A stretch of DNA of 64,000 bases from Synechococcus sp. MU1642 (GTDB lineage: Bacteria > Cyanobacteriota > Cyanobacteriia > PCC-6307 > Cyanobiaceae), in NCBI RefSeq assembly GCF_020514115.1, contig NZ_VTKZ01000007.1, forward strand, positions 1 through 64,000. Direction: 5' to 3'. Made by a program: the position numbers and the translations under genes. Under the pieces are notes generated by a model that did not search any database, was not told the origin of the DNA, and saw only the letters and a list, made by a program, of their open reading frames with translations. Position 1 is the first letter of the stretch. Every line of letters starts with the position of its first letter. Shown here piece after piece: positions 1 through 64,000 of this stretch.

Positions 1-50
1 GCCATCGGTTGATCTGGAATCAACTAACGATTCAGATCAACTGAATCGGA

Positions 51-77
51 AAGCCCCCTCCTCGGAGGGGGCTTTTT
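51..77 (+). terminator. Rho-independent terminator
   Basis: A GC-rich inverted repeat (AGCCCCCTC / GAGGGGGCT with a short loop) is followed directly by a T5 run. It would end transcription of a gene lying left of the window. Confidence 0.85.
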
Positions 78-175
78 GTTGTGCATGCAGCTCTTATCTT
101 CCGATCTCTTCACTGAGGAGCCGTCTGCACTTTGACCGGCGATTGCTAGACAAAAGCACGTCAGTGATCGTTTTC

Positions 176-382
176 ATGACCTGTGGCGACATCTTCCGGA
201 TCATCATTGCTCTGTTCATTCCACCCCTTGGTGTCTTCACCCAGGTGGGATTGACCCAGCCCTTTTGGATCAACCTGGTGATCTATCTTTTTGCTGTAGG
301 CGGTCTTGGTTTTCCGGTGTTGTTCGGCATGTGGCCAGCCGCTGTGATTCACGCCCTGTTTGTGATCCTGACCCGCAAATAA
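176..382 (+). CDS. Pmp3/YqaE-family small membrane peptide
   Basis: A 68-residue protein with two hydrophobic segments separated by the family-typical stretch 'PPLGVFTQVG'. Pmp3/YqaE (UPF0057) proteins are small inner-membrane proteolipids linked in yeast and bacteria to membrane potential and salt stress. The ATG at 176, giving MTCGDIFRII, fits the family N-terminus (a short D-I-x-R-I leader before helix 1). A TTG at 143 or GTG at 164 would add residues that do not match the family. It stands alone between a terminator and a decayed gene. Family assignment is firm; the exact role here is unknown. Confidence 0.8.
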   Translation: MTCGDIFRIIIALFIPPLGVFTQVGLTQPFWINLVIYLFAVGGLGFPVLFGMWPAAVIHALFVILTRK

Positions 383-389
383 ACACGTT

Positions 390-1594
390 TTAGCAATTTG
401 GCTCTGAACAGATTTCAGCTTCAGTGGAATCTCCTGCTTGATTGTTTGGTTGATCTTCAAGCAACTGAGCCGGCGCGAGGGCCATTTCTGCCTCGTTGAA
501 AATTTGCTCGAGCTCAACCTCTAAGTTCACTTCATTGCCTTCCACCACACTCACGTTGATGCGTTGCACCTGCATCCGTAGTTCAAGGCCGGGGAATTGC
601 CCTGCAAGTCTGCTGTTGATGGTGTCTTGCATGTTCTGAACCTGCTTGTAACTCGGCAGCTTGGGATCGACGGATCACACCACCTGGAAGCTTGGGGCTT
701 GATTTTGTTCCCAGTAGTTGGGCCAGTCGAAAACGATCTTTTCGAGTTCCACGGCGTCGTTCGCGCCAAAGCTCAGCGTCTCATTCTTCAAGTAGTAGCG
801 AATCTCAGATTCAATCTGTTTTTGGGCAACCTCCCGCTTCACCTTGAATCGGTGCTCATACCTTCCATACAGCTCTTAACCCACAACACGGCCATACCCA
901 ATGCCAACAGCATTGGTAAGCGAGAGCGTCGTCCTCGCCTGAGTTTCTCGCGGAAGTACGGCTCACGAATTGCCAGCACTGCGATCCCACCAATCAGAAT
1001 TCCAAGCAAGTTGGCGGCATAGAGCAGGGCAGGCCCTTGGGCGTTGCTGATGTCTGGGCCGGAGAGCATCAATCCCATCACGCACATCGGTGGCACCAAG
1101 GCCACGGCAATCGCCGTGCCGGCCATAGAACGCACGGCACCGGGGTTGACCTTGGCGTAGGTCGCGATGGCATCTGCCGCCAGGGCGATTCCCAGATCAA
1201 ACGTGTTCGGTTCAAGTCGGGCGGCGATCTGTTCTGGCAAGGCCATGACCACAAGCACGCCATGACTCCATGCGATCCAGCCCAATCCCATAGACAGGAT
1301 CAAGGTGATCCCTGCTCCGGCCGCAAGGGTGAATAGTGATCGGGACAACAGCCTGGCATGCTCGATCAGAATCGCGAACACCGCCACCCTCAGCGGCAGA
1401 ATCCAGTGGGCCAAAACCATGGCCCGAATGAAGACCGCAGAGTTGTTGGCCAGTAATCCCAAACTGGCGATCAAGTTGGCACCAATCGTCAGAACGATGA
1501 AAGATTCGTTGAGCCGTGCTTCTCAGTCGTAACTGCGGTGCAGTTCCTCGACACGATCTTGATCTTCGAGAAGCGATTGTTGATCAACAACCAC
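390..1594 (-). pseudogene. DUF389 (TIGR00341-like) membrane protein, decayed
   Basis: The minus strand encodes a multi-helix membrane protein of the DUF389 hydrophobic family, recognisable from 'GANLIASLGLLANNSAV' and following helices. It cannot be read in one frame. An in-frame TGA lies at 1524-1526 upstream of the first helix. A frameshift near 865-875 moves the reading frame just after the last helix. A second in-frame TGA lies at 675-677. Similarity to a continuous product runs across all three lesions (for example EHRFKVKREVAQKQIE after the frameshift, and SVDPKLPSYKQVQNM after the second stop). Its 5' end abuts the stop of the prohibitin-like gene. The call is a recently inactivated gene. 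The helical middle (839-1474) is still open and could in principle be translated. Confidence 0.75.
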
Positions 1595-1607
1595 GGCAGT
1601 CGTTCGT

Positions 1608-2402
1608 TCAGCTGCGTCGCCCCACAATTACTGGAGGTGTGTTGCCGTTGCTGCCCGGAAGGGCCGGTACAACCTCCGTTTGCCCATCCCACTTATCGAG
1701 GAACAGCTTGTAGAGCACCTGATCATCAAGGCTGCGGTTGAGGGTGTCGTAACGCAGGGCTTCTTGTTCAGCGATCTTGACTTCGGTCTGGGCGCGGAGC
1801 AGTTGCTGCTCGGCAATCTGTTTCTGTTCAATGGCGGCGCGATATTCCTCTGCAATTTGCAGACCTGTGAGGTCCAGACCGCGCACTTCCACGTAATCAA
1901 ATTTGTCCAGCTCTTCGGCGACTGTGCGTTCCACCAGCGCGGAGATGTCGTTCCATTCGGTGGCAATGGTGACAAGCTCGTACTGGGAGAAGACCGACTT
2001 CAGTGCTTTCAGCAATGACGGCTGAATGATGCGCGGGTAAATCTCTCGGTCGTTGCCGGCGATCGTCCGGTAGATACGTCCTGCTTCGTTCGGGCGAACG
2101 GCATATTTCACGGTTGCGGTTGCTTCGATCACCTGGAGGTCTTTTGTGAGGGTGGCAAATTCTTCCGGTTTGACCTGGGTGCGCACATCAAAGGGATACA
2201 CCGATTGAATGAACGGCACCTTGAGATTGAGGCCGGGCAGTCGTGATCCCCCGCTCACTTTTCCCAAGGTGGTGACCACCGCCACCTTGCCGGCAGGAAC
2301 AATGAACAGAGCCTGCCCCAACAACAACAGCGCGCTGAGAACGACGGCAACCACAACGGCGAGGCTGTTGGCGGGATCGTTGATCCGTCGTGGGGTTTGC
2401 AT
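1608..2402 (-). CDS. Prohibitin/SPFH (band 7) family protein
   Basis: A 264-residue protein with one N-terminal transmembrane helix (about residues 12-35) followed by an SPFH/band-7 domain ('VPAGKVAVVTTLGKV', 'GLNLKVPFIQSVYPFDVRTQ') and an Ala/Glu/Gln-rich coiled coil ('QKQIAEQQLLRAQTEVKIAEQEA'). Prohibitins form membrane-anchored ring oligomers that scaffold membranes and modulate FtsH-type proteases. The ATG at 2402 (MQTPRRIND) was preferred over an upstream in-frame ATG because it places the helix close to the N-terminus, as in the family. The stop lies next to the remnant DUF389 gene, which probably was co-transcribed. Confidence 0.85.
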   Translation of the reverse strand: MQTPRRINDPANSLAVVVAVVLSALLLLGQALFIVPAGKVAVVTTLGKVSGGSRLPGLNLKVPFIQSVYPFDVRTQVKPEEFATLTKDLQVIEATATVKYAVRPNEAGRIYRTIAGNDREIYPRIIQPSLLKALKSVFSQYELVTIATEWNDISALVERTVAEELDKFDYVEVRGLDLTGLQIAEEYRAAIEQKQIAEQQLLRAQTEVKIAEQEALRYDTLNRSLDDQVLYKLFLDKWDGQTEVVPALPGSNGNTPPVIVGRRS

Positions 2403-2505
2403 GGTTCGGCAAGATCCTGATCTGATGATGTCGCGTTTGCTCGTGCGTCGTTGGCTCAGTGACCTTTTCTCCGCCAAACCGACACCATCAGGATCCGACT
2501 GATTT

Positions 2506-2739
2506 CTAGTTCAACCAGAGCGACTTAAAGGCCCTTGGATAGGGATCTCGCATGGTCATGGAGGTCTCGCGGATGAAGGTGATGCACGCTTTAGACCCGT
2601 CGAACACCTTCGCTTTGATCATCATCTCCATGGCTTGCTGAAGCGTTTTTCCTTCTTCGAGGCTGGTGTCGATAATCTTCACCGCTGTGGCGGGTTCACA
2701 AGGGCCCAGTTCCAGAGCTCGTGCCGCAGAGGAGAGCAC
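2506..2739 (-). CDS. Small conserved-looking protein, possibly exported
   Basis: About 77 residues from a GTG at 2739, starting ahead of 'ALELGPCEPATAVKI'; two cysteines (in GPCEP and SKACIT) could form a disulfide. No family was recognised. The start is doubtful: a convincing signal peptide (MHALNGVLLLSIALA) lies just upstream in another frame, starting at 2783, and would join this protein if one base were added near 2740. Either the gene starts at the internal GTG and is cytoplasmic, or it is an exported protein broken by a one-base deletion. Confidence 0.5.
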   Translation of the reverse strand: MLSSAARALELGPCEPATAVKIIDTSLEEGKTLQQAMEMMIKAKVFDGSKACITFIRETSMTMRDPYPRAFKSLWLN

Positions 2740-3007
2740 GCTAGAGCAATGGATAGAAGCAACACTCCGTTGAGGGCATGCATCTGGCCGGGACCCTGTG
2801 ATGGATGCACGAAGCCTATGGCGTGGGTCTGCATAGACCTGACTCTTTTCTGACTGAGTTGTTTTCTGATCTCACTGGCCTGGGGCAGAGCTGAAGCAGT
2901 CTCAAGCTCATCGAAATGCGTCGGATCAGTGAACAAAGTTGTGCACCTATGGCTCACCTCCGCCGCGCAGACAAGCTCCTTGGGTATGAGAGCTCTCCAG
3001 ACTGATA

Positions 3008-3054
3008 TGCCTTGTGATTTAACAAGGCATAAAAAAACCTCCGTTGAACGGAGG
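3008..3054 (-). terminator. Tandem hairpins, terminator-like on the minus strand
   Basis: Two inverted repeats are adjacent: TGCCTTG/CAAGGCA (3008-3029) and CCTCCGTT/AACGGAGG (3038-3054). A run of seven A at 3031-3037 becomes a U-run after the second hairpin on the minus strand. No minus-strand gene lies directly upstream within 600 bp, so it may end a long or non-coding transcript. Confidence 0.5.
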
Positions 3055-3285
3055 AATAAGCCAAGTAATCCCCATCACCCGGCTTTTCTATAAGTGTAGT
3101 GCTTCTCGTCAAGTTTGTGCAGCTGATCCACCACATCTGGTGGATTGAATTTCACAAAACACTGCTGAGGGGCAGCTTATCCACAGGAGAGTGGAAAACT
3201 TTGGCAATCTGCGTTGTCGCCGTTTCTTCAAAAGGCCTGCAATGACTGGTTCGTTCAGGTAAGCTGTGGATATCCCCATCACCCG

Positions 3286-3310
3286 GCCGCCCGCTTGTGG
3301 CGGCTTTTTT
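3286..3310 (+). terminator. Rho-independent terminator
   Basis: GCCGCC/GGCGGC hairpin followed by T6. The upstream 230 bp (3055-3285) contains no gene that I recognise, so the terminator may serve a small RNA transcribed across that interval. Confidence 0.65.
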
Positions 3311-3351
3311 GTGCCCGTGCTGCCAGTGTGGACCTGTATTCCACAAGCCCT

Positions 3352-3645
3352 ATGACGGTGAACCGGGAGCAGGCCAGGGATGCTCTGGCGACACTTCTCG
3401 AGGTTTTCGCGGGGCCGAACTACTCAGGCGCGTTGCGCGATGGTGATCTCACCACCCGCCTCGAGCGATGCACCGGCTGGGTGAAGGCTGAAGCCTCGGA
3501 GGCGGCATCCCTGATCGAATCATGCGTCCCTCACGGCAAGCCGATGCTTGCTCAGGCTCAGCAACGCCTGGCTGTTCTGGAATCGTTGAAGACGTTGCAG
3601 GAGGTTGCCGTCAACCATTTCGGCCCCCTCGACGATCCCAGCTAA
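3352..3645 (+). CDS. Hypothetical protein, 97 aa
   Basis: A soluble, probably helical protein beginning MTVNREQARDAL at 3352. The reading frame extends upstream to 3214 but that part runs through the terminator at 3286-3310, so the later ATG is preferred. No transmembrane segment or known motif is visible; two cysteines are present. It ends 6 bp before the convergent gene at 3652. Composition matches neighbouring core genes, which supports it being real. Function unknown. Confidence 0.65.
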   Translation: MTVNREQARDALATLLEVFAGPNYSGALRDGDLTTRLERCTGWVKAEASEAASLIESCVPHGKPMLAQAQQRLAVLESLKTLQEVAVNHFGPLDDPS

Positions 3646-3651
3646 GGGGCG

Positions 3652-3948
3652 TCAGTCGCGACGCAGCCAAGGCGAGGCTTTGCTGAACCAATCGCCGAGA
3701 TCATCTTCTGGGTGCTCAGGGTCGTCTGGATGACGTCGCCCCAGGTCGAGATCGGCCATCAAACCGTCGAGGCCTTGTTGTGTGCCTTCCCGTTGAAAGC
3801 GCTGCGCTCTGCTCGCCCACGTGCTCACGCTGCGATCGCGTTCGGCGAATTTTTGAAGGTAGACGCGTTCCTGAAGTGACACGAACTCACCCTGAGCCAG
3901 GCGGCTGCAGATGTTTTGCAGCTTCAATCGTGTCGATGTGGTCAGCAT
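3652..3948 (-). CDS. Hypothetical protein, 98 aa
   Basis: Starts MLTTSTRLKLQNIC at 3948. The N-terminal two thirds look helical and basic ('LQERVYLQKFAERD'); the C-terminal third is acidic ('RRHPDDPEHPEDDLGDW'). No transmembrane segment or named domain is recognised. It is convergent with the gene at 3352-3645. Codon use resembles the core genes. I treat it as a real, cyanobacteria-type hypothetical gene. Confidence 0.65.
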   Translation of the reverse strand: MLTTSTRLKLQNICSRLAQGEFVSLQERVYLQKFAERDRSVSTWASRAQRFQREGTQQGLDGLMADLDLGRRHPDDPEHPEDDLGDWFSKASPWLRRD

Positions 3949-4055
3949 GATCGATTCAACTTTTTCAGGTGATAGGGAGTCCCGACCATGGATTCAGTGG
4001 CCCAAGGCACCATTTGTCGCACGGGTGCATGGCCTGGTTTTCATATCGTGACGGG

Positions 4056-4544
4056 ATGGATCACGAGGAAACCCTGCGCCTGACCCCCATTGCATCGGAC
4101 TCGCCCTGGTTGGAGCGCTGTGGCACTTTGTTGCGTCCGCAGAGCGACCCTGCATTGTTCGGTCCAGCGGACGCAGATCTGTACTTCGCTGCAGATGGTC
4201 AACCACGCTTCTACGTGATGCGGATCCGCCGCCGGCCTCCTGTGCTCAAGTCGATGACGCGGCACCATCGCGTGAGTCAGTGTTTGGGGTCTGCCGATGC
4301 ACAGCCCTGGTGGCTGGCCATGGCCCCCTCAACGGATTCTGGCTGTCCGCCACACGCATCCTCGATCGCTCTGATCAAGTTTCAAGCCGGTGAAGCCTTC
4401 AAGCTGCATCCGGGAACGTGGCATGCAGGGCCTTTTGTTCAGGAGCAATCAGCGCTGTTTTTCAACCTTGAATTGAGAACAACCAACGAAGATGACCACA
4501 ATTCGCTCGTGTTAGCGCAGCTTTTGCGGTTGAGCCTGATTTAA
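4056..4544 (+). CDS. Ureidoglycolate lyase (AllA)-like cupin protein
   Basis: A 162-residue single-domain cupin-like protein. The diagnostic stretch 'FKLHPGTWHAGPF' near residues 118-130 matches the metal-ligand/active-site region of the AllA ureidoglycolate lyase family, and 'FFNLEL' follows at the usual distance. AllA releases glyoxylate and urea from ureidoglycolate in purine catabolism; cyanobacterial homologues lack a surrounding allantoin operon, as here, so the substrate is uncertain. The ATG at 4056 (MDHEETLRL) gives the normal family length; the frame also opens from 3969 but would add about 29 poorly conserved residues. Confidence 0.7.
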   Translation: MDHEETLRLTPIASDSPWLERCGTLLRPQSDPALFGPADADLYFAADGQPRFYVMRIRRRPPVLKSMTRHHRVSQCLGSADAQPWWLAMAPSTDSGCPPHASSIALIKFQAGEAFKLHPGTWHAGPFVQEQSALFFNLELRTTNEDDHNSLVLAQLLRLSLI

Positions 4545-4604
4545 TTGCCGCGGCTGTAACGGGATGAACAGCGCAACTGGGCTTGCATGGCCTATATTTA
4601 TTTT

Positions 4605-4644
4605 GTAGCAATTGCTACGAACGTTCACTTCGCTACACAGCGAA
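4605..4644 (+). promoter_or_regulatory. Palindrome and hairpin upstream of the DUF4278 gene
   Basis: A perfect 14-bp palindrome, GTAGCAATTGCTAC (4605-4618), follows an AT-rich stretch (TATATTTATTTT), and a TTCGCT/AGCGAA hairpin lies at 4629-4644. Both sit 55-95 bp upstream of the start codon at 4699, where an operator or a 5'-UTR element would be expected. Confidence 0.4.
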
Positions 4645-4698
4645 GCGCAGTTCGACTCAGGGCATGGAACGGGGCCTGAGCTTTCTACGAGGAACACC

Positions 4699-4905
4699 AT
4701 GAATGCTCTTGGGCTTCTGAAGCAGCGCGAATTGCGCGTGCAGCTCCGCAACAACTCCAAAAAGGCCGTGGCTCGCGGACCTGAATCCAGCGACTACACC
4801 TCTGCGCATCTCTCTCCCGTCAAACTGGCGAAAAAGAAGGTCGCTCCAACTCAGTTGAAATACCGAGGAGTGACCTACGAGTCAATGCGTGCCAATTGGC
4901 TCTGA
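4699..4905 (+). CDS. DUF4278 domain-containing small protein
   Basis: A 68-residue, strongly basic protein ending with 'TQLKYRGVTYES', the LxYRGxxY motif that defines the cyanobacterial DUF4278 family. The start ATG at 4699 has a good ribosome-binding site (ACGAGGA, 8 bases upstream). The N-terminal half is Arg/Lys/Ser rich. It is a single-gene transcript: palindromic control-like sequence upstream and a strong terminator 23 bp downstream. Molecular function of the family is unknown. Confidence 0.75.
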   Translation: MNALGLLKQRELRVQLRNNSKKAVARGPESSDYTSAHLSPVKLAKKKVAPTQLKYRGVTYESMRANWL

Positions 4906-4927
4906 CCCCTGTTTCATTCAAGGGATG

Positions 4928-4953
4928 AAGCCCCACTTTGGTGGGGCTTTTTG
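4928..4953 (+). terminator. Rho-independent terminator of the DUF4278 gene
   Basis: AAGCCCCAC/GTGGGGCTT hairpin followed by a T5 run. Confidence 0.9.
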
Positions 4954-5016
4954 TTTGGATGGACTGATCGTCTGTGCAATCCGACAGTGGCCTTTGATGT
5001 TGCGACTACCGGATCA

Positions 5017-5271
5017 ATGTCTTACCTGGATGTAAGGGATCAACTGCCATCGATTGACCCTGAAAATCTTTCGCCGCAGGACGTGCTGACCATTCTTCTG
5101 CATCTGTTCCAGCAGCAGCCTGGGTTTGTCGACCGTGGCCATGAGGTTAATAATAAGGAGACAGCTTGGCTGAATGGCTTTCTCTTTCGTCTTCAGAATG
5201 ATTCCGCGGCTGAGCGTTTTTCTATTGAGGAAGTTGGCTCAAGCGTCGACAAAATCTCTGCTTTAAGATGA
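5017..5271 (+). CDS. Hypothetical protein, 84 aa
   Basis: Starts MSYLDVRDQLPSI at 5017; an upstream in-frame extension to 4951 overlaps the terminator and is rejected. The protein is acidic and soluble with an amphipathic segment 'DVLTILLHLFQQQPGF'. No family recognised. The short distance to other small cyanobacterial genes suggests an accessory regulatory or stress role, but the sequence does not show one. Confidence 0.6.
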   Translation: MSYLDVRDQLPSIDPENLSPQDVLTILLHLFQQQPGFVDRGHEVNNKETAWLNGFLFRLQNDSAAERFSIEEVGSSVDKISALR

Positions 5272-5366
5272 TTGCAACAGCTGATCAAGCGATCCCAATA
5301 TGTTTCTGTTGATCCCGCACATAACCCGCGTTCTCCTCGAGCCTTTGTCCAGTTCGAGCCAAGCGC

Positions 5367-5558
5367 ATGTATGCAGTTCAAGAGCTGACAGTTGAGGGAT
5401 GGTCCGATCGTGCTGAGCACTCTTCAAAAGACAATGCCTTCTGGCATGCCCGTGCCAGAAGTGATGCTGATGGACAGACGTATCGCCTGATCAGTGAGGA
5501 AAAGCACGTTGTGTGCCTGCTCACCAGTCGTGGATCTGAGTGCTGGGAGCTCGACTAA
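5367..5558 (+). CDS. Hypothetical protein, 63 aa
   Basis: A small soluble protein starting MYAVQELTVEGWSDRA. It has a Trp- and His-containing middle ('NAFWHARARSDADGQTYRL') and ends ECWELD. It reads like a single small alpha/beta domain. No known family was recognised. The gene lies 36 bp upstream of the DUF3288 gene on the same strand, so the two may be co-transcribed. Confidence 0.55.
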   Translation: MYAVQELTVEGWSDRAEHSSKDNAFWHARARSDADGQTYRLISEEKHVVCLLTSRGSECWELD

Positions 5559-5597
5559 TTTGCTGCTCCGGTCGCCCTCTTCAGGCATGATCGGTTG

Positions 5598-5915
5598 ATG
5601 AACGACGACATTCAACAAACCCATCCGCTTTACGCCATCGATCGCGACCAGATCGATGCTGTGTTGGGTCATGAGGGCGCACCAGGCCCGCAGCAGTTGA
5701 CAACGATTGCCGCGTTGTTTTCTCGATATGCGGATTTTCCTGGCGCTGAAGATATACGCGATGATCTGCAGAAATGTCTCACGCTGTGGGGGCTATCTCG
5801 CGATGAGTTGAATCTCAAGACGCGGGAAATCTGGGAAAGTGGTTGGCGACCTGGGCAGGATCCTGTGGCTGAGGGTGTTGGTTCTGGGGCTGATGTTGAG
5901 GATGCAGAAGCTTGA
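5598..5915 (+). CDS. DUF3288 family protein
   Basis: A 105-residue protein with the DUF3288 pattern: 'HPLYAIDRDQIDAVLG' near the N-terminus, 'LFSRYADFPGAEDIRDDL' in the middle and 'LWGLSRDELNLKTREIW' afterwards. The family is found almost only in cyanobacteria and has no assigned function. The ATG at 5598 is chosen over the overlapping TTG at 5595. The C-terminal 20 residues are low-complexity Gly/Val/Asp and probably disordered. Confidence 0.8.
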   Translation: MNDDIQQTHPLYAIDRDQIDAVLGHEGAPGPQQLTTIAALFSRYADFPGAEDIRDDLQKCLTLWGLSRDELNLKTREIWESGWRPGQDPVAEGVGSGADVEDAEA

Positions 5916-6001
5916 TGCTTGTCTGCATGGCTCTTTCTTTAGGTGTTGAAACGTGAGCCTGAGATGAGGTTGGGCTTGTGATGTTTCATTGGTGAGCATC
6001 C

Positions 6002-6427
6002 AAAGAGGAAGGCCGCCCTTCCCGGTGGAAAGACGGCCTAACTCGCTCGTTTGTGCATTGTTCAACCCATCACTTCAGCTAAGGAAAGAAAGGGTCGAAG
6101 CTTCTGGCTCGAGGCGCCCTGGGGCCATGGACTCGAGGTGTTGGGTCGTTTTCTCCGAGGGCACCTGAGACGGTGCAAGTGGAGCGTCGATTGGCGTGGC
6201 GGACCTTTGCGTGCCCACCAAAGGACCAACCCAGGTCATTTTTGAGACTGTTGGAGCAGGGGCCAGAAAGTCAGTTTGCTTCTTCGGTCTGCTGGGGTGG
6301 AGTGTCGTCCGTCATGGGCTCCTCCGATCTCGATGCCCATAGTTTTGTGCCTTGAGGGCACAAAGTCATCAGCATTAAGGCGCATTGCCTTGAGGGCCTA
6401 AACGATCGATTGTTGGGGTGGCGTGCC
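6002..6427 (-). ncRNA. ~425-bp structured repeat, copy 1 (putative ncRNA)
   Basis: This stretch is about 80-85% identical by eye to 17813-18240, in the same orientation, and holds no convincing gene. Several hairpins are kept between the copies. The arm pair CTCGAG/CTCGAG (around 6108 and 6132) becomes CTAGAG/CTCTAG in copy 2, a compensatory change. TTTGTGCC/GGCACAAA (6343-6364) and GCACC/GGTGC (6161-6176) are invariant stems with changed loops. On the minus strand the element ends in a 12-bp hairpin at about 6010-6037 followed by a pyrimidine-rich tract (TTCCTCTTT), resembling an intrinsic terminator. A minus-strand RNA of roughly 400 nt is the simplest reading. Confidence 0.55.
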
Positions 6428-6485
6428 TGTGCGTCGGCTGAAGCATGGTCTTGGTCTCGCGTGAATCCGGGGGCAAGTGATCTCA

Positions 6486-6689
6486 TCAGATTTCGGTCTG
6501 TTCAGCGACGCCCATTGATGCCCGTTCTTCCTCCGTAAGGTATTCCTCAATGAGTGGGGAGCATTCCTCCCTCTGAACGGCGGCGATCTCTCGTTCGATG
6601 TTCTGGATGAAGAACTCGTTCCCGTTCCGCTTGGCCACCGCAAGCACACGCTCGAGGCGTTCGAGTTCCGCCTGCTGCTCGTTGTTCAT
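6486..6689 (-). CDS. Hypothetical coiled-coil protein, 67 aa
   Basis: Starts MNNEQQAELERLERV at 6689. The whole N-terminal 45 residues form heptad-like Glu/Leu/Arg-rich helix ('ELERLERVLAVAKRNGNEFF'), followed by an acidic tail ('IEEYLTEEERAS'). It resembles small marine-Synechococcus hypothetical proteins but no named domain is recognised. An upstream ATG at 6734 is possible but has a less helical leader. Confidence 0.6.
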   Translation of the reverse strand: MNNEQQAELERLERVLAVAKRNGNEFFIQNIEREIAAVQREECSPLIEEYLTEEERASMGVAEQTEI

Positions 6690-6810
6690 TTCATGGCATG
6701 TCACTCGGCGCACACGCTGGCAGAGTTGGATCAATAATGCTGAAAAAGCTGGCGAGATGTGTTGCTGAACTCTATGGATTTTTGCTCCTGAGGCTTATGT
6801 CAACACCCGC

Positions 6811-6981
6811 TTAAGCAGCCTCTGAATTCGTGTCTTCATACAACGCCTTGAGCTGATCAAGCTCAGCCATCAGATATTGAATCTCAAGCCAGTCCGTCGA
6901 AAGGTCAATGGCGGTTTCGAGGCGGTCAATCTGACGCTTGAGAAGCTCTGGCATTCCGCCATCTCGCTGCATGGCCCCCAT
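6811..6981 (-). CDS. Hypothetical small helical protein, 56 aa
   Basis: Core sequence 'MPELLKRQIDRLETAIDL' and 'LEIQYLMAELDQLKALYED' is a predicted helical hairpin. Three candidate ATGs exist; 6981 (MGAMQRDGG) is chosen since further upstream the frame opens across the neighbouring gene's promoter region. It is similar in style and orientation to the coiled-coil protein at 6486-6689. Function unknown. Confidence 0.5.
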   Translation of the reverse strand: MGAMQRDGGMPELLKRQIDRLETAIDLSTDWLEIQYLMAELDQLKALYEDTNSEAA

Positions 6982-7123
6982 GTAACCGCGCTTGACGCTG
7001 GATGCAAGACGACTGTTGACGAGGCCTGGGAGCGAAGGCTTTGCCGCGTTCCATCGCTTCGTATTCGCTCTCACAGACCATATGTCTCAACCGTGGGACT
7101 GTTTGTTGGCTTCAACCCATCCA

Positions 7124-7396
7124 ATGACCTTTTTGATGCACTGGTCTTTTAAGACCGGCTACCACGAGATTGCTGCCAAGAAGTTTCTGGCAACGGGTGC
7201 GCCCTTCCCGGAGTGCAAGTCTTGGAAGCGCTTCCATGCACCTGGATCGGTCGAGGGCTGGATCCTCGTGGAGGCAGACAACGCTGATGCCTGTTATGAG
7301 CACGCTGCGGAGTGGGCCGAGTGTCTCGATTGGGAGGTCACTCCAGTGCTGACAGATGAGCAGGCTGGCCCCCTGATCGCCAAGGCCTACAACTGA
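7124..7396 (+). CDS. DUF3303 family protein
   Basis: A 90-residue alpha/beta protein beginning MTFLMHWSFKTGYHE, with 'WKRFHAPGSVEGWILVEADNADACYEHAAEW' spread across the middle (a dimeric alpha-beta barrel-like pattern) and 'DWEVTPVLTDEQAG' at the C-terminus. This matches DUF3303, which is common in cyanobacteria and of unknown role. The ATG at 7124 matches the family start; upstream in-frame codons to 6992 are in non-coding-like sequence. It is the last apparently intact gene before the island boundary at 7491. Confidence 0.8.
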   Translation: MTFLMHWSFKTGYHEIAAKKFLATGAPFPECKSWKRFHAPGSVEGWILVEADNADACYEHAAEWAECLDWEVTPVLTDEQAGPLIAKAYN

Positions 7397-7490
7397 TCGT
7401 CTGTTTGGGTCGATGCCTCTCGTCTATGCGGGGGGCTCGTCACCCCATGGGATTAATTCTGAAACTTCTTCGTCAGATTGGAGTTGTTTG

Positions 7491-7519
7491 GACGCCCCCT
7501 GATGGATTCGCACCACCGA
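7491..7519 (+). repeat. Left attachment-site copy: tRNA-Arg 3'-end remnant
   Basis: The first 20 bases (7491-7510) are identical to 21506-21525, and 27 of 29 match through 21534. The right copy is the 3' end and T-arm of the intact tRNA-Arg gene. Only the 3' part is present here, with no acceptor partner or anticodon arm, so this is not a functional tRNA. A direct repeat of a tRNA 3' end is the hallmark of site-specific integration by a tyrosine recombinase. Confidence 0.75.
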
Positions 7520-7861
7520 ACTGCTGCCGCTACTGCAATAGGTCAACCGTTCCAGATCAAAGGCAGTGACCAGGAAAGTTCCCTGAAGCTCTGGGGAAGT
7601 GCGCAGATTGGTGCGCCAGAGGAATCCAACCCCAAGCTCACGGCGTCACTGATTAAGCGTTAGCAGCAGATGCAGCAACAGCAGTAGTCAGCGAGCTTGA
7701 GGGAGCACCCACAAAAATGAGCTCACATCGACGAACACAACAATTTCAAAGAGCTCGCATTGAGAGATGTCTGAGTCTTAAAACAATGCATCGATGAATA
7801 CTTGAAAGATCCGAATAAAACCTTAAAAGAGGTTGTCTCGAGTTTTGGTCTCCTCAAGACG
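7520..7861. other. Interval with no recognised gene
   Basis: Inside the left island edge. Short frames exist but none has coding-like composition or recognisable motifs. Confidence 0.5.
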
Positions 7862-7901
7862 ACGAATAAGGCTGCTGACAACCGTCGGCAGCCTTATTCG
7901 T
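7862..7901. terminator. 18-bp near-perfect hairpin
   Basis: ACGAATAAGGCTGCTGAC pairs with GTCGGCAGCCTTATTCGT across an AACC tetraloop, with a single T-G wobble. A weak T tract (TTGTCT) follows on the plus strand. It may be a terminator or a structural relic; the direction is not certain. Confidence 0.5.
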
Positions 7902-8423
7902 TTGTCTGTGAATCGAGACTACAAACACAGTTTCTCAAACGAAATCCTATAAGTGAACTCGTCGCGCGCTTATGCGAGCTGCTCGACTGCGAATTCGTGA
8001 GCAATCCTCACCTCACGGATTCGCTCGAGTTGAACTTTAAATCTGAGTTGAATGCTTTGACGCGCCCTTTGCTCGCATAGTTTCCACGCATTCCTTTTCG
8101 GGGCCTAGCTGCCCTAATTGGGCACATGGGTAAAATCCAAACGAACCACTACAACACATCGTCAGACGACGAAAGCTGATGTCATCCGCGAAAGCCATTA
8201 CGAAGGCAGCAGAAAGACAGTCAAAACGGCCTAACGCACAGGCGGGGGGAAGCGTCTCCAGGCCGTCTTCCGCATCGTCTCCCAAGCATCAATGGCGTTG
8301 TGCCGCAGCATCCGCCTACGAGTCATCGGCTCAGGCGGGCGCGACGGAACGTAGCTGTACGTCCTGATGGCTAGCCACTGCGCGTGAACCGCCGCCGATC
8401 AGGCTCGAAAGGAAATTCGAGAC
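7902..8423. other. Interval with no recognised gene
   Basis: About 520 bp with short open frames on both strands but no family motif, ribosome-binding site or repeat that I could recognise. Probably decayed island sequence. Confidence 0.45.
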
Positions 8424-8558
8424 ATGATTGATGCCACCTTGTCAGTCATCATGCGAGAGCATGATGTGGATGAAAGCTTTGTGATTAAGGAAATCAAGGA
8501 TTATCTTTCCGAGACTGATTCTTCCGGCCAGGGAAATAATAGTTTGAAGGTTATTTAA
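8424..8558 (+). CDS. Hypothetical peptide, 44 aa
   Basis: Starts MIDATLSVIMREHDVD at 8424 after a plausible ribosome-binding site (AAAGGAAA). It continues with an amphipathic segment 'FVIKEIKDYLSETDSSG' and ends at TAA 8556-8558. It looks like a small soluble helical protein, but no family is recognised. Its stop overlaps the next short reading frame. Confidence 0.4.
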   Translation: MIDATLSVIMREHDVDESFVIKEIKDYLSETDSSGQGNNSLKVI

Positions 8559-8749
8559 TGCTCCCCAAAACAAGTGTCAAGGAGCGGCGGCTTTGGCTCA
8601 GTAGTGAACATAATTCGTTCGAGAGCGCAAAAAATCAGTGCGATTCGTCTGCCGCCTTGGTCACGGTTGTTGGCGTGCTGGTGGAAGTTCTGGTGATGCT
8701 GTCGCTGGTGGCGATTGCCAAACGGAACCGACGCCTGTTCCCTGCTTGA
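8558..8749 (+). pseudogene. ACR3-type arsenite transporter, C-terminal fragment
   Basis: The last ~35 residues, from about 8645 ('SSAALVTVVGVLVEVLVMLSL' split by position), match the final transmembrane helix and tail of ACR3/ArsB-type arsenite efflux permeases, whose C-terminus reads roughly ALATVVGVLVEVPVMLS. The other nine helices are absent; the first 28 codons are unrelated. ACR3 proteins are normally about 350-400 residues. It is therefore a 3' relic, located directly upstream of a chromate-transporter relic. A small single-helix peptide could still be made. Confidence 0.55.
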
Positions 8750-8762
8750 GAGGAGCAGCGTG

Positions 8763-9155
8763 ATGCCCGCTCCGCTGCAGGTGTTCGTTCAGTTCTTCTT
8801 GTTGGCGCTGACCTCCTTCGGTGGCCCCGTGGCGCAACTCGGTTATTTCCATGAGCGTTTTGTGCAGCGGGAGCGTTGGATCACCGCTGAGGCCTACGCC
8901 GATCTCGTTGGGCTCTGCCAGTTGTTGCCTGGACCCTCGAGTTCCCAGGTAGGCATGGGTCTGGGACTGATTCGGGCCGGGTGGCTTGGCGGGTTGGCCG
9001 CCTGGGCAGGGTTCACCTTGCCTTCGGTTGTGTTGATGCTGCTGGCGGCGTCGCTGCTCTCAGCCCATCCCAGTTGGATCGACGGGGGCTGGGTGCATGG
9101 CTTGATGGTGGCGGCTGCTGTGCTGGTGCTGTTGGTGCCTCGCGTCTGGTTCTGA
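8763..9155 (+). pseudogene. chrA: Chromate transporter ChrA, N-terminal fragment
   Basis: A 130-residue product with the ChrA N-terminal signature ('FLLALTSFGGPVAQLGYFHE') and 'GLCQLLPGPSSSQVGMGLG', followed by two helices. Full-length ChrA has two such halves (about 390-450 residues); here the frame ends after the first half and no second half follows before the next gene at 9221. Short-chain ChrA proteins of about 200 residues exist as pairs, but this is shorter still. Most likely a truncated, inactive relic of a CHR-family chromate efflux pump. Confidence 0.65.
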
Positions 9156-9220
9156 GAGGCGGGGGAGTTCACTTAGCTGCAGTCCCAGAGTTGTAGAAAA
9201 GAAGTACCGAGCCTCGATCC

Positions 9221-9670
9221 ATGCTCCTTCTCGCCAGCCTTAGCGGGCTGCTCTTGGCCGCCGGCTCTTGTGAGTTCCTGATCCCAGTTGGTGGGGACGG
9301 CAATACGACCGTGACCAAGCGAGTGGATCGACCGAAGGTGTCCCCTTTTCTGCTGGCCTTTGGCCGTACGAACTGGAACACGGATTTCGTCGTTGATAAG
9401 CCCTATCGCAGCTACAAGCTGTTCTTCACAGCGCAATCATCAGAACAGGCCACCTACCCAGTTGAGGCTTACCTCAAGTTCAGCGATGGCTCGAACCTCC
9501 AAGTGGTCAATGAATCCATGAAGCCGGCAATCGGTACCGGCAACATGTTTGGCCCTTTCAGATCACCAGGAGGCAAAGCGGTCAGCCAGGTGAATTTCAA
9601 AGTTGGTTCTTCACTAGAACCAGAAGCCTCAGGCTTTAGCTATCGCATTGCAGTGCAGGGCTGCCGGTAA
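9221..9670 (+). CDS. Putative secreted or lipid-anchored hypothetical protein
   Basis: 149 residues starting MLLLASLSGLLLAAGSC, a signal peptide whose 'LLAAGSC' end resembles a lipobox. The remainder is a predicted beta-rich domain ('YRSYKLFFTAQSSEQ', 'EAYLKFSDGSNLQVVN') with Cys-18 and a second Cys near the C-terminus. No named family was recognised. It lies between the chrA relic and a divergent small gene, inside the island. Confidence 0.6.
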   Translation: MLLLASLSGLLLAAGSCEFLIPVGGDGNTTVTKRVDRPKVSPFLLAFGRTNWNTDFVVDKPYRSYKLFFTAQSSEQATYPVEAYLKFSDGSNLQVVNESMKPAIGTGNMFGPFRSPGGKAVSQVNFKVGSSLEPEASGFSYRIAVQGCR

Positions 9671-9681
9671 AAAGGCTTTCC

Positions 9682-9882
9682 TCAGGAGGAAAAGACCTCT
9701 TTCTCTAGAGCGTCGAGGCGTCTGAGCACGTCTTTCATCACGCCTTTGGCGCGAGGGTCCAGGGTCTGGATTTGATCGGTGAGGGATCCGTCTGCTGAGG
9801 CACCTGGCAGGCAGCTGAGAACGCAGCCACGGATGTAGACGGAGACGTTGGTGCCGCGTGCAGCGAGATACAGATCTCTCAC
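9682..9882 (-). CDS. Hypothetical small protein, 66 aa
   Basis: Starts with GTG at 9882 (MRDLYLAARGTNVSV). The C-terminal half is a helical segment 'VMKDVLRRLDALEKEVF'; the middle holds two cysteines. The product is convergent with the gene at 9221 and overlaps the 5' end of the primase-like gene on the other strand by about 25 bp. No family recognised. Confidence 0.5.
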   Translation of the reverse strand: MRDLYLAARGTNVSVYIRGCVLSCLPGASADGSLTDQIQTLDPRAKGVMKDVLRRLDALEKEVFSS

Positions 9883-10463
9883 GGTTCAAGCTGCTTTTCG
9901 CTCCTAGCCCGGCGCAGGTTGACCAGGCGATTGATCAAGGGCTGACCGCCGGACATTTCCATTTCAACGAGAGCACCGGAGCGGGCGAGCAGCTCGAGCA
10001 GTTTTTCTCTCCTGGACGGCAGGTGATCGTGCTGGGAAAACACTGGTCGTCAGGCGGCCACTACTACTGGCCTGATAGCAGCGGCCCTGAGGCGTTGTCA
10101 GCTCCACCCAATTTCTGGTGGGACACCGTTCTTCAGCTGGCCATCGACAACCACCAAACGTCAGTTCCAAAGCACCGCACCGTGAGCACCGGGCGCAGTG
10201 ATTGGCATCGGCTCGACGATTGCCCGGTATGCCATCGCAATTCGAATGTCATCTGCGCGCTGCACCGCGACGGCAGAACTTTGCGCTGCTTTCACGGCCA
10301 AACATTCGCGCCGCCGCTGGAACTGAAAAAGGGTCAGCTCGCCCCCGGCACCCAGTGGGCTTTTTCAAAAACTCAGCAGGTGGATTTCGGGACCTTCTCG
10401 GTCTTCGCCCTGCACCAACCCAACAACCATCAACGACTCCGGGAGTGGCTGCGGAATGGCTGA
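9858..10463 (+). CDS. Phage/satellite-type primase fragment with zinc-binding motif
   Basis: 201 residues. The C-terminal half carries a primase-like zinc motif: 'DDCPVCHRNSNVICALHRDG' followed by 'TLRCFHGQTFAPP', i.e. CPVC plus a later C-x-H cluster. The upstream part ('SPGRQVIVLGKHWSSGG') is loosely like phage primase or primase-polymerase modules. No proper N-terminus is visible, and the first codons overlap a gene on the other strand, so it may be a 5'-truncated gene. It ends with ATGGCTGA, where the stop overlaps the start of the VirE-like gene, a typical coupled arrangement for primase/helicase pairs of mobile elements. Confidence 0.6.
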   Translation: MQRDTDLSRFKLLFAPSPAQVDQAIDQGLTAGHFHFNESTGAGEQLEQFFSPGRQVIVLGKHWSSGGHYYWPDSSGPEALSAPPNFWWDTVLQLAIDNHQTSVPKHRTVSTGRSDWHRLDDCPVCHRNSNVICALHRDGRTLRCFHGQTFAPPLELKKGQLAPGTQWAFSKTQQVDFGTFSVFALHQPNNHQRLREWLRNG

Positions 10464-12089
10464 ACAGATCGTCAAAGTCAGCCTGCTGCCTGAAGGCTGG
10501 AACACCTTTATCGACAGGGATGGCAAGGAACAGCGCATCAGGCTGGCGCTCGAGTTTGGGGACCTTTCGGTCCTGCTGAAGAAAGCCCTCAAAAAGCGAT
10601 GGCGCTTCAACCTGCTCACCAAAAAGATCGAGCTGGATGGTGTCGCCGTTCCGGTTGCCGAGATCGACCAGTTGTATGTCGCGCTCTCGGAGCGTGGATA
10701 CAAGATCGATCAGAGCAAGGCCAAGGCCGCTGCCAAAACAGCGGCCATGGCCAACGCGTTCCATCCAGTCACGGATTATCTGAACAAGGTGGCGAGCGAT
10801 GGCGGCATCGCAGCCGTCGACCTCAACAGCGTGGCCAGCACCTACTGGAACACCACCGACCCGCTGTACGACGCGATGGTGAAAGCCACGCTGATCGGCG
10901 CTGTCCGCCGCATCTTTGAACCGGGCTGCTCACGCCGCAACGTCCTGGTTTTCCAAGGCGGGCAGGACATTGGGAAGAGCCAGGGAATCATCGTTCTCGC
11001 CAGCCCTGCGTGGCACTCCGACACCCATCAGGAGAACCACAAGGACTTCCTGATGGCGATCCACGGTTGCTGGATTTTTGAACTCGCTGAACTCGACAGC
11101 ATCGTTTCCAAGAAGCAGGCCGGAACGCTCAAGAACGACATCTCCTCCCCGAAGGACTACATCCGCGTTCCGTACGGCAGCTCCCATGACTGGTTCGCTC
11201 GGCAGAGCGTCTTCATGGGCACAAGCAACCGCACTGATTTCCTGCGCGACGAAACGGGCTCATCTCGGTTCTGGGTGGTCCAGCTTCCGCACGATGCGGA
11301 CGCTGGGTTCGTCATTGATCTGAAAAGGCTCCTGAGGGATCGGGACGGAATTTGGAAGGCCGCCGTTGAGGCGTACCGGCGAGGCGAATCGGACAGGCTG
11401 ACCTTCGAGGAGCAGGCCGAATCCAACCGGCGCAATCTCAACTTCGAGGTGGATCACCCCTGGGAGGACACCACTGCTGAATGGTTGGAAAAGCTCCCGA
11501 CCCTTGGGAGCGCCCAGACCCTTTCACCAGCGAGGAGTGCTTCTACCTCTCCGGTTGCGCTGGCAATCCGATCGAATGGCGACACGCCCGAGCCGATGAC
11601 TTCTTCAAGCCGTTGGATCAAAAAGTCGCCGTCGAGGTGGGCAAGATCCTGCGCCGCCTGGGATACGAGAAGGACAACCATCAAAGCAGCAGCAAAAGCG
11701 GGAAGAAACGGCGGTGGCGACCCTCAGGTGCCTCACGTCGGCGCACCACACCTGAGGCGGGCCAAACCCCAGCAAGCGACAGCGATGCGGGCGAAGCGTC
11801 TCAGGTCTCAACTTCTTTTCATCAAAAAGATCTGAACCAAGGGGAGCCCGTGGCTGCCGCAGCAACTGTTGGGAAAACACCTGAGAGATCTGAGAGGCGC
11901 CGCCACCGCATCCCGCAGCTCGAGTTCCCCGATGCGCCGTTTTTCGGCCGACCGTCTCCCAATACAGGAGATGGTTTCGCCCCCACAAAGTCAGATCGCC
12001 AAAGAATTTCGCGGAGCAGCCGATCAGGCACATGCTCCAACCTGTACTCCAAACCCCCGAGACAGTGGCTGGCGCAGGCTGTGAACTGA
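10456..12089 (+). pseudogene. VirE-family P-loop helicase-like protein, frameshifted
   Basis: Residues about 165-174 form a Walker A motif (GGQDIGKS). These are followed by 'WIFELAELDSIVSKKQ', 'VFMGTSNRTDFLRDETGS' and 'RFWVV', the signature series of virulence-associated E (VirE) phage helicases. At about 11495-11502 (CTCCCGACCC) the frame is lost by one base. The family's C-terminal winged-helix region continues in another frame ('DPWERPDPFTSEECF', 'VAVEVGKILRRLGYEKDN') to the stop at 12089. In the unshifted frame translation would run on to 11835 with Arg/Ser-rich nonsense. The lesion is a one-base deletion, a sequencing error, or less likely programmed frameshifting. Confidence 0.75.
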
Positions 12090-12212
12090 CCTGACTTCGT
12101 GTTCGCTCGGGAGGCTCCCAAGAGCTGTCAAAACCGCATAAGGCTCAGAGGTAAAGCTTGTGGAGCTGGTTGATTCATTTGGCACAACAGAAGCAGAAGA
12201 GGGCCTCTAGGG

Positions 12213-12231
12213 TTGTTAAGCTTTTTAACAA
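12213..12231. promoter_or_regulatory. Inverted repeat at the HLIP gene start
   Basis: TTGTTAA/TTAACAA around a 5-base spacer, ending 4 bases before the HLIP start codon at 12236. No Shine-Dalgarno sequence is visible, so a hairpin here could control translation, or the repeat could be an operator. Confidence 0.4.
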
Positions 12232-12235
12232 TGCT

Positions 12236-12370
12236 ATGGACAGCAAGTTCGGCTTCTCGTCTTTCGCTGAAACCTGGAATGGCCGCCTGGCAATGATGGG
12301 GTTCATCATTGGCCTTGGCACTGAGCTACTCACCGGTCAAGGGATCCTTTCTCAGATCGGGATGGGTTGA
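12236..12370 (+). CDS. hli: High-light-inducible protein (HLIP/Scp)
   Basis: A 44-residue single-helix chlorophyll-binding protein. 'FAETWNGRLAMMGFIIGLGTELLTG' in two parts shows the ExxNGRxAMxGF motif of the Lhc/HLIP superfamily, with Glu and Asn as chlorophyll ligands. HLIPs sit in the thylakoid membrane, associate with photosystem II or chlorophyll synthase, and protect against excess light. The ATG at 12236 (MDSKFGFSSF) is chosen; upstream in-frame codons to 12158 are not HLIP-like. The stop overlaps the next start (TGATG), indicating translational coupling. It lies inside the island, typical for mobile hli genes of picocyanobacteria and cyanophages. Confidence 0.88.
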   Translation: MDSKFGFSSFAETWNGRLAMMGFIIGLGTELLTGQGILSQIGMG

Positions 12371-12516
12371 TGCCCAAAGAGGAAATTGATGTCTGGGTAC
12401 CCGAAACACGTCTTGGGTACTTCAAGCTCTTTTACTTCGGGATGCTTGTGGCAGCTATTTGCGTCGGTGGGAACACAGCACTTGGCTCCCTTTGGCCAAC
12501 CATGGCTGTTGGATAA
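12370..12516 (+). CDS. Small membrane protein coupled to HLIP, 48 aa
   Basis: Starts at the ATG overlapping the HLIP stop. The sequence MPKEEIDVWVPETRLG leads into one transmembrane helix ('LFYFGMLVAAICVGG') and a short tail ending MAVG. Tight coupling suggests that the two peptides act together, for instance as partners in a membrane complex. No family was recognised. Confidence 0.65.
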   Translation: MPKEEIDVWVPETRLGYFKLFYFGMLVAAICVGGNTALGSLWPTMAVG

Positions 12517-12590
12517 TGATCCGAGAGCTGACACCTGTTTTCTGTTGGAGGTATCGACTAGTCCTCAATAGACATCACAACAATGCCGCT

Positions 12591-12800
12591 GCTCATTTGA
12601 AACTGCTCTTGGCAACATCTAAAGCACGAACATCCGACCTACATTTCATACTTTGTTCGGAAGTTTCAGTCGCATGGGCCTTCCATCCAATGGTTTCTCC
12701 AATAACCATTGGGCGCTGAGTGTCAGCGTTACCATCCCGCGCCGACACAGCAAGCAACGGCCTGGCTCCTCTTATGAAGGGGAGGAGTCAGATCAGCGTT
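12591..12800 (+). repeat. Multi-hairpin island repeat, unit A
   Basis: Contains a GGAAG...CTTCC stem (12659-12684), the CCAATGG/CCATTGG hairpin (12687-12712), GCGCTGA (12713-12719), and a closing GGAGTCAG...TCAGCG arm (to 12798). An extra ~45-bp hairpin insert (GTGTC...GACAC) lies before GGCTCC; only unit F shares it. Confidence 0.8.
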
Positions 12801-12822
12801 TTCAGTTGCCGAAACCTTTCAG

Positions 12823-12998
12823 CGACTCATTTGGTCGCCGCTGTCGCCTCATTGGAACTGCACTGAACGCCTGGCAGAGGCGATCATTTCTTCGGAGGTT
12901 CCTTTGCTGGGCACTTCCACCCAATGGTTAGGCAATGCCATTGGGCGCTGGAGCGACCTGACTCCCTTTCTTTCCGGTCGGGGGGTCAGTTCAGCGTT
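12823..12998 (+). repeat. Multi-hairpin island repeat, unit B
   Basis: Clear example of the full module order. Stem 0 is TCGCCTC/GAGGCGA (12844-12850, 12877-12883), stem I is GGAGG/CTTCC, stem II is CCAATGG/CCATTGG (12921-12944), and stem III has inner arms CTGACTCC/GGGGTCAG with CGCTG/CAGCG outside. Ends in GCGTT at 12998. Confidence 0.85.
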
Positions 12999-13027
12999 AA
13001 AAAGCCTTCAAGACCGCCTTATCGCCT

Positions 13028-13221
13028 GTGTCGACTCCTAAAGAACTCCAACGCGTGAGCTTCTGAACTACACGAAAGCCAACGGAGATGAGCTGGTTGG
13101 GCTCGCCGTAGAACTAGCTGAAGACCCCAGTGGAGGCGTTCAAGTAAGAGTGCTTATGGATTCAAATGTCGTTAGCGGGGTAACAGTGGTCCCCCTGCAA
13201 CAAGGCGGCTGCTGCGACTAA
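13028..13221 (+). pseudogene. Frame-broken small protein with Cys-Cys tail
   Basis: A first short frame starts with GTG at 13028 (VSTPKELQRV) and stops at 13066. An overlapping frame continues with 'ELLNYTKANGDELVGLAVEL' and ends 'QQGGCCD' at TAA 13219-13221. Joined by one base change they would form a ~63-residue protein. The layout (helical acidic leader, Gly-rich C-terminal core with cysteines) is vaguely like RiPP precursors of the Nif11/nitrile-hydratase-leader type, but no maturation enzyme is nearby. Low-confidence interpretation; the stop abuts the metallothionein stop. Confidence 0.35.
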
Positions 13222-13380
13222 TCAGCAGCAACCACAACTAGAGCAACATTGCTCATCACCGGCATGACCATCAGCACATGGCTGAGAGCAGTAAATCTTG
13301 CCTTCTTTCTCGATGGCTTTTTCCGGATTAACGCTGCAGCCACAGGGTTCACATGCGCATGGGTGGTTGGTGGTTTGCAT
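13222..13380 (-). CDS. smtA: Metallothionein, SmtA-like
   Basis: A 52-residue Cys-rich protein with 11 cysteines: 'CACEPCGC' near the N-terminus, 'KIYCSQPCADGHAG' in the middle and 'QCCSSCGCC' at the end. The CACEPCxC and YYCSxxCADGH-type motifs are those of cyanobacterial metallothioneins (SmtA/BmtA), which bind zinc and cadmium in a Zn4 cluster through Cys and two His; the His in CADGH is present. It acts in the cytosol in metal storage and detoxification. No SmtB-type repressor gene is visible next to it. It sits in the island with remnants of metal and metalloid efflux genes. Confidence 0.88.
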   Translation of the reverse strand: MQTTNHPCACEPCGCSVNPEKAIEKEGKIYCSQPCADGHAGDEQCCSSCGCC

Positions 13381-13495
13381 GGCGTTGACAAAGTATTCCC
13401 ACCTTTATAGATCAAAAATCAATCGACGCATCCCTCAAACATATTCATAGTATCGTATTTCTTCAATCAAGGAAGAGCCAAAGTATTCAGATAGT

Positions 13496-13822
13496 TCATA
13501 TCTCTACGCCGTCATCACGATGCTCAAAGTCTACCCAATGAATACAATCAACAGGGCAGGTATCAATCGCCTCCTGGATTCGATCTATTGAATCGCCATC
13601 TTGTCGCACAGCACGGCAGCGACCTGTTTCTGGGACCATAACAAAAGTATTAGACGCCACATGTGCACAGTAACGACAACCAATGCAATCAGACTCGTCA
13701 ACCCAAACTGCTTTTTCACGCAATGCTCCGCCCAAAGATGGCTCTAGCCCAGTGCGAAGACCACTGCAATTACCTGATTTAGGCGAGAAAGCTGCCCCAA
13801 CTGATTTTTCCGAAATGTACAT
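13496..13822 (-). CDS. [4Fe-4S] ferredoxin
   Basis: A 108-residue protein with one cluster-binding set: 'CIGCRYCAHVASNTF' supplies CxxCxxC and 'CPVDCIHW' supplies the distal Cys-Pro. This layout is that of the cyanobacterial/plant bacterial-type ferredoxins, sometimes fused to J-domains in plants. The N-terminal ~40 residues are an extension. Start chosen at ATG 13822 (MYISEKSVG); ATG 13840 would add six residues. It begins 8-26 bp after the CpcL-type linker gene on the same strand, so the two form an operon. It is probably a soluble electron carrier acting near the membrane complex organised by the linker (inference). Confidence 0.85.
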   Translation of the reverse strand: MYISEKSVGAAFSPKSGNCSGLRTGLEPSLGGALREKAVWVDESDCIGCRYCAHVASNTFVMVPETGRCRAVRQDGDSIDRIQEAIDTCPVDCIHWVDFEHRDDGVEI

Positions 13823-13848
13823 AATTCTGGTTTGACACAATCTCTAGC

Positions 13849-14595
13849 TCAAATCGTGAACATCTGGCGGAAGACTAAAAGAATCAAGGAAACACTTCCA
13901 ATGCCTAAAACAAACAAGAAAACAAACCAGAGTTTAAAAAGACGACCCTCAGGCTTTTCATAAATCAGACGGGATACCGTCATTGGCCGACTGATTTTAT
14001 TGAGGGCATCTACAGAGATCATTAATCCGTCACGAATCAGTCGATCACGCCAACTTTCTCCATAGCGAGGAAGTCGCTGGTAGATAGGCATCTCTCCTTG
14101 AGAGCGTCCTGGCAAAATACGATTTACTTGATCGGGGATTCCATCAATTCCAAATCTCTCAAAATACTCAGGAGATTCCAAGATGTCATCAACAAAAGCT
14201 GCAAATCCCTGTTCGGCAATAACAATGGACCAAGATTTTACTTCATCTAGTCCGTAAACAGGACGACCAAGGACACGGCCTATGACCTGCTCAACTACTC
14301 GATCGTTCCCATTGCATTCGACGTAGCCCCTATAAAAACGATCCGAAAGTAGAAGTCCTCTTATAAAATCTCTTACGGTGATAGAACCTGACCTAAGCTG
14401 TGATTCTAAAAATCGATCACGATCACATCTCATTGCATGAAAATATATCTGCCGATAACACCTTTCAATTATTTCTGACGACAAATCAGGTGCTCGATCC
14501 AAACAGGGTTGACGAGAAGCTGATATTGAGTCAACTCGAGAGTTTTGACTTGATGGCTTGAATGGCAAGCGAGCCCTGGCAGAAAGGGAGGCCAA
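13849..14595 (-). CDS. cpcL: Phycobilisome linker with C-terminal membrane anchor (CpcL/CpcG2-like)
   Basis: 248 residues. The first ~170 form a phycobilisome linker (Pfam00427-type) domain: 'CYRQIYFHAMRCDRD', 'ESQLRSGSITVRDFIRGL', 'RFYRGYVECNGNDRVVEQVIGRVLGRP' in pieces. A basic stretch is followed by a strongly hydrophobic C-terminal helix, 'LWFVFLFVLGIGSVSLILLV', ending at MFTI. CpcG-type rod-core linkers lack this helix, whereas CpcL-type linkers use it to anchor rod-only phycobilisomes to the thylakoid near photosystem I. Start at 14595 (MASLSARARL). The downstream ferredoxin gene is in the same operon. The membrane anchor is seen directly; PSI association is inferred from the family. 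Confidence 0.85.
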   Translation of the reverse strand: MASLSARARLPFKPSSQNSRVDSISASRQPCLDRAPDLSSEIIERCYRQIYFHAMRCDRDRFLESQLRSGSITVRDFIRGLLLSDRFYRGYVECNGNDRVVEQVIGRVLGRPVYGLDEVKSWSIVIAEQGFAAFVDDILESPEYFERFGIDGIPDQVNRILPGRSQGEMPIYQRLPRYGESWRDRLIRDGLMISVDALNKISRPMTVSRLIYEKPEGRLFKLWFVFLFVLGIGSVSLILLVFRQMFTI

Positions 14596-14800
14596 TTAAT
14601 CTGAAGTGATATTGCATTATTAAAGACATTAAAAAATTACTGGCAAAAACAATGAATACCTCTATCGAAGATAATCAAGACACCCCGCGATTGCAAAAGG
14701 CATATTATAAAGACCATTTGATACCACATTAGGTAGTTTTTAAACGTCCAATGTGGCAACGCTCTTTAATGATGGTTTTGATCATCACGGCAAATTGGCT

Positions 14801-15160
14801 ATGGCGTTGAGCGAATTTGAAATTGTGATAGGTGGGCTTACTTCAATTCCAGTTGTGGGTGGACTAATCTTTCTTGGATATAAGTCTTTAGGCGAAAGTT
14901 CTTTAGATACAAGCAAACTTAAACCCAAAAAAAAGACAGCAGTCGCAAAGGGAACACCCACACCTGACAAGAAAGACCCTGGAGCAAAAAGCCAAAAGAT
15001 AGAGAAAAATATTAATACGACTAGCACTAACAAAGAAGAAGCTTCTGCGGGAGAACAGCCAAAGCCAGCTAAGGAGAAAACTTCAATATCAAGCAAAAAT
15101 CAGCCTGAAGACAAATCAAAAGTGATGCCACCAAATCAAACAACCAAACTGGAAAAGTAG
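14801..15160 (+). CDS. Membrane-anchored Lys-rich hypothetical protein
   Basis: 119 residues from ATG 14801 (MALSEFEIVIGG). One transmembrane helix at residues ~5-28 ('GGLTSIPVVGGLIFLGYKSL') precedes a long, charged, low-complexity tail rich in Lys, Pro, Ser and Thr ('KLKPKKKTAVAKGTPTPDKK'). The tail is probably disordered and cytoplasmic. A GTG at 14753 could extend it by 16 residues. The gene is divergent from cpcL. Codon use is AT-rich like the rest of the island. No family recognised. Confidence 0.6.
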   Translation: MALSEFEIVIGGLTSIPVVGGLIFLGYKSLGESSLDTSKLKPKKKTAVAKGTPTPDKKDPGAKSQKIEKNINTTSTNKEEASAGEQPKPAKEKTSISSKNQPEDKSKVMPPNQTTKLEK

Positions 15161-15426
15161 GAGATATCAATAAAGCCAAGCAGGAAAACATGTAGATAAT
15201 ATGTCTGATCAAGCCAAGCCTTCTCTGCTTAATATGAGTAGCGATTCAGGCTGCCAGTAGAAGCATAAAATATACGATCTGCATGTAACAAGATAAGCAT
15301 TCAGTCTCCATTATTACTACCCAATGAGATCGATATTCACCTTGTAAAAGCAGCATCGAGGACATGAATTGCTATCAAATTATTTCATGAGGAAGCCGGA
15401 GCCAACGAAGATATGATTTTATACTA

Positions 15427-15795
15427 ATGGACATTCTCAATGTTCTTGTTGGCGTTACCGCGATCTTCTGGATTGCCGCTGGAATCAAAACACATAGCGA
15501 TTGGATTCAATCGATCTTTGTCAATGAGAGCAAAAAAATCCGGCAACAAATAGAAATAATTAGTGAGTTTGGCTACGGAGCACTCAACACACGCAACACA
15601 CTTGAGGTCAAGAAAGGACTGGTCTTTGCCTATTGGGACAAGCCCCTTGGAAAACAAAAAAACGAGGGGACTCCTGAACAAATGCAAAGTCCACTCATTT
15701 TTCAGCTGGTATCACTAAACCTTATTGCTTGCACATCAATTGCATTATTAATAGTTCTGGGCAGAGGTCTTTTCTCAATACTAGGTCTGATTTAA
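15427..15795 (+). CDS. Hypothetical two-helix membrane protein, 122 aa
   Basis: Begins MDILNVLVGVTAIFWIAAG, a hydrophobic helix, and ends with a second one ('VSLNLIACTSIALLIVLG'). The central ~60 residues are charged and amphipathic ('NESKKIRQQIEIISEFGYG'), presumably a soluble loop. Start ATG at 15427 lies in AT-rich sequence. No domain recognised. The 265 bp upstream (15161-15426) shows no gene. Confidence 0.6.
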   Translation: MDILNVLVGVTAIFWIAAGIKTHSDWIQSIFVNESKKIRQQIEIISEFGYGALNTRNTLEVKKGLVFAYWDKPLGKQKNEGTPEQMQSPLIFQLVSLNLIACTSIALLIVLGRGLFSILGLI

Positions 15796-15925
15796 ACGCA
15801 CCTAAACTTTAACTGAAGTCTTAGACCTACTAATAGTTCTAACGCTCGATGACCACAGGTCAAAGCGAATAATGATGTCTCACTTTGTCTAGGGCATAGT
15901 ACCAAACATTCCACAACATATCTGG

Positions 15926-16095
15926 CGTGCATTTGGATGAAGCTATTACCTCATCTGTACTGCACTTAACTCATGGCTAGTGAGACAATTTTTTTGGAAG
16001 TTCTATTACAGCACTTTCATCCAATGGAGTGATGACCATTGGGCGCTGTTCAGGGACTAACTCCTCTTCTGAACGGGGGGAGTCAGTTAAGCGTT
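15926..16095 (+). repeat. Multi-hairpin island repeat, unit C
   Basis: Stem II is CCAATGG/CCATTGG (16021-16042) with loop AGTGATGA, identical to units E and G. Stem III arms are CTAACTCC/GGAGTCAG with a weaker outer pair (GCGCT/AAGCG). Ends with GCGTT at 16095. Confidence 0.75.
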
Positions 16096-16307
16096 ACTGG
16101 CGCCTGAACATCGAAAAGTGATATTTCCCTGTGCGATCTGCTCGTGCGGTGTTCATCATGTAGTCCAAGCCAGATCCTGATCCATGGTTCCTTTAGTGCG
16201 GCCAATCGCTGGCCTAGTACTGGTGTTATTTCACATCATCTACGGGACTAATCCTCAGAGCTAAAGCAAAGATACGCATTAATAGGCATATTTAACAAAA
16301 TTCATAA

Positions 16308-16481
16308 GACTCATTTGATAATTACCTCTACATCATCGGATTAGTACTCAACTACAGCAGAGGTAATGATGTTTATGGAAGTTCTTCCGTTAGGGCTTTC
16401 CATCCAATGGCCTATCCACAGTCATTGGGGCGCTGGAGAGTAACTGGCTTCTCTTCTTCAGTGGTAAGCCAGTTCAGCGTT
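16308..16481 (+). repeat. Multi-hairpin island repeat, unit D
   Basis: The most informative copy. Stem 0 is ATTACCTCT/AGAGGTAAT (16321-16329, 16359-16367), where unit B has TCGCCTC/GAGGCGA. Stem III is CTGGCTT/AAGCCAG (16444-16472), where other units have CTGACTCC/GGAGTCAG. Both arms changed together. Confidence 0.85.
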
Positions 16482-16519
16482 GTCTGATTATTGACTCCAC
16501 CACATCGAAACATAGGCAA

Positions 16520-16686
16520 CGATCATTTAGCTACTGCCATTGCCTCATCACGACGTAACAGCATCCATCCACAAAGCCATGCTTGTTGCGGAGCCTCGGA
16601 ACCTCCCTCCAATGGAGTGATGACCATTGGGCGCTGATAACACCACTGGCTCCCTCTTTGACGATGCAGGGAGTCAGATCAGCGTT
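16520..16686 (+). repeat. Multi-hairpin island repeat, unit E
   Basis: Stem I GGAG/CTCC (16590-16606), stem II CCAATGG/CCATTGG (16609-16630), stem III CTGGCTCC/GGAGTCAG with a G-T pair. The 3' half (16609-16686) is nearly identical to unit G. Confidence 0.8.
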
Positions 16687-16771
16687 ATTTGACTGCTGAT
16701 GTGATGAGCCTAAAGACACCTAGTCATCCTTCTTTTGCAAAGAGTATTTTGTCTACAAAACCCAAGAGGTT

Positions 16772-17014
16772 ATGAAGCGTTCATTGAAGATTATATTTAT
16801 TTTCTCTCTCTACACACTTATGTGTAGCGGAGTTCTTACTATAGCCATTCGCGAGTCCACAAGACAGCCAATTGGCCTATTAGTGGTAAGCATGGCATTG
16901 ACCCCAGCCTTTGTTGCTGTTTTTGGCGGCTTACCTGTTAATTTTTTAGAGGAAAAATTTAAAATGAAGCTTGATAATAATTCAACTGGTAATGAGGGAG
17001 CCAAAAGAAGCTGA
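16772..17014 (+). CDS. Hypothetical two-helix membrane protein, 80 aa
   Basis: MKRSLKIIFIFSLYTLM begins an N-terminal helix; a second helix ('IGLLVVSMALTPAFVAVFGG') follows after a short loop. The tail is charged (KFKMKLDNN...). Composition is AT-rich like other island genes. It is convergent with flavodoxin, 38 bp away. No family recognised. Confidence 0.6.
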   Translation: MKRSLKIIFIFSLYTLMCSGVLTIAIRESTRQPIGLLVVSMALTPAFVAVFGGLPVNFLEEKFKMKLDNNSTGNEGAKRS

Positions 17015-17052
17015 CTAAGCTTCATGATAGCGTATATTGCACTCACAGTCTT

Positions 17053-17568
17053 TTATATAATCGCCTCCTGCATAATTAGCCTGGACCAAGACTGAAGTCG
17101 CTCATCGGTTTTTTCGGATTCATTATCTTCATCTAATGGGAGGCCGCAGAACATGCCGTCAACAACGCTTTTGGAATCATCAAAGATATATTGCTCAACT
17201 GATACATGGCCGATCATCCGACCTCCTGCAGATTCGAATAATCTATAAAGCTCTTCCATTGCATCACAAAAATACTTGCCGAAGGCCGCAGAATCACCTA
17301 AACCTACAATCGCAATAGGCTTACCTTTTAGGGATAAATGAGGAATATGATCAATATGCTCGTCCCATGTTGTACCTGATCTCTTGGTTTCAGAACCCGT
17401 ATTCCACGTTGGAGTACAACAAATGAGTGCCTCAGACTCTTCCAGCTCTTTTATAAAATCTATTCTATCAAGGTCTTTTAATTCCGATCCAGGCAATAGC
17501 ACTTTCAGCCTTTCCGCGATGTCTTCTGTATGACCAGTTGCAGACGCATAAACAATGGTAAAGCGCAT
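17053..17568 (-). CDS. isiB: Flavodoxin (long-chain)
   Basis: 171 residues with the FMN phosphate-binding loop 'YASATGHTEDIAERL' near the N-terminus, the flavin-flanking 'TPTWNTGSETKRSG' near residue 57 and 'GLGDSAAFGKYFCDAM' near residue 95. The end 'LPLDEDNESEKTDERLQSW' is typical of long-chain flavodoxins of about 170 residues. Flavodoxin replaces ferredoxin as electron acceptor of photosystem I and donor to FNR when iron is scarce. Start chosen at 17568 (MRFTIVYAS); 17589 would add seven residues not seen in the family. Located in the island together with a ferredoxin and a CpcL-type linker. Confidence 0.88.
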   Translation of the reverse strand: MRFTIVYASATGHTEDIAERLKVLLPGSELKDLDRIDFIKELEESEALICCTPTWNTGSETKRSGTTWDEHIDHIPHLSLKGKPIAIVGLGDSAAFGKYFCDAMEELYRLFESAGGRMIGHVSVEQYIFDDSKSVVDGMFCGLPLDEDNESEKTDERLQSWSRLIMQEAII

Positions 17569-17812
17569 AGAACTAAGGCACCCAGTCAATAGTAAATATC
17601 AGCTTTATGCCCCTTAATCTTATTTGACATATCGAAGTCACGCAAAGCACCTATACGACTTATTTTTGCTTCTAAGGCACACAGCTTCCACCAATGATTA
17701 GGAAAATTTGCCAGATACTTGATCAATAGGATCCGGGCTTTCAACCTACTTAACTAAATAAATTATAGCCAAACTCTTCACTGAAAAAGTAATATTGAAC
17801 GATTTTGCGTTG

Positions 17813-18240
17813 CAAAGAGGAGGCCGCCCCTCCCAGGTGGAAGAGACGGCCTAGCTCGCTCGCTTGTGCATGGTTCAACCCATCACTTCTGAAGAAAGAA
17901 AGGGTCGAAGCTTCTGGCTAGAGGCGCCCTGGGGCCATTTGCTCTAGAGAATGGGTCGTTTTCTCCTAGGGCACCTGCGACGGTGCAAGCGGAGCGTCGA
18001 ATGGCGTGACGTATCTGATGTGTACCTAACCAAACGACCAACCCAGGTCATTCATGAGACTGTTGGAGCAGGGGCCAGAAAGTCAGTCTGCTTCTGAAGT
18101 CTGCTCGGTTGGACCGTCGTCTCGCATGGACGCCTCCGATCTCGATGACCATATTTTTGTGCCTTGAAGGCACAAAGTCATCGGCATTAAGGCGCATTGC
18201 CCCTTTGATGGCATCTACGCGAATGTTGGGATGGCTTGCC
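17813..18240 (-). ncRNA. ~425-bp structured repeat, copy 2 (putative ncRNA)
   Basis: Second copy of the element at 6002-6427. Compensatory changes relative to copy 1 are visible. The stem at about 17918-17946 reads CTAGAG/CTCTAG instead of CTCGAG/CTCGAG. The terminal hairpin (about 17822-17852) has C-G where copy 1 has T-A. TTTGTGCC/GGCACAAA and GCACC/GGTGC stems are retained. The minus-strand 3' end again has a GC-rich hairpin followed by CCTCCTCTTT. No coding frame is shared along the full length. Confidence 0.55.
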
Positions 18241-18276
18241 ACAACAGGTTGATGCAAGCTTTGGGCACTGACGAGA

Positions 18277-18318
18277 AGCACAGGCTCCTGTGTTTCAGAG
18301 GAGGAGTCGGTTCAGAGT
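18277..18318 (+). repeat. Truncated 3' end of an island repeat unit
   Basis: GGCTCCTG...AGGAGTC followed by GGTTCAGAGT resembles only stem III and the GCGTT end of the repeat, in degraded form. It is wedged between the 425-bp element and unit F. Confidence 0.5.
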
Positions 18319-18342
18319 CTTCGCTTGCCACAACATTGGTGT

Positions 18343-18557
18343 GCCTCATTTAGTTACTGCCACTGCCTCATCTGAACTGCACTGAACCCCCAGCAGGAGC
18401 GATGGTGTCTACGGAAGTTCAGTCGCATGGATCTTCCATCCAATGGAGGGGCAATTTCCATTGGACGCTGTGTGTGTCTACGCTTATCCAGTCCGGCGTT
18501 GACATAGCAAGTGACGGCCTGACTCCTCTCCTCAACCAGAAGAGTCAGTTCAGCGTT
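18343..18557 (+). repeat. Multi-hairpin island repeat, unit F
   Basis: First unit of a four-unit tandem array. Stem I GGAAG/CTTCC (18413-18437), stem II CCAATGG/CCATTGG (18440-18464), stem III CTGACTC/GAGTCAG. Carries the same ~45-bp insert as unit A (GTGTC...GACAT). Confidence 0.8.
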
Positions 18558-18579
18558 TTCAGTCGTCGAAACATTTCAG

Positions 18580-18748
18580 CGAATCATTTGGACGCCGCTT
18601 TAGCCCCATTGGGACGGCACACGATGCCTGCCGAGGCGATAGTTTGACTGGAGCGCAGCACAGCCTCCATCCAATGGAGTGATGACCATTGGGCGCTGAT
18701 AACACCACTGACTCCCTCTCTGACGATGCGGGGAGTCAGATCAGCGTT
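18580..18748 (+). repeat. Multi-hairpin island repeat, unit G
   Basis: Stem I GGAG/CTCC (18650-18668), stem II CCAATGG/CCATTGG (18671-18692), stem III CTGACTCC/GGAGTCAG (18708-18739), end GCGTT at 18748. Confidence 0.85.
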
Positions 18749-18762
18749 TTGACTGGTTTCGA

Positions 18763-18943
18763 CGACTCATTTGGTTGCCGCTGTCGCCTCATCTGAAAGA
18801 ACGCAGCCCACAACAGGGGCGATTGTTTCTTCGGAAGCTTCAGTCGGATGAGCCTTCCATCCAATGGTTTTTTTGTTTTAACCATTGGGCGCTGATCAGA
18901 AGCTGACTCCTTCATTCGCAACCGGGGGAGTCAGTTCAGCGTT
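18763..18943 (+). repeat. Multi-hairpin island repeat, unit H
   Basis: Stem 0 TCGCC/GGCGA, stem I GGAAG/CTTCC (18833-18858), stem II CCAATGG/CCATTGG (18861-18888) with a T-rich loop, stem III CTGACTCC/GGAGTCAG (18903-18934). Confidence 0.85.
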
Positions 18944-18956
18944 TTGACTTTCTTCG

Positions 18957-19131
18957 ACGACTTATTTGGCCACTGCCACTGACTCATCTGTATCGGACTG
19001 AACCTTGGCAGGGGCGATTATGTGTACGGACGTCCACTTGTATGGACATCCATCCAATGGTTTGCACTTAGCCATTGGGCGCTGGAGCGACCTGGCTCCC
19101 TCTCTGGCGAGCGGGGAGTCAGATCAGCGTT
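18957..19131 (+). repeat. Multi-hairpin island repeat, unit I
   Basis: Stem I has changed on both sides to GGACGTCCA/TGGACATCC (19028-19051). Stem II CCAATGG/CCATTGG (19054-19078), stem III CTGGCTCC/GGAGTCAG. Followed directly by the DUF3104 gene. Confidence 0.85.
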
Positions 19132-19195
19132 ATTTCATAGGCAGCTGCAACTCGTCTAACTGCCAGAAGCAGTAGAGATCTACTTGAAAAGGTGT

Positions 19196-19444
19196 ATGTC
19201 AATTGATCATGCAAGTGGCGCCTCAACGCCCAAACCAGATCCGGTCTTTCTCCATGTCAAAGCGGGAATGGCAGTGATAATCCGGAACACTGACAAGACC
19301 TGGCGCATGGCTGACGTCATTAACGTTATTGGCAGCGCCAAAAATCCAAAGGTTCCAAAGTTTTTCCAGGTGACATATGTGGATAATCACGTCACCAACT
19401 GGGTCAATGCTGACCTCGTGACTCACATCGTCCCAAGGGTCTGA
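19196..19444 (+). CDS. DUF3104 family protein
   Basis: 82 residues. 'LHVKAGMAVIIRNTDKTWRM' and 'ADVINVIGSAKNPKVPKFFQV' followed by 'NWVNADLVTHIVPRV' match the DUF3104 pattern seen in marine Synechococcus and Prochlorococcus. The fold looks like a small beta barrel. ATG at 19196 is preferred (MSIDHASGAS); a TTG at 19184 would add four residues. Its flanks are repeat unit I (65 bp upstream) and unit J (55 bp downstream), so the gene sits like a cassette between two repeats. Function unknown. Confidence 0.7.
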   Translation: MSIDHASGASTPKPDPVFLHVKAGMAVIIRNTDKTWRMADVINVIGSAKNPKVPKFFQVTYVDNHVTNWVNADLVTHIVPRV

Positions 19445-19498
19445 AGTGCCGGCATACACAGCGTATGAGCAACCTCCTGCACCTCGAAACATTTCAGC

Positions 19499-19664
19499 GA
19501 ATCATTTGGACTCCGGCATTGCCTCATCTGAAGAGAGATCACTCAACGAAAAAGTGATTATGTCTTCGGAGTCCCCAAGCCTCCATCCAATGGCGAGCCG
19601 TGGTCATTGGGCGCTGACAAGAAAGCTGGCTTCTCTTCTGACCGGGAGAAGTCAGTTCAGCGTT
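19499..19664 (+). repeat. Multi-hairpin island repeat, unit J
   Basis: Stem I GGAG/CTCC (19568-19584), stem II CCAATGG/TCATTGG, stem III CTGGCTTCTC/GAGAAGTCAG (19626-19655), with both arms different from most units. Last recognised copy. Confidence 0.8.
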
Positions 19665-19899
19665 ATCTAACTGGAGGCAGGCAGCACCTGAAGGTCTAAG
19701 ACCTAAGAATCATTCCTTAGCCAGATTTCACAACTCCGAGCAGCGCAGACACCCCAAATGACATGAAATCGCAGTGATAATAATTAGTTATTTTCTATTG
19801 TCCTCCAACAACTATCTTTGACCAGAATTACCAACTCAGTCGACGTGGCTTATTCAAAGGATCAGTCACCACTAACCCAAGAACCCTTATGCTATAGAT

Positions 19900-20037
19900 T
19901 TACCGATAAAAATCTTCCCTCTTGAGCGGTGTCTTCCGCTCGTTACTCTTAACATAGAAGAACGCCCCTGCGGCAACGCACAAGAGCGGTAATGCAGTAA
20001 AAAGGAGAAGGGCAATAGCGGTGAAGTCTTGATGCAT
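19900..20037 (-). CDS. Single-helix membrane peptide, 45 aa
   Basis: MHQDFTAIALLLFTALPLLC starts a single transmembrane helix (about residues 6-28). A short basic tail follows, 'YVKSNERKTPLKREDFYR'. The size and layout resemble small photosynthetic-complex subunits, but the sequence does not match any that I recognise (PsbN, PetM, PsbX excluded). The 235 bp between repeat J and this gene shows nothing else. Confidence 0.5.
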   Translation of the reverse strand: MHQDFTAIALLLFTALPLLCVAAGAFFYVKSNERKTPLKREDFYR

Positions 20038-20296
20038 AGCAAGAGAAATTTGCTACACATTAATTTCTAAAATCAAGATAACTATGTCGAACTATACCCT
20101 GCCTTGAACCAAAAGATATTGCACGCTGTTGGTCAATAAGAAAAGCACATCTTAATCGTACGCAAAAGCCAATCACGCACTTCATTGGACATCAATAAGC
20201 TTCCTGTAAATCACCAAAAAATAAAAGACGAAGCATACGCATTAGTAGCTTTGCAAGTTAGAAGATATACATTTGACAATATCTAGACTTATAGAA

Positions 20297-20518
20297 CTAA
20301 CTTTCCTTGTCTTTACACCCTTGTCGAAAAGACTCCAAATCTTGCCTTGCTCTCAAGTAAGCGATGAGACGTTCACAACTTTGAGATTCCATCCAGTTCG
20401 CTTCCGAGGCAACAACCCTTGCATAAAGTGCACGCTCGGTTTTGGTTTCAAAGCGGACTACACCTTCTTCCAAGGGTGCATGGACGAAATAATCCCAATT
20501 AGGCTCAACCACCTTCAA
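20297..20518 (-). CDS. Hypothetical protein, 73 aa
   Basis: Starts MKVVEPNWDYFVHAPLEEG. The middle is coherent helical sequence with natural codon phasing ('TERALYARVVASEANWMES', 'CERLIAYLRARQDLESFRQ') and two or three cysteines. An overlapping frame on the other strand has poorer composition. No named family. Confidence 0.5.
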   Translation of the reverse strand: MKVVEPNWDYFVHAPLEEGVVRFETKTERALYARVVASEANWMESQSCERLIAYLRARQDLESFRQGCKDKES

Positions 20519-20664
20519 TAAAGCACTAAAAGCAATCTAAATATTAATGAAATCGAGTTCATCCAAAATTAACTAAAGAATGTGAGGTAATTGGTTAACT
20601 TGAGTAAAATATGGGCCATAAGCAAGAAAGCGTACTGTATCAAGCAATTTCTTGGAATCTTCGG

Positions 20665-20823
20665 CTAAGTCGACCCTAAGGCTTCATAAGCGAGAATAAT
20701 TTGTGCTGGATGCCACATCAATTGAAAATATTTATCACGCCCAATATGAATACCTTCGGTCAAGATTCCTAAGTCGTCCTTGGACGGGATCGACGGGCCA
20801 ATGTACTCTTCTTTTTCGCTGGG
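20665..20823 (-). pseudogene. C-terminal relic of an unidentified protein
   Basis: A coherent 52-codon frame with no start codon, bounded upstream by TAG at 20824-20826. It reads 'SEKEEYIGPSIPSKDDLG', then 'GIHIGRDKYFQLMWHPAQII' and ends LAYEALGST. The composition is protein-like but the family is not recognised. Probably the 3' end of a gene destroyed when the island formed. Confidence 0.35.
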
Positions 20824-20934
20824 CTAGCGAAAGAGGAGATGGCCCCTTGGCTACTTCGAAAAGTATCTTTTGAATCGATCTACACATACTTGTGTTGAGT
20901 GGATCTATAACTAATTACCCGTCCAAGGTCAGTG

Positions 20935-20960
20935 AAAGCCCCGACTACTTCGGGGCTTTT
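20935..20960 (+). terminator. Rho-independent terminator
   Basis: AAAGCCCCGA/TCGGGGCTTTT hairpin with a short loop and T4 end. No plus-strand gene lies directly upstream; in the other direction it could also serve the minus-strand gene at 20995. Confidence 0.75.
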
Positions 20961-20994
20961 GCGTGCTGAGTCATCGATCAAATGAGGAGCTTGT

Positions 20995-21360
20995 TCAGCA
21001 TTTGCGTCTGTTGATGCCGTAACCGCGGTGGGAGTTGTATCCGGTGCCGGTCATGTGATCGAGCTGGCGGATGGCGCTCACCACGGCGCCCGGGTTCTTC
21101 TGCTGCATCGCCTGTCCAGCCGCGGCCATCAACGTTTGGATCGACCAGGACAGCAGCTCCTGCCGGTCGATGCCGCTCTCATCGATGTCGTCCTTGATCT
21201 GCGCCCATGCCTTCTTCAGAAGCCGGTAGCTCTGCGCTCTGGAGACCCCCCACGCTTGTCTCGCAAAAGTGAGACAAGCGGTATTGGGCTGCCCCGCCAA
21301 GATCATTCCCTGGAGTTGGTCGACTCGCTCGGCGGACTCTGCTGAGGTGGCTCTTGCCAT
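20995..21360 (-). CDS. Phage-type small terminase/DNA-binding-like protein
   Basis: 121 residues. An N-terminal helix-turn-helix-like region ('LTFARQAWGVSRAQSYRLLKKAWAQI' in two parts) is followed by a helical segment ('LLSWSIQTLMAAAGQAMQQ') and a basic Gly-rich tail. This resembles small-terminase or Nu1-like DNA-packaging proteins of cyanophages and their satellites, in which a DNA-binding helix-turn-helix precedes an oligomerisation helix. It lies 148 bp from the tRNA-Arg gene at the right end of the island, where mobile-element genes are expected. Family call is tentative. Confidence 0.5.
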   Translation of the reverse strand: MARATSAESAERVDQLQGMILAGQPNTACLTFARQAWGVSRAQSYRLLKKAWAQIKDDIDESGIDRQELLSWSIQTLMAAAGQAMQQKNPGAVVSAIRQLDHMTGTGYNSHRGYGINRRKC

Positions 21361-21505
21361 GGCCCATCAACCAGTGAAAGCCGCTGGGGCATCCAGCTTC
21401 TGAAGCAACCCAACGATAGGGCGGTTTGGGCCACAGTTTGGGCCACAGAAAGTATCAACCAAGAAGCAAGGGGCTCAGCTTTCGCTGAAACCCCTTGCTT
21501 CAACT

Positions 21506-21534
21506 GACGCCCCCTGATGGATTCGAACCATCGA
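21506..21534 (+). repeat. Right attachment-site copy within tRNA-Arg
   Basis: Matches 7491-7519 at 27 of 29 positions, the first 20 exactly. It covers the acceptor 3' strand and T-arm of the tRNA gene. Confidence 0.75.
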
Positions 21535-21581
21535 CCGACTGCTTAGAAGGCAGTTGCTCTATCCAGCTGAGCTAAGGGAGC
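21508..21581 (-). tRNA. trnR: tRNA-Arg (anticodon TCT)
   Basis: On the minus strand the 74-nt sequence folds as a cloverleaf: acceptor arms GCTCCCT/AGGGGGC, a D-arm with AGCTCAGCTGGATAGAGC, an anticodon stem ACTGC/GCAGT with loop CTTCTAA (anticodon TCT), and a T-arm with GGTTCGAATCC. No encoded CCA. It is the integration target of the island and remains intact. Confidence 0.95.
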
Positions 21582-21670
21582 AAGCGACCACATTTTGGCA
21601 GGCTGCTTTAGGGCAGGCTGGATATGGAAGCCTTGTGCCGCCTAAGGTGATGGGCTATTGATCGGCATCC

Positions 21671-22381
21671 ATGGCCCCGCGTCGTCTCAGCGACAGCGAG
21701 AAGCAGGATCTGGTCGGTCGTTACAAGGCCGGCGAGTCAACTGTTGCTTTGGCTGAGGCCTTTGGGTGCAGTCCCAACACCGTCAGCCGCACGGTGAAAG
21801 CACTGCTGCCCGCTGATGCCTACGCCGCACTGAAGGCCAGCCGGCAAAAAGGGTCTCTCGCCTCTCCCCCGGTAGCCGTCACTCCGACTGAAGAACCTCA
21901 GGCTGACTCTCTTAAGGACGACGACAGCAGTTTGGCCCTCGATGACGCGGATGACTTCGGCGAGGACCCTGATGAGGAGCTGGCTGACGACGATGACAAC
22001 GCTGGCGCTGAAACGTTCACGGAGCTTGTTCCCCTTCTAGGCGTAGGAGACCTCAGTGATCGCCCTCTGAATCAAGCCCAACCGTTCAGTGTCGACCTGC
22101 TTCCCGACAGCGCTTACATGCTGGTCGACAAGGTGGTCGAGCTGGATGCCCGCCCCCTCAAGGAGTTCCCCGAGTTGGGCCTCCTCGACGATGCCGAGCA
22201 GGAACGACAAGGGTTGTACCTGTTTGTCAGCCCCCGCGCGGCTAAGCGCCAGTGCGGGCGCAGTCAACGGGTGATCAAGGTTCCCGACATGGCTGTTTTT
22301 CAGCGCACTAGCAGTTTCCTGCTGGCCCGGGGCATCACTCGCTTGGTGTTGGATGGAACCTTGATTGCGTTGGATTCCTGA
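21671..22381 (+). CDS. HTH-containing conserved protein, 236 aa
   Basis: The N-terminus (residues ~4-45) is a Hin/transposase-type helix-turn-helix: 'LSDSEKQDLVGRYKAGEST' and 'ALAEAFGCSPNTVSRTVKAL'. An acidic low-complexity linker follows (Asp/Glu-rich around residues 75-112). The C-terminal ~110 residues form a conserved-looking alpha/beta domain ('YMLVDKVVELDARPLKEF', 'QGLYLFVSPRAAKRQCGRSQ'). Such proteins are conserved in marine picocyanobacteria and are probably DNA-binding regulators. It is the first core gene right of the island. Confidence 0.75.
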   Translation: MAPRRLSDSEKQDLVGRYKAGESTVALAEAFGCSPNTVSRTVKALLPADAYAALKASRQKGSLASPPVAVTPTEEPQADSLKDDDSSLALDDADDFGEDPDEELADDDDNAGAETFTELVPLLGVGDLSDRPLNQAQPFSVDLLPDSAYMLVDKVVELDARPLKEFPELGLLDDAEQERQGLYLFVSPRAAKRQCGRSQRVIKVPDMAVFQRTSSFLLARGITRLVLDGTLIALDS

Positions 22382-22400
22382 TCACCGGAGCTGATCGTTC

Positions 22401-22637
22401 TTACTCGAAGCGATCGCGTTGATCGGGAAGCAACACGGCCGTAGCGGTTCCGCCACTGATCACGCCGATAACCAGAGCAATTCCTACGAGAAAACCCGTG
22501 GGGAGAGGCACCGACCGCTGTCCCCCGAGCTGGAGCGTGTGGCGATCCTGAAGGTTCTGCGCTCCGAGGCAGAGCAGCAGCATCAGCAGCAAGCCACCGC
22601 CAAAGCTGATCAGCAGAAGACGAAGGCGAATCAACAT
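22401..22637 (-). CDS. Small two-helix membrane protein (DUF1049/LapA-like)
   Basis: 78 residues from ATG 22637 (MLIRLRLLLISF). Two transmembrane helices ('LLISFGGGLLLMLLLCLG' and 'TGFLVGIALVIGVISGGTAT') flank a short polar loop, the layout of DUF1049 (LapA) proteins. The end (LLPDQRDRFE) is charged. It lies 19 bp downstream of rsmI on the same strand, so probably one operon. Assignment rests on topology and is moderate. Confidence 0.6.
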   Translation of the reverse strand: MLIRLRLLLISFGGGLLLMLLLCLGAQNLQDRHTLQLGGQRSVPLPTGFLVGIALVIGVISGGTATAVLLPDQRDRFE

Positions 22638-22656
22638 GGCACAACCATCGACGGGC

Positions 22657-23517
22657 TCAGTTTGACGTGGCCTGGTGCAAGAGGGCATACAGCCGTCGTC
22701 TGGACAGCCCTGTGGTTTGGGCCAATTGCCGTGCAGCGTCGCTGGCGCTTGCACCTTCGTCCTGCAACCCCTGCAGCTGCCTGAGCAGGTCATCGTCGTT
22801 GGGTTCTTCCGATTTCTCCAGCGGTGCTCCCCCCAGCACAACCGTGCATTCCCCTTGGGGGGGATGCTGTTGAAAGTGCAGCAAGGCACTGTCCACCGTC
22901 TGCCCCACCTGTTCTTCGTGGCGTTTGGTGAGTTCCCGTGCTACCTGCAGGGGACGGTCTCCTCCGCAATGGTGGTGAAGTTCCTCGAGCAGAGTGATCA
23001 GGCGGTGTGGCGCTTCGTATAAAACGGTGGTGCGGGGTTCTTGGCTGATGGCGTCCAGGCGTGCCCGCCGTTCCTTGCCTTTGGTCGGTAGGAATCCTTC
23101 GAAGCAGAAGCGTCCACTGGGTAAGCCGCTGCTCACCAGAGCTGTGGTAGCGGCGCAGGGACCAGGGATGCAGATCACGGGATGCCCGGCTTGGTGCGCG
23201 GCGGCCACCAGCTCTTCACCGGGGTCGCTGATGCCCGGCAGCCCGGCATCACTGATCACCGCCAGGCTTAGCCCATTCCCCAGCAGATCCAGCAGTTGGG
23301 GTAAGCGTGTGCGGGTGTTGTGCTGATGAAAGGACAGCTTGCGGCCGCCTGCTCCAAGACTGCTAAGCAGCTGTCCGCTGTGGCGGGTGTCTTCGCAGGC
23401 GATTACATCCACGCTGCGGAGCAAATCGCGGGCTCGTGGCGACAGGTCTCCCAGGTGACCAATGGGAGTGCCCACCAGATAAAGGCTGCCGCCGCTTGGT
23501 TCATCCCGCTGCATCAC
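22657..23517 (-). CDS. rsmI: 16S rRNA (cytidine1402-2'-O)-methyltransferase
   Basis: 286 residues, normal for RsmI. N-terminal tetrapyrrole-methylase fold: 'LYLVGTPIGHLGDLSPRA', 'IACEDTRHSGQLLSSLG', 'VISDAGLPGISDPGEEL' and 'PGPCAATTALVSSGLPSGRF' are RsmI signatures for SAM binding. The C-terminus has the short helical RsmI domain. The enzyme methylates the ribose of C1402 in the decoding centre of 16S rRNA. It is divergent from cysQ with 23 bp between starts, suggesting overlapping promoters. Confidence 0.95.
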   Translation of the reverse strand: MMQRDEPSGGSLYLVGTPIGHLGDLSPRARDLLRSVDVIACEDTRHSGQLLSSLGAGGRKLSFHQHNTRTRLPQLLDLLGNGLSLAVISDAGLPGISDPGEELVAAAHQAGHPVICIPGPCAATTALVSSGLPSGRFCFEGFLPTKGKERRARLDAISQEPRTTVLYEAPHRLITLLEELHHHCGGDRPLQVARELTKRHEEQVGQTVDSALLHFQQHPPQGECTVVLGGAPLEKSEEPNDDDLLRQLQGLQDEGASASDAARQLAQTTGLSRRRLYALLHQATSN

Positions 23518-23540
23518 AATGGCGAGCGCCTCTGTTGATC

Positions 23541-24458
23541 ATGATGCCCAGCTCTGCTGTTCTCCACGCTGGCGTGAACCAGGAGGCTCTGCTGACGGAA
23601 CTGCGTCGCCTGGGTTGGGGAGCCGCCGATATCTTGCGGGCCTATGCCCGCGGCGAGCAGCCCCCGCATGGTTTTCCCAAGGCATTGAGTGTCGATGGAG
23701 GCGGAGAGGGCCCCGTTTCTGCGGCTGATCTGGCAGTTAACACGTGGTTGATGGACGGGCTTTCCGCCGCGTTCCCCAAGGCCGACTGGACGTTGCTCAG
23801 TGAGGAGACCGCGAAGGAGCAGCTCACAGAGGGCCAACCGCTGCCGGCGGAGTGGCTCTGGATTCTCGATCCCCTTGATGGCACCAAGGATTTCCTGGAG
23901 GGCACAGGCGAATACGCCGTGCATCTGGCCCTTGTGCGCGACAAGCGGCCGGTGATCGGTGTTGTGCTCCTGCCGGAAGCCGATGAGCTTTGGATCGGCA
24001 TAGTTGGTGAGGGTGCCTGGTGTGAAGACCGTCAGGGTGAGCGGTCGCCGGTTCGCTTCAGCGACAGAACCGAGGTTGCAGATCTGATCCTGGTGGCCAG
24101 CCGCAGCCACCGTGACGACCGTTTGGTTGAGCTGATTGAGGCCCTTAATCTCGGCGGTTCGAAAGCAGTGGGCAGCGTTGGCTTCAAGGTGGCCACGATT
24201 CTTAGAGGCGAAACCGACCTCTACGTTTCCCTCTCCGGTAAGAGTGCTCCTAAGGATTGGGACATGGCTGCTCCGGAGGCTGTGCTGCTGGCGGCCGGCG
24301 GTCGCTTCACCCATGCCGATCAGGCCGATCTCACTTACAACACCGGCGATGTGCGTCAGGCCGGCTGTTTGATCGCCAGCCATGGAAAAGCCCACGCCGA
24401 GCTCGGAGAGCGTGCGACGCGGGCCATGGCCGAGATCGATCCCGGCTTTCAGGTCTGA
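23541..24458 (+). CDS. cysQ: 3'(2'),5'-bisphosphate nucleotidase (CysQ, inositol monophosphatase family)
   Basis: 305 residues from ATG 23541. The FIG/IMPase metal-binding motifs are all present: 'LLSEET' (Glu ligands), 'WILDPLDGTKDFLEG' (the DPLDGT core) and 'DWDMAAPEAVLLAAGG' (C-terminal motif with Asp ligand). CysQ hydrolyses PAP to AMP, relieving product inhibition in sulfate assimilation. The reading frame opens upstream to 23436, but that part overlaps rsmI and the ATG at 23541 fits the family. Convergent with pnp. Confidence 0.9.
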   Translation: MMPSSAVLHAGVNQEALLTELRRLGWGAADILRAYARGEQPPHGFPKALSVDGGGEGPVSAADLAVNTWLMDGLSAAFPKADWTLLSEETAKEQLTEGQPLPAEWLWILDPLDGTKDFLEGTGEYAVHLALVRDKRPVIGVVLLPEADELWIGIVGEGAWCEDRQGERSPVRFSDRTEVADLILVASRSHRDDRLVELIEALNLGGSKAVGSVGFKVATILRGETDLYVSLSGKSAPKDWDMAAPEAVLLAAGGRFTHADQADLTYNTGDVRQAGCLIASHGKAHAELGERATRAMAEIDPGFQV

Positions 24459-24465
24459 GGCCTGA

Positions 24466-26631
24466 TCAGCTCAGAGGTGCAACCGGGGTGGGCTGAGGCT
24501 CCACCTCGGAGGCCTCGCCGGCCTGGGGCACGCCCCGCAGGGTGAGGTTGATGCGGCCGCGGTTGTCGATTTCGCGCACCCGCACGGTCACCTCGTCGCC
24601 CACCTTCACCACGTCTTCGACCTTCTCGACGCGAGCTTCCGAGAGCTGCGAGATGTGGATCATGCCTTCCTTACCAGGAAGGATCTCCACGAAGGCGCCT
24701 ATTGGGATGATCCGCGTGATCGAACCGGAGAACACCTCGCCTTCATTGACCTTGCGGGTCAGGCCTTCGATGATCTTCTGGGCTTCTTCAGCCGCAGCAC
24801 CATCGTGGGAGGCGATGGTCACGATGCCGCCGTCCTCGATGTCGATCTTGGTGTTGGTGCGCTCGGTGATGCCCTTGATTGTGCGTCCACCGGGGCCGAT
24901 CACGGTGCCGATCAGCTCAGGATCAATCCGGAAACTGAGCAGACGTGGGGCATGGGGAGACAGGTTGTCCCGAGGGGTGTCGATCGCCTCGAGCATCTTC
25001 TCGAGGATGTGGAGCCGCGCCGGACGCGCTTGGTTCACGGCTTCCGCCACCGTCTTCACCGAGAGGCCGGTGATCTTCATGTCCATCTGCAGGGCGGTGA
25101 TGCCCTTTTCGCTGCCGGCCACCTTGAAGTCCATGTCGCCGAGGAAGTCCTCGATGCCCTGGATGTCGGTGAGGATCCGCACCTCATCGCCTTCTTTGAT
25201 CAGACCCATGGCAGCGCCACTCACCGGGGCCTTCAGCGGCACACCGGCATCCATCAGCGACAGGGTGCTGCCGCAGACGGAACCCATGGAGGTGGAGCCA
25301 TTGGAGCTGAGTACTTCGCTCACCACACGCACCACGTAAGGGAAGGTGTCCTTTTCGGGAAGCACGGGAAGAATGGCGCGCTCGGCCAGGGCGCCATGGC
25401 CGATTTCACGTCGACCGGGGGAGCGCATCGGGCGGGTTTCACCGACGGAGTAGGGCGGGAAGTTGTAGTGGTGCAGGTACAGCTTTTCGGTGTTGGGATG
25501 GAGATCGTCCATCTCCTGGGCATCGCTGGGGGTGCCCAGCGTTGCGGTGGAGAGCACCTGGGTGAGTCCGCGCTGGAACAGACCGGAACCATGCACCCGG
25601 CGCGGCAGGACGCCGGCCATGGCGCTGATCTGGCGCACCTCGTCGAGGCCGCGTCCATCCACACGCTTGCCGTCCTTGAGGATCTGCTGACGCATCAGTT
25701 TCTTGGTCAGCGCCTTGAAGCTGTTGCCGAGCAACTTCGGGCTGCTGGCCAGGGCTTGGCGAACGGCATGGTCTTCCTTGAGACCTGCGATGGTCTCGGA
25801 CACTTCGCCCTTCACTGTTTCCAGGGCTGTATCCCGCTCGTCCTTGCTCTGATCAAACTTGCTGAGGACAGCGCTGATGGCTTTGTTGCACTGCTTCTCG
25901 AGATAGGCAGGAACTGTGCTGTCTTCTTCCGGCTTCTCCGGCTTCACCTGGGTGATGCCCAGATCCTTGAGCAGCTGTTCCTGAGCCTTGATCAGTTCGC
26001 AGATCGCTTCGTAGCCGAAATCGATCGCCTCGATCACGTCCTGCTCGGGCAGCTGGTTGGCGCCGGCCTCGACCATCACCACGCCGTCGGGGGTACCGGC
26101 GACTACCAGGTCCAGATCACCCCGTTCGATCTCTCGGTAACTCGGGTTGAGGACGAAGTCATCCCCCAGCAGACCCACCCGCACGGCTGCCATCGGGCCG
26201 TTGAAGGGGATGCCCGCAAGCAGCGTGGCTACCGATGCGCCCGTCACCGCCAGAACATCGGCGGGGACCCGCTCATCGAGGGACAGGCAGGTGGCTACCA
26301 CCTGTAGGTCGTCGCGCAGCCAGCTTGGGAACAGCGGCCGCATGGGGCGGTCGATCAGTCGTGCAGTAAGCGTGGCGCGTTCGGGTGGGCGGCTCTCACG
26401 ACGCATGTAGCTGCCGGGAATGCGGCCAGCTGCATAAAGCCGCTCCTCGTAGTCGCAGATCAGCGGCAGGAAATCAATGCCTTCTCGACCGCCCGAACGG
26501 GTTGCGGTCACAAGCACGGAGGTGTCGCCACACTCCACCAAGACGGATCCTCCCGCCTGTGGGGCGAAGCGCCCGGTGGTCAGTCGAATCTCGCGTCCGT
26601 CAAAGGAGATCGACTGGGTTTGTCCTTGCAC
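24466..26631 (-). CDS. pnp: Polynucleotide phosphorylase
   Basis: 721 residues, typical length. Two RNase PH domains ('[19 protein letters not shown]' early; '[20 protein letters not shown]' at the second), separated by an all-helical domain. A KH domain near residue 570 has '[15 protein letters not shown]', and a C-terminal S1 domain has '[19 protein letters not shown]'. PNPase degrades RNA phosphorolytically from the 3' end and can add heteropolymeric tails in cyanobacteria. ATG at 26631 ([10 protein letters not shown]) follows a short untranslated region after the rpsN terminator. Confidence 0.97.
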
Positions 26632-26693
26632 GACGTCTTATGTCCTTTTGTCAATCCCAAGTCTGACATTTCATGGCTGCTCTTCACAAGAAA

Positions 26694-26712
26694 GGGGAGG
26701 ACAAGCCTCCCC
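26694..26712 (-). terminator. Terminator after rpsN
   Basis: GGGGAGG/CCTCCCC hairpin with a 5-base loop. Reading the minus strand it is followed by TTTCTTG. It separates rpsN from pnp. Confidence 0.7.
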
Positions 26713-26737
26713 TCACGACGCTCTGGCGACTCGTTGA

Positions 26738-27040
26738 TCACCAGCTGGACTTGACCACGCCTGGCAGTTCTCCCTTGTGGGCGCGCTCACGCAGCTGGTT
26801 ACGGCAGAGACCGAAATCGCGATATACGCCGCGGGGCTTGCCGGTGGCCCAGCAACGGTTGCGCACGCGGATGCGTGCGCTGTTGCGAGGCAGAGCCTGA
26901 ATCTTGCGATGGATCTCCAAGCGATCCATCGGATCTTCGGCTGCGTTGAAGGCTGCCATCAGTGCTGCGCGCTTGGCCGCATAGCGCTCAACCGTTTTCT
27001 TGCGCTTCACATCGCGAGCGATCATCGACTTCTTGGCCAT
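26738..27040 (-). CDS. rpsN: 30S ribosomal protein S14
   Basis: 100 residues from ATG 27040 ([13 protein letters not shown]). '[20 protein letters not shown]' and '[13 protein letters not shown]' are S14 signatures. The form is the long, zinc-free (C-minus) type, 100 residues, without the CxxC...CxxC zinc ribbon. S14 binds the 3' domain of 16S rRNA in the small-subunit head. Upstream in-frame ATGs are outside the family start. Confidence 0.97.
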
Positions 27041-27097
27041 GCAGCTGAGGGCAGCGAGTGAACGAATCGTCAACGATACATGGGCGGCTTCGCCCCA

Positions 27098-28180
27098 TTA
27101 GCGACCCATCAATTGCTGGACCACCGGCAGCTGACTGGTATCACGCACGATCAGCACAAGGGTGAGCCCCACCAGGAGAAGAAAACCGGATTGCACGAAG
27201 GCCATTTGGATCCGCTCCGACACGGGACGACCACGAACGGACTGAATCGCAAGCATCATCATCTGCCAGCCGTCGAGCAGCGGTAGCGGCAGCGAATTGA
27301 GCACCGCCAGATTGATTGAGATCAGGGCTGAGAAGAGCACCAACCCTGATCCCCCCTGCTGGCTGAGCTGAGCGCCCATCTCAACGATCTTCACTGGGCC
27401 ACTCACCTGCCCCGCCGTGGCTCGGAAGTTGGTCAGGAGGCCGGCGTAGCCCTGCACGGTTTGCTGCAGCATTTGGCTGAATTGCGAGCCGGTGGTGAGC
27501 ACCAGTTCACCGGGGTTCCGCACGGATCGCATCTCCCCACTGATATTGGCCTGGAGTTGGGCGCCGATTTTCCCTGTGCCCTGTTGATCGTCGGGGATAA
27601 GTTCAACGGTAGACGTCTCGTCTCCCCGCCTTCGCTCCAAACGGATGGATTGCTCGGGTGCTGCTTTCACATCCCGCACCATTGCCTCAACGCCCCGTTG
27701 TCCTGCGGGAAGGGGTTGGGCATTCATGCTGAGGATCTGGTCACCGGCAAGGAGCCCGGAGCGGGCGGCAGCACCACCCTGTTGCACCTGAACCACCAGG
27801 ACCCCCGGATCCGGCGCGGCGGGGACGCCGACAAACGCTGCCTGAGCGAAGAGCACCACCAGTGCTAAGGCCAGGTTGGCCAACACCCCTGCAGCAACCA
27901 CCAAGGCTTGCTGGGGGATGGGCCGGTTGCGCAGCAGATCCGGATCATCAGCAGGGATCGTGCTCTCCTCGTCGTCGTCGGGGAAGGCGACGAAACCACC
28001 AAGGGGAAGCAGCCGCAGGGCGTAGGTCACCCCACGACGTTGTCTCTTGATCAGGGCCGGGCCAAAACCAATGGAAAAGCCGCTGACGCGGATGCCCTGG
28101 AGCGTTGCAGCGAGGAAATGGCCGGCCTCATGCACCACGATCAGCAGGGCTAGGACCAGAAGGGCTGCCAATACGTTCAT
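27098..28180 (-). CDS. rseP: Site-2 zinc metalloprotease (RseP/EcfE-like)
   Basis: 360 residues. The zinc motif HEAGH lies at about residues 17-21 inside the first transmembrane helix. A PDZ domain occupies roughly residues 115-190 ('GLLAGDQILSMNAQPLPAG'). A second catalytic segment 'LPLPLLDGWQMM' provides the LDG aspartate near residue 305, and further helices follow. S2P proteases cut membrane-embedded anti-sigma factors or transcription factors (regulated intramembrane proteolysis). It lies 24 bp downstream of serS, on the same strand. Confidence 0.93.
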   Translation of the reverse strand: MNVLAALLVLALLIVVHEAGHFLAATLQGIRVSGFSIGFGPALIKRQRRGVTYALRLLPLGGFVAFPDDDEESTIPADDPDLLRNRPIPQQALVVAAGVLANLALALVVLFAQAAFVGVPAAPDPGVLVVQVQQGGAAARSGLLAGDQILSMNAQPLPAGQRGVEAMVRDVKAAPEQSIRLERRRGDETSTVELIPDDQQGTGKIGAQLQANISGEMRSVRNPGELVLTTGSQFSQMLQQTVQGYAGLLTNFRATAGQVSGPVKIVEMGAQLSQQGGSGLVLFSALISINLAVLNSLPLPLLDGWQMMMLAIQSVRGRPVSERIQMAFVQSGFLLLVGLTLVLIVRDTSQLPVVQQLMGR

Positions 28181-28204
28181 ATACCCGTCAGGAATCCAGT
28201 CGGA

Positions 28205-29482
28205 TCATTCTGGCTGGAGTCGCTCGCGGCCGACGTAGGGCACCAGAGATTTGGGCAGCAGGACGCTGCCGTCGGGCTGTTGTCCGTTCTCCAACAGGGC
28301 CGCCATGGTTCTGCCAACGGCTAGGCCACTGCCATTCAGGGTGTGAACCAATTTCGTGGCCTTGCCTGCTTTGGTGCGGATGGAGGACCGTCGCGCCTGA
28401 AAATCGCCACAGATGCTGCAACTGGAGATTTCCCGGTAGGCCCCCGCCCCCGGCAGCCAGACCTCGAGGTCGTAGGTCCTGCGGGCGGAGAAGCCGAGGT
28501 CGGCGGTGCAAAGGTCCAAGACCCGATAGGGCAGCTCCAGCGCCTGAAGCACAGCTTCTGCATCGGCCGTTATCTGTTGGTGTGCCTCTTCGGAGTGATC
28601 GGGGTGCACAAACCAGTACAGCTCCACCTTGTTGAACTGGTGCAGGCGAATCAGGCCACGGGTGTCGCGGCCGTAGCTACCGGCCTCACGGCGGAAGCAG
28701 GGGCTGTAAGCGGCGTAGCGCAGGGGCAGTTGATCTGCCGGGATGATTTCATCCCGGTGCAGGGAGGTCACCGGCACCTCAGCGGTTGGTGTCAGCCAGA
28801 GGTCGTCCTCCGCGCAACGGAAGCTTTCCTCGGCGAACTTGGGCAGTTGTCCTGATCCGGTAAGGCTGGCGCTGTTCACCAGCACCGGGGGCAGCACTTC
28901 TCGGTAGCCCTTGCTCGTGTGGAGGTCGAGCATGAAATTGATCAGGCCACGCTCCAGCCGTGCCCCCTGCCCCATCAGCGTGACGAAACGGCTCTGCGCG
29001 ATGCGGACGGAGCGTTCGGTATCGAACAGCTGCAGCCGTTCCGCGATTTGCCAGTGCTCGTCGAGGTTGTCGTCAACACGGGGGGTTCCCCAGCGGCGCA
29101 CTTCAATGTTGTCGTCTTCACTGCGCCCATCAGGGCAGGCCTCTGATGGGAGGTTGGGGAATCCCAGCAGTTGCTGCTTGAGCTCACTCGAGAGCTTCTT
29201 TTCATCCTCCTCCAGCACCGCCACCTTCTGCTTGATGGCATTGCCCTGTTGGCGGAGTTCGGCGACCTCGTCGCCATTGGGATCAGCGCCCGACTTGATG
29301 CGTTGGCCGACTTCCTTGCCGATCCGGTTGCCTTCTGCCTGCAGGTTGCTGCGTTGTTGCTCCAGATCGCGCTGCTGCTGGGCGATCAGCTGCAATTTGG
29401 TGAGATCAACAGCCTTCCCTCGCCGCCCTAGTTGCTGGGCGATCGTTTCGGGGTTGTCACGCACAAGGCGCTGATCGAGCAC
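28205..29482 (-). CDS. serS: Seryl-tRNA synthetase
   Basis: 425 residues, normal length. The N-terminal ~100 residues form the tRNA-binding antiparallel coiled coil. The class II core has motif 2 ('[20 protein letters not shown]') and motif 3 ('[19 protein letters not shown]'). It charges tRNA-Ser with serine in the cytosol. Start ATG 29482 ([12 protein letters not shown]) matches the family. It is followed by rseP. Confidence 0.97.
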
Positions 29483-29524
29483 GGTTCCAGGAGCGTCAGC
29501 GCCGGCAGCCTATGGCAGTCCGTT

Positions 29525-29686
29525 TCAGAGCACCTGGCCGACCATCACCGCCGCAATGCCCGAGAACAGGGTGATGCCAAGGGCGGTGAGGGGGCTTTGT
29601 CCCTGGGCGACGGCCATTGTCGTGATCACGCCGGCACCAAGGCAGGCCACGCAGAGCTGAGTAGCGATGTCGTTGCGGCTCTCCAC
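29525..29686 (-). CDS. Small membrane protein, 53 aa
   Basis: Starts with GTG at 29686 (MESRNDIATQ) and contains two hydrophobic stretches: 'LCVACLGAGVITTMAVA' and 'LTALGITLFSGIAAVMVGQ'. Two short helices with an intervening 'QGQSP' loop form a helical hairpin. No family recognised. It lies between the AAA ATPase gene and serS, same strand. Confidence 0.6.
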   Translation of the reverse strand: MESRNDIATQLCVACLGAGVITTMAVAQGQSPLTALGITLFSGIAAVMVGQVL

Positions 29687-29764
29687 TTAGGTCCTGCAAT
29701 TTTTCGGACCGTAGGGAGCGCGCTGGCTGCCGCCTTGCTCAAGGGTGACGTTCGTTACGCCCCG

Positions 29765-31255
29765 TCAGGCTTCGTTACTTGCAGCAACAGACGCGGGGCG
29801 GGCACGGCCGCCTGCAGCCCACTGCTTCAGCCGCTCGAGCTGTTCGCTGGCGGTGCGCGAGAGGGGGATGAGCTGGGATGCCGCTCCAATCAGATCCGGC
29901 TCCGTCAACTCACGGTTGTCGGCAAAGGCTAAGTGCATCGCCTCGATCACGGTCTGCTCCAGCTCGGCACCGGAGAAGCCCTCACTGCGGCTCACCACGG
30001 TGTCTAGGGGAAGCTTCAGCCCCGGGCGTCGCCGTTCCAGATGCAGCTCAAGAATGCTGTTGCGCTCAGAGCTGCTGGGCAGATCGAGCATGAAGATCTC
30101 ATCGAAACGCCCCTTGCGCAGCAGCTCCGGTGGCAGCTTCTCGACACCGTTGGCGGTGGCGACGACGAACACCGGGGACTGTTTCTCGGCCATCCAGGTG
30201 AGCACGTTGGCCAGAACCCGCTGGGTGGTGCCGCCGTCACTTCGGCCATCCCCCCCGAAGCCCTTGTCGATCTCGTCGATCCAGAGCACGCAGGGCGCCA
30301 TCGCTTCAGCCCGTTGGATCATCTCGCGGGTGCGTGCCTCGCTGGCTCCCACCAAGCCCGCGAACAGACGCCCCACATCTAGACGCAACAGGGGCATCGA
30401 CCAACTGCAGGCGATGGCTTTGGCCGTGAGTGATTTCCCTGTGCCTTGAGGACCCACGAGCAGGACGCCACGGGGTAGTGGCAGTCCGAAACGCCGTGCA
30501 TCTTCCGAGAAGGCCCGGTGTCGTTGGTTCAGCCAGGTCTTGAGACCGTCGAGGCCTCCGATGGCTTCGGTGCCCGCATCGCTGCGACAGAACTCCAGCA
30601 CCTCACTTCGGGCAATCGTCTGGCGTTTTTCGTCCAGAACGTCCTGCAGATCTTCTGATCCCAACTGGCCGCGGCGGGCCAGGGCACGGGCCGCAACCTG
30701 GCGAACCCGCATCTCGCTGAGTCCGCTGCAGGCCTGAGCCAGCTCATCCAGGACGGAAGCTGGAAGCTCGCTGCCGCTGCTGGTGCTGATGCTGCTGATC
30801 AGGCGGCGCAGGTCGTTGTTGTCGGGCAGGGGGAGATCCAGCAGCGTGAGGCTCTCTTCCAGATCCCCTGGGGGTGTCCATTGCCCGCAGCACAGCACCA
30901 GCGTGTGCGGGGTGCTGCGCAGGGATGCCTCGAGATTGCGCAGCATCCGGGCCACACCGGGGTCATCGCAGAAACGATGAAAATCCTTGGCGAGCAGAAG
31001 GGTTGGGCTGCCCGCATCCCGTTGCTGGAGCCACTGGAGCATGGCCATCGGTTGACGGCTCCCCTGTCCATCGGCGTTCACTGGACCTCTAATGCCATCG
31101 ATGAAATTCCAGCAGACCAGCTGGCGTGCAAGCCGTTGAGCGGCCTCTCCGAGCAGGTTTTCCACCCGGGCTTCCTCATTGCTGCGCACCCAGATCAGGG
31201 GTGTGCGCGCACGCACCAGAAGGTCGATCTGGTGTCCCCACGCGGCACTGCTCAT
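29765..31255 (-). CDS. ycf46: AAA+ ATPase, Ycf46-like
   Basis: 496 residues. The N-terminal ~230 residues form a degenerate nucleotide-binding-like module ('LLVRARTPLIWVRSNEEAR'). The C-terminal AAA+ module has Walker A 'GPQGTGKS' near residue 268, Walker B 'CVLWIDEIDKGFGGDG' near residue 325, and sensor/arginine-finger region 'LPPELLRKGRFDEIFMLDLP'. This is the layout of the plastid/cyanobacterial Ycf46 ATPase, linked to CO2-uptake and photosynthesis regulation in Synechocystis. It overlaps the DUF177 gene by 4 bp, at the end of the rpmH-rnpA-yidC operon. Confidence 0.88.
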   Translation of the reverse strand: MSSAAWGHQIDLLVRARTPLIWVRSNEEARVENLLGEAAQRLARQLVCWNFIDGIRGPVNADGQGSRQPMAMLQWLQQRDAGSPTLLLAKDFHRFCDDPGVARMLRNLEASLRSTPHTLVLCCGQWTPPGDLEESLTLLDLPLPDNNDLRRLISSISTSSGSELPASVLDELAQACSGLSEMRVRQVAARALARRGQLGSEDLQDVLDEKRQTIARSEVLEFCRSDAGTEAIGGLDGLKTWLNQRHRAFSEDARRFGLPLPRGVLLVGPQGTGKSLTAKAIACSWSMPLLRLDVGRLFAGLVGASEARTREMIQRAEAMAPCVLWIDEIDKGFGGDGRSDGGTTQRVLANVLTWMAEKQSPVFVVATANGVEKLPPELLRKGRFDEIFMLDLPSSSERNSILELHLERRRPGLKLPLDTVVSRSEGFSGAELEQTVIEAMHLAFADNRELTEPDLIGAASQLIPLSRTASEQLERLKQWAAGGRARPASVAASNEA

Positions 31256-31788
31256 GGCTGGTCGATCTGCTGCTGGAGCTGTTGCAGGGCCTGCCAGCGG
31301 GGATCCACGTCCTTTGGCTTGGTGGTTGGGGCCACGGACTGCTGCTCGAGGCCTGGTGGGCCTGGGCAGTGGTCACCGCAGTGGTTGACGACGGGCAACA
31401 GCAGGTTGAGCTGTTCGAATGCCCATTGCTGCGGGTCAAATTGACCACGTGGATCGAGAACATCCACCAGACCTTCCATCTCGGCGACCTCTCCGGAGAG
31501 CTCCAGCTCGTCGGCTGTCGGTTGCTCGTCTCCCAGCCAGATCAGTTCCGAGGGTGTGCAAATGAGCTTCTGATTGAACTGATTCAGGCAGCGATCGCAG
31601 CAGAGCGTCACGATTGTGTTGAGTTTGCCCTGAACCGCCAAGACGTTGCCGCGGTGCTCTGCGGAGACATGGCCTCGCACTGGTGTGAGCGAGGGGAGCT
31701 CATCGAGCTCACCCTCAATGTCCCAGACTTTCGCGGTGCCGAGGGCCCGGAGCTCCTGGAGGGGAACAGGCTCCAGTGACTCGATCAC
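31252..31788 (-). CDS. DUF177 (YceD-like) protein
   Basis: 178 residues. The DUF177 cysteine signature is seen at '[10 protein letters not shown]' near residue 85 (CxxC), preceded by '[16 protein letters not shown]' and followed by an acidic C-terminal half. In plants and bacteria DUF177 proteins act in 23S rRNA processing. It overlaps yidC at its start (ATGA) and the AAA gene at its end, so it is translationally coupled within the operon. Confidence 0.85.
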
Positions 31789-32915
31789 TTGCCCTTCGGT
31801 TCAAATGGCAGCCTTGAACCACCTGAGCTGGCGGAAACCGTCACCGTTTTCTGGGCCATTTGCTGGTCCAAAATTTTCTGGAGGTTGTCGGGCAGTGCCT
31901 CTTTGGTGAGGATGAAGGTCTGCAGACCTTGGAAAATGTTGGCGATCAGCATGTAAAGCAGAACGCCGGCGGGGAGGGGGAAGAACAAAAACATCCCCGT
32001 GATCATGACCGGAGTGATTTTGTTGGCCGTGGACTGCTGAGGGTTAGCGGGCATGCCCATGCCCGACAGCAGTTGTGAGATGAACAGGGTGACGCCGAAG
32101 CCGGCAACGAGAATGGCAATGTCCCAGTTGATGGCACCGTCGGCGTAGAAGCCCACCTGACCCAGGGCTTTGATGAAGAGGAAGCCGCTTCGGGCTGCCA
32201 GGCCCTGAATCTTGGCTTCAACAGTGGCCTCACCGGCGGCGAGGGCCGTGATCGTGCCCTCTTCACTGACGCTGACAATGTCATCGCCCTTGGTCACCGC
32301 CCAGGTTGGGGCAAAGCGTCCAGGGTTCTCAACATCCGTGAGCACGTCGCTGAAGGCGCGGCCGTCCTTCGTGTGAAGGTTCACTGTGGCGCTATCGCCG
32401 ACGCCAATCTTGGTGCCCCGCGGCAGGCTGGCAATAACCGGTACGTGGTCGGTTTCAGCGATGAAGATGGAGTGGCTGGCGCTGTTGAACGGCTTAGGTT
32501 CAACGGCAGCGATCTGGTCAGCCGGCAACACCTTCATGTTCAAGGTGTAGGGGACGTCGGCGAACGGTGACCCCCGCAGAGTTGCAAACAGTGCAAAAAG
32601 GATCGGCATCTGCACCAGCAGCGGCAGGCATCCCGCCAAGGGGCTGCCGAATTCCTTCATCACATTGCCCAGCTCCTCCTGCTGTTTTTGAGGATTGTTG
32701 GCATACCGGCTTTTGATCTCAGCCTGGCGTTTCTGAATCACCGGTTGGGCAATGCGCATGCGCCGAGCGCTGCGAATTGATCCTGCGCTCAGGGGGTAGA
32801 GCGCGATCCGGATCACGAGGGTGAGGGCGACGATGGCCAGGCCATAGCTCGGAACCAACCCATAGAAGAAGTCCAGGATTGGAATCAGCAGGTTGTCGGA
32901 GATGTATCCGATCAC
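31785..32915 (-). CDS. yidC: Membrane protein insertase YidC/Alb3
   Basis: 376 residues. Helix 1 ('[20 protein letters not shown]'), the cytoplasmic helical hairpin ('[21 protein letters not shown]') and helix 2 ('[20 protein letters not shown]') are typical of YidC/Oxa1/Alb3. Unusually, between this part and the last helices lies a ~80-residue beta-rich insert (about residues 165-245) with the bacterial Ig-like (Big2) pattern '[20 protein letters not shown]'. YidC inserts thylakoid and plasma-membrane proteins. It is encoded between the PH-domain gene and DUF177 in the rpmH operon. Confidence 0.93.
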
Positions 32916-32971
32916 GTTGAAGAAACGGGGGGGCAGGACGTTGTGAGGCCAGTGTGCATGAACAGCTGCAC

Positions 32972-33379
32972 CTAGGCGGCGAAACCTTCAGTGGTTTTCT
33001 CTTGCGCTTTGGCCGCACGGCTGCTGATGCGTTCGAGGATGTAGGCCTCCACTTCCCGGAATCGCGGCATCGAGCGGAGTTCGAGCCTGGCGCCATCTTT
33101 GAGCACCAGCACCATGTCTCCCCAGGCACCGAAGCCGCGGGGCACGGTGCGCACTTCGCTGATCTGCGAGTACACCACCTGGGTTTTGTCTTTGCCCATC
33201 CAGCCCCCCGTCACCGAGATGCGCCGACTGGTAATGCGGAAGCGCAGCCAAAGGGCCCGCACAACGGCTCCAATGGTGAAGGGAAGGCCGATCAGCGTGA
33301 ATCCGAGCAGGATGTTGAAGATCAGATCCCCTCGGGCTGGTCCACCCTCATATTGGACATCTTCCTGAATGCTGGTCAT
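32972..33379 (-). CDS. PH-domain (bPH2/DUF304-like) membrane protein
   Basis: 135 residues from ATG 33379 ([13 protein letters not shown]). Two close hydrophobic segments ('[19 protein letters not shown]') precede a beta-rich domain ('[20 protein letters not shown]', '[20 protein letters not shown]'), the pattern of bacterial PH-like proteins. It is a fixed member of the cyanobacterial rpmH-rnpA-yidC locus. Start overlaps the rnpA stop by 4 bases. Precise function unknown. Confidence 0.8.
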
Positions 33380-33762
33380 AGATCCAGTCCGGCTCTTCTC
33401 AGAAGACTGTCGCATTCTTCGAGCAACTGTGTGGGTTCGGCTTCCGCGGCTTCCGGGCGGAGACTGAGCAACAACCACTGGCCTGTCAGGTCGTTTCGCC
33501 GTTCAAAATGTCGACGCAGATGGTCATGCAGAAGCCGCCTGAGGCGGTTTCGCATGACCGCGCGCTTGCTCACCTTGTTGCTTATCACCAGAGCGCAGCG
33601 GCAGGTCTTCTCTTCGATCCTCCGCAACTCGCGGCGAAGCAGATTGGAGTCACCTGCAGCGACGCGTAGAACCATCAAGGTTCCGTCTTGGCGCTTGGAG
33701 GATCGGTGCAAACGGTTGAAGCATCGATGCCCGCGCAATCGCATGGTGGCGGGAAGGACCAT
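33376..33762 (-). CDS. rnpA: Ribonuclease P protein component
   Basis: 128 residues from ATG 33762 (MVLPATMRLRG). The RnpA signature is 'VSKRAVMRNRLRRLLHDHLR' (the RNR motif), preceded by 'CRCALVISNKV'. RnpA binds the catalytic RNase P RNA and helps cleave tRNA 5' leaders. The frame opens from 33828, but the extra residues span the hairpin between rpmH and rnpA and are not family-like. Confidence 0.95.
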   Translation of the reverse strand: MVLPATMRLRGHRCFNRLHRSSKRQDGTLMVLRVAAGDSNLLRRELRRIEEKTCRCALVISNKVSKRAVMRNRLRRLLHDHLRRHFERRNDLTGQWLLLSLRPEAAEAEPTQLLEECDSLLRRAGLDL

Positions 33763-33790
33763 CAACCAATCGTGTTTTGGAGAGGCTGAG

Positions 33791-33821
33791 TTTGGGATGA
33801 ATCCTCTGGATTCATCCCAAA
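33791..33821 (-). promoter_or_regulatory. 14-bp perfect hairpin between rpmH and rnpA
   Basis: TTTGGGATGAATCC / GGATTCATCCCAAA around a 3-base loop, starting 4 bases after the rpmH stop and ending ~30 bases before the rnpA start. No U-run follows, so an mRNA processing or stability element, or an attenuator, is more likely than a full terminator. Confidence 0.55.
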
Positions 33822-33824
33822 TCA

Positions 33825-33962
33825 TCAAGCGGCGAGGCGGGCACGACCGCGCTTGCGTCGCGTGCGAATCACGCGGCGGCCAGTGTTGGAGCGCATCCGT
33901 ACACGGAAACCCGAAACGCGCTTCCTCTTGCGGTTTGTTCCCCCGAGGGTGCGCTTGGTCAT
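33825..33962 (-). CDS. rpmH: 50S ribosomal protein L34
   Basis: 45 residues, extremely basic: [20 protein letters not shown] then '[20 protein letters not shown]'. L34 motif with GFR/VRM and GRRV is clear. First gene of the rpmH-rnpA-PH-yidC-DUF177-AAA operon. Confidence 0.97.
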
Positions 33963-34008
33963 GGACGTCTCCTGGCTACCGGCCGATCTGAGTCTGAGAT
34001 TTTATCAG

Positions 34009-34584
34009 TCAGTCCACGTCGATCAGCCAGCTGCCGCGGTAGCCGGACATCGGCACATCACCAGGAGCCTGCACCAGGGCGTTGAACTGATACATGCGAT
34101 TCCCCTGAGGATTGAACAACTTGATTTGGAGCGAATAGTCCCCGTCTGAAGGCAGCGGAGTGTCGGGGAACACAATGATTTCTGTTTGATCTTTGTTGAC
34201 CTCGATGACTGCAGGGATGTCTTCGAGGCACTTGCTCCGGCTCGTCATGCTGCCGACGCTGGTGCGGCACAGGCGCATGCGGTGGGGTTTCAGCTTGGAG
34301 TCGAAGTAGTCCGGAACGGTAACGGTGAGTTTGAGGATCGCAGTCTTGCGGTCCTTTTTGCGCAGGGTGAGGTACCACTCCGAGCGGTCGTTTTCGATGT
34401 TGGAGGTCTGGTAGTAGTACAGCTTCCGGTAGTCACGATCGCTGTCCCAGCGGAATTCCATCAGCCCCGGTGTGCTTTGGGCGTGGGCGATCTGCTCGGG
34501 AGACCCGGTGAATGCTGAGCCAATCAGTAGAGCTGCAGCGGTGCCGGCTCCAGCAAGTAAGCGTCTGGTGGTGGAACGGGCCAT
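34009..34584 (-). CDS. DUF2808 family exported protein
   Basis: 191 residues from ATG 34584 (MARSTTRRLLAGAG). An N-terminal signal peptide ('RRLLAGAGTAAALLIGSAF') is followed by a beta-sandwich-like domain ('GLMEFRWDSDRDYRKLYYYQ', 'LKLTVTVPDYFDSKLKP', 'IIVFPDTPLPSDGDYSL'). This matches DUF2808, a cyanobacterial secreted family of unknown function. Three cysteines are present; two of them (in RLCRTS and SKCLED) may bridge. Confidence 0.8.
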   Translation of the reverse strand: MARSTTRRLLAGAGTAAALLIGSAFTGSPEQIAHAQSTPGLMEFRWDSDRDYRKLYYYQTSNIENDRSEWYLTLRKKDRKTAILKLTVTVPDYFDSKLKPHRMRLCRTSVGSMTSRSKCLEDIPAVIEVNKDQTEIIVFPDTPLPSDGDYSLQIKLFNPQGNRMYQFNALVQAPGDVPMSGYRGSWLIDVD

Positions 34585-34660
34585 TAGGAAAAATCTTGAT
34601 GGTCGAATTCTCCTGAGTCCAACCACGGGGCGGTGATCTCAGGGGTCGGAGACTGATCTG

Positions 34661-35044
34661 TCAGTTGTGACCAGATCGGTCTGGCCTGAGCCGCTGCGCG
34701 TCGCCTTGATAAGGGTGCACCGGTTGCTGTTCCTGCGGGATCCAGGCGTGGGCCAGAACACGGATGCAGCGGGGGAGGTCTCCTTGAACCGCCATTTGTT
34801 GGCAGTCCAGCAGTGCCACCGTTTCCCAGCCGGGCCGCCGGCGTGCAACGGCTGCCGGGAAACAGGCGTCGAGATCGACGGTGACCGAGAAGGTCACCGA
34901 GACCAGCTTCTCGGGGGTCAGATCATTGTGATCGACAAGGGCATCCATCAAAGCGGTGACCGCCGCTTGGATGGCCTCCGTGGTGTTTTCCGTGCAGGTG
35001 GTGGCCCCGCGCAGGCCTCTCAGAACAAGGTGTGAGCTGGTCAT
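34661..35044 (-). CDS. aroH: Chorismate mutase, AroH class
   Basis: 127 residues from ATG 35044 (MTSSHLVLRGLRGATT). AroH-type active-site residues are seen: Arg in 'LRGLRGATTC', Glu in 'TPEKLVSVTFSVTVDLDACFPA' (in parts) and Cys/Arg in the C-terminal 'CIRVLAHA' region. It converts chorismate to prephenate in Phe/Tyr synthesis. The gene overlaps sppA by 4 bases (ATGA), so the two are coupled. Confidence 0.92.
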   Translation of the reverse strand: MTSSHLVLRGLRGATTCTENTTEAIQAAVTALMDALVDHNDLTPEKLVSVTFSVTVDLDACFPAAVARRRPGWETVALLDCQQMAVQGDLPRCIRVLAHAWIPQEQQPVHPYQGDAQRLRPDRSGHN

Positions 35045-35853
35045 GGGCGGTACAGCCAAAGCACCTGACCGCTCCCCATCAATTCAATCGAGAGGCGCTG
35101 CTGCAGTTGATGGAAGAGCTGGGATCCCGGCAGCAAGCCACTGAGCTTGCGGCGTTGCTTGCCCAAGGTGACGGGACGAATGTCGTCCGCGTCGAGATCG
35201 GCCAGCTGCGCCGCGAGGCGACGGGCATGCTCTTCGTCGCCGAGTTCATCCACCAAGCCCAGGGCCTGCGCCTGTTCTCCGCTGAACACCCGTCCATCGG
35301 CGAAGCGCTTTACCGTTTCTAGATCAAGGTTTCGCCCCTGAGCCACAACCCCAACGAACTGGCCGTAGCTGCTGTCGATCAGCTCCTGAAGCAGTGCCCG
35401 TTCGGCATCGCTCAGCGGACGATCCGGGGAAAGGATGTCCTTGAACGGACCGCTCTTGACCGTGTCGAAGCGAATCCCGATCTTTTCGAACACCTGCGAG
35501 AGGTCGTTGCCCCGCAGAATCACTCCGATGGAACCAGTAATCGTGCCCGGATTGGCGACGATTTTCTCCGCAGCAACGCCGATGTAGACGCCTCCGGACG
35601 CGGAGATGTTGCCGAAGCTGGCCACCACGCGACAGCCCTGTTCTCGCAGTCGCAGCAGGGCTGCGTGAATTTCCTGGCTGTCTCCAACCGTGCCGCCGGG
35701 GCTGTCAATTCGCAGCAGTAGCGCTGGAAATTCCCTTTGCTTAACCTCCAGCAGCGCCTTAAGTACACGCTTCCGCGTGGCGCCGGTGATGGGGCCATCA
35801 ACAACGATGCGCGCCATCCGTCGTCGTGATTTTCGCCACAAGGGCCAGATCAT
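35041..35853 (-). CDS. sppA: Signal peptide peptidase SppA (36K type)
   Basis: 270 residues from ATG 35853 (MIWPLWRKSRRR). 'LLLRIDSPGGTVGDSQEIH' and 'VVASFGNISASGGVYIGVAAEKI' (in parts) hold the catalytic Ser of the S49 family, with the Lys later in 'VKSGPFKDILSPDR'. No clear transmembrane helix at the N-terminus, which starts with a basic stretch. SppA degrades cleaved signal peptides; in cyanobacteria it is linked to light acclimation. Further upstream ATGs at 35862, 35868 and 35904 are possible. Confidence 0.9.
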   Translation of the reverse strand: MIWPLWRKSRRRMARIVVDGPITGATRKRVLKALLEVKQREFPALLLRIDSPGGTVGDSQEIHAALLRLREQGCRVVASFGNISASGGVYIGVAAEKIVANPGTITGSIGVILRGNDLSQVFEKIGIRFDTVKSGPFKDILSPDRPLSDAERALLQELIDSSYGQFVGVVAQGRNLDLETVKRFADGRVFSGEQAQALGLVDELGDEEHARRLAAQLADLDADDIRPVTLGKQRRKLSGLLPGSQLFHQLQQRLSIELMGSGQVLWLYRP

Positions 35854-35906
35854 GTTGCGCATCTGCATCGCTCTAGATCTTAAAAAGAGCACCCAAGCGC
35901 TCATTC

Positions 35907-36848
35907 ATGCCGTCATTGCGACTCTGGTTCCTGATGGTGTTGCCCTTTGCGCTCTGGGGAACGGCGATGACCGCCATGGCGCCATTGCTTGCCAGCGCAG
36001 GGCCCTGGCTGGTTGCTGGCTTTCGCCTCGTGCCCGCCGGTTTGGCTCTTTTGCTCTGGGGCCGGTGGACCGGCCGTGGCCTGGCGATCGATTCCCGTGA
36101 TCTGCTTTGGTTCCTCCTGTTCACCTTGGTGGATGCCACCTTGTTTCAAGGCCTTTTGGCGCGGGGGTTGGAGGGCACAGGAGCGGGTCTCGGTTCCGTC
36201 CTGATTGATTGCCAACCTCTGCTGGTGGCCCTGATGGCACGCGCTCTTTTCAGGGAGTCGATCAATCCCATCGGCTGGATGGGGCTGGCCATCGGTTTGG
36301 CGGGAATCGTCTGCATTGGCCTGCCCTCTGAGCTGTTGGGACATTGGTGGTTGCTGGCTGATCCGCCGGCGGTGCAGCAGTTGTTTCAGCCCGGTGAGGG
36401 CTGGATGTTGCTGGCGGCCGTCGCCATGGCGGCTGGGACGGTGTTGATCCGCTTTGCCTCACGCCACAGCGATCCGGTCACCGTCACGGCCTGGCACATG
36501 GTGCTGGGGGGACTTCCCCTATTCGTGCTTCATGCCCTCCAGCGCACAGATGCTGGTTTGGCCTGGACGGCAACGGAATGGGCGCGCATGGGGTACGCGA
36601 GCCTGCTCGGAAGCGCCTTGGCCTACGGATTGTTTTTTTGGTTCGCCAATCAGCGAGATCTCACCAGTTTCAGCAGCCTCGGATTTCTTACACCTGTGTT
36701 TGCGTTGGCTACCGGTGGGTGGTTGCTGGGAGAGCGCCTTGATCTGCTCCAGTGGATCGGTGTCGTGCTGGTGCTCGTGTCCGTGATCTTTGTAAGTCAA
36801 CGCCGCCGGTTCTGGGAGCCGTTGCCGCTTACGGATCCCTCGTCATGA
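35907..36848 (+). CDS. EamA/DMT-family transporter
   Basis: 313 residues with about ten hydrophobic helices in two EamA repeats (first: 'LWFLMVLPFALWGTAMTAMA'; second starts near 'WMLLAAVAMAAGTVLIRFAS'). The Gly/Pro-rich kinks and ~300-residue length are typical of drug/metabolite exporters. Substrate cannot be told. It begins 53 bp from the divergent sppA start and overlaps the glycosyltransferase start (ATGA). Confidence 0.88.
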   Translation: MPSLRLWFLMVLPFALWGTAMTAMAPLLASAGPWLVAGFRLVPAGLALLLWGRWTGRGLAIDSRDLLWFLLFTLVDATLFQGLLARGLEGTGAGLGSVLIDCQPLLVALMARALFRESINPIGWMGLAIGLAGIVCIGLPSELLGHWWLLADPPAVQQLFQPGEGWMLLAAVAMAAGTVLIRFASRHSDPVTVTAWHMVLGGLPLFVLHALQRTDAGLAWTATEWARMGYASLLGSALAYGLFFWFANQRDLTSFSSLGFLTPVFALATGGWLLGERLDLLQWIGVVLVLVSVIFVSQRRRFWEPLPLTDPSS

Positions 36849-37954
36849 CGGTGTCGCCGCTTCATCTTGTCATCGTCAACACCCCCATCGGGGCTCTCGG
36901 CAGTGGCGAGGGTGGTGGTGTGGAGCTCACCCTCCGATCCTTGGTGCAGGGGTTGGTTCGGCGGGGCCACAGGCTCACGGTTGTGGCCGCCAAGGGCTCC
37001 ACGCTCCCTGCCGACTGCAGCGGAGTTGAACTGCTGGAGGTGGAGGGTGTGAACCAGCCCAGCTGGCAGCATGCCGCCGAGCATGCACCGGTCGAAATTC
37101 CCCGGAACGGTCTTCTGCCAGCTCTCTGGGAGGCCGCGCTCGATGTGGGGCAGTCTGCCGACGCTGTCATCAACGGCGGGTACGACTGGCTGCCGCTGTG
37201 GCTGACGCAACGGGTCACCGCCAGGCTCTTTCATCTCGTGAGCATGGGCGATGTGGCTGCGGTGATGCGCGATGTGATCGAAGCCGTCGCCTCCTGGGAT
37301 TCACGTCGCCTTGCCTTTCACACCCACCGCCAGTCCGCTGATTTCCGGCTGCTCTCTCCCGCCAATGTTGTGGGTAATGGATTTGATCTCAGTAATTACA
37401 ACTTTCAGCGCCAGAGCGATGGCCCCCTGGGTTGGGCAGGCCGTATCGCTCCGGAAAAGGGTCTGGAGGATGCTGCGGCTGCCGCGGCTGCCTTGGGCGA
37501 ACAGCTTCTGGTTTGGGGGTTTCGTGAGGACGATGCCTATGCGCGTCAGGTGGAGTCGAGTGTTCCCAAGGGCACGATCGACTGGCGTGGATTTCGATCG
37601 ACCCAGGAGCTGCAGCGGGAGATGGGCCACTGCCGCGTTCTGATCAACACACCGAAATGGAACGAGGCCTACGGCAATGTTGTAGTTGAGGCCCTTGCCT
37701 GTGGTGTTCCGGTTGTTGCCTATGACCGTGGTGGACCGGGGGAGCTGATCTGTTCGGGTCGCACAGGCTGGTTAGTGCCGCCTGACGATGTCGCCGCCCT
37801 CACGGAAGCTTTGCGGCGCATCGGCAGTATTGAGCGCTCCCATTGCCGCAGCTGGGCTGAGGAGCATGCCTCGTGTGAGGTCTTCAGTCAGCGTGTTGAA
37901 TCTTGGGTTCGAACAGGACTGATGGCGGATGTCAGCATCAACCCCAGAAGCTGA
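36845..37954 (+). CDS. GT4 glycosyltransferase, BGluT-like
   Basis: 369 residues from ATG 36845 (MTVSPLHLVIVNTPIGA). 'GALGSGEGGGVELTLRSL' at the N-terminus, 'GYDWLPLWLTQRV', 'GWAGRIAPEKGLEDA' and 'NEAYGNVVVEALACGVPVVA' (in parts, with the E-x7-E motif) resemble the cyanobacterial UDP-glucose:tetrahydrobiopterin alpha-glucosyltransferase (BGluT), a retaining GT-B enzyme. That enzyme makes pteridine glycosides linked to UV-A responses. The resemblance is from memory, so the acceptor is inferred. Confidence 0.8.
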   Translation: MTVSPLHLVIVNTPIGALGSGEGGGVELTLRSLVQGLVRRGHRLTVVAAKGSTLPADCSGVELLEVEGVNQPSWQHAAEHAPVEIPRNGLLPALWEAALDVGQSADAVINGGYDWLPLWLTQRVTARLFHLVSMGDVAAVMRDVIEAVASWDSRRLAFHTHRQSADFRLLSPANVVGNGFDLSNYNFQRQSDGPLGWAGRIAPEKGLEDAAAAAAALGEQLLVWGFREDDAYARQVESSVPKGTIDWRGFRSTQELQREMGHCRVLINTPKWNEAYGNVVVEALACGVPVVAYDRGGPGELICSGRTGWLVPPDDVAALTEALRRIGSIERSHCRSWAEEHASCEVFSQRVESWVRTGLMADVSINPRS

Positions 37955-39758
37955 GAGTCCCTTGTCGGTCAATGTTTCAGGACGACAGCGACGCCAGGTT
38001 CTGGCGCTTGTGCTGGCCCTGGGACTCGTCATCACGTTCTGGCGGCTGGGATCCACCGGCGTGGTGGATGAAACTCCGCCGTTGTTTGCCGCAGCCGGGC
38101 GGGCCATGGCTGACACCGGCGACTGGCTGACGCCTCGGGTGAATGGCTTACCCCGTTACGACAAACCGCCCCTGGTGTACTGGCTCATGGGGTTCGGCTA
38201 TGCCTTGCCCGGACGCGAGGTTTGGGATCCTCTCGGCAGTTGGTCGGCACGGCTTCCTTCCGCCCTGGCCACGGTCGGACTGATGCTCGGCCTCGCCGAT
38301 ACCTTGCTGCGCTGGCCTTTCTCCGGTGATGAGCGTCCGCGTTTGACGGCCCTGATCGCACCGCTGGCATTTGCCTTCTCGCCCTTGGTGCTGGTCTGGA
38401 GCCGCACCGCGGTGAGTGATGCCCTGCTGTGTGGCCTGCTGGGTCTCAGCCTGTTGCTGCAGTGGCGGCGTTTTGCCGCCCCCCAAGAGGTGGCCTGGTG
38501 GCCGGCCTGGGTGATTCTCGGATTCGCAATGCTTGCCAAGGGGCCGGTTGCTGTGGTGCTCTCAGGTCTCGCTCTGCTGATGTTCGGAGCGTTGCGACGG
38601 GATCTCGTTCAGCCCTGGCGGAGGCTGCGCCCGCTGCCCGGGTTGCTGCTCACCGCTCTGATCAGCCTTCCCTGGTACGCCCTGGAGTTGCTGGTGGAAG
38701 GAAAGCCCTTCTGGGACAGCTTTTTTGGCTACCACAACCTTCAACGCTTCACCTCCGTGGTGAACGATCACCTCCAGCCTTGGTGGTTTTTCGGACCGGT
38801 GATGCTCGTGGCTGCCCTGCCCTTCACTCCCTATCTGCTGTTTGGGTTGGCGCGGGTGCCCCGATCGCGGATCGCTCCTGAGCATTCGCTGCATCAATTC
38901 GCAGCTTGCTGGCTTTTTGCGGTGCTGCTGCTGTTCACCACCGCAGCCACAAAGCTCCCCAGTTATTGGTTGCCCGCCACCCCCGCGGCGGCTCTGTTGG
39001 TGGCCCAGGCCACGCTGGGCTCATCGCGCTGGCAACGGATGGCGTGGGGAACTTCCCTGGCGCTGATCGCCGTCCTGGCCGCTGGGTTTTGGCTGGGATC
39101 GCTCTGGGTTCCCCTGATCGACGATCCGGAGATGCCGACGCTGTCGGTGGATTTGCTAGCCAGTGGTCTGTTGAAGTGGGCTGCGGTGTGGTTCAGCGCT
39201 GCCGCAGCGCTTGGAGCCTTTCTGTTGCTTCAGCGTCGTACTGCGGCTCAGGCCTTGCTGGCAATGCAGGGCTGTCTGCTCGGATTTCATCTCTTAGCTC
39301 TGATCCCTATCGCCGAGCTCGCCGATCGTCTGCGTCAGCAACCGGTCCGCGACGCGGCTTCACTGATGTTGTCGCAACAGCGAAGGGGAGAGCCCATGGT
39401 CATGGTTGGCGCCATGAAGCCTTCGCTGCACTTCTACACAGATCAAGTGATCGTCTACGAAGGCCAATCCGATGGGGCGTTGGTCAACATTGCGGATCGC
39501 CTGGCCCATGAACAGCGAGGCGGCTGGAGTGGATACCCCCTCGGGAGCCTGGCTGCATCCAGCACCGTGTTGGTTCTGATCGATCGCGGCACGGCAGAAC
39601 GTGACCATTGGATCGACCTGCAGCCTGAGCTGATTGGTCAGATCGGGATTTACGACGTGTGGCGTCTGGACCGCAGTCGCCTTGAAGAACGGGCACAAAC
39701 TCTGAAGAACGCCGGCGTCGATGCCGACTGGCGGGAGCCGCGCCCGGAGAGGTATTGA
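37929..39758 (+). CDS. ArnT/PMT-like membrane glycosyltransferase
   Basis: 609 residues starting MSASTPEAESPLSVNV. Many transmembrane helices follow. The PMT/ArnT signature for polyprenyl-sugar donors is seen as 'VVDETPPLFAAAGRAMADTG', 'NGLPRYDKPPLVYWL' and 'LWGLL/VWSRTAVSDALLC'-type loops with the acidic DE motif. ArnT-like enzymes move sugars from undecaprenyl phosphate to lipid A or proteins on the periplasmic face. The start overlaps the preceding gene by 26 bp. Acceptor unknown. Confidence 0.85.
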   Translation: MSASTPEAESPLSVNVSGRQRRQVLALVLALGLVITFWRLGSTGVVDETPPLFAAAGRAMADTGDWLTPRVNGLPRYDKPPLVYWLMGFGYALPGREVWDPLGSWSARLPSALATVGLMLGLADTLLRWPFSGDERPRLTALIAPLAFAFSPLVLVWSRTAVSDALLCGLLGLSLLLQWRRFAAPQEVAWWPAWVILGFAMLAKGPVAVVLSGLALLMFGALRRDLVQPWRRLRPLPGLLLTALISLPWYALELLVEGKPFWDSFFGYHNLQRFTSVVNDHLQPWWFFGPVMLVAALPFTPYLLFGLARVPRSRIAPEHSLHQFAACWLFAVLLLFTTAATKLPSYWLPATPAAALLVAQATLGSSRWQRMAWGTSLALIAVLAAGFWLGSLWVPLIDDPEMPTLSVDLLASGLLKWAAVWFSAAAALGAFLLLQRRTAAQALLAMQGCLLGFHLLALIPIAELADRLRQQPVRDAASLMLSQQRRGEPMVMVGAMKPSLHFYTDQVIVYEGQSDGALVNIADRLAHEQRGGWSGYPLGSLAASSTVLVLIDRGTAERDHWIDLQPELIGQIGIYDVWRLDRSRLEERAQTLKNAGVDADWREPRPERY

Positions 39759-39769
39759 GGCTTTGAGCT

Positions 39770-40291
39770 TTAAGACGTTGACAAGGTCTGGCGATGGCAA
39801 AAACCGCAGTGCCCCCAGAGCTTGATTTCTCCGTTGGGGGCTGGTCGGCTGCAGTCCGGGCACGTCCCCATTCCATGGACATCGGTGCGGCTCGGATGCT
39901 CGGCCCAGATGCTGGCTTCGCTATCCAGCACAGGCGATTGAAGGGGATGGTGTTGCTGGATACGCAGATCACGCACCGCATGGCCTGCTTGATGCAAGGC
40001 GCTGATGAGCTGGGGCCGGTTGTAGAGGAGAGCCTGGCGCCATTGGGGATGGCTGGCCCCCACGGTCAGCACCCCGCGTTGTAGCGATAAGGGGCGGCAG
40101 TGCGGTGCCAGTTGCGCTCCCGCAACTCTCGGCCAGTCCTGCCAGAGCGCTGCCAGATGGTCATCCTTGCGCCACTCCCTCTGAAGAGCGCCCAGGCAGG
40201 TTTTCAAGGGTTCCGCCGGCGCTGGTGCAGCTGATTGGAGCAGCTCCAAGCCCAGTAAGCGCCGCCGTTGGGATTCAGGTGCAACCGCCAT
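39770..40291 (-). CDS. DUF721/DciA-like protein with C-terminal zinc ribbon
   Basis: 173 residues from ATG 40291 (MAVAPESQRRRL). 'LAALWQDWPRVAGAQLAPHC' and 'SLQRGVLTVGASHPQWRQAL' are the DUF721 (DciA) domain; the C-terminus carries CPDC and CGFC pairs, a zinc-ribbon. DciA proteins load replicative helicase DnaB in bacteria without DnaC. The zinc-ribbon tail is a cyanobacterial variant. Divergent from vipp1. Confidence 0.8.
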   Translation of the reverse strand: MAVAPESQRRRLLGLELLQSAAPAPAEPLKTCLGALQREWRKDDHLAALWQDWPRVAGAQLAPHCRPLSLQRGVLTVGASHPQWRQALLYNRPQLISALHQAGHAVRDLRIQQHHPLQSPVLDSEASIWAEHPSRTDVHGMGTCPDCSRPAPNGEIKLWGHCGFCHRQTLSTS

Positions 40292-40355
40292 CGTCAAATA
40301 GTAGGCAGAACCATTGCAGGAACCTCGCTAATCTCAGCGCGTCTAGGGCCAAGTC

Positions 40356-41129
40356 ATGGGTTTCTTTGATCGGCTGAGCAGGCTGGTTCGTGCCAACGCC
40401 AACGCTGCCGTCAGCAGCATGGAGGACCCCGCCAAGATCCTCGACCAATCCGTCGCCGATATGCAGGCGGATCTGGTCAAGTTGCGTCAGGCCGTCGCCC
40501 TGGCGATCGCTAGTCAGAAGCGTCTGAGCAGCCAGGCTGAACAGGCTGCAGCTCAATCCAAGACCTGGTTCGAGCGTGCCGAGCTGGCTCTGAAAAAGGG
40601 TGAGGAATCGCTGGCTCGGGAAGCTTTGACCCGGCGCAAGACGTTCCAGGAGACGGCGACCTCGCTGACAGCCCAGGTTCAGGCCCAAGACGGCCAGGTG
40701 GAATCGCTCAAGAAGAGTCTGGTTGCCCTCGAAGGAAAGATCGCCGAGGCCAAGACCAAAAAGGACATGCTCAAGGCCCGGGCACAGGCAGCCAAGGCCC
40801 AGCAGCAGTTGCAAAGCGCCGTCGGCAGCATCGGCACCGATTCCGCCATGGCGGCCTTCGAGCGGATGGAGGAAAAGGTGGAGGCCCTGGAGGCCACCGG
40901 CCAGGCCGCATCTGAGCTGGCTGGATCTGATCTGGAGAGTCAGTTCGCGGCTTTGGAAAGCGGTGGCGGCGTTGACGATGATCTCGAGGCGTTGCGCGCT
41001 CAGCTGAAGGGAGGCCCGGAAGCCGTTGCGCTCCCCGCGTCCGAGGGAGCCGAGGCAGTGAAGCCCGTGCAGGTTGAAGAGGTGGATGCCGAACTCGAAG
41101 ACTTGAAGCGATCCATCGACAAGCTCTGA
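40356..41129 (+). CDS. vipp1: PspA/IM30 family protein Vipp1
   Basis: 257 residues, almost wholly helical coiled coil ('LIRLVRANANAAVSSMEDP' near start as MGFFDRLSRLVRANANAA). The C-terminal extension 'EVDAELEDLKRSIDKL' beyond the PspA length (about 220) points to Vipp1/IM30 rather than PspA. Vipp1 forms ESCRT-III-like rings and rods that maintain thylakoid membranes. It precedes trxA by 47 bp. Confidence 0.88.
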   Translation: MGFFDRLSRLVRANANAAVSSMEDPAKILDQSVADMQADLVKLRQAVALAIASQKRLSSQAEQAAAQSKTWFERAELALKKGEESLAREALTRRKTFQETATSLTAQVQAQDGQVESLKKSLVALEGKIAEAKTKKDMLKARAQAAKAQQQLQSAVGSIGTDSAMAAFERMEEKVEALEATGQAASELAGSDLESQFAALESGGGVDDDLEALRAQLKGGPEAVALPASEGAEAVKPVQVEEVDAELEDLKRSIDKL

Positions 41130-41176
41130 TCAACCCGGGAAAGTCGTCCGGCTTTCCATAGGATCAGTTAAGTCAT

Positions 41177-41512
41177 TTGAGTGCCTTGGCTGGAGCTGTT
41201 GCCGATTTCACCGATGCTGGTTTTGAACGTGAAGTCCTCAAGGCTTCCGGCACGGTCCTGGTCGATTTCTGGGCTGCCTGGTGCGGCCCCTGCCGACTAA
41301 TTGCTCCATTAATGGATTGGGTCGCGAGCGACTACGGGGATCGCGTCAGCGTCGGCAAGCTCGAGGTGGACGCCAATCCCCAGACCCGTGACGCTTATCA
41401 GGTTCAGGGCATACCCACGTTGATCATCTTCCGCAACGGTGAAGTGGTGGCGAGGCATGAAGGTGCCATCGCTAAACCGCAGCTGCAGTCCTTCTTGGAT
41501 GCCAACCTCTAA
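41177..41512 (+). CDS. trxA: Thioredoxin
   Basis: 111 residues with the active site WCGPC in 'VDFWAAWCGPCRLIAPLMDW' and the cis-Pro in 'QGIPTLIIFRNGE'. A soluble disulfide reductant. Start is a TTG at 41177 (MSALAGAVADF); alternatives are an internal GTG. It overlaps the aminotransferase start by 14 bp. Confidence 0.93.
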   Translation: MSALAGAVADFTDAGFEREVLKASGTVLVDFWAAWCGPCRLIAPLMDWVASDYGDRVSVGKLEVDANPQTRDAYQVQGIPTLIIFRNGEVVARHEGAIAKPQLQSFLDANL

Positions 41513-42689
41513 GCGACTTGCCTCGCTGGGCAGTGCTGTTTTTGCCCGTGTTGATGCTGCAAAGCACGCTTATCGGCTCGAGGCGTCTTCTTCGGTACGT
41601 TCGGGTCTGGTGGATCTCTCCATCGGATCGTCTGATCTTCGGCCACCCACGGCGTTGTTGGACACCATGGCCTCAGCGGTCATGCTGTCCAACAGCAGTT
41701 CCTATTGCCTTCAAGCCGGACTAAGGCCTTTCCACGCCGCCGTAGCGGACTGGTGTCGGCATCGCTTCGACGTTGCGGTGGATCCTGATCATGAAGTCCA
41801 GTTGTTGGTGGGATCCCAGGAAGGAACCGCCCATCTGCCGCTGGCGGTGCTTGATCCCGGTGACGCTGCCCTGCATCTGGACCCCTGTTATCCGTCCCAC
41901 ACCGGTGGGTTGCACCTGGCGGGAGCTCGGACCAAGGCCTTGGCCCTCTCCCCTGAAAACGACTGGCGGCCGGATCTGTCGACCATCAGCCCCGAGCTTT
42001 GGGAGCAACTGAAGCTGTTCGTTTTTGGGTATCCCCACAACCCTTCAGCCCGAGTGGGGGATCAGGAGGATCTCAATCGCATCACGACGATCGCGGCTCT
42101 GCACGATGTGGTGATCGCTCACGACAATCCCTATGTGGATCTCGCCCTGGATGGAGAGCCTCCCTCGCTTTTGCAGACTCCGAACTGGAGGGAGTGCGGT
42201 ATCGAATTCTTCTCCCTCTCGAAGGGCTGGTGCCTTGGGGGGTTCAGGCTCGGTTTCGCCGTTGGTGCAGCACCGCTGATTGAGGCACTGCGTCGCACCA
42301 AGGCCGTCATCGATTTCAACCAGAGCCTTGCCCTGCAGCAGGGTGCGATCCAGGCCTTGCAACGCTTCCCCGATTGGCCGCGGCAACTGCATCCGACATA
42401 TCGCGAACGACGGGATCGTGTGGTCGAAACCCTCAGGGCACGCGGTTGGTCAGTTCCCTGTCCAGAGATGGCGATGTACCTCTGGTTCCCTTTGCCTGAT
42501 GTGGCCAAGCGTCGGGGTTGGAGTGATGAAGATGCCGCGAGGGAACTGCTTCAGCGCAGTGGTGTCGCCTTGACCCCTGGGTCTGGGTTTGGTGGCGGCG
42601 GTCGCATGTGGCTGCGCATGGCGCTGGTGCGGCCGGTGAGTGAGTTGGTGGACGCTGCATCGCGTCTCGCGGATGCGATGGATGACTGA
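41499..42689 (+). CDS. Class I/II PLP-dependent aminotransferase
   Basis: 396 residues from ATG 41499 (MPTSKRLASLGSAVF). The PLP-lysine lies in 'FFSLSKGWCLGGFRLG' near residue 250, the phosphate cup around 'SQEGTAHLPLAV' and 'FGYPHNPSARVGD', and the C-terminal Arg in 'GGRMWLRMALV'. It resembles the LL-diaminopimelate aminotransferase/aspartate aminotransferase branch, but its own substrate is not certain. It overlaps trxA (14 bp) and birA (8 bp), suggesting one transcript. Confidence 0.88.
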   Translation: MPTSKRLASLGSAVFARVDAAKHAYRLEASSSVRSGLVDLSIGSSDLRPPTALLDTMASAVMLSNSSSYCLQAGLRPFHAAVADWCRHRFDVAVDPDHEVQLLVGSQEGTAHLPLAVLDPGDAALHLDPCYPSHTGGLHLAGARTKALALSPENDWRPDLSTISPELWEQLKLFVFGYPHNPSARVGDQEDLNRITTIAALHDVVIAHDNPYVDLALDGEPPSLLQTPNWRECGIEFFSLSKGWCLGGFRLGFAVGAAPLIEALRRTKAVIDFNQSLALQQGAIQALQRFPDWPRQLHPTYRERRDRVVETLRARGWSVPCPEMAMYLWFPLPDVAKRRGWSDEDAARELLQRSGVALTPGSGFGGGGRMWLRMALVRPVSELVDAASRLADAMDD

Positions 42690-43464
42690 TCCACGCATGC
42701 CGCGACATCGATACCCACACCATGGTGGTGGCCGGTTGATGGCGACGTATCGCCGCCTCGCAGGTGCCTCGGCACGCCACTGGACCATCCGGCACGTGCC
42801 TGTGTGCAGCAGCACGGAGGAGCTGCTGGGGACCTGGTTGCGCGATCAGCCCTCGTTGATGGGGCCTCGCGCCGTCATTGCTACCCACCAGCGACGGGGA
42901 GTCGGTCAATGGAGGCGTGCCTGGGTTTCTCCGCCAGGTGGTGTCTGGATCAGTGCTGCATTGCCCTGGCGGAGCCATGGGTCCGGTCAGGCCGGCTTGC
43001 TTGGGTTGGCGCTGGCCCTCTCCGTGGTGCAACGGCTTGAGCAGAGGGGCCTTACGGTTCAGATCAAATGGCCCAATGACCTGCTCGTGAACGGTCGCAA
43101 ATTGGCGGGCCTTCTGCCTGGGGTGGTGCAGCGGGGCTCCCAGATGCGTTTGCTGCGCATCGGCCTGGGCCTGAATGTGCGGAATTCAGTTCCTGGTCAT
43201 GCCATTGCCCTGCGAAGGCTTGAAGGGCAGCAGGCTGCGGATCCGATCAGGTGGACGGCGGAGGTTTTGCTGGCCTTCGATCACTGTTACGGCGTCGGAG
43301 GCGATGGGGCCTGGTGCCTCGATGGCGTTCAGGCCCGGCTCTGGTCCGATCAGCTCGTCCATCCTGAAGATGGTCAGATCTGGAGGATTGCTGGCCTGGA
43401 ACGCGATGGAGGACTTCGTTTGCGTCAGGGTTCAAGGACCGAAACCTGGCGCCGCTGGCCCTGA
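42682..43464 (+). CDS. birA: Biotin-[acetyl-CoA-carboxylase] ligase (BirA-type, no HTH)
   Basis: 260 residues from ATG 42682 (or 241 from ATG 42739). 'ATHQRRGVGQWRRAWVSPPG' contains the biotinyl-AMP loop (a GRG-like variant GVGQ), and 'IKWPNDLLVNGRKLAGLLPG' (in parts) the biotin-binding KWPND motif. There is no N-terminal helix-turn-helix, so it is a pure ligase without repressor role. It biotinylates the BCCP of acetyl-CoA carboxylase. Last gene of the trxA-aminotransferase-birA run. Confidence 0.9.
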   Translation: MTDPRMPRHRYPHHGGGRLMATYRRLAGASARHWTIRHVPVCSSTEELLGTWLRDQPSLMGPRAVIATHQRRGVGQWRRAWVSPPGGVWISAALPWRSHGSGQAGLLGLALALSVVQRLEQRGLTVQIKWPNDLLVNGRKLAGLLPGVVQRGSQMRLLRIGLGLNVRNSVPGHAIALRRLEGQQAADPIRWTAEVLLAFDHCYGVGGDGAWCLDGVQARLWSDQLVHPEDGQIWRIAGLERDGGLRLRQGSRTETWRRWP

Positions 43465-43530
43465 GTTGGTGTCCCATCCATAGGATTTTTTGGCACAGCC
43501 GTCTCCTCCGTTAGCGCAGGGTCACTGAAA

Positions 43531-44229
43531 TCATTGTGGGCATCCTGTGAGAGCCCGACCATCCTCGAAGCGAGCAATGCGTTGTGCTCGGGCTGCTACA
43601 TCGTCCTCATGGGTCACCATCACCAGGGTGATGCCTTGTTGGTGGAGTTCATCAAACAGTTCCAGCACCTCTGCGGTGGTGCTGGAGTCCAGCGCCCCTG
43701 TGGGTTCGTCCGCCAGCAGCAGGCTGGGGCGGTTGATGATGGCCCGGGCAATGGCAACACGTTGTTGCTGTCCTCCCGAGAGCTGATTGGGCTTGTTCTC
43801 CAGACGCTGTGCCAGACCAACGCGGCGCAGGGCCGATTGGGCACGCTCGATCCGTTCGTCCCTGGGCACCCCCGCATAAATCATCGGGAGCATCACATTC
43901 TCCATGGCGCTGGCGTGGCCGAGCAGATGGAACTGCTGAAAGACAAACCCGAGCGAGCCGTTGCGAACGTCGGCTAACGCATCGTCCTCCAACTGTTCAA
44001 CGGCCATGCCATTGAGCCGGTAGGTCCCACTGGTGGGCCGGTCGAGGCAGCCAAGGATATTCATTGCCGTGCTCTTGCCGGAGCCGCTGGCGCCCATCAC
44101 CGCCAGGTAATCCCCCTCCCGGACGGTGAGATTCAGTTGATTAAGGGCTTTAACTTTGAGATCACCTGATCCGTAGATCTTGCTGATACCCCGGAGCTCA
44201 GCAACTGGCGGTCGCGCAGGCTCAGCCAA
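43531..44229 (-). CDS. ABC transporter ATP-binding protein (MacB/LolD/DevA-like)
   Basis: 232 residues from TTG 44229. Walker A 'GASGSGKST', Q-loop, signature '[20 protein letters not shown]', Walker B '[13 protein letters not shown]' and switch His '[12 protein letters not shown]'. The '[20 protein letters not shown]' start fits lipoprotein/antimicrobial-peptide exporters of the MacB/LolD/DevA branch. No permease gene lies beside it. It overlaps the ndhB stop by 8 bp on the same strand, so it may be co-transcribed with ndhB. Confidence 0.9.
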
Positions 44230-45793
44230 GGCCTTTAAGGCTGGAGAGGGCGATGGCCTGCTGAAGCAATGGAGTTCCTGCAACCGCGGTGTTGGCCCAC
44301 TGGAAGAGGGGATTGGAGAGGATTCCGCCAACGGCTGTAATGGCCACACATCCGATTAGGGCAACCCGTAGCGGCTGCATCCCCATCAACGACCAGTTCA
44401 CGTCGGGATAGGCCTTGACCACATCGGAGGCCTCTTGGGGCTCCTTCACCACCATCATCTTGATGACTGAGATGTAGTAGTAGATCGAGATCACAGAGGT
44501 GACCAAGCCAACCACCACCAGCAGGTACTGGTGGTTCGCCCAACCGGCAAAGAACAGATAGATCTTTCCAAAGAACCCCAGCATTGGGGGGATCCCACCC
44601 AGGGAAAGCAGGCAAAGACTCAGGCCGAGGGTGATCAGGGGATCCTTTTGGTACAGCCCGGCGTAATCAGAGATTCGGTCACTTCCAGTGCGGATCGAGA
44701 AGAGGATGATGCAGGCGAAGGCCCCAAGGTTCATGAATAGGTAGGCCGCCATGTACAAAACCATGGCTGCAAAACCATCCTCGGTGCCGCAGACCATGCC
44801 GATCATCACGAAGCCGGCCTGGCCGATCGAGCTGTAGGCAAGCATCCGCTTCATCGATGTCTGTGCGAGGGCAACAACGTTGCCCAAGGTCATGCTCAAT
44901 ACCGCCAGAACGGTGAACAGCAGTTTCCATTGATCGTCAAAGGCACCGAAGCAACCCACCAGGATGCGAAGAGCCAAGGCGAAACCGGCTGCTTTAGAAC
45001 CCACGGAGAGAAACGCCACCACAGGGGTTGGTGAGCCTTCGTAGACGTCAGGCGTCCATTGGTGGAAAGGAACTGCAGCGATCTTGAATGCAACGGTGGC
45101 CAAGACAAAAACCAGGGCCAAAGCGGCCAGCGGTGTGGTGCTGCTCTGCAGTGCCAGGCCGATGGTGTCGAGGCTGGTGCTGCCGCTCAGGCCGTAGAGA
45201 AGGGAGGAGCCGTAGAGGAAAACAGCAGCAGCTGCCGATCCCACTAGTAGATATTTGAGTGCTGCTTCAGAACTGCGGGCATCCCGCTTCATGTAGCCCG
45301 ACAGCAGATAACTGGCGACGGAGAGCGTTTCCAGCGAAATGAACACACTCACCAGATCCGTTGCCCCGCAAAGAAGCATGGCGCCGAGGGTGGCGGCGAG
45401 AAGGATGGCGGCGTACTCGCCAACAGGTGTGCCGCTCTTCTCGGCATAACGCCAGCTGATCAGTAGCGAAAGAAGCGTTGACAGGGCGATCACAGCCCTG
45501 AAGGCCACTGCCAGGTTGTCGGCGAGAAAGGCCCCGAGGAAGGATGGCTCCAGGGGTGCATTCCACTGCAGGGCTAGCAGAACCAGGGAGCTCCCCAGGC
45601 CGATGTAGCAAATCGGGGGCACCCAGCGAGTGGCGACCTTTTCGCCGGCCAGGTCCACCAAGAGGGTGGCGATCATCGCCAGCAGCACTGCTGCTTCGGG
45701 CAGTACGGCGGAAGCGTTGAGAGAGAGATTCAGCAGCTCACCAGGGGCAGCCATGGCCTGGGTGGCGAGAAGGGAAGCACCCATATCGGGCAT
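44222..45793 (-). CDS. ndhB: NAD(P)H-quinone oxidoreductase subunit 2 (NDH-1)
   Basis: 523 residues from ATG 45793 ([14 protein letters not shown]), about 14 transmembrane helices. The proton-pump subunit pattern is seen: '[20 protein letters not shown]', '[20 protein letters not shown]' with conserved Glu/Lys, and '[20 protein letters not shown]'. NdhB is a membrane-arm subunit of the thylakoid NDH-1 complex for cyclic and respiratory electron flow. An extended frame to 45895 overlaps the topA promoter region and is not family-like. Confidence 0.95.
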
Positions 45794-45904
45794 GGCAGCC
45801 TGGAACCGTTGCGCTGCGGCGACTGTAGCGGCGCTTGACGCGCCAACGGTCATGCAGAGCGCTGCTCGGTGCGATAAAGAAGGGGAACGGTTCATCTGCC
45901 GCTA

Positions 45905-48604
45905 GTGGCGCACACCCTCGTCATCGTTGAAAGCCCCACGAAGGCCAAAACCATCCGTGGCTTTCTGCCCAAGGGATTCAAAGTTGAAGCCTCCATGGGG
46001 CACGTCCGCGACCTCCCCAACAACGCCAGCGAGATTCCGGCATCGGCCAAGGGGCAGAAATGGGCCAATCTCGGCGTGAACACCGACGCAGATTTTGAGC
46101 CGCTGTACGTGGTCCCAAAGGACAAGAAGAAGACGGTTCGCGAACTCAAGGACGCTCTCAAGGGTGCTGATCAGTTGCTTCTGGCAACGGACGAAGACCG
46201 TGAAGGCGAAAGCATCAGTTGGCACCTGCTCCAGTTGCTGGCGCCGAAGGTGCCGGTGAAGCGCATGGTGTTTCACGAGATCACCAAGGAAGCCATCGGC
46301 AAGGCTCTTGACCAGACCCGCGACTTGGATATGGAGCTGGTTCATGCCCAGGAAACCCGGCGCATTTTGGATCGCCTTGTGGGATACACCCTGTCTCCTC
46401 TCCTCTGGAAAAAGGTGGCCTGGGGACTCTCTGCAGGGCGGGTTCAGTCCGTTGCAGTGCGGCTCCTGGTCCAACGGGAACGGGCCCGGCGTGCCTTCCG
46501 CAGCGGCAGTTACTGGGATCTCAAGGCCCAACTTGAGCAGTCGGGCAGCGCCTTTGAGGCCAAGCTCACCCACGTGGGTGGCCAGCGGATCGCCACCGGC
46601 AACGACTTTGACGAGAGCACCGGCGGGCTGAAGTCGGGTAGTGCCGTTCGGCTGCTCAGCGAGAGCGAGGCCAAGGCGTTGGCTGAAGCCGTGCGATCCA
46701 ACGCCTGGAAGGTGGACGCGGTGGAAGAGAAGCCCACCGTGCGCAAGCCGGTGCCTCCCTTCACCACCAGCACCCTCCAACAGGAGGCCAATCGCAAGCT
46801 GCGCCTCTCAGCCCGGGAAACCATGCGCTGTGCCCAGGGGCTCTACGAACGCGGTTTCATCACTTACATGCGGACCGACTCGGTTCACTTGTCGGATCAG
46901 GCGATTAATGCATCACGCAGCTGCGTGGAGAGCCTCTATGGCAAGGAGTATCTGAGCAAGGGGCCGCGGCAGTTCAGTACCAAAGCCCGCAATGCCCAGG
47001 AGGCCCATGAAGCGATTCGTCCGTCGGGCGAAAGCTTTCGAACCCCCGGTGAGACCGGTCTTGATGGGCGAGATTTGGCGCTCTATGAGCTGATCTGGAA
47101 GCGCACCGTGGCCAGCCAGATGGCCGAAGCCAGGCTCACCATGCTGTCGGTTGATCTCAGCTCAGGCGAGGCCAGTTTCCGGGCCAGCGGCAAGCGCATC
47201 GACTTTCCCGGTTTCTTCCGCGCCTACGTGGAGGGCAGCGATGATCCCGATGCGGCCCTTGAGGGGCAGGAAGTTTTGTTGCCGGCGTTGAGCGTTGGCG
47301 ATGCACCGGAGCCGAAGACTGTCGAACCTCTCGGCCATCAGACCCAGCCGCCGGCACGGTTCAGCGAGGCATCGCTGGTGAAGATGCTGGAAAAAGAGGG
47401 CATCGGCCGGCCGTCGACCTACGCCTCGATCATTGGAACGATTGTTGACCGCGGCTACGCCACGCTTCTGGGCAACGCCCTTACCCCAAGCTTCACCGCC
47501 TTTGCCGTGACGGCGCTGCTCGAGGAGCATTTCCCTGAACTGGTGGACACCAGCTTCACCGCCCGGATGGAGAACACCCTCGATGAAATCTCCCACGGCA
47601 AGGTGCAGTGGTTGCCTTACCTGGAGGGCTTCTACAAGGGTGACGAGGGCCTGGAAACCCAGGTGCAGCAGCGGGAAGGGGACATTGACCCAGGTGCATC
47701 CCGCACCATCGATCTGGAGGGCTTGTCCTCCGTGGTTCGCATCGGCCGTTTTGGCGCCTACCTGGAGTCCAAACGTGTCAGCGACGACGGTGATGAAGAG
47801 CTGATCAAGGCCACCTTGCCCCGGGAGATCACTCCGGCTGATCTGGATGAAGAGCAGGCCGAACTGATCCTCAAACAGAAGGCCGACGGCCCCGAAGCCA
47901 TCGGTGAGGATCCCGAAACAGGGGATTTGGTCTACCTGCTCTTCGGTCAGTACGGCCCGTACGTGCAGCGGGGTCAGGTGAGTGATGAGAATCCCAAGCC
48001 CAAGCGTGCGTCTCTGCCCAAGGGGCAGAAGCCGGAAGATCTCACCCTGGAGGATGCCCTCGGACTGCTCCGCTTGCCGCGTCTTCTCGGTGAACATCCA
48101 GATGGTGGGCGCATACAGGCGGGGCTGGGCCGCTTTGGCCCCTATGTCGTCTGGGACAAAGGCAAAGGCGAGAAGGATTACCGATCCCTAAAGGGGGATG
48201 ACGATGTTCTGGCGGTGGGACTGAGCCGTGCCCTTGAGCTGCTGGCCATGCCCAAACGGGGTCGGGGCGGACGCACCGCCCTCAAGGACCTCGGTAAGCC
48301 GGAGGGCAGTGATGAAACGATTCAGGTCTATGACGGCCCCTACGGCTTGTACGTCAAACAGGGCAAGGTGAATGCCTCGCTGCCGGAAGGCAAAGGCGCT
48401 GACGATGTGACCCTTGAGGAGGCGGTGGAACTGCTTGCCGCCAAGGCAGCATCGAAAAAGGGCGGTCGTAAAACTGCCGCTAAAAAACCGGCGGCGAAGA
48501 AGCCAGCTGCCAAGAAACCAGCCGCCAAGAAACCTCCTGCCACCACCAAGACCGGTCGGCTTAGGGCCAGTGCGGTGCGGGTGATCAAGCCGGCTGACAA
48601 TTGA
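45905..48604 (+). CDS. topA: DNA topoisomerase I (type IA)
   Basis: 899 residues from GTG 45905 ([17 protein letters not shown]). N-terminal Toprim domain ('[16 protein letters not shown]'), catalytic Tyr in '[15 protein letters not shown]' near residue 320, then '[20 protein letters not shown]'. C-terminal zinc-free repeats replace the zinc fingers ('[14 protein letters not shown]', '[14 protein letters not shown]') and the end is a Lys/Ala/Pro tail with [10 protein letters not shown] repeats. It relaxes negative supercoils. Divergent from ndhB. Confidence 0.97.
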
Positions 48605-49017
48605 TGGCACGTCTGCTTTGGCTGCTGCCTGTGGGGCTCCTGCAGGCCTGTGCCGGTACACCAGTCGCCGAGCAGTTGGAGCGATCCTTTGCGGTGCCTG
48701 AAGACAGACCGGTGCGGCTAACTACGCCCGTCCCGGCTGTGAAGACCAGCCCAACGGTTGCAAGTCCAACTGCTGATCCCCCCTCTGCACCGGCGACTGA
48801 GCCTGTTTTCCGGCCTGAGGCAGAGATTGCCCCAGAGCCTGTGCCGCGGCCAAAACTGCGGACGGTGGCATCCCAACGTCTGCCCCAGGCGCCTTACCGG
48901 ATCACCATCCGTTTGGCCGGAGCCGACCCTGCCGCTCCTGCGGAAGCCGTCACCCGCGCCTTGCGCGAGGCGGATGTTGGCTTCGCTGTGGAACGGATTG
49001 AGCGGGTCGAACCATGA
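48604..49017 (+). CDS. Putative lipoprotein, 137 aa
   Basis: [18 protein letters not shown] is a lipoprotein signal with the lipobox LQAC. A Pro/Thr/Ala-rich, probably disordered middle follows, then a small folded C-terminal part ('QAPYRITIRLAGADPAAPAE', 'EADVGFAVERIERVE'). The start overlaps the topA stop (TGATG) and the stop overlaps the DUF2232 gene. Function unknown. Confidence 0.7.
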   Translation: MARLLWLLPVGLLQACAGTPVAEQLERSFAVPEDRPVRLTTPVPAVKTSPTVASPTADPPSAPATEPVFRPEAEIAPEPVPRPKLRTVASQRLPQAPYRITIRLAGADPAAPAEAVTRALREADVGFAVERIERVEP

Positions 49018-49667
49018 CCGACGCGACGCCCCGGTTGAGCCGCCAGCAGGCTTTGAGGCTGGTTGAGGGGGCGTATCTCGCTGCCGCGACGGGGCTGATC
49101 TGGTTAGCCCTTTACTACTTACCGGTGGGTGGTGCACTGTTCCGTCTGGCCCTTCCCTTGCCCCTGATCCTGCTGCAGTTGCGGCGCGGCAGCCGTTCCG
49201 GCGCCGAGGGCCTGCTGCTCTCTGTTCTTCTGCTCACGGCTTTGATGGGTCCTTTGCGTGGGCCGCTTCTGCTGTTTCCCTACGGGCTTTTGTCGCTGTG
49301 GCTTGGCTGGAGCTGGTGCCGGGGGGTCAGCTGGTGGCTGAGCTGGTCGGGGGGCATCGTTCTTGGAACAGCGGGTTTTTTGGTCCGAGTTCTCGTGCTC
49401 TCGTTGCTGGTGGGAGAAAACCTCTGGGTGGTGATCACCCGGGCTGGCTCCGCTCTGCTCGACCGCTTGATTGCAGCGCTTCATCTGCCGATCACACCGG
49501 ATCTCACCCAGGTGCAGTTGATGGCGCTGCTGTTGGTGGTGGTTCAGGAGGTCATCTACGTCCTGTCCCTTCATGCTCTGGCGTATTGGATCTTTCCCCG
49601 CCTGAAATCACCGATTCCGGAGCCCCCGAGGCTGCTGCATGGACTCATTGCCCTTGATCCCCTCTGA
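49014..49667 (+). CDS. DUF2232 family membrane protein
   Basis: 217 residues with about six transmembrane helices ('LVEGAYLAAATGLIWLALYY', 'RGVSWWLSWSGGIVLGTAGF', 'LMALLLVVVQEVIYVLSLHA'). The layout and conserved 'RLALPLPLILLQLRRG' match DUF2232, a cyanobacterial membrane family. It overlaps both its neighbours by a few bases, so it belongs to the topA-downstream operon. Confidence 0.75.
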   Translation: MTDATPRLSRQQALRLVEGAYLAAATGLIWLALYYLPVGGALFRLALPLPLILLQLRRGSRSGAEGLLLSVLLLTALMGPLRGPLLLFPYGLLSLWLGWSWCRGVSWWLSWSGGIVLGTAGFLVRVLVLSLLVGENLWVVITRAGSALLDRLIAALHLPITPDLTQVQLMALLLVVVQEVIYVLSLHALAYWIFPRLKSPIPEPPRLLHGLIALDPL

Positions 49668-50823
49668 AGCTTCGGTGTTGCCTGAGGGCTGTCAGCAGCT
49701 GGGACGTCTCGGTGCAAACGCACTGGATGCAGCTGTACTCCGTCCCTGGACCTCCAACGAGCAACCGCTGGATCTGTTGCTCGTTCTGGCGGCCACACGA
49801 ACGGCGGAGCATGAGGGGATCTCTGCCGCTGGCTCCACCGTGGCTTCGCGGCGTTACACCGCCTTGGCTGATGCGGAGCTCCTGATCCGTGGTCCGGCTG
49901 AACAGCGCCGTTGGCCCTTGCCGCCGCTGCCCGCTGGGGTCTCTCCCGCCCTGCTCAGTTACGTCGCGGCGCGACGCTTGAAGTTGACGCCGCAGGTGGC
50001 GGCCCTCGGCTTGGTCCAGAAACCCGATTTTCCCCACCTGGATATTGAGCCCATGGATCAAGGGCCCTCGGCCTGTTTGTCCACGGGGGCGGCGATGCCA
50101 TTGCTGCGGGTGCAGCATTTGTGGCGACAGGGAGAGCTGCTGGGGCAGCGGTTGCAACGCCCCCTGGTAGTGGCGGAGTGTGTTCCAGGAGGCACCACAA
50201 CCGCTCAAGCGGTCTTGACGGCTCTCGGCGTGGAGGTTGCTCATCTGATCAGCGGTAGTGCTCTTCATCCGCCGCAGCAGCTCAAGCAAGAGCTCGTTAC
50301 CCGAGGGCTGCAGCGAGCGTCCCTTGGCGCGCATCCTTCGGCCGAGCAGATCCTGGCTGCTGTTGGTGACCCTTTTCAGGCCTTCACCGCAGGGGTCTTG
50401 GTGGGTGCGGTTTCGGCGGGACAGCCGCTGTTGCTGGGGGGCGGTTGCCAGATGCTGGCTGTTCTGGCCTTGGCGATGCAGGCTTTACCCGCTCGACAGC
50501 GGGAACACCTGGCGGTCCAGGTGCTGATCGGCACCACCGGCTGGCTCGCTGATGAGGGTGCGGCTGCTGCGGGTCAGTCCCCCTTCGGCGGGTTGGTGGA
50601 TGCCACCGCGAACCACCTGGCTGCCGCACTGTCCGTCTTGGCCTGTGGCGTGCGTTTTCACAGCAGTACCCATCAACCCTTAAGGGACTACGAACGGGGC
50701 TTTGTGAAAGAAGGGATGGGGGCCGGAGCCCTCTTGCTGCTCGCACAGCTGCGCGGTTGGTCCTGTGACGACCTGGTGCTGGATTGTGAGGATGCCTTGG
50801 AGCAGCTCTCAGCCGCCCCGTAA
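49639..50823 (+). CDS. CobT-like nicotinate-nucleotide--dimethylbenzimidazole phosphoribosyltransferase family protein
   Basis: 394 residues starting MDSLPLIPSEASVLPEG. 'VVAECVPGGTTTAQAVLTAL' and 'ALLLLAQLRGWSCDDLVL' together with 'ILIGTTGWLADEGAAA'-type stretches fit the TIGR00303 branch of the CobT family found in cyanobacteria. CobT builds the lower-ligand nucleotide of cobalamin. Marine Synechococcus make pseudocobalamin, so the base used may be adenine rather than dimethylbenzimidazole (inference from known physiology). Overlaps DUF2232. Confidence 0.82.
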   Translation: MDSLPLIPSEASVLPEGCQQLGRLGANALDAAVLRPWTSNEQPLDLLLVLAATRTAEHEGISAAGSTVASRRYTALADAELLIRGPAEQRRWPLPPLPAGVSPALLSYVAARRLKLTPQVAALGLVQKPDFPHLDIEPMDQGPSACLSTGAAMPLLRVQHLWRQGELLGQRLQRPLVVAECVPGGTTTAQAVLTALGVEVAHLISGSALHPPQQLKQELVTRGLQRASLGAHPSAEQILAAVGDPFQAFTAGVLVGAVSAGQPLLLGGGCQMLAVLALAMQALPARQREHLAVQVLIGTTGWLADEGAAAAGQSPFGGLVDATANHLAAALSVLACGVRFHSSTHQPLRDYERGFVKEGMGAGALLLLAQLRGWSCDDLVLDCEDALEQLSAAP

Positions 50824-50833
50824 CGTCAAGCCC

Positions 50834-51847
50834 ATGAACGACTGGAGTGAGCGGTTGGGTCCCCTGAGCCGGCGCCATTTGCTCCAGATGATCGGGGCGA
50901 CCGGTACCGTCCTGTTGGCGGGCTGTCGTCCTGCGACAGCCGCACCAACACTGATGACTCCGGCTGGGGTTTTGCCGAAACTGTGGGCTGATGCCTTGCC
51001 CAAGCCCTGGCGCCTGACGCTGGCCCCAGCCCAGCAGGACTGGACGCCGGCGGATCAGGCGCGTGCCGATTTGTTGGTGATGGGTGATGGGTGGCTGGAT
51101 GCCGATCCAGCGGACAAACTCCAGCCCATCGCCTCTCAACCGCTCTTCAGCCAGTTGGATGGTCAGGCCAAGGCTCTTCTGGCTGACCTCGGTGCCCTGC
51201 AGGATCGTGTGTTGCCGCTGGCCGTCAGCCCCTGGGTGATGCTGTTGAGGGATGACCCGGCCATGACCCAGAAGGGGTGGACTCTCCTCCTGGATTCCTC
51301 CATGGCAGGACGTGTGGTTCTGCCCGCCAGCCCCCGCCTGGTGATGAGCCTGGCGGACCATCTGGGCGGAGGTCAGGCCTTGAGTGCGCTGCGTCGCCAG
51401 GTCCTCACCTACGACGACCGGCAAGCCACCAACTGGCTGCTCAAGGGTGAGGCCAAGCTGGTGGTTCTACCGCTCAACCGCTGCATCACGCTGCTGGGGC
51501 GGGATCCCCGTCTTCGGGCTGTGCTGCCTGCCTCCGGTGCCCCCTTGCACTGGACTGTTCTGCTCCGACCGGAGGCCAGTCGTGAACCGGTGCCCCAGAG
51601 CTGGGTCGAGCAGGGATGGCGGGATCCCCTGCGTCGCCGCTTGGTGCAGCAGGGATGGCGGGTGCCGATTGCATCGTCAGGGGCGATGGCGGATCAGAAG
51701 GCCCTTTCGGCGCGTCTGCGGCCTCTGCTCTTTCCCTCTGCAGACACCTGGTCACGCTGCTGGTCACTGCCACCGCTGTTGCCCGACGACCGGAATGCCT
51801 TGGAAGAGCTCTGGCGAGATTCAGCTCCACAGTCGCCGCCGCGGTGA
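50834..51847 (+). CDS. PotD-like extracytoplasmic binding protein, probable Tat/lipoprotein
   Basis: 337 residues from ATG 50834. The signal 'LSRRHLLQMIGATGTVLLAGC' (split) has twin Arg and a lipobox LAGC. The mature part alternates alpha/beta with 'RADLLVMGDGWLDADPAD', 'VLPLAVSPWVMLLRDD' and 'LVVLPLNRCITLLGRDPR', like type-I/II periplasmic binding proteins of the spermidine/putrescine (PotD) type. No permease partner is adjacent. Convergent with the aldo/keto reductase, overlapping ~27 bp. Confidence 0.7.
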   Translation: MNDWSERLGPLSRRHLLQMIGATGTVLLAGCRPATAAPTLMTPAGVLPKLWADALPKPWRLTLAPAQQDWTPADQARADLLVMGDGWLDADPADKLQPIASQPLFSQLDGQAKALLADLGALQDRVLPLAVSPWVMLLRDDPAMTQKGWTLLLDSSMAGRVVLPASPRLVMSLADHLGGGQALSALRRQVLTYDDRQATNWLLKGEAKLVVLPLNRCITLLGRDPRLRAVLPASGAPLHWTVLLRPEASREPVPQSWVEQGWRDPLRRRLVQQGWRVPIASSGAMADQKALSARLRPLLFPSADTWSRCWSLPPLLPDDRNALEELWRDSAPQSPPR

Positions 51848-52942
51848 AGCCTCCAGCCGTTGGTGGGTGTCTGCCAACAGATCAGGAATGGGCAAGTGAT
51901 TCGGGCAACGGGGAAGGCACTCCCCACACCGTTCACAGGCCGAAGCATCGTTCTCTTCCCACCAGTGGCCGGCACGGCCGATCAGGTTGTAGCGCTCCTG
52001 CGCGAATGAGGTGAGCCCATGGCCTATGGCCAGATTGCGCAGCCGCAAGAGTTCGGGAATCGGAACCTCGTTCGGACAGGGGAGGCAGGCCTGACACTGC
52101 TTGCAATGCTCCTGGCCAAGGCGTTCCTGCTGCCGCCTTTCTGCCGTGATCAGGGCCTGTTGCTCTGCCTTGCTGAGGGGGCCATCCTCCTGCGCCAGTG
52201 TTGCGACGAGTTGAAGATCGCCTGCAGCGGCGGCACCAACGGTCAGGGTGCTGATGCCGTTTGCCAGCAGGAACCGGTAAGCCAGCTCAAGGGGGGCAAA
52301 GGGGGTGCAGTCCTCCACCAGTGTTGGGCTGGGGGCCTGTAGGCGACCGCCTTTGTCGGCGGGGGAGATTGCCATCACACCGAGGCCTTGCTCAAGGGCC
52401 CAATGGGCCAAGGGCAGGCGCTGGGGATCCAGCCAATGCAGGTGCAGGCTGCAGAAACTGAAGCGCTGGCTGCGCAGCGCCCGATCGATCAGCGGGTTGC
52501 TGCCATGGCTGCTGAAGCCCACCTGGCTGACGCGGCCGCTGCTGAGGGCCCAGTCCAGAAGCCTGGATCCATCACCCATCAGGGCCCAGTCCAGATGTTC
52601 CTCCCGGTTGATGCCGTGGATGGCGAGGTTGTCGAGCTGTGGACAGCCCAGCCGCTCCAGAATCTGATCAAGGCGGCGTTGTCCCTCCTCGAAACTCAGC
52701 CCTGGCAGCAGTTTGCTGGTGATCACCCAGTGGTCTGATCTTGTGCGGCTGTTCTGGCGAAGAGCCTCTCCCAGAAAACGTTCTGCAGGTCCGTAGGCCG
52801 GGGCGGTTTCCAGGTGATTGATTCCAGCTGCAGCTGCTGCGTCAAGCACCTCTGCCATCTGGGCCGCTGAGTTCAGGGCACGCATCGTGCCCAGGCTGAA
52901 CAGGCTGACGGGGCGGCCGCTGCCGAAGGCGCGGGTTTTCAC
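51821..52942 (-). CDS. Aldo/keto reductase with C-terminal ferredoxin-like domain
   Basis: 373 residues. An AKR TIM barrel (residues 1-~270; 'GINHLETAPAYGPAERFLGE' with the catalytic Asp/Tyr region) is followed by 'CKQCQACLPCPNEVPIPELL' and 'CERCGECLPRCPNHLPIPDL', two cysteine sets for [4Fe-4S] clusters. This YccK/YdbC-like fused family is common in cyanobacteria. Substrate unknown. Coupled with the DUF151 gene by a 4-base overlap. Confidence 0.88.
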   Translation of the reverse strand: MKTRAFGSGRPVSLFSLGTMRALNSAAQMAEVLDAAAAAGINHLETAPAYGPAERFLGEALRQNSRTRSDHWVITSKLLPGLSFEEGQRRLDQILERLGCPQLDNLAIHGINREEHLDWALMGDGSRLLDWALSSGRVSQVGFSSHGSNPLIDRALRSQRFSFCSLHLHWLDPQRLPLAHWALEQGLGVMAISPADKGGRLQAPSPTLVEDCTPFAPLELAYRFLLANGISTLTVGAAAAGDLQLVATLAQEDGPLSKAEQQALITAERRQQERLGQEHCKQCQACLPCPNEVPIPELLRLRNLAIGHGLTSFAQERYNLIGRAGHWWEENDASACERCGECLPRCPNHLPIPDLLADTHQRLEASPRRRLWS

Positions 52943-53487
52943 TCCTCCGAGGGCGCTTCGCTGTCTTGGTTGCGCAGATGGCGCACCAAGGCCGCAGGGC
53001 TGAGGTCGTCGACGAAACGGCTGAAGGCAGTTTGATCTTCAGCATCCGCCTCTGCATCCACCGGGATCGAGGCTTCCGCTACCACCTCCTCCAGCATCCA
53101 TATGCTGCTGCCGGTGCGGATCGCCAGCGCAATGGCGTCGCTGGGTCGGGCATCCACTTCGATCAGTTCCAGCACTTCGTTCTCAGCCAACTCCGCTTCG
53201 TCCAGATCAGGTCGCAGCTTCAAGACGGCATGAAAGGTGCTGTCCTCAATCGCGTGGACGATCACGCGCTCCAGTTCGAGCCCCCCAGCCACCAACAGTG
53301 CTGCCATCAGGTCATGGCTGAGGGGGCGTGGTGGTGCTCCCCCCTGCAGTCCGGCCATGATGTTGTGGGCTTGTGCCTGGTCGATCCAGATCGGGACCTG
53401 ACGTCGACCGCTTGGATCTCGCAACAGCACCATGGGTGTGCGGCTGGCGGCATCGAGGGCAATTCCGGCGACGCTCATTTCGACCAT
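52939..53487 (-). CDS. Bifunctional nuclease family (DUF151) protein
   Basis: 182 residues. 'MVLLRDPSGRRQVPIWIDQA' and 'LELIEVDARPSDAIALAIRTG' (in parts, 'DARPSDAIALA') are the BFN/DUF151 signature. The family has RNase/DNase activity in plants, with other members of unknown role. An acidic C-terminal tail follows ('DAEADAEDQTAF'). It is divergent from ribE. Confidence 0.85.
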   Translation of the reverse strand: MVEMSVAGIALDAASRTPMVLLRDPSGRRQVPIWIDQAQAHNIMAGLQGGAPPRPLSHDLMAALLVAGGLELERVIVHAIEDSTFHAVLKLRPDLDEAELAENEVLELIEVDARPSDAIALAIRTGSSIWMLEEVVAEASIPVDAEADAEDQTAFSRFVDDLSPAALVRHLRNQDSEAPSEE

Positions 53488-53536
53488 GTCGGCGGCGCGG
53501 CTCTATCCGATTATGGCCAGAGAGCCGCTGCGAGCG

Positions 53537-54205
53537 ATGTTCACGGGGCTGGTGCAGTCAGAGGGAAGGATCGAGCGTCGTGCAGGGGCGGTGGTGGTTT
53601 GGGGCTGCGCTCCTTTTGCCCCGTTGGCCCTTGGCGACAGCGTGGCTGTGGATGGCGTTTGCCTCACGGCGGCAGAGCTGATGGGGGATGGCTTCCGCGC
53701 CGATGTGAGTGAGGAAACCCTGCGCCGCACCACGTTGGGACGCAAGGCGGACCGTGGTGGAGCGGTGAACCTCGAGCCGGCGCTTCGGCTGAGCGACCGC
53801 CTTGGTGGTCATCTGGTGAGCGGTCATGTGGATGCCACCGGTGAAGTCACCCATCTGGAGACCCTTCCCCACTCCTGGGCCCTGTCGATCCGCTGGTCGG
53901 AACCCCGATTCGGCCGTTATGTCTGCGAGAAGGCCAGCATCGCGGTGGATGGAATCAGCCTCACGGTGGCTGAATGTTCAGCTGATGGATCTACGTTCAC
54001 TCTCGCTGTCATCCCCCACACCTGGGAGGCAACGACCCTGAGGAACCTTGCTGTCGGGGACACGGTGAACCTGGAGGCCGATCAACTGGCCCGTTATGCC
54101 GAGCGGCTGCTGCATGCCACCGCTGCCGAAGACGGAAACGCCGATGGCCGAAAAAAGGATGATGATCTGTCAGCCAACTGGCTGGCAGATCACGGCTGGT
54201 CTTGA
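53537..54205 (+). CDS. ribE: Riboflavin synthase, alpha subunit
   Basis: 222 residues from ATG 53537 (MFTGLVQSEGRIE). Two lumazine-binding repeats start at 'MFTGLVQSEG' and about 'HLVSGHVDATGEVTHLE'. 'VDGVCLTAAELMGDGF' and 'VDGISLTVAECSADGS' mark the paired active-site loops. It dismutates 6,7-dimethyl-8-ribityllumazine to riboflavin. The frame opens further upstream but MFTG is the universal start. Convergent overlap with cyabrB by 16 bp. Confidence 0.95.
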   Translation: MFTGLVQSEGRIERRAGAVVVWGCAPFAPLALGDSVAVDGVCLTAAELMGDGFRADVSEETLRRTTLGRKADRGGAVNLEPALRLSDRLGGHLVSGHVDATGEVTHLETLPHSWALSIRWSEPRFGRYVCEKASIAVDGISLTVAECSADGSTFTLAVIPHTWEATTLRNLAVGDTVNLEADQLARYAERLLHATAAEDGNADGRKKDDDLSANWLADHGWS

Positions 54206-54564
54206 TCCATCTGCTGCAGAACGATCATTCCGGAGTCCCGTTGGAGCTCGATCTTGAACTCCTGGCCGGGTTCCAGGCCGAGCCGACGGGTGTAGGCGTG
54301 GCCGATCAGCAGGTTGCCGTTGCCATGCACACGGGTTCTGAATTCGGCCTGGCGACCACGGCTGCCGCCTGAGGAACTACTGCTGCTGCTTTTCGGCAAT
54401 TGCCATCCCTGGGCCGCCGCTTTGGCCTCCACCAGGGCCCGATAAAAACTCTTTTTCAGCAGACGTCCGCTTGGGCCGACGTAGCCGCAGCCGCGAGCTA
54501 TGTCATCTTCAGGCCGATTGCTGAGCGATCTGGCCTTGTCGAGCAGTTCCTTGCCGACCAGCAT
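54190..54564 (-). CDS. cyAbrB-type transcriptional regulator
   Basis: 124 residues from ATG 54564 (MLVGKELLDKARSL). N-terminal 'DIARGCGYVGPSGRLLKKSF' is the cyAbrB-specific region. A Ser-rich linker leads to a C-terminal AbrB-like swapped-hairpin domain ('GNGNLLIGHAYTRRLGLEPG', 'EFKIELQRDSGMIVLQQM'). In cyanobacteria cyAbrBs regulate nitrogen, carbon and redox genes. It lies downstream of the cta cluster on the same strand. Confidence 0.88.
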   Translation of the reverse strand: MLVGKELLDKARSLSNRPEDDIARGCGYVGPSGRLLKKSFYRALVEAKAAAQGWQLPKSSSSSSSGGSRGRQAEFRTRVHGNGNLLIGHAYTRRLGLEPGQEFKIELQRDSGMIVLQQMDQDQP

Positions 54565-54618
54565 TTCAGGAGTTAATTCAACTGAATTCTGGCCATGCTC
54601 GCCAATCAAGGCAAGGGA

Positions 54619-55218
54619 TCAGAGCAGATAAAGGATCACGAAGAGAATCACCCAGATCCCATCAACAAAGTGCCAGTACAACTCCGCTGCTTCCAGGGGG
54701 AAGTGGTCGGCTGCAGTCACACGGCCCTGTGGCTGCCTCGCCTGCCACCAGACGATCAGGGTCATCAGGGCCCCGAGGGTCACGTGGAGACCATGAAATC
54801 CCGTGGCGGCGAAGAAGGTACTGGCGTAGAGGTTGTCGGTGAGGCCAAAGGGAAGGGTGAAGTACTCCACCATCTGGCTCACTAGAAAGGCCATGCCGAG
54901 GCCTGCGGTGATCAGCAGCCAGCGTCGACAGCGGCCGTGGTCGTCCTGCCGGATTGCCTGGCCGGCTCGGTGGAAGGTGGCGCTGCTCACCAGGAGCAGA
55001 ACGGTGTTGAGGATGGGCAGGGGCAGCTCAAGTTCATAGATGGCTCCATCCGGTAGTGGGTTCACCGCTTTAAAGGTGAGGTAGGCCGCAAAGAATCCGG
55101 CGAAAGTCATGGCGTCCGCCACAAGAAATGTGGCCAGGCCGAACATGCGGTGATCGGGATGGCCGGCATGCTCCCCGTGGCTGTGCTCCTGCTCCTTGAT
55201 GGGAACTGTGGTGGTCAT
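54619..55218 (-). CDS. ctaE: Cytochrome c oxidase subunit III
   Basis: 199 residues from ATG 55218 (MTTTVPIKEQEHSHGE). Five transmembrane helices with 'FAGFFAAYLTFKAVNP', 'ATGFHGLHVTLGALM' and the ending 'LYWHFVDGIWVILFVILYLL', conserved in CoxIII. Part of the aa3-type terminal oxidase; overlaps ctaD by 4 bases. Confidence 0.95.
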   Translation of the reverse strand: MTTTVPIKEQEHSHGEHAGHPDHRMFGLATFLVADAMTFAGFFAAYLTFKAVNPLPDGAIYELELPLPILNTVLLLVSSATFHRAGQAIRQDDHGRCRRWLLITAGLGMAFLVSQMVEYFTLPFGLTDNLYASTFFAATGFHGLHVTLGALMTLIVWWQARQPQGRVTAADHFPLEAAELYWHFVDGIWVILFVILYLL

Positions 55219-56882
55219 TTGCCGCTGCTCCAAAGATCACGACCGCTGGCTGCGCTCAGGTCCAGCTCGCCCGGCGGGACGCCGTAGCCGTAGGGCTCTT
55301 CCACGAGAGGAGCCTCACCAATCCAGTTCTCGACCGGTGGTGGAGAACTGGTTAGCCATTCGGGCGTCAGCGCTTTCCAGGGGTTGTCCCCTGCGACTGG
55401 GCCGTTGAGGGCGCTGTGGATCACATTCCATAGGAAGGGCAGGGTGCTGATGGCCATCAGCAGGGCTCCGACGGAGCTGATCTGATTGATCAAGGTGAAT
55501 TGGGGGTCGTATTCAGCAACGCGTCGCGGCATTCCATTGAGGCCGAGCCAGTGCTGAGGGCCGAAGCACAGGTTGAAGCCGATGAAGGTGAGTGCACAGT
55601 GCAGGCGGCCGAGATCTTCGTTGAGCATCCGGCCGGTGAATTTGGGATACCAGTGGTAAACCGAGGCGAAGATCACGAACACCGATCCACCGAACACGAT
55701 GTAGTGGAAGTGGGCGACAACGAAGTAGGTGTCGTGTACATGAATGTCGAATGGCACCTGTGCCAGGGCGACCCCTGTGATGCCTCCGAGCACGAAGTTC
55801 ACAATGAAGCCGCATGAAAACAGCATGGCGCTGTTGAGGCTGATGCGTCCGCCCCAGAGTGTTGCCAACCAGTTGAAGAATTTGATTCCGGTGGGAACCG
55901 CGATGAATGCGGTTGCAATGGTGAAGAACAGTCGCATCCAGGGAGGTGTTCCGCTGGTGAACATGTGGTGCGCCCACACAATCAGGCCCAATACAACGAT
56001 GGCCATGATCGAATACACCATCGTTACGTAGCCGAATAGAGGCTTACGGGCATGAACCGGCAGGATTTCGCTCACCAAGCCAAAGGCCGGCAAGACCATG
56101 ATGTAAACGGCTGGGTGGGAATAGAACCAGAACAAATGCTGGTAAACCACCACATTGCCTCCCAGGGTGGGATTGAAGAAGCCTGTATGGGCAACGATGT
56201 CGAAACTCAGCAGCACCAATGTTCCCGCCAGAACAGGCGTTGAGAGAACCACCAGAATGCTGGTGCCCAGCATCGCCCAGCAATACATGGGAAGCTGCAT
56301 TAATTTCAAGCCGGGGCGTCGCAGCTTGAGAATGGTGGCAATGAAGTTGATGCCACCAAAGATCGAACTCCCGCCCAGCAGCAGCACGCTCAGGATCCAG
56401 ATAATTTGGCCTGTTGCTGGTGTGGTGATGCTGAGTGGTGGATAGGCTGTCCAGCCCGATTGAGCAGCACCCGTGAGGAAATAGCTGGTGATCAGCATTA
56501 AACCTGCTGGAGGAATCAACCAGAAAGCAACGGCATTGAGGCGTGGGAAGGCCATGTCCCGAGCGCCCACATAAAAGGGGATCAAATAATTCCCAAAAGC
56601 ACCATTCACTACGGGGACGATCCAAAGAAAGATCATCACCGTGCCGTGGAGGGTCAGCACCTGGTTGTAGACATCCCGTGCCATGAAGTCGGACACGGGA
56701 CTGGTGAGCTCCGTGCGAATGGCACCGGCTAGGGCACCGCCAATCAGATAAAACACAAAGCCGCAGACGAGATACTGCAGCCCGATCACCTTGTGATCAA
56801 CGCTGAAGCTGAAATACCGCAACCAACCGCTGGGTTGAAGCCGTGGAGGGCTGGATGTTTCTGGGGGCAAGCTGATGGTCAT
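55215..56882 (-). CDS. ctaD: Cytochrome c oxidase subunit I
   Basis: 555 residues from ATG 56882 (MTISLPPETSSPP). Twelve helices. Heme/CuB ligands are visible in 'YNQVLTLHGTVMIFLW', 'FWFYSHPAVYIMVLPAFG' (with the Tyr-His crosslink pair), 'VWAHHMFTSGTPPW' (CuB His pair) and 'DTYFVVAHFHYIVFGG' (heme a and a3 His). Catalytic subunit of respiratory oxygen reduction. Start lies 1 base from the ctaC stop. Confidence 0.97.
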   Translation of the reverse strand: MTISLPPETSSPPRLQPSGWLRYFSFSVDHKVIGLQYLVCGFVFYLIGGALAGAIRTELTSPVSDFMARDVYNQVLTLHGTVMIFLWIVPVVNGAFGNYLIPFYVGARDMAFPRLNAVAFWLIPPAGLMLITSYFLTGAAQSGWTAYPPLSITTPATGQIIWILSVLLLGGSSIFGGINFIATILKLRRPGLKLMQLPMYCWAMLGTSILVVLSTPVLAGTLVLLSFDIVAHTGFFNPTLGGNVVVYQHLFWFYSHPAVYIMVLPAFGLVSEILPVHARKPLFGYVTMVYSIMAIVVLGLIVWAHHMFTSGTPPWMRLFFTIATAFIAVPTGIKFFNWLATLWGGRISLNSAMLFSCGFIVNFVLGGITGVALAQVPFDIHVHDTYFVVAHFHYIVFGGSVFVIFASVYHWYPKFTGRMLNEDLGRLHCALTFIGFNLCFGPQHWLGLNGMPRRVAEYDPQFTLINQISSVGALLMAISTLPFLWNVIHSALNGPVAGDNPWKALTPEWLTSSPPPVENWIGEAPLVEEPYGYGVPPGELDLSAASGRDLWSSGK

Positions 56883-56883
56883 G

Positions 56884-57714
56884 TCAGGCGTTCGCGATGG
56901 TGAGCGTTTCTTCTTCAGGTGCGGCTTTGGCGTTCTGCCCGTACCAGCTGTCCCAGTCCTCCGGACTTTCCACCACAACAGTGGAGCGCATTCCACCGTG
57001 GTAGGGCCCACAGAGTTCTGCACACACAATTGGATAACGGCCGGTGCGTGTGGGCGTGAAACTCAGCTGAGTTGGTTGGCCTGGAATGATGTCCTGCTTC
57101 AGGCGAAATTCAGGAACCCAGAAGGCGTGAATCACATCTTTTGCTTCCATCCGCAGGGTGATTGGTCGGTCGGCTGGAACATGAAGTTCACCTGATGTGA
57201 TGTCTCCCTCTGGGTAATGAAAGAGGAAGGCGAATTGCATGGCTGTCACTTCAACGGGCAAGACATTTGTTGCCGCTGCTGATTCAATCGAGCCTGAACT
57301 GATTCCTCCCCAGATCTGTTCCTCGTGTGCTCCGCCCATGTGGTCATGGGCCAGAGGCACCATGCCACCCATGCGGTCGTAAATGTCGTAGCTGTACAGA
57401 CCAACAAACAGCACAACAACAGCAGGAACTGCTGTCCAGAAAATTTCGAGTGGCAGATTTCCCTCGATGGCCAGGCCGTCGCCGAGTTGCCCGCTGCGTC
57501 GCCTAAATCGAATCAAGCTGAAGACGAGAAGGCCAACGATTCCGACAAACAGAATGCTGCCAATCGTGAATAGAACCTTAAAGAGCTCGTCGTAAATCGG
57601 CGCGTTGGCGCTCGCATCGATGGGGAGGAGGTTGATGTTCTGGCCGATCCAAAGGCCGCCCAGAGCAAGGGCCATCCCGATCACCAACGTGAGAATGGCG
57701 GATGGGATCTGCAC
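56884..57714 (-). CDS. ctaC: Cytochrome c oxidase subunit II
   Basis: 276 residues from GTG 57714 (MQIPSAILTLVIGM). Two transmembrane helices precede a cupredoxin domain with CuA ligands in 'CAELCGPYHGGM' (Cys, Cys, His, Met) and 'DVIHAFWVPEF' (His). An insert rich in Gly/His ('LAHDHMGGAHEEQIWGG') lies before the copper domain. An upstream extension to 57939 is possible but not family-like. Divergent from ctaA. Confidence 0.94.
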   Translation of the reverse strand: MQIPSAILTLVIGMALALGGLWIGQNINLLPIDASANAPIYDELFKVLFTIGSILFVGIVGLLVFSLIRFRRRSGQLGDGLAIEGNLPLEIFWTAVPAVVVLFVGLYSYDIYDRMGGMVPLAHDHMGGAHEEQIWGGISSGSIESAAATNVLPVEVTAMQFAFLFHYPEGDITSGELHVPADRPITLRMEAKDVIHAFWVPEFRLKQDIIPGQPTQLSFTPTRTGRYPIVCAELCGPYHGGMRSTVVVESPEDWDSWYGQNAKAAPEEETLTIANA

Positions 57715-57845
57715 CTGATCAATCCCTGGTTTTAAACAGCGTATGGGGCTGGCTGCGGTTCTCCATGAAGTGATTGTTAAGGCCTTATTTCTGTCAGGAA
57801 AAGGGGATGATTTTTCCGCATTTGTGTTGCAGACGTCCACACAGC

Positions 57846-58841
57846 ATGACGTCATCTTCTGCATCGCTACGGTCCAAGCAATCCCGCTTGGATGCATCGG
57901 ATGGAGCTTGTTCGATGATGCTTTCCTCAATGTCGACATTGCGTCGACGTCTCGGGTTGTTGTCGGCTCACTTAGTGGTTGCCGTAATCGCTTTGGTGGT
58001 GATCGGTGGAGCGACCCGGGTGATGGAGGCCGGCTTGGCCTGTCCGGACTGGCCCCTGTGTTTTGGCTCGTTTTTGCCGGGTCGCCAGATGAATGTTCAG
58101 GTGTTCCTGGAGTGGTTTCACCGCCTCGATGCTTTCGTCATTGGCATCGCCTTGGTGGTGATGGCTGTGGCGACGACGCTTCAGCGGCGACAACTGCCGC
58201 GATGGCTGCCCTTGCTGGCCGCCGGCCTGATGGTTCTGGTGGCGATGCAGGGGGCCTTGGGTGCGCTGACGGTGACCCGGCTGCTGCCCTCCGGTGTGGT
58301 GACCGCCCATCTGGCACTCGCTCTCACCCTTGTGGCGCTCCTCAGTGGGCTGACCCAACGCTTGCTTCACCCCGCTGCTGTCCTCGCTCCGCTCTGGTGG
58401 CGCATCGCGGCATCGCTTGGTCTGTCGTCGGTCTTTGTGCAGTGCCTGCTCGGTGGTCGTATGGCTACTGCTTGGGCAGGGCAGCGGTGCCTTGCAGGAG
58501 GAGAGGCCTGCCAGCTGGTTCTCTCCCATCGCGTGACGGCGATGCCGGTGGTCGTTGTTGTGCTCGCCTTCGCCGGGGCAGCAGTTCTGGCGGGTGGTTG
58601 GGCTCGCCAGCAGTGGCCCTGGCTGGCTGGGGCCGTGCTCCTGGTGCTGGTTCAGGTGGCCCTTGGCGTTCTCACCCTTCGTCTTGGTTTGTCGCAACCC
58701 GCAGTGACCGTTGCGCATCAGCTGGTGGCTGCCTTGCTGATCGCTCTGTTCGCGGCGCTTCTGGTCCGCTCTCCGGACCTCCCCTCACCGTCCCGTTCCG
58801 TCGTCCTCGACGACACCTCCTTGGAGGCCTGTCATGGCTGA
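57846..58841 (+). CDS. ctaA: Heme A synthase
   Basis: 331 residues from ATG 57846 ([14 protein letters not shown]); a later ATG at 57930 ([13 protein letters not shown]) is also plausible. Eight helices, with '[16 protein letters not shown]' and '[15 protein letters not shown]' (heme ligand His), plus '[14 protein letters not shown]' and '[12 protein letters not shown]' in the second half. It oxidises heme O to heme A for the cta oxidase. Overlaps ctaB by 8 bp. Confidence 0.93.
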
Positions 58842-59817
58842 AATCACCGCAACCGTTCGTCCGACTCGTGAGGAGGTGGTTCCCTCCCGTAAGAGGGTGA
58901 AACTTCCGGCCTGGCTGGAAGTCGCCAAACCCCGCCTGATCCCTCTGCTGCTGGCTACCACTCTGGGTGGAATGGCTCTCAGTGAGGGCTGGCCTCTCTC
59001 ATCGCCGCGGCTCGTCTGCACCCTGGGTGGAGGGGCGCTTGCCTCCGCTGCTGCAGGGGTTTTGAACTGCTTGTGGGAGCAGGACCTCGATGGTCGGATG
59101 GCCCGCACCAGCGGTCGCGCACTCCCCTCCGGTCGTCTGTCTCCCACCAGTGCATTCATCGGCGCCATCGCCTGCACCCTGGCGGCGGCGATGCTTCTGG
59201 TGAGCGGCGTGAACTGTCTCGCTGCTGGGTTGTCCCTGCTCGGTCTGTGCAGTTACGTGCTGCTCTACACAGCTTTGCTCAAGCCTCGGACATCCCAGAA
59301 CATCGTCATCGGTGGTGTCGCCGGGGCCATTCCGCCTCTCGTGGGGGCGGCCGCCGCCACTGGCCATGTCGGCCTCGGGGGTTGGTGGCTGTTCGCTCTG
59401 GTGATGGTCTGGACGCCAGCTCACTTCTGGGCCTTGGCCCTGCTGTTGCGTGAGGACTATCGCGCTGTCGGGATCCCGATGCTGCCCGTGGTGAAGGGAC
59501 CTGTGGTGACGGCCCGGGCGATCAAGACTTATGGCTGGATCACTGTTCTGCTCAGCGGTTTGGGCGTGTTTGCTCTGCCTTCAGGTGGCGTCTTCTATGG
59601 CGTGATGCTGCTTCCCTACAACGGTCGATTGCTGCAGCTCGTCGATCGGCTTTCCTTGGATCCCGACAGCCTTGTGAATGCCAAGGCTCTGTTCCGTTGG
59701 TCAATCCTTTATCTATTTGGGCTCTGTTTGCTGCTCATTCTCAGCCGGACGGATCTGGCCTCAGGCTTTGCCCAACAGGTGATGCAGCTTCTCTCCCTGC
59801 CCACGGGGGTGCAATGA
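58834..59817 (+). CDS. ctaB: Protoheme IX farnesyltransferase
   Basis: 327 residues, UbiA superfamily. Prenyl-diphosphate motif '[22 protein letters not shown]' (in parts: DxxxD-type) and second motif '[17 protein letters not shown]' (Lys-rich), with nine helices. Makes heme O from heme B and farnesyl diphosphate. Forms ctaA-ctaB, divergent from ctaCDE. Confidence 0.95.
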
Positions 59818-59867
59818 GCACTCTCTAGATTCCCTGAATTGGCCGAGCAAGTCCCTGACGGTGCCTG

Positions 59868-60881
59868 ATGGCGTTGATTGAACTGCGGAAGATCTCCAAG
59901 GCCTACGGCACGGTATCGGCTCTGCGCGAGCTTGATCTCACCGTTCCCGAAGGGTGCCTATACGGGTTGCTTGGCCCGAACGGTGCTGGCAAGACAACGG
60001 CCATGCGCATCCTGGCCACTCTGCTCGCCCCCGACAGCGGCTCAGTCGTTGTCGGGGGTGTAGACGGTCTGGCGCAGCCACGAGACGTCCGCCAGCTCAT
60101 GGGCTACGTCGCTCAGGAGGTGGCCATCGACAAGATTCTGAGTGGCCGGGAACTCCTGCAATTGCAAGGGGATCTTTATCACCTGCCTCGAAACGAACGC
60201 GAAGATCGCATCGCTGATTTGATTGACCGCCTCGCGATGGGCGACTGGATTGACCGACGCTGCGGCACCTATTCCGGTGGCATGCGCCGGCGGCTGGATT
60301 TGGCGGCTGGTCTGCTGCATCGACCTCGGTTGCTTGTGCTCGATGAACCCACCGTGGGACTGGATATCGAGAGTCGCAGTGCCATCTGGCAACTGCTGCG
60401 TCAGTTGGTTGAGGCGGGCACGACTGTTCTTTTGAGCAGTCACTACCTCGAAGAAGTGGAGGCTCTGGCGGATCAGATGGCGATCATCGACGCCGGTCGT
60501 GTGATTGCCGAAGGCAGCCCTGACCAGCTCAAACGACGGCTTGGGGGTGATCGCGTCACCCTGCGGGTCCGAGAGTTCAGCAATGCCGATGAGGCGACCC
60601 AGGTGCGTGCCCTTCTTGAACCCCTGGATGGGGTTCGACAGGTGGTGGTGAACCGATCCCAAGGGTTTTCCCTGAACCTGGTAATTGAGGGTGGGGCCGT
60701 GATTGATCAGCTGCGTCAGACCCTCGAGGCTGCAGGTCTGCCTGTGTTTGCCCTGGCCCAAAGCCGTCCGAGCCTGGATGATGTCTACCTTCAGGCCACA
60801 GGACGCACCCTTATGGACGCTGAACTGGCCATCGCAGGCCAGCGCGACGTCAAACAGGAAAAGCGTCAATCCATGCGTTGA
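59868..60881 (+). CDS. ABC exporter ATPase (DrrA-like)
   Basis: 337 residues. Walker A 'GPNGAGKTTAMRILATLL', signature 'YSGGMRRRLDLAAGLLHRP', Walker B 'LLVLDEPTVGLDIESR', switch His 'LLSSHYLEEVEALAD'. The C-terminal ~100-residue extension matches DrrA/CcmA-type ATPases of ABC-2 exporters. Its partner permease begins 9 bp downstream. The cargo is not known; the position after ctaAB is common in cyanobacteria. Confidence 0.92.
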   Translation: MALIELRKISKAYGTVSALRELDLTVPEGCLYGLLGPNGAGKTTAMRILATLLAPDSGSVVVGGVDGLAQPRDVRQLMGYVAQEVAIDKILSGRELLQLQGDLYHLPRNEREDRIADLIDRLAMGDWIDRRCGTYSGGMRRRLDLAAGLLHRPRLLVLDEPTVGLDIESRSAIWQLLRQLVEAGTTVLLSSHYLEEVEALADQMAIIDAGRVIAEGSPDQLKRRLGGDRVTLRVREFSNADEATQVRALLEPLDGVRQVVVNRSQGFSLNLVIEGGAVIDQLRQTLEAAGLPVFALAQSRPSLDDVYLQATGRTLMDAELAIAGQRDVKQEKRQSMR

Positions 60882-60890
60882 GCGCCAACG

Positions 60891-61745
60891 ATGACTTCCC
60901 CAACAGCATCTGTTGCTCTCCAGCAGCAGCAATCCAGAGCCCTCGCCGAGCTCAGTCAGGAAACGTGGGCCCTCACCCGGCGCCTGTTTCTTCAGTTGAT
61001 GCGTCGCCCTTCAACGTTGATTGCCGGGGTTCTGCAGCCCCTGATCTGGTTGATTCTCTTCGGTGCACTCTTCGCCAACGCCCCTGAGGGTCTCTTGCCA
61101 GGAGGCATGAGTTACGGCCGTTTTCTTGGTGCTGGAGTGATTGTCTTCACGGCCTTCAGCGGTGCTTTGAATGCCGGCTTGCCGGTCATGTTTGACCGCG
61201 AATTCGGTTTCCTCAATCGTTTGCTGGTGGCACCGCTTCGAAGCCGCAGTTCCATCGTGCTGGCGTCGGTGATCTACATCACGGCGCTGAGCCTGCTGCA
61301 GAGTCTGGCGATTATGGGCACGGCAGCCATGCTTGGTTATGGATGGCCAGGCATCAGCGGCCTGGCCCTGGTGCTGGTGACGCTGCTGCTCCTGGTTTTT
61401 GCTGTGACGGCCCTCAGCCTTGGACTGGCGTTCGCTTTGCCGGGGCACATCGAGTTGATCGCCGTGATTTTTGTGGCCAACTTGCCGTTGCTGTTTGCCA
61501 GCACGGCCTTGGCCCCGTTGTCGTTCATGCCGACCTGGCTGGGCTGGCTTGCGGCCTTGAATCCCCTTACCTTCGCGATAGAACCCATCCGAGCGGCTTA
61601 CCAAGGTCCTCTGGATCTCTCGGCCGTATTGCTGGAGGCCCCTTACGGGGATGTCACCGGCACCAGCTGCCTGCTGATCCTTCTGTTCCTCACCATCGGG
61701 CTGTTTCTTCTGATTCGCCCTCTGCTCAACCGCAAACTTTCCTGA
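60891..61745 (+). CDS. ABC-2 type permease
   Basis: 284 residues. Six transmembrane helices; 'SRRPSTLIAGVLQPLIWLIL' near the N-terminus and 'MARTFGFLNRLLVAPLRSRS'-type loop (here 'FDREFGFLNRLLVAPLRS'), the conserved coupling region of DrrB-like permeases. Works with the preceding ATPase as a dimeric exporter. Confidence 0.9.
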   Translation: MTSPTASVALQQQQSRALAELSQETWALTRRLFLQLMRRPSTLIAGVLQPLIWLILFGALFANAPEGLLPGGMSYGRFLGAGVIVFTAFSGALNAGLPVMFDREFGFLNRLLVAPLRSRSSIVLASVIYITALSLLQSLAIMGTAAMLGYGWPGISGLALVLVTLLLLVFAVTALSLGLAFALPGHIELIAVIFVANLPLLFASTALAPLSFMPTWLGWLAALNPLTFAIEPIRAAYQGPLDLSAVLLEAPYGDVTGTSCLLILLFLTIGLFLLIRPLLNRKLS

Positions 61746-61749
61746 ATCC

Positions 61750-62343
61750 GTGCTTTCTTCTCCGTTCCAGCAGCCGTCATCTCGACAGAACGCTCTGGCC
61801 CTTCAGATCCAGGTGGCCAGGATCTCAGGTGATGAGGCCTTGCTGGCGGGTCTGATCAGTCAGTGGGTTCACCGATACGGCTTTGACGGAGCAGCCGAGC
61901 TCGATCTGAGCGTGCCGGAGCCTGTTGCATTGAATCGTGAGTTCAGCCCAACGCCGCTGCCCGTCGTTCAGGAGGAGATTGCCGCTGAAGACGGCATGTT
62001 GGTTGAGAACGAGGCCGTTGTTGAGGACGAGATGGTCCTTGAAGAAGAAGAGGAGATTGCCGCTGAAGACGGCATGTTGGTTGAGAACGAGGCCGTTGCT
62101 GAGGACGAGATGGTTCTTGAAGAAGAAGAGGAGATTGCTGCAGAAGACGACGTACTGCTGGAGAACGAGGTGGTCGCTGAAGAAGAAACGTTCGTCGAAA
62201 AGGAAGAGATTGCCGCTGAAGAAATGCTGCTTCAACGCAGCTTCCAGGCTGCTCCTGTTCCGGCCCCACCGATCAGCACACCCCGTTCGCTGCGACGTTG
62301 GCTCCCCCGTCGAGAGGATGACGCTTTCCCCAAGGCGTCCTGA
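61750..62343 (+). CDS. Acidic tandem-repeat protein
   Basis: 197 residues from GTG 61750. The N-terminal ~50 residues look folded ('QIQVARISGDEALLAGLISQ', 'WVHRYGFDGAAELDLS'). Residues ~75-160 are 26-residue repeats of the form EEIAAEDGMLVENEAVVEDE, Glu-rich and probably helical or disordered. A basic C-terminal tail ends the protein. No family recognised. The repeats are encoded by near-identical 78-bp DNA units, so length may vary between strains. Confidence 0.75.
   Translation: MLSSPFQQPSSRQNALALQIQVARISGDEALLAGLISQWVHRYGFDGAAELDLSVPEPVALNREFSPTPLPVVQEEIAAEDGMLVENEAVVEDEMVLEEEEEIAAEDGMLVENEAVAEDEMVLEEEEEIAAEDDVLLENEVVAEEETFVEKEEIAAEEMLLQRSFQAAPVPAPPISTPRSLRRWLPRREDDAFPKAS
61972..62229 (+). 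repeat. 78-bp in-frame tandem repeat
   Basis: Units start at 61972, 62050, 62128 (78-bp steps) and 62203 (75 bp, diverged and partial). Units 1 and 2 are nearly identical; unit 3 is more diverged. All keep frame. Confidence 0.85.
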
Positions 62344-62348
62344 ACACC

Positions 62349-63038
62349 ATGATTCCGAACCCTGAATCCCTGGATCAGGGGCTGATCGTTTCGGTGCAGG
62401 CACCCCAGGGTTCGCCGATGCGCGATCCCGATGTGATCGCTGCCATGGCGGATGCTGCCCTGCGCAATGGGGCTGTGGGTGTGCGTTTGGAAAGCCCTGA
62501 ACACATCGGTGCTGTGCGTCGGCGCTGTCCGGATGCCTTGATCATTGGCCTCTGGAAATGCACTTTCCCAGACAGCTCGGTGTACATCACCCCGGGCTGG
62601 AAAGAAATTCAGGCCGTGTGGTCTGCGGGAGCTGATGTGATCGCGATCGATGCCACAGCCCGTCCGCGTCCTGCGGGGCAGGACCTGGCCGCGTTGATCC
62701 AGCGCACCCGTGATGAGCTGAAGGCTCCCTTGATGGCTGATGTGGATTCGCTGGAGAATGGCTTGCGCGCAGCCGACCTCGGTTGTGACTGGGTTGGGAC
62801 CACCCTCTATGGCTATACGGAAGAAACGGCGCAGCAGCGCCCCCCCGCATTTGACCTGCTCTCCCAACTTCGCGCTGAACTTCTCAGCTCGGTTCGTCTG
62901 ATCTGTGAGGGGGGAATTGCTTCTCCAGCGGATGCACGGTTGGCATTGGAGGCCGGAGCAGACACCGTTGTGGTGGGGACGGCGATCACCGGAGTGGATC
63001 TCCAGGTGATCGCCTATAGCCAGGGAATGATCAGCTGA
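62349..63038 (+). CDS. nanE: N-acetylmannosamine-6-phosphate 2-epimerase-like (NanE) TIM-barrel protein
   Basis: 229 residues. 'SLDQGLIVSVQAPQGSPMRD' at the start, 'ADALRNGAVGVRLESPEHI'-like first half, 'APLMADVDSLENGLRAADLG' and 'CDWVGTTLYGYTEETAQQR' with the C-terminal phosphate loop 'GADTVVVGTAITG' fit NanE. It interconverts ManNAc-6-P and GlcNAc-6-P. No sialic-acid catabolic partner is visible nearby, so its role in this organism may be amino-sugar metabolism. Convergent with groEL. Confidence 0.85.
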   Translation: MIPNPESLDQGLIVSVQAPQGSPMRDPDVIAAMADAALRNGAVGVRLESPEHIGAVRRRCPDALIIGLWKCTFPDSSVYITPGWKEIQAVWSAGADVIAIDATARPRPAGQDLAALIQRTRDELKAPLMADVDSLENGLRAADLGCDWVGTTLYGYTEETAQQRPPAFDLLSQLRAELLSSVRLICEGGIASPADARLALEAGADTVVVGTAITGVDLQVIAYSQGMIS

Positions 63039-64000
63039 TCACATCATTCCGGGCATGCCCATGCCACCCATTCCTGGCATGCCCATGCCACCCATTCCTG
63101 GCATGCCCATTCCGCCCATTCCGCCCATGCCACCCATGGGGTCTCCGTCTCCGGCGGGAGCCGGTGCAGGCGGTTCCGGCTTGTCGGCGATCACAACTTC
63201 GGTCGTGATCAGGAGAGAAGCGATCGAAATCGAATCTTGCACGGCCAAGCGCACCACCTTGGCGGCATCAACGATGCCAGCAGCCATCAGGTCTTCATAG
63301 GCACCACTGAGGGCATTGAATCCCTGGCCGCTGCTGCGCATGCCAGCAATCACAACGTCACCGTTCTGCCCGGCATTGGTGGCGATCTGATGAATCGGCG
63401 CCGTCAGTGCCCGCTGCACGATCTCCACACCGGTGCGTTGGTCGCCGTTCAGGGATGCAGCCAACGCATCAAGGCTGTCGGAGAGTTGCAGCAAGGTGCT
63501 GCCGCCGCCGGCAACGATGCCCTCCTCGATGGCGGCACGGGTGGCATTAAGGGCATCTTCGATCCGCAGTTTGCGGTTTTTCAGTTCCGTTTCCGTCGGC
63601 GCACCGACCTTGATCACGGCCACGCCGCCGGCCAGCTTGGCGATCCGCTCTTGAAGTTTTTCGCGGTCGTAATCGGATTCGGTGGTCTCCAGCTCACATC
63701 GGATCGCACCAACGCGATCGCTCACCGCCTGGCGATGGTCGTCGGTGGCGACAATCGTTGTGTTCTCCTTGCTGATGGTGACGCGGCGCGCTTTGCCGAG
63801 ATCCTCGAGGGTCACTTTGTCGAGGGTCATCGCCTTGTCTTCGCTGATCAGCGTGCCGCCGGTGAGGATCGCGATATCGGCGAGGGCGGCCTTGCGTCGT
63901 TCGCCAAATGAGGGTGCGCGAACAGCGGCTACCTGCAGAACCCCACGGCTCTTGTTCATCACCAGGGTGGCCAGGGCTTCGCCTTCTACTTCCTCAGAAA
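63039..64000 (-). CDS. groEL: Chaperonin GroEL, C-terminal part (cut by window edge)
   Basis: The frame runs off the right edge; the visible part covers roughly the last 320 residues. It starts in the apical domain ('[20 protein letters not shown]' near the edge), contains '[20 protein letters not shown]' and '[15 protein letters not shown]', and ends in the Gly-Met repeat tail '[20 protein letters not shown]'. GroEL folds proteins in the cytosol. Because the 5' end and any groES are outside, groEL1 and groEL2 cannot be told apart. Confidence 0.95.

Follow-up and report, generated by a model that had tools for sequence, protein, structure and literature searches.

The described systems closest to the repeats reported here are the attC sites of integrons, the tRNA-integrated islands of picocyanobacteria, and palindromic repeats of the REP/BIME and PATE types, which are found dispersed. 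In the attC consensus, an R'' box, RYYYAAC, pairs with an R' box, GTTRRRY. The original account of tycheposons reportedly concerns picocyanobacterial elements integrated at tRNA genes, with the features compared below. The bottom strand of attC is the strand that is folded and recombined, and CALINs are site arrays related to integrons (PMC8618304).

The locus considered here lies in a 64,000-nucleotide stretch of the genome of Synechococcus sp. MU1642 (the window) and consists of multi-hairpin repeat units of roughly 170–190 bases with a sharp 3' end, CAGCGTT. Like integron attC and CALIN arrays and the cassette repeats of chromosomal integrons, the units form same-orientation arrays between small accessory genes. 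Like attC, they contain a hairpin with outer and inner paired boxes and end sharply at GTT, where exchange appears to take place. They differ from attC in having a GCGCTG foot without AAC, no RYYYAAC box, and no strict GTTRRRY; their favored fold is on the plus strand, opposite to the strand that integrons use; and they are longer, with further hairpins. The MU1642 genome has no integron integrase, and this, together with the missing AAC box and the opposite fold strand, sets the units outside the canonical integrons. The element that carries the array shares a tRNA 3' repeat, VapE, and accessory cargo with tycheposons and other tRNA-integrated satellite islands of picocyanobacteria, as these appear in PMC10872708; the hairpin units are the new part. 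As with REP/BIME and PATE-type repeats, the units are dispersed intergenic hairpins, but they are longer and multi-hairpin, point one way within each cluster, and occur in a genome without a Y1 transposase.

The Array and Its Carrier Element

Ten plus-strand units occupy positions 12593–19664, each with stem I, stem II, and a hairpin running from GCGCTG through stem III to CAGCGTT (Table 1). The preliminary description of this DNA had listed ten same-strand repeats, and both pattern and model searches bear this out. The pattern CCAATGG-N3..20-CATTGGGCGCTG has 8 matches in the window against 0.00 expected (100 shuffles), and a covariance-model scan at E≤0.01 returns the ten units and nothing more, in agreement with the earlier statement that the window holds no copies elsewhere. 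A decayed eleventh unit scores below that threshold. The same genome nevertheless has six more strong copies, on contigs C15 and C22.

Table 1. Repeat units, carrier features, and cargo genes in the window
Feature	Position	Strand	Remarks
att-like direct repeat of tRNA-Arg 3' end	7491..7527	.	86% over 37 nt; probable left end of carrier
VapE-domain primase/helicase of carrier	10456..11835	+	
Unit A	12593..12800	+	TCATTTG to CAGCGTT; additional hairpin between GCGCTG and stem III
Unit B	12827..12998	+	model match
Relic of 66-aa small protein gene, cargo	13054..13218	+	
Prokaryotic metallothionein, cargo	13222..13380	-	
Ferredoxin-like protein, cargo	13496..13840	-	
Phycobilisome linker domain protein, cargo	13849..14595	-	
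Unit C	15929..16095	+	model match
Unit D	16311..16481	+	model match
Unit E	16523..16686	+	model match
Flavodoxin, cargo	17053..17589	-	
Decayed eleventh unit	18213..18319	+	E 0.07 in model search
Unit F	18346..18557	+	additional hairpin as in unit A
Unit G	18584..18748	+	model match
Unit H	18767..18943	+	model match
Unit I	18962..19131	+	model match
DUF3104 protein, cargo	19184..19444	+	between units I and J
Unit J	19502..19664	+	model match
tRNA-Arg(tct)	21506..21582	-	second att-like copy at 21506–21542

The array is cargo of a ~14-kb element that carries a VapE gene and sits beside tRNA-Arg. The tRNA 3' repeat typical of such carriers is present in the window, and the empty sites concern a related element in genome G030 and not the window's own. 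Related arrays in relatives are located at tRNA-Val, with an empty site in five other genomes: In G003 the flanks of the G030 element are adjacent and overlap by 74 bp, extending into tRNA-Val, and the same adjacency, with 47–50 bp of overlap, is seen in G001, G033, G010, and G029. Most other unit loci have no tRNA within the flanks examined. No tyrosine recombinase was found among the subset of window open reading frames (ORFs) scanned with Pfam.

Distribution and Orientation

The preliminary description had proposed searching relatives with a covariance model. Such a search finds the family in 16 of the 34 genomes of the genus and in none of 366 other genomes from the family Cyanobiaceae, the family-wide search using stricter filters and a sample from a larger group. 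The repeat is so far known from one genus of marine Synechococcus. The best-scoring 107 of 140 model hits were used; the 33 weaker ones include one opposite-strand hit that overlaps a unit. Among these 107, all 19 multi-copy clusters, several of them orthologous, have every unit in one direction, the arrangement expected of an integron array. GTT stands at the 3' end in 87 of the 107, followed by varied sequence; the next base is A or G in 73 of the 107.

A short-pattern scan of genome contigs gave 41 stretches. The seven with Synechococcus in their titles all match the model. Three from other organisms were tested with it: Two gave nothing, and the third, from a member of the Hyphomonadaceae (L013), gave E 0.016 and is taken as a chance match. 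The same kind of scan gave five viral contigs, none of which matched the model at E≤0.1, and viral carriage was rejected. The view that no described family has this layout fits Rfam, where no family matches the array at the gathering threshold and a single sub-threshold microRNA hit appears at E≤1. No account of such a repeat was found among the titles and opening lines of abstracts searched, and the words "repeat," "integron," "cassette," and "hairpin" are absent from the available text of PMC2441476, which deals with marine Synechococcus islands.

Fold and Folding Strand

Removal of near-duplicates and of units over 215 bases reduced the 107 units to 57, and 13 more, four of them above 80 bits, were removed by hand to give an alignment of 44 full units. 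In these, 88.6% of cells are paired, against 33–51% with slid partners, and three of five pairing measures lie above all 500 shuffles. The other two are unexceptional: The 11 pairs with two-sided changes are equaled in 77 of 500 shuffles and the 43 pair types in 282 of 500. The earlier claim that the arms change together is partly borne out. With stem 0 excluded, two-sided changes occur in 6 of 28 pairs. The 57 nonredundant units show one such change in stem II (AU 50, GC 5) and two in stem I (GC 31/AU 15; GC 51/AU 3). In the rerun with all 57 the wobble bias described below persists, stems I and II gain compensatory changes, and the stem I pair ranks lower.

The preliminary description had named a lack of significant covariation in R-scape as grounds for refutation, and the test used in place of R-scape comes close to that outcome. 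Against its null, no stem pair is significant (best E about 0.65 with 44 units and 11 with 57), and the sole significant pair, with 57 units (E 0.008), sits in the stem III loop region, outside the proposed structure. The covariation argument is weaker than was claimed.

Inferred changes in stems II and III run to G.U 29 times and to A.C twice with 44 units, not counting the invariant G-T pair or pair eight of stem II; with 57 units the numbers are 41 and 5. Changes to non-pairs number 17 and 24, respectively, and all such counts use one tree for every unit, an approximation because the units are mosaics. This asymmetry supports the plus strand as the folding strand and, being biased toward G.U, supports selection on the plus-strand fold in stems II and III. 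Stem 0, also put forward in the preliminary description, behaves differently: 65% of its cells are paired in the 44 units, it is absent from the RNAalifold prediction, and its inferred changes favor A.C (29) over G.U (14). Stems I–III are upheld as family features, and stem 0 fails across the family.

Where Gene Content Switches Between Strains

Between strains, gene content switches most often at the CAGCGTT 3' end and less often at the GCGCTG foot of that hairpin. Parsing succeeded for 63 of the 107 units, and their switch points were classified in pairs that overlap and are not independent events. Where only the downstream side is shared, 27 pairs switch at the 3' end; 5 do so at the GCGCTG foot, 2 at the border of stems I and II, and 4 show other patterns. 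Where only the upstream side is shared, the whole unit is kept in 3 pairs, hairpin III is lost in 2, no segment matches in 12, and 3 are of other kinds; in at least four of the 12, the break lies at the preceding unit's 3' end.

Individual cases illustrate the pattern. Unit A of the window is 95–98% identical to its counterparts at L133 or L125 in each segment up to GTT, and unit F is 95–97% identical to L133 over the same extent; in the 40 bases after GTT, identity for both units is at background level. Unit B and the small-gene relic that follows are 21–42% diverged from three syntenic islands, with adjoining 100-base bins mostly at 1–14%, and window positions 12800–13200 read as a block that was probably replaced. 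A ~375-bp block, made up of a small membrane-protein gene and its unit, lies at different loci in the MU1642 genome (L012) and in G030 (L133). From GTT to GTT it is 72–100% identical per 40 bases, with 93% or more in the first 160 bases; identity falls to 51% after its unit and is 47–85% in the preceding unit. A BLAST match spans the block plus the preceding units at 83%, so the left edge is a step in identity and not an end. This one block, at two loci and with identity steps on both sides, is a possible example of a cassette joint at GTT. At the two exchange points the conserved blocks measure about 13 and 20 nt by eye. Blocks of that length are short for ordinary homologous recombination.

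Of the alternatives raised in the preliminary description, a recombination site is favored, because most exchange points fall either at the GCGCTG foot or at GTT, the 3' end. Several observations count against reading the units as cassette boundaries. Certain joints fall inside units, at hairpin feet or where stems I and II border each other, and at L130 a tandem duplication (about 617 bp) is joined within a unit; unequal crossing-over would produce such internal joints. The break between L136 (7738) and L150 (8106) has no intact unit at the joint, and window positions 17600–17800 are unit-free yet strongly diverged, by up to 34%. No case was found in which a single cassette had simply been inserted at a clean empty site, and at two singleton units searched for empty sites the flanks had changed, with no clean insertion.

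Adjoining Genes and Candidate Enzymes

A gene for a 66-aa protein lies directly downstream of a unit in 13 of its 19 copies across the genus (12 with model-detected units and one with a decayed unit recognized by eye). In none of the 12 was a further unit detected within 500 nt after the gene. An integron cassette, in which the gene comes first and the site lies 3' of it, has a different order. Some units begin within a few nucleotides of the stop codon of a codirectional gene (L117, L119, L151, and L137), and some ORFs read through units. Orientation counts for neighboring genes (upstream, 15 on the same strand and 16 opposite; downstream, 20 and 14) show no bias but were set aside, since the gene calls behind them, based on codon usage, missed obvious island genes. 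The possibility that the units are fragments of one decayed protein gene, considered in the preliminary description, found no support: In 43 units the lengths modulo 3 (0/1/2) are distributed 15/23/5 for P2 and 11/16/16 for P3, holding no frame.

An integron integrase (TIGR02249) is absent from the MU1642 genome and present in 1 of the 34 genus genomes. On contig C22 of the MU1642 genome, the stop codon of a tyrosine recombinase abuts a unit. Relatives of this protein are present in 10 of the 16 genomes that have units and in 7 of the 18 that lack them, a distribution that gives no support for it as a specific partner; in four relatives (L165, L166, L170, and L178) the stop codon is followed by non-unit sequence. 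A relative interrupted by a single in-frame stop lies in the G030 element. Searching the sequences of solved structures with the unit-abutting recombinase gave no match.

Competing Explanations

The explanation we tentatively prefer, with somewhat less than even confidence, is that the units serve as cassette boundaries for an integron-like, genus-specific system that shuffles genes in marine Synechococcus accessory islands. From the comparison above, they are best read as probably working like attC without being attC. The plus strand of the GCGCTG...CAGCGTT hairpin would fold once single-stranded, and a recombinase would swap strands at the GTT foot and sometimes at the mirror-image GCGCTG foot; gene modules could thereby be inserted, lost, or replaced between units. 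The tyrosine recombinase on C22 is a candidate enzyme. A bolder form of this proposal, somewhat unlikely in our judgment, is a system for shuffling cassettes that originated separately from integrons, with a genus-specific top-strand hairpin site and a recombinase other than IntI, and that assembles small accessory genes (light, iron, metal) into arrays in tRNA-integrated elements and other islands. There is also a lesser but real chance that the units are passive dispersed repeats, at which homologous recombination, gene conversion, or template switching acts on short identical blocks with no dedicated enzyme. Long conserved blocks of the unit lie at the two commonest switch points, units E and G share a 3' part (their final 85 bases) that is 95% identical, and chimeric units exist, as does the duplication joined within a unit; the searches for integron integrase and Y1 transposase also turned up no specific recombinase. 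However, unrelated units average just 46–66% identity by segment, the background level, switches are most frequent right where the repeat ends, and passive repeats alone account for neither the wobble bias nor the uniform orientation.

That the wobble bias and the compensatory changes in stems I–III reflect a structured RNA, transcribed from the plus strand as a 3' untranslated region, leader, or tandem small RNA and spread by islands with host genes, seems unlikely. The units that start just after codirectional stop codons would suit it, as would those that end a few tens of nucleotides before the 66-aa gene in most copies, but single-stranded DNA would yield an identical wobble bias, stem-pair covariation is below significance, and Rfam offers no match. 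The region has fewer promoter-like sites than its shuffles do (6 versus 10.5), terminator-like sites number 10 versus 6.2, and an RNA leaves the switching of gene content at the 3' end unexplained. Least probable of the explanations is a nonautonomous mobile element, MITE-like or IS200/IS605-like, inserting near gene ends. Copies are dispersed, as singletons and arrays, within one genus, and A and F have additional hairpins. On inspection, however, TCATTTGG and CAGCGTT at the two ends do not form inverted repeats, there was no sign of target duplication, and neither of the two singletons tested gave a clean pair of empty and filled sites for one unit. The preliminary description had left room for a known insertion sequence; Y1 is the transposase family that was searched genome-wide, and it occurs in 4 of 34 genus genomes and not in that of MU1642, which led us to reject an IS200/IS605 parent.

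Implications

How accessory genes are put together and reshuffled in abundant, small-genome phototrophs of the ocean is still an open question. Elements of the tycheposon kind account for the movement of whole islands but not for the combining of genes inside them. Judging from the sequence comparisons, the units mark sites at which strains have exchanged gene content, akin to integron sites without the hallmarks of integrons. Even if no enzyme acts on these sites, the repeat would still mark recombination in the islands cleanly. With a site family marking the seams, reshuffling could be measured directly, in cultures as well as metagenomes, by sequencing junctions at a known motif.

Unit family and distribution

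The ten same-strand repeats claimed in the preliminary description (units A to J) were confirmed on the + strand of the window, with a common order of parts: TCATTTGG, stem I (GGAnG/nnTCC), stem II (CCAATGG/CCATTGG) and a terminal hairpin (hairpin III) of the form GCGCTG-spacer-CTGACTCC-loop-GGAGTCAG-nT-CAGCGTT. The stem II pattern has eight matches in the window, against an expectation of none based on 100 shuffles. Rfam holds no counterpart to the units within the window array. With a covariance model of the unit core (R1), trained on 13 copies, 16 strong copies were detected in this genome.

Unit carriers make up 16 of the 34 genomes of the genus, this one counted, with 1 to 24 copies per carrier at E<=0.01, and in a sample of 366 genomes from elsewhere in the family the model found no unit; both of these large searches ran with stricter filters. 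A smaller search of 25 genomes of other genera also found none. In genome_contigs, all seven Synechococcus-titled stretches fit the model, and one of three other stretches tested gave a weak match. No account of the repeat was found in literature surveyed by title and start of abstract, a survey that most subscription papers fall outside, and the word 'repeat' is absent from the available text of the marine Synechococcus island paper PMC2441476.

Features of the window and of related contigs and loci
Feature	Sequence	Position	Remark
Units A to J	window	12593-19664 (+)	ten units
Decayed eleventh unit	window	18213-18319	covariance model search
Four units	C15, same genome	276.2-277.3 kb	
Single unit	C15	304734	
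Single unit	C22, same genome	128198	
tRNA-Arg(tct)	window	21506-21582	
tRNA-Arg(tct) 3'-end repeat	window	7491-7527	37 nt; 14 kb from tRNA
Diverged stretch with unit B	window	12800-13200	holds 66-aa gene relic
Second diverged stretch	window	17600-17800	without unit
Segment pair, ~360 bp	window	6031-6389; 17844-18201	86-93% identical; 11.8 kb apart
Segment counterpart	locus L133	12984-13411	
Stretch of ~97 bp	locus L012	3525-3622	
66-aa gene	locus L117	7975-8175	18 other places in genus
DUF1651 gene	locus L119	8927-9199	many island loci
Glutamine-II riboswitch	window	4619-4680 (+)	

Fold of the unit

The structure as drawn is 88.6% paired on 44 full units, against 33-51% with the partners slid, and two of five pairing measures (pairs changed on both sides, pair types) did not exceed shuffles. 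The arms had been described as covarying. In a tree-based shuffle of the 44 units a stem I pair ranks first of 18,145 column pairs, yet with an E of about 0.65. Since the 44 were obtained by removing 13 units by hand from 57 non-redundant ones, the test was redone on all 57. There, the stem I pair drops to an E of about 11 and no stem pair is significant; the sole significant pair (E 0.008) sits in the stem III loop region. Compensatory changes do appear on the larger set in stem II (AU 50, GC 5) and at a second stem I pair. Stem III is nearly invariant and thus offers little power for covariation. Stem 0, described ahead of stem I, is present in individual units, B and D among them, and is not upheld as a family feature: it is only 65% paired on the 44 units, RNAalifold does not predict it and its wobble changes show no + strand preference.

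The asymmetry of wobble changes is better evidence for a fold than covariation. In a double-stranded inverted repeat without selection, G.U and A.C changes are expected about equally. In stems II and III the inferred changes are 29 G.U against 2 A.C on 44 units and 41 against 5 on 57; in stem I they are 7 against 4 and 10 against 4. The excess in stems II and III indicates that the + strand folds, as either RNA or single-stranded DNA.

Gene-content switches at units

The fetched loci gave 140 model hits, the best 107 of which entered the boundary and orientation counts. All units are co-oriented in 19 of 19 multi-unit clusters, several of them orthologous. In 87 of the 107 units GTT at the 3' end is a sharp boundary, followed by variable sequence or the next unit. 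Identity to other loci is 95-98% as far as GTT and then falls to background, both when window unit A is compared with L133 and L125 and when window unit F is compared with L133. A block of a small membrane-protein gene and a unit lies at differing loci in this genome (L012) and in G030 (L133), a relative; at its left edge identity is 47-85% within the unit before it and rises to 93-100% directly past that unit's GTT, and at its right edge it drops to 51% past the block's own GTT.

The GCGCTG foot of hairpin III is a second switch point, rarer than the 3' end. The hairpin moves with downstream sequence in three comparisons (window I and L125, L012 and L128, L130 and L136) and is exchanged off the upstream part in one (L120 and window F). 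Among the 63 of 107 units that parsed, pairs sharing downstream sequence switch at the 3' end (27), the foot (5), the stem I/II border (2) or elsewhere (4), and those sharing upstream sequence have no matching unit segment (12) or switch at the 3' end (3), the foot (2) or elsewhere (3); the events counted are not independent, and the pairs overlap. In at least 4 of those 12 the break lies at the preceding unit's 3' end, because the shared 'upstream' is that unit.

Compared with three syntenic islands, the stretch with unit B differs by 21-42% and its adjoining bins mostly by 1-14%, which reads as a replaced module. The island copy of the ~360 bp pair directly precedes the decayed eleventh unit; the segment has no Rfam match, and its L133 counterpart has at least a partial match in 10 of 10 genomes searched, several repeatedly. 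The ~97 bp stretch has 71-90% identical copies, one to several per relative searched.

Carrier element and recombinases

The window array is carried as cargo by an apparent integrated element, which resembles tycheposons. A VapE primase/helicase gene lies between tRNA-Arg(tct) and the repeat of its 3' end. Much of the array is ~90% identical to islands in three relatives (G020, G030, G014), adjoining tRNA-Val in the first two. In G003 the site of the G030 element is empty: the flanks (96% identical) adjoin, with a 74-bp overlap into the tRNA-Val gene. They are likewise adjacent in G001, G033, G010 and G029, with overlaps of 47-50 bp. No tRNA lies within the fetched flanks at most other unit loci. 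Window cargo includes, by Pfam, a ferredoxin-like protein, a phycobilisome linker domain protein, flavodoxin, DUF3104 and metallothionein, and, under the Pfam cut-off, a short chlorophyll-binding-like protein. The 3' ends of DUF1651 genes, a dispersed family in these islands, recur beside units and past recombinase stops.

The unit arrays would work much as attC arrays do, but the units fail three tests, of box sequence, strand and integrase. Integron integrase (TIGR02249) is absent from this genome and occurs in one of the 34 genus genomes, a metagenome-derived Synechococcus assembly. There it is full-length, on a possibly foreign contig (C36 of G029), and the fetched DNA (L252) holds no hairpin unit. 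The Y1 transposase family is also absent from this genome. Contig C22 carries the gene of a tyrosine recombinase, intact and 428 aa long (PHROG integrase, E 1.8e-15; Pfam match under cut-off), whose stop directly precedes a unit. The same holds for a relative in G014 (86% identical), but not for four relatives elsewhere, whose stops are followed by no unit. Relatives are present in 10 of the 16 genomes that carry units and in 7 of the 18 that lack them, and the enzyme is a candidate only.

Proposed recombination site and alternatives

On the most likely reading, the terminal hairpin acts as a site of recombination. Against this reading, the conserved blocks at both switch points could also be used by ordinary recombination or by template switching. 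Certain joints fall inside units, one being a tandem duplication, which likewise speaks against it, as does a small 66-aa gene, 13 of whose 19 copies have the unit 5' of them (12 detected by the model and one, decayed, by eye; upstream sequence was viewed for two of the other six). The units may also be structured RNA, one of the two forms in which the + strand would fold. The 66-aa protein ends in CC(D/E) and has no Pfam or PHROG match; its gene is several times paired with a convergent metallothionein-like gene, and the window copy appears frameshifted.

The switches at unit boundaries are what was observed. If hairpin III does serve for recombination, the unit's + strand would fold in vivo during replication or transfer, an enzyme would exchange strands at the GTT foot of hairpin III, and gene modules would be gained or lost between units.
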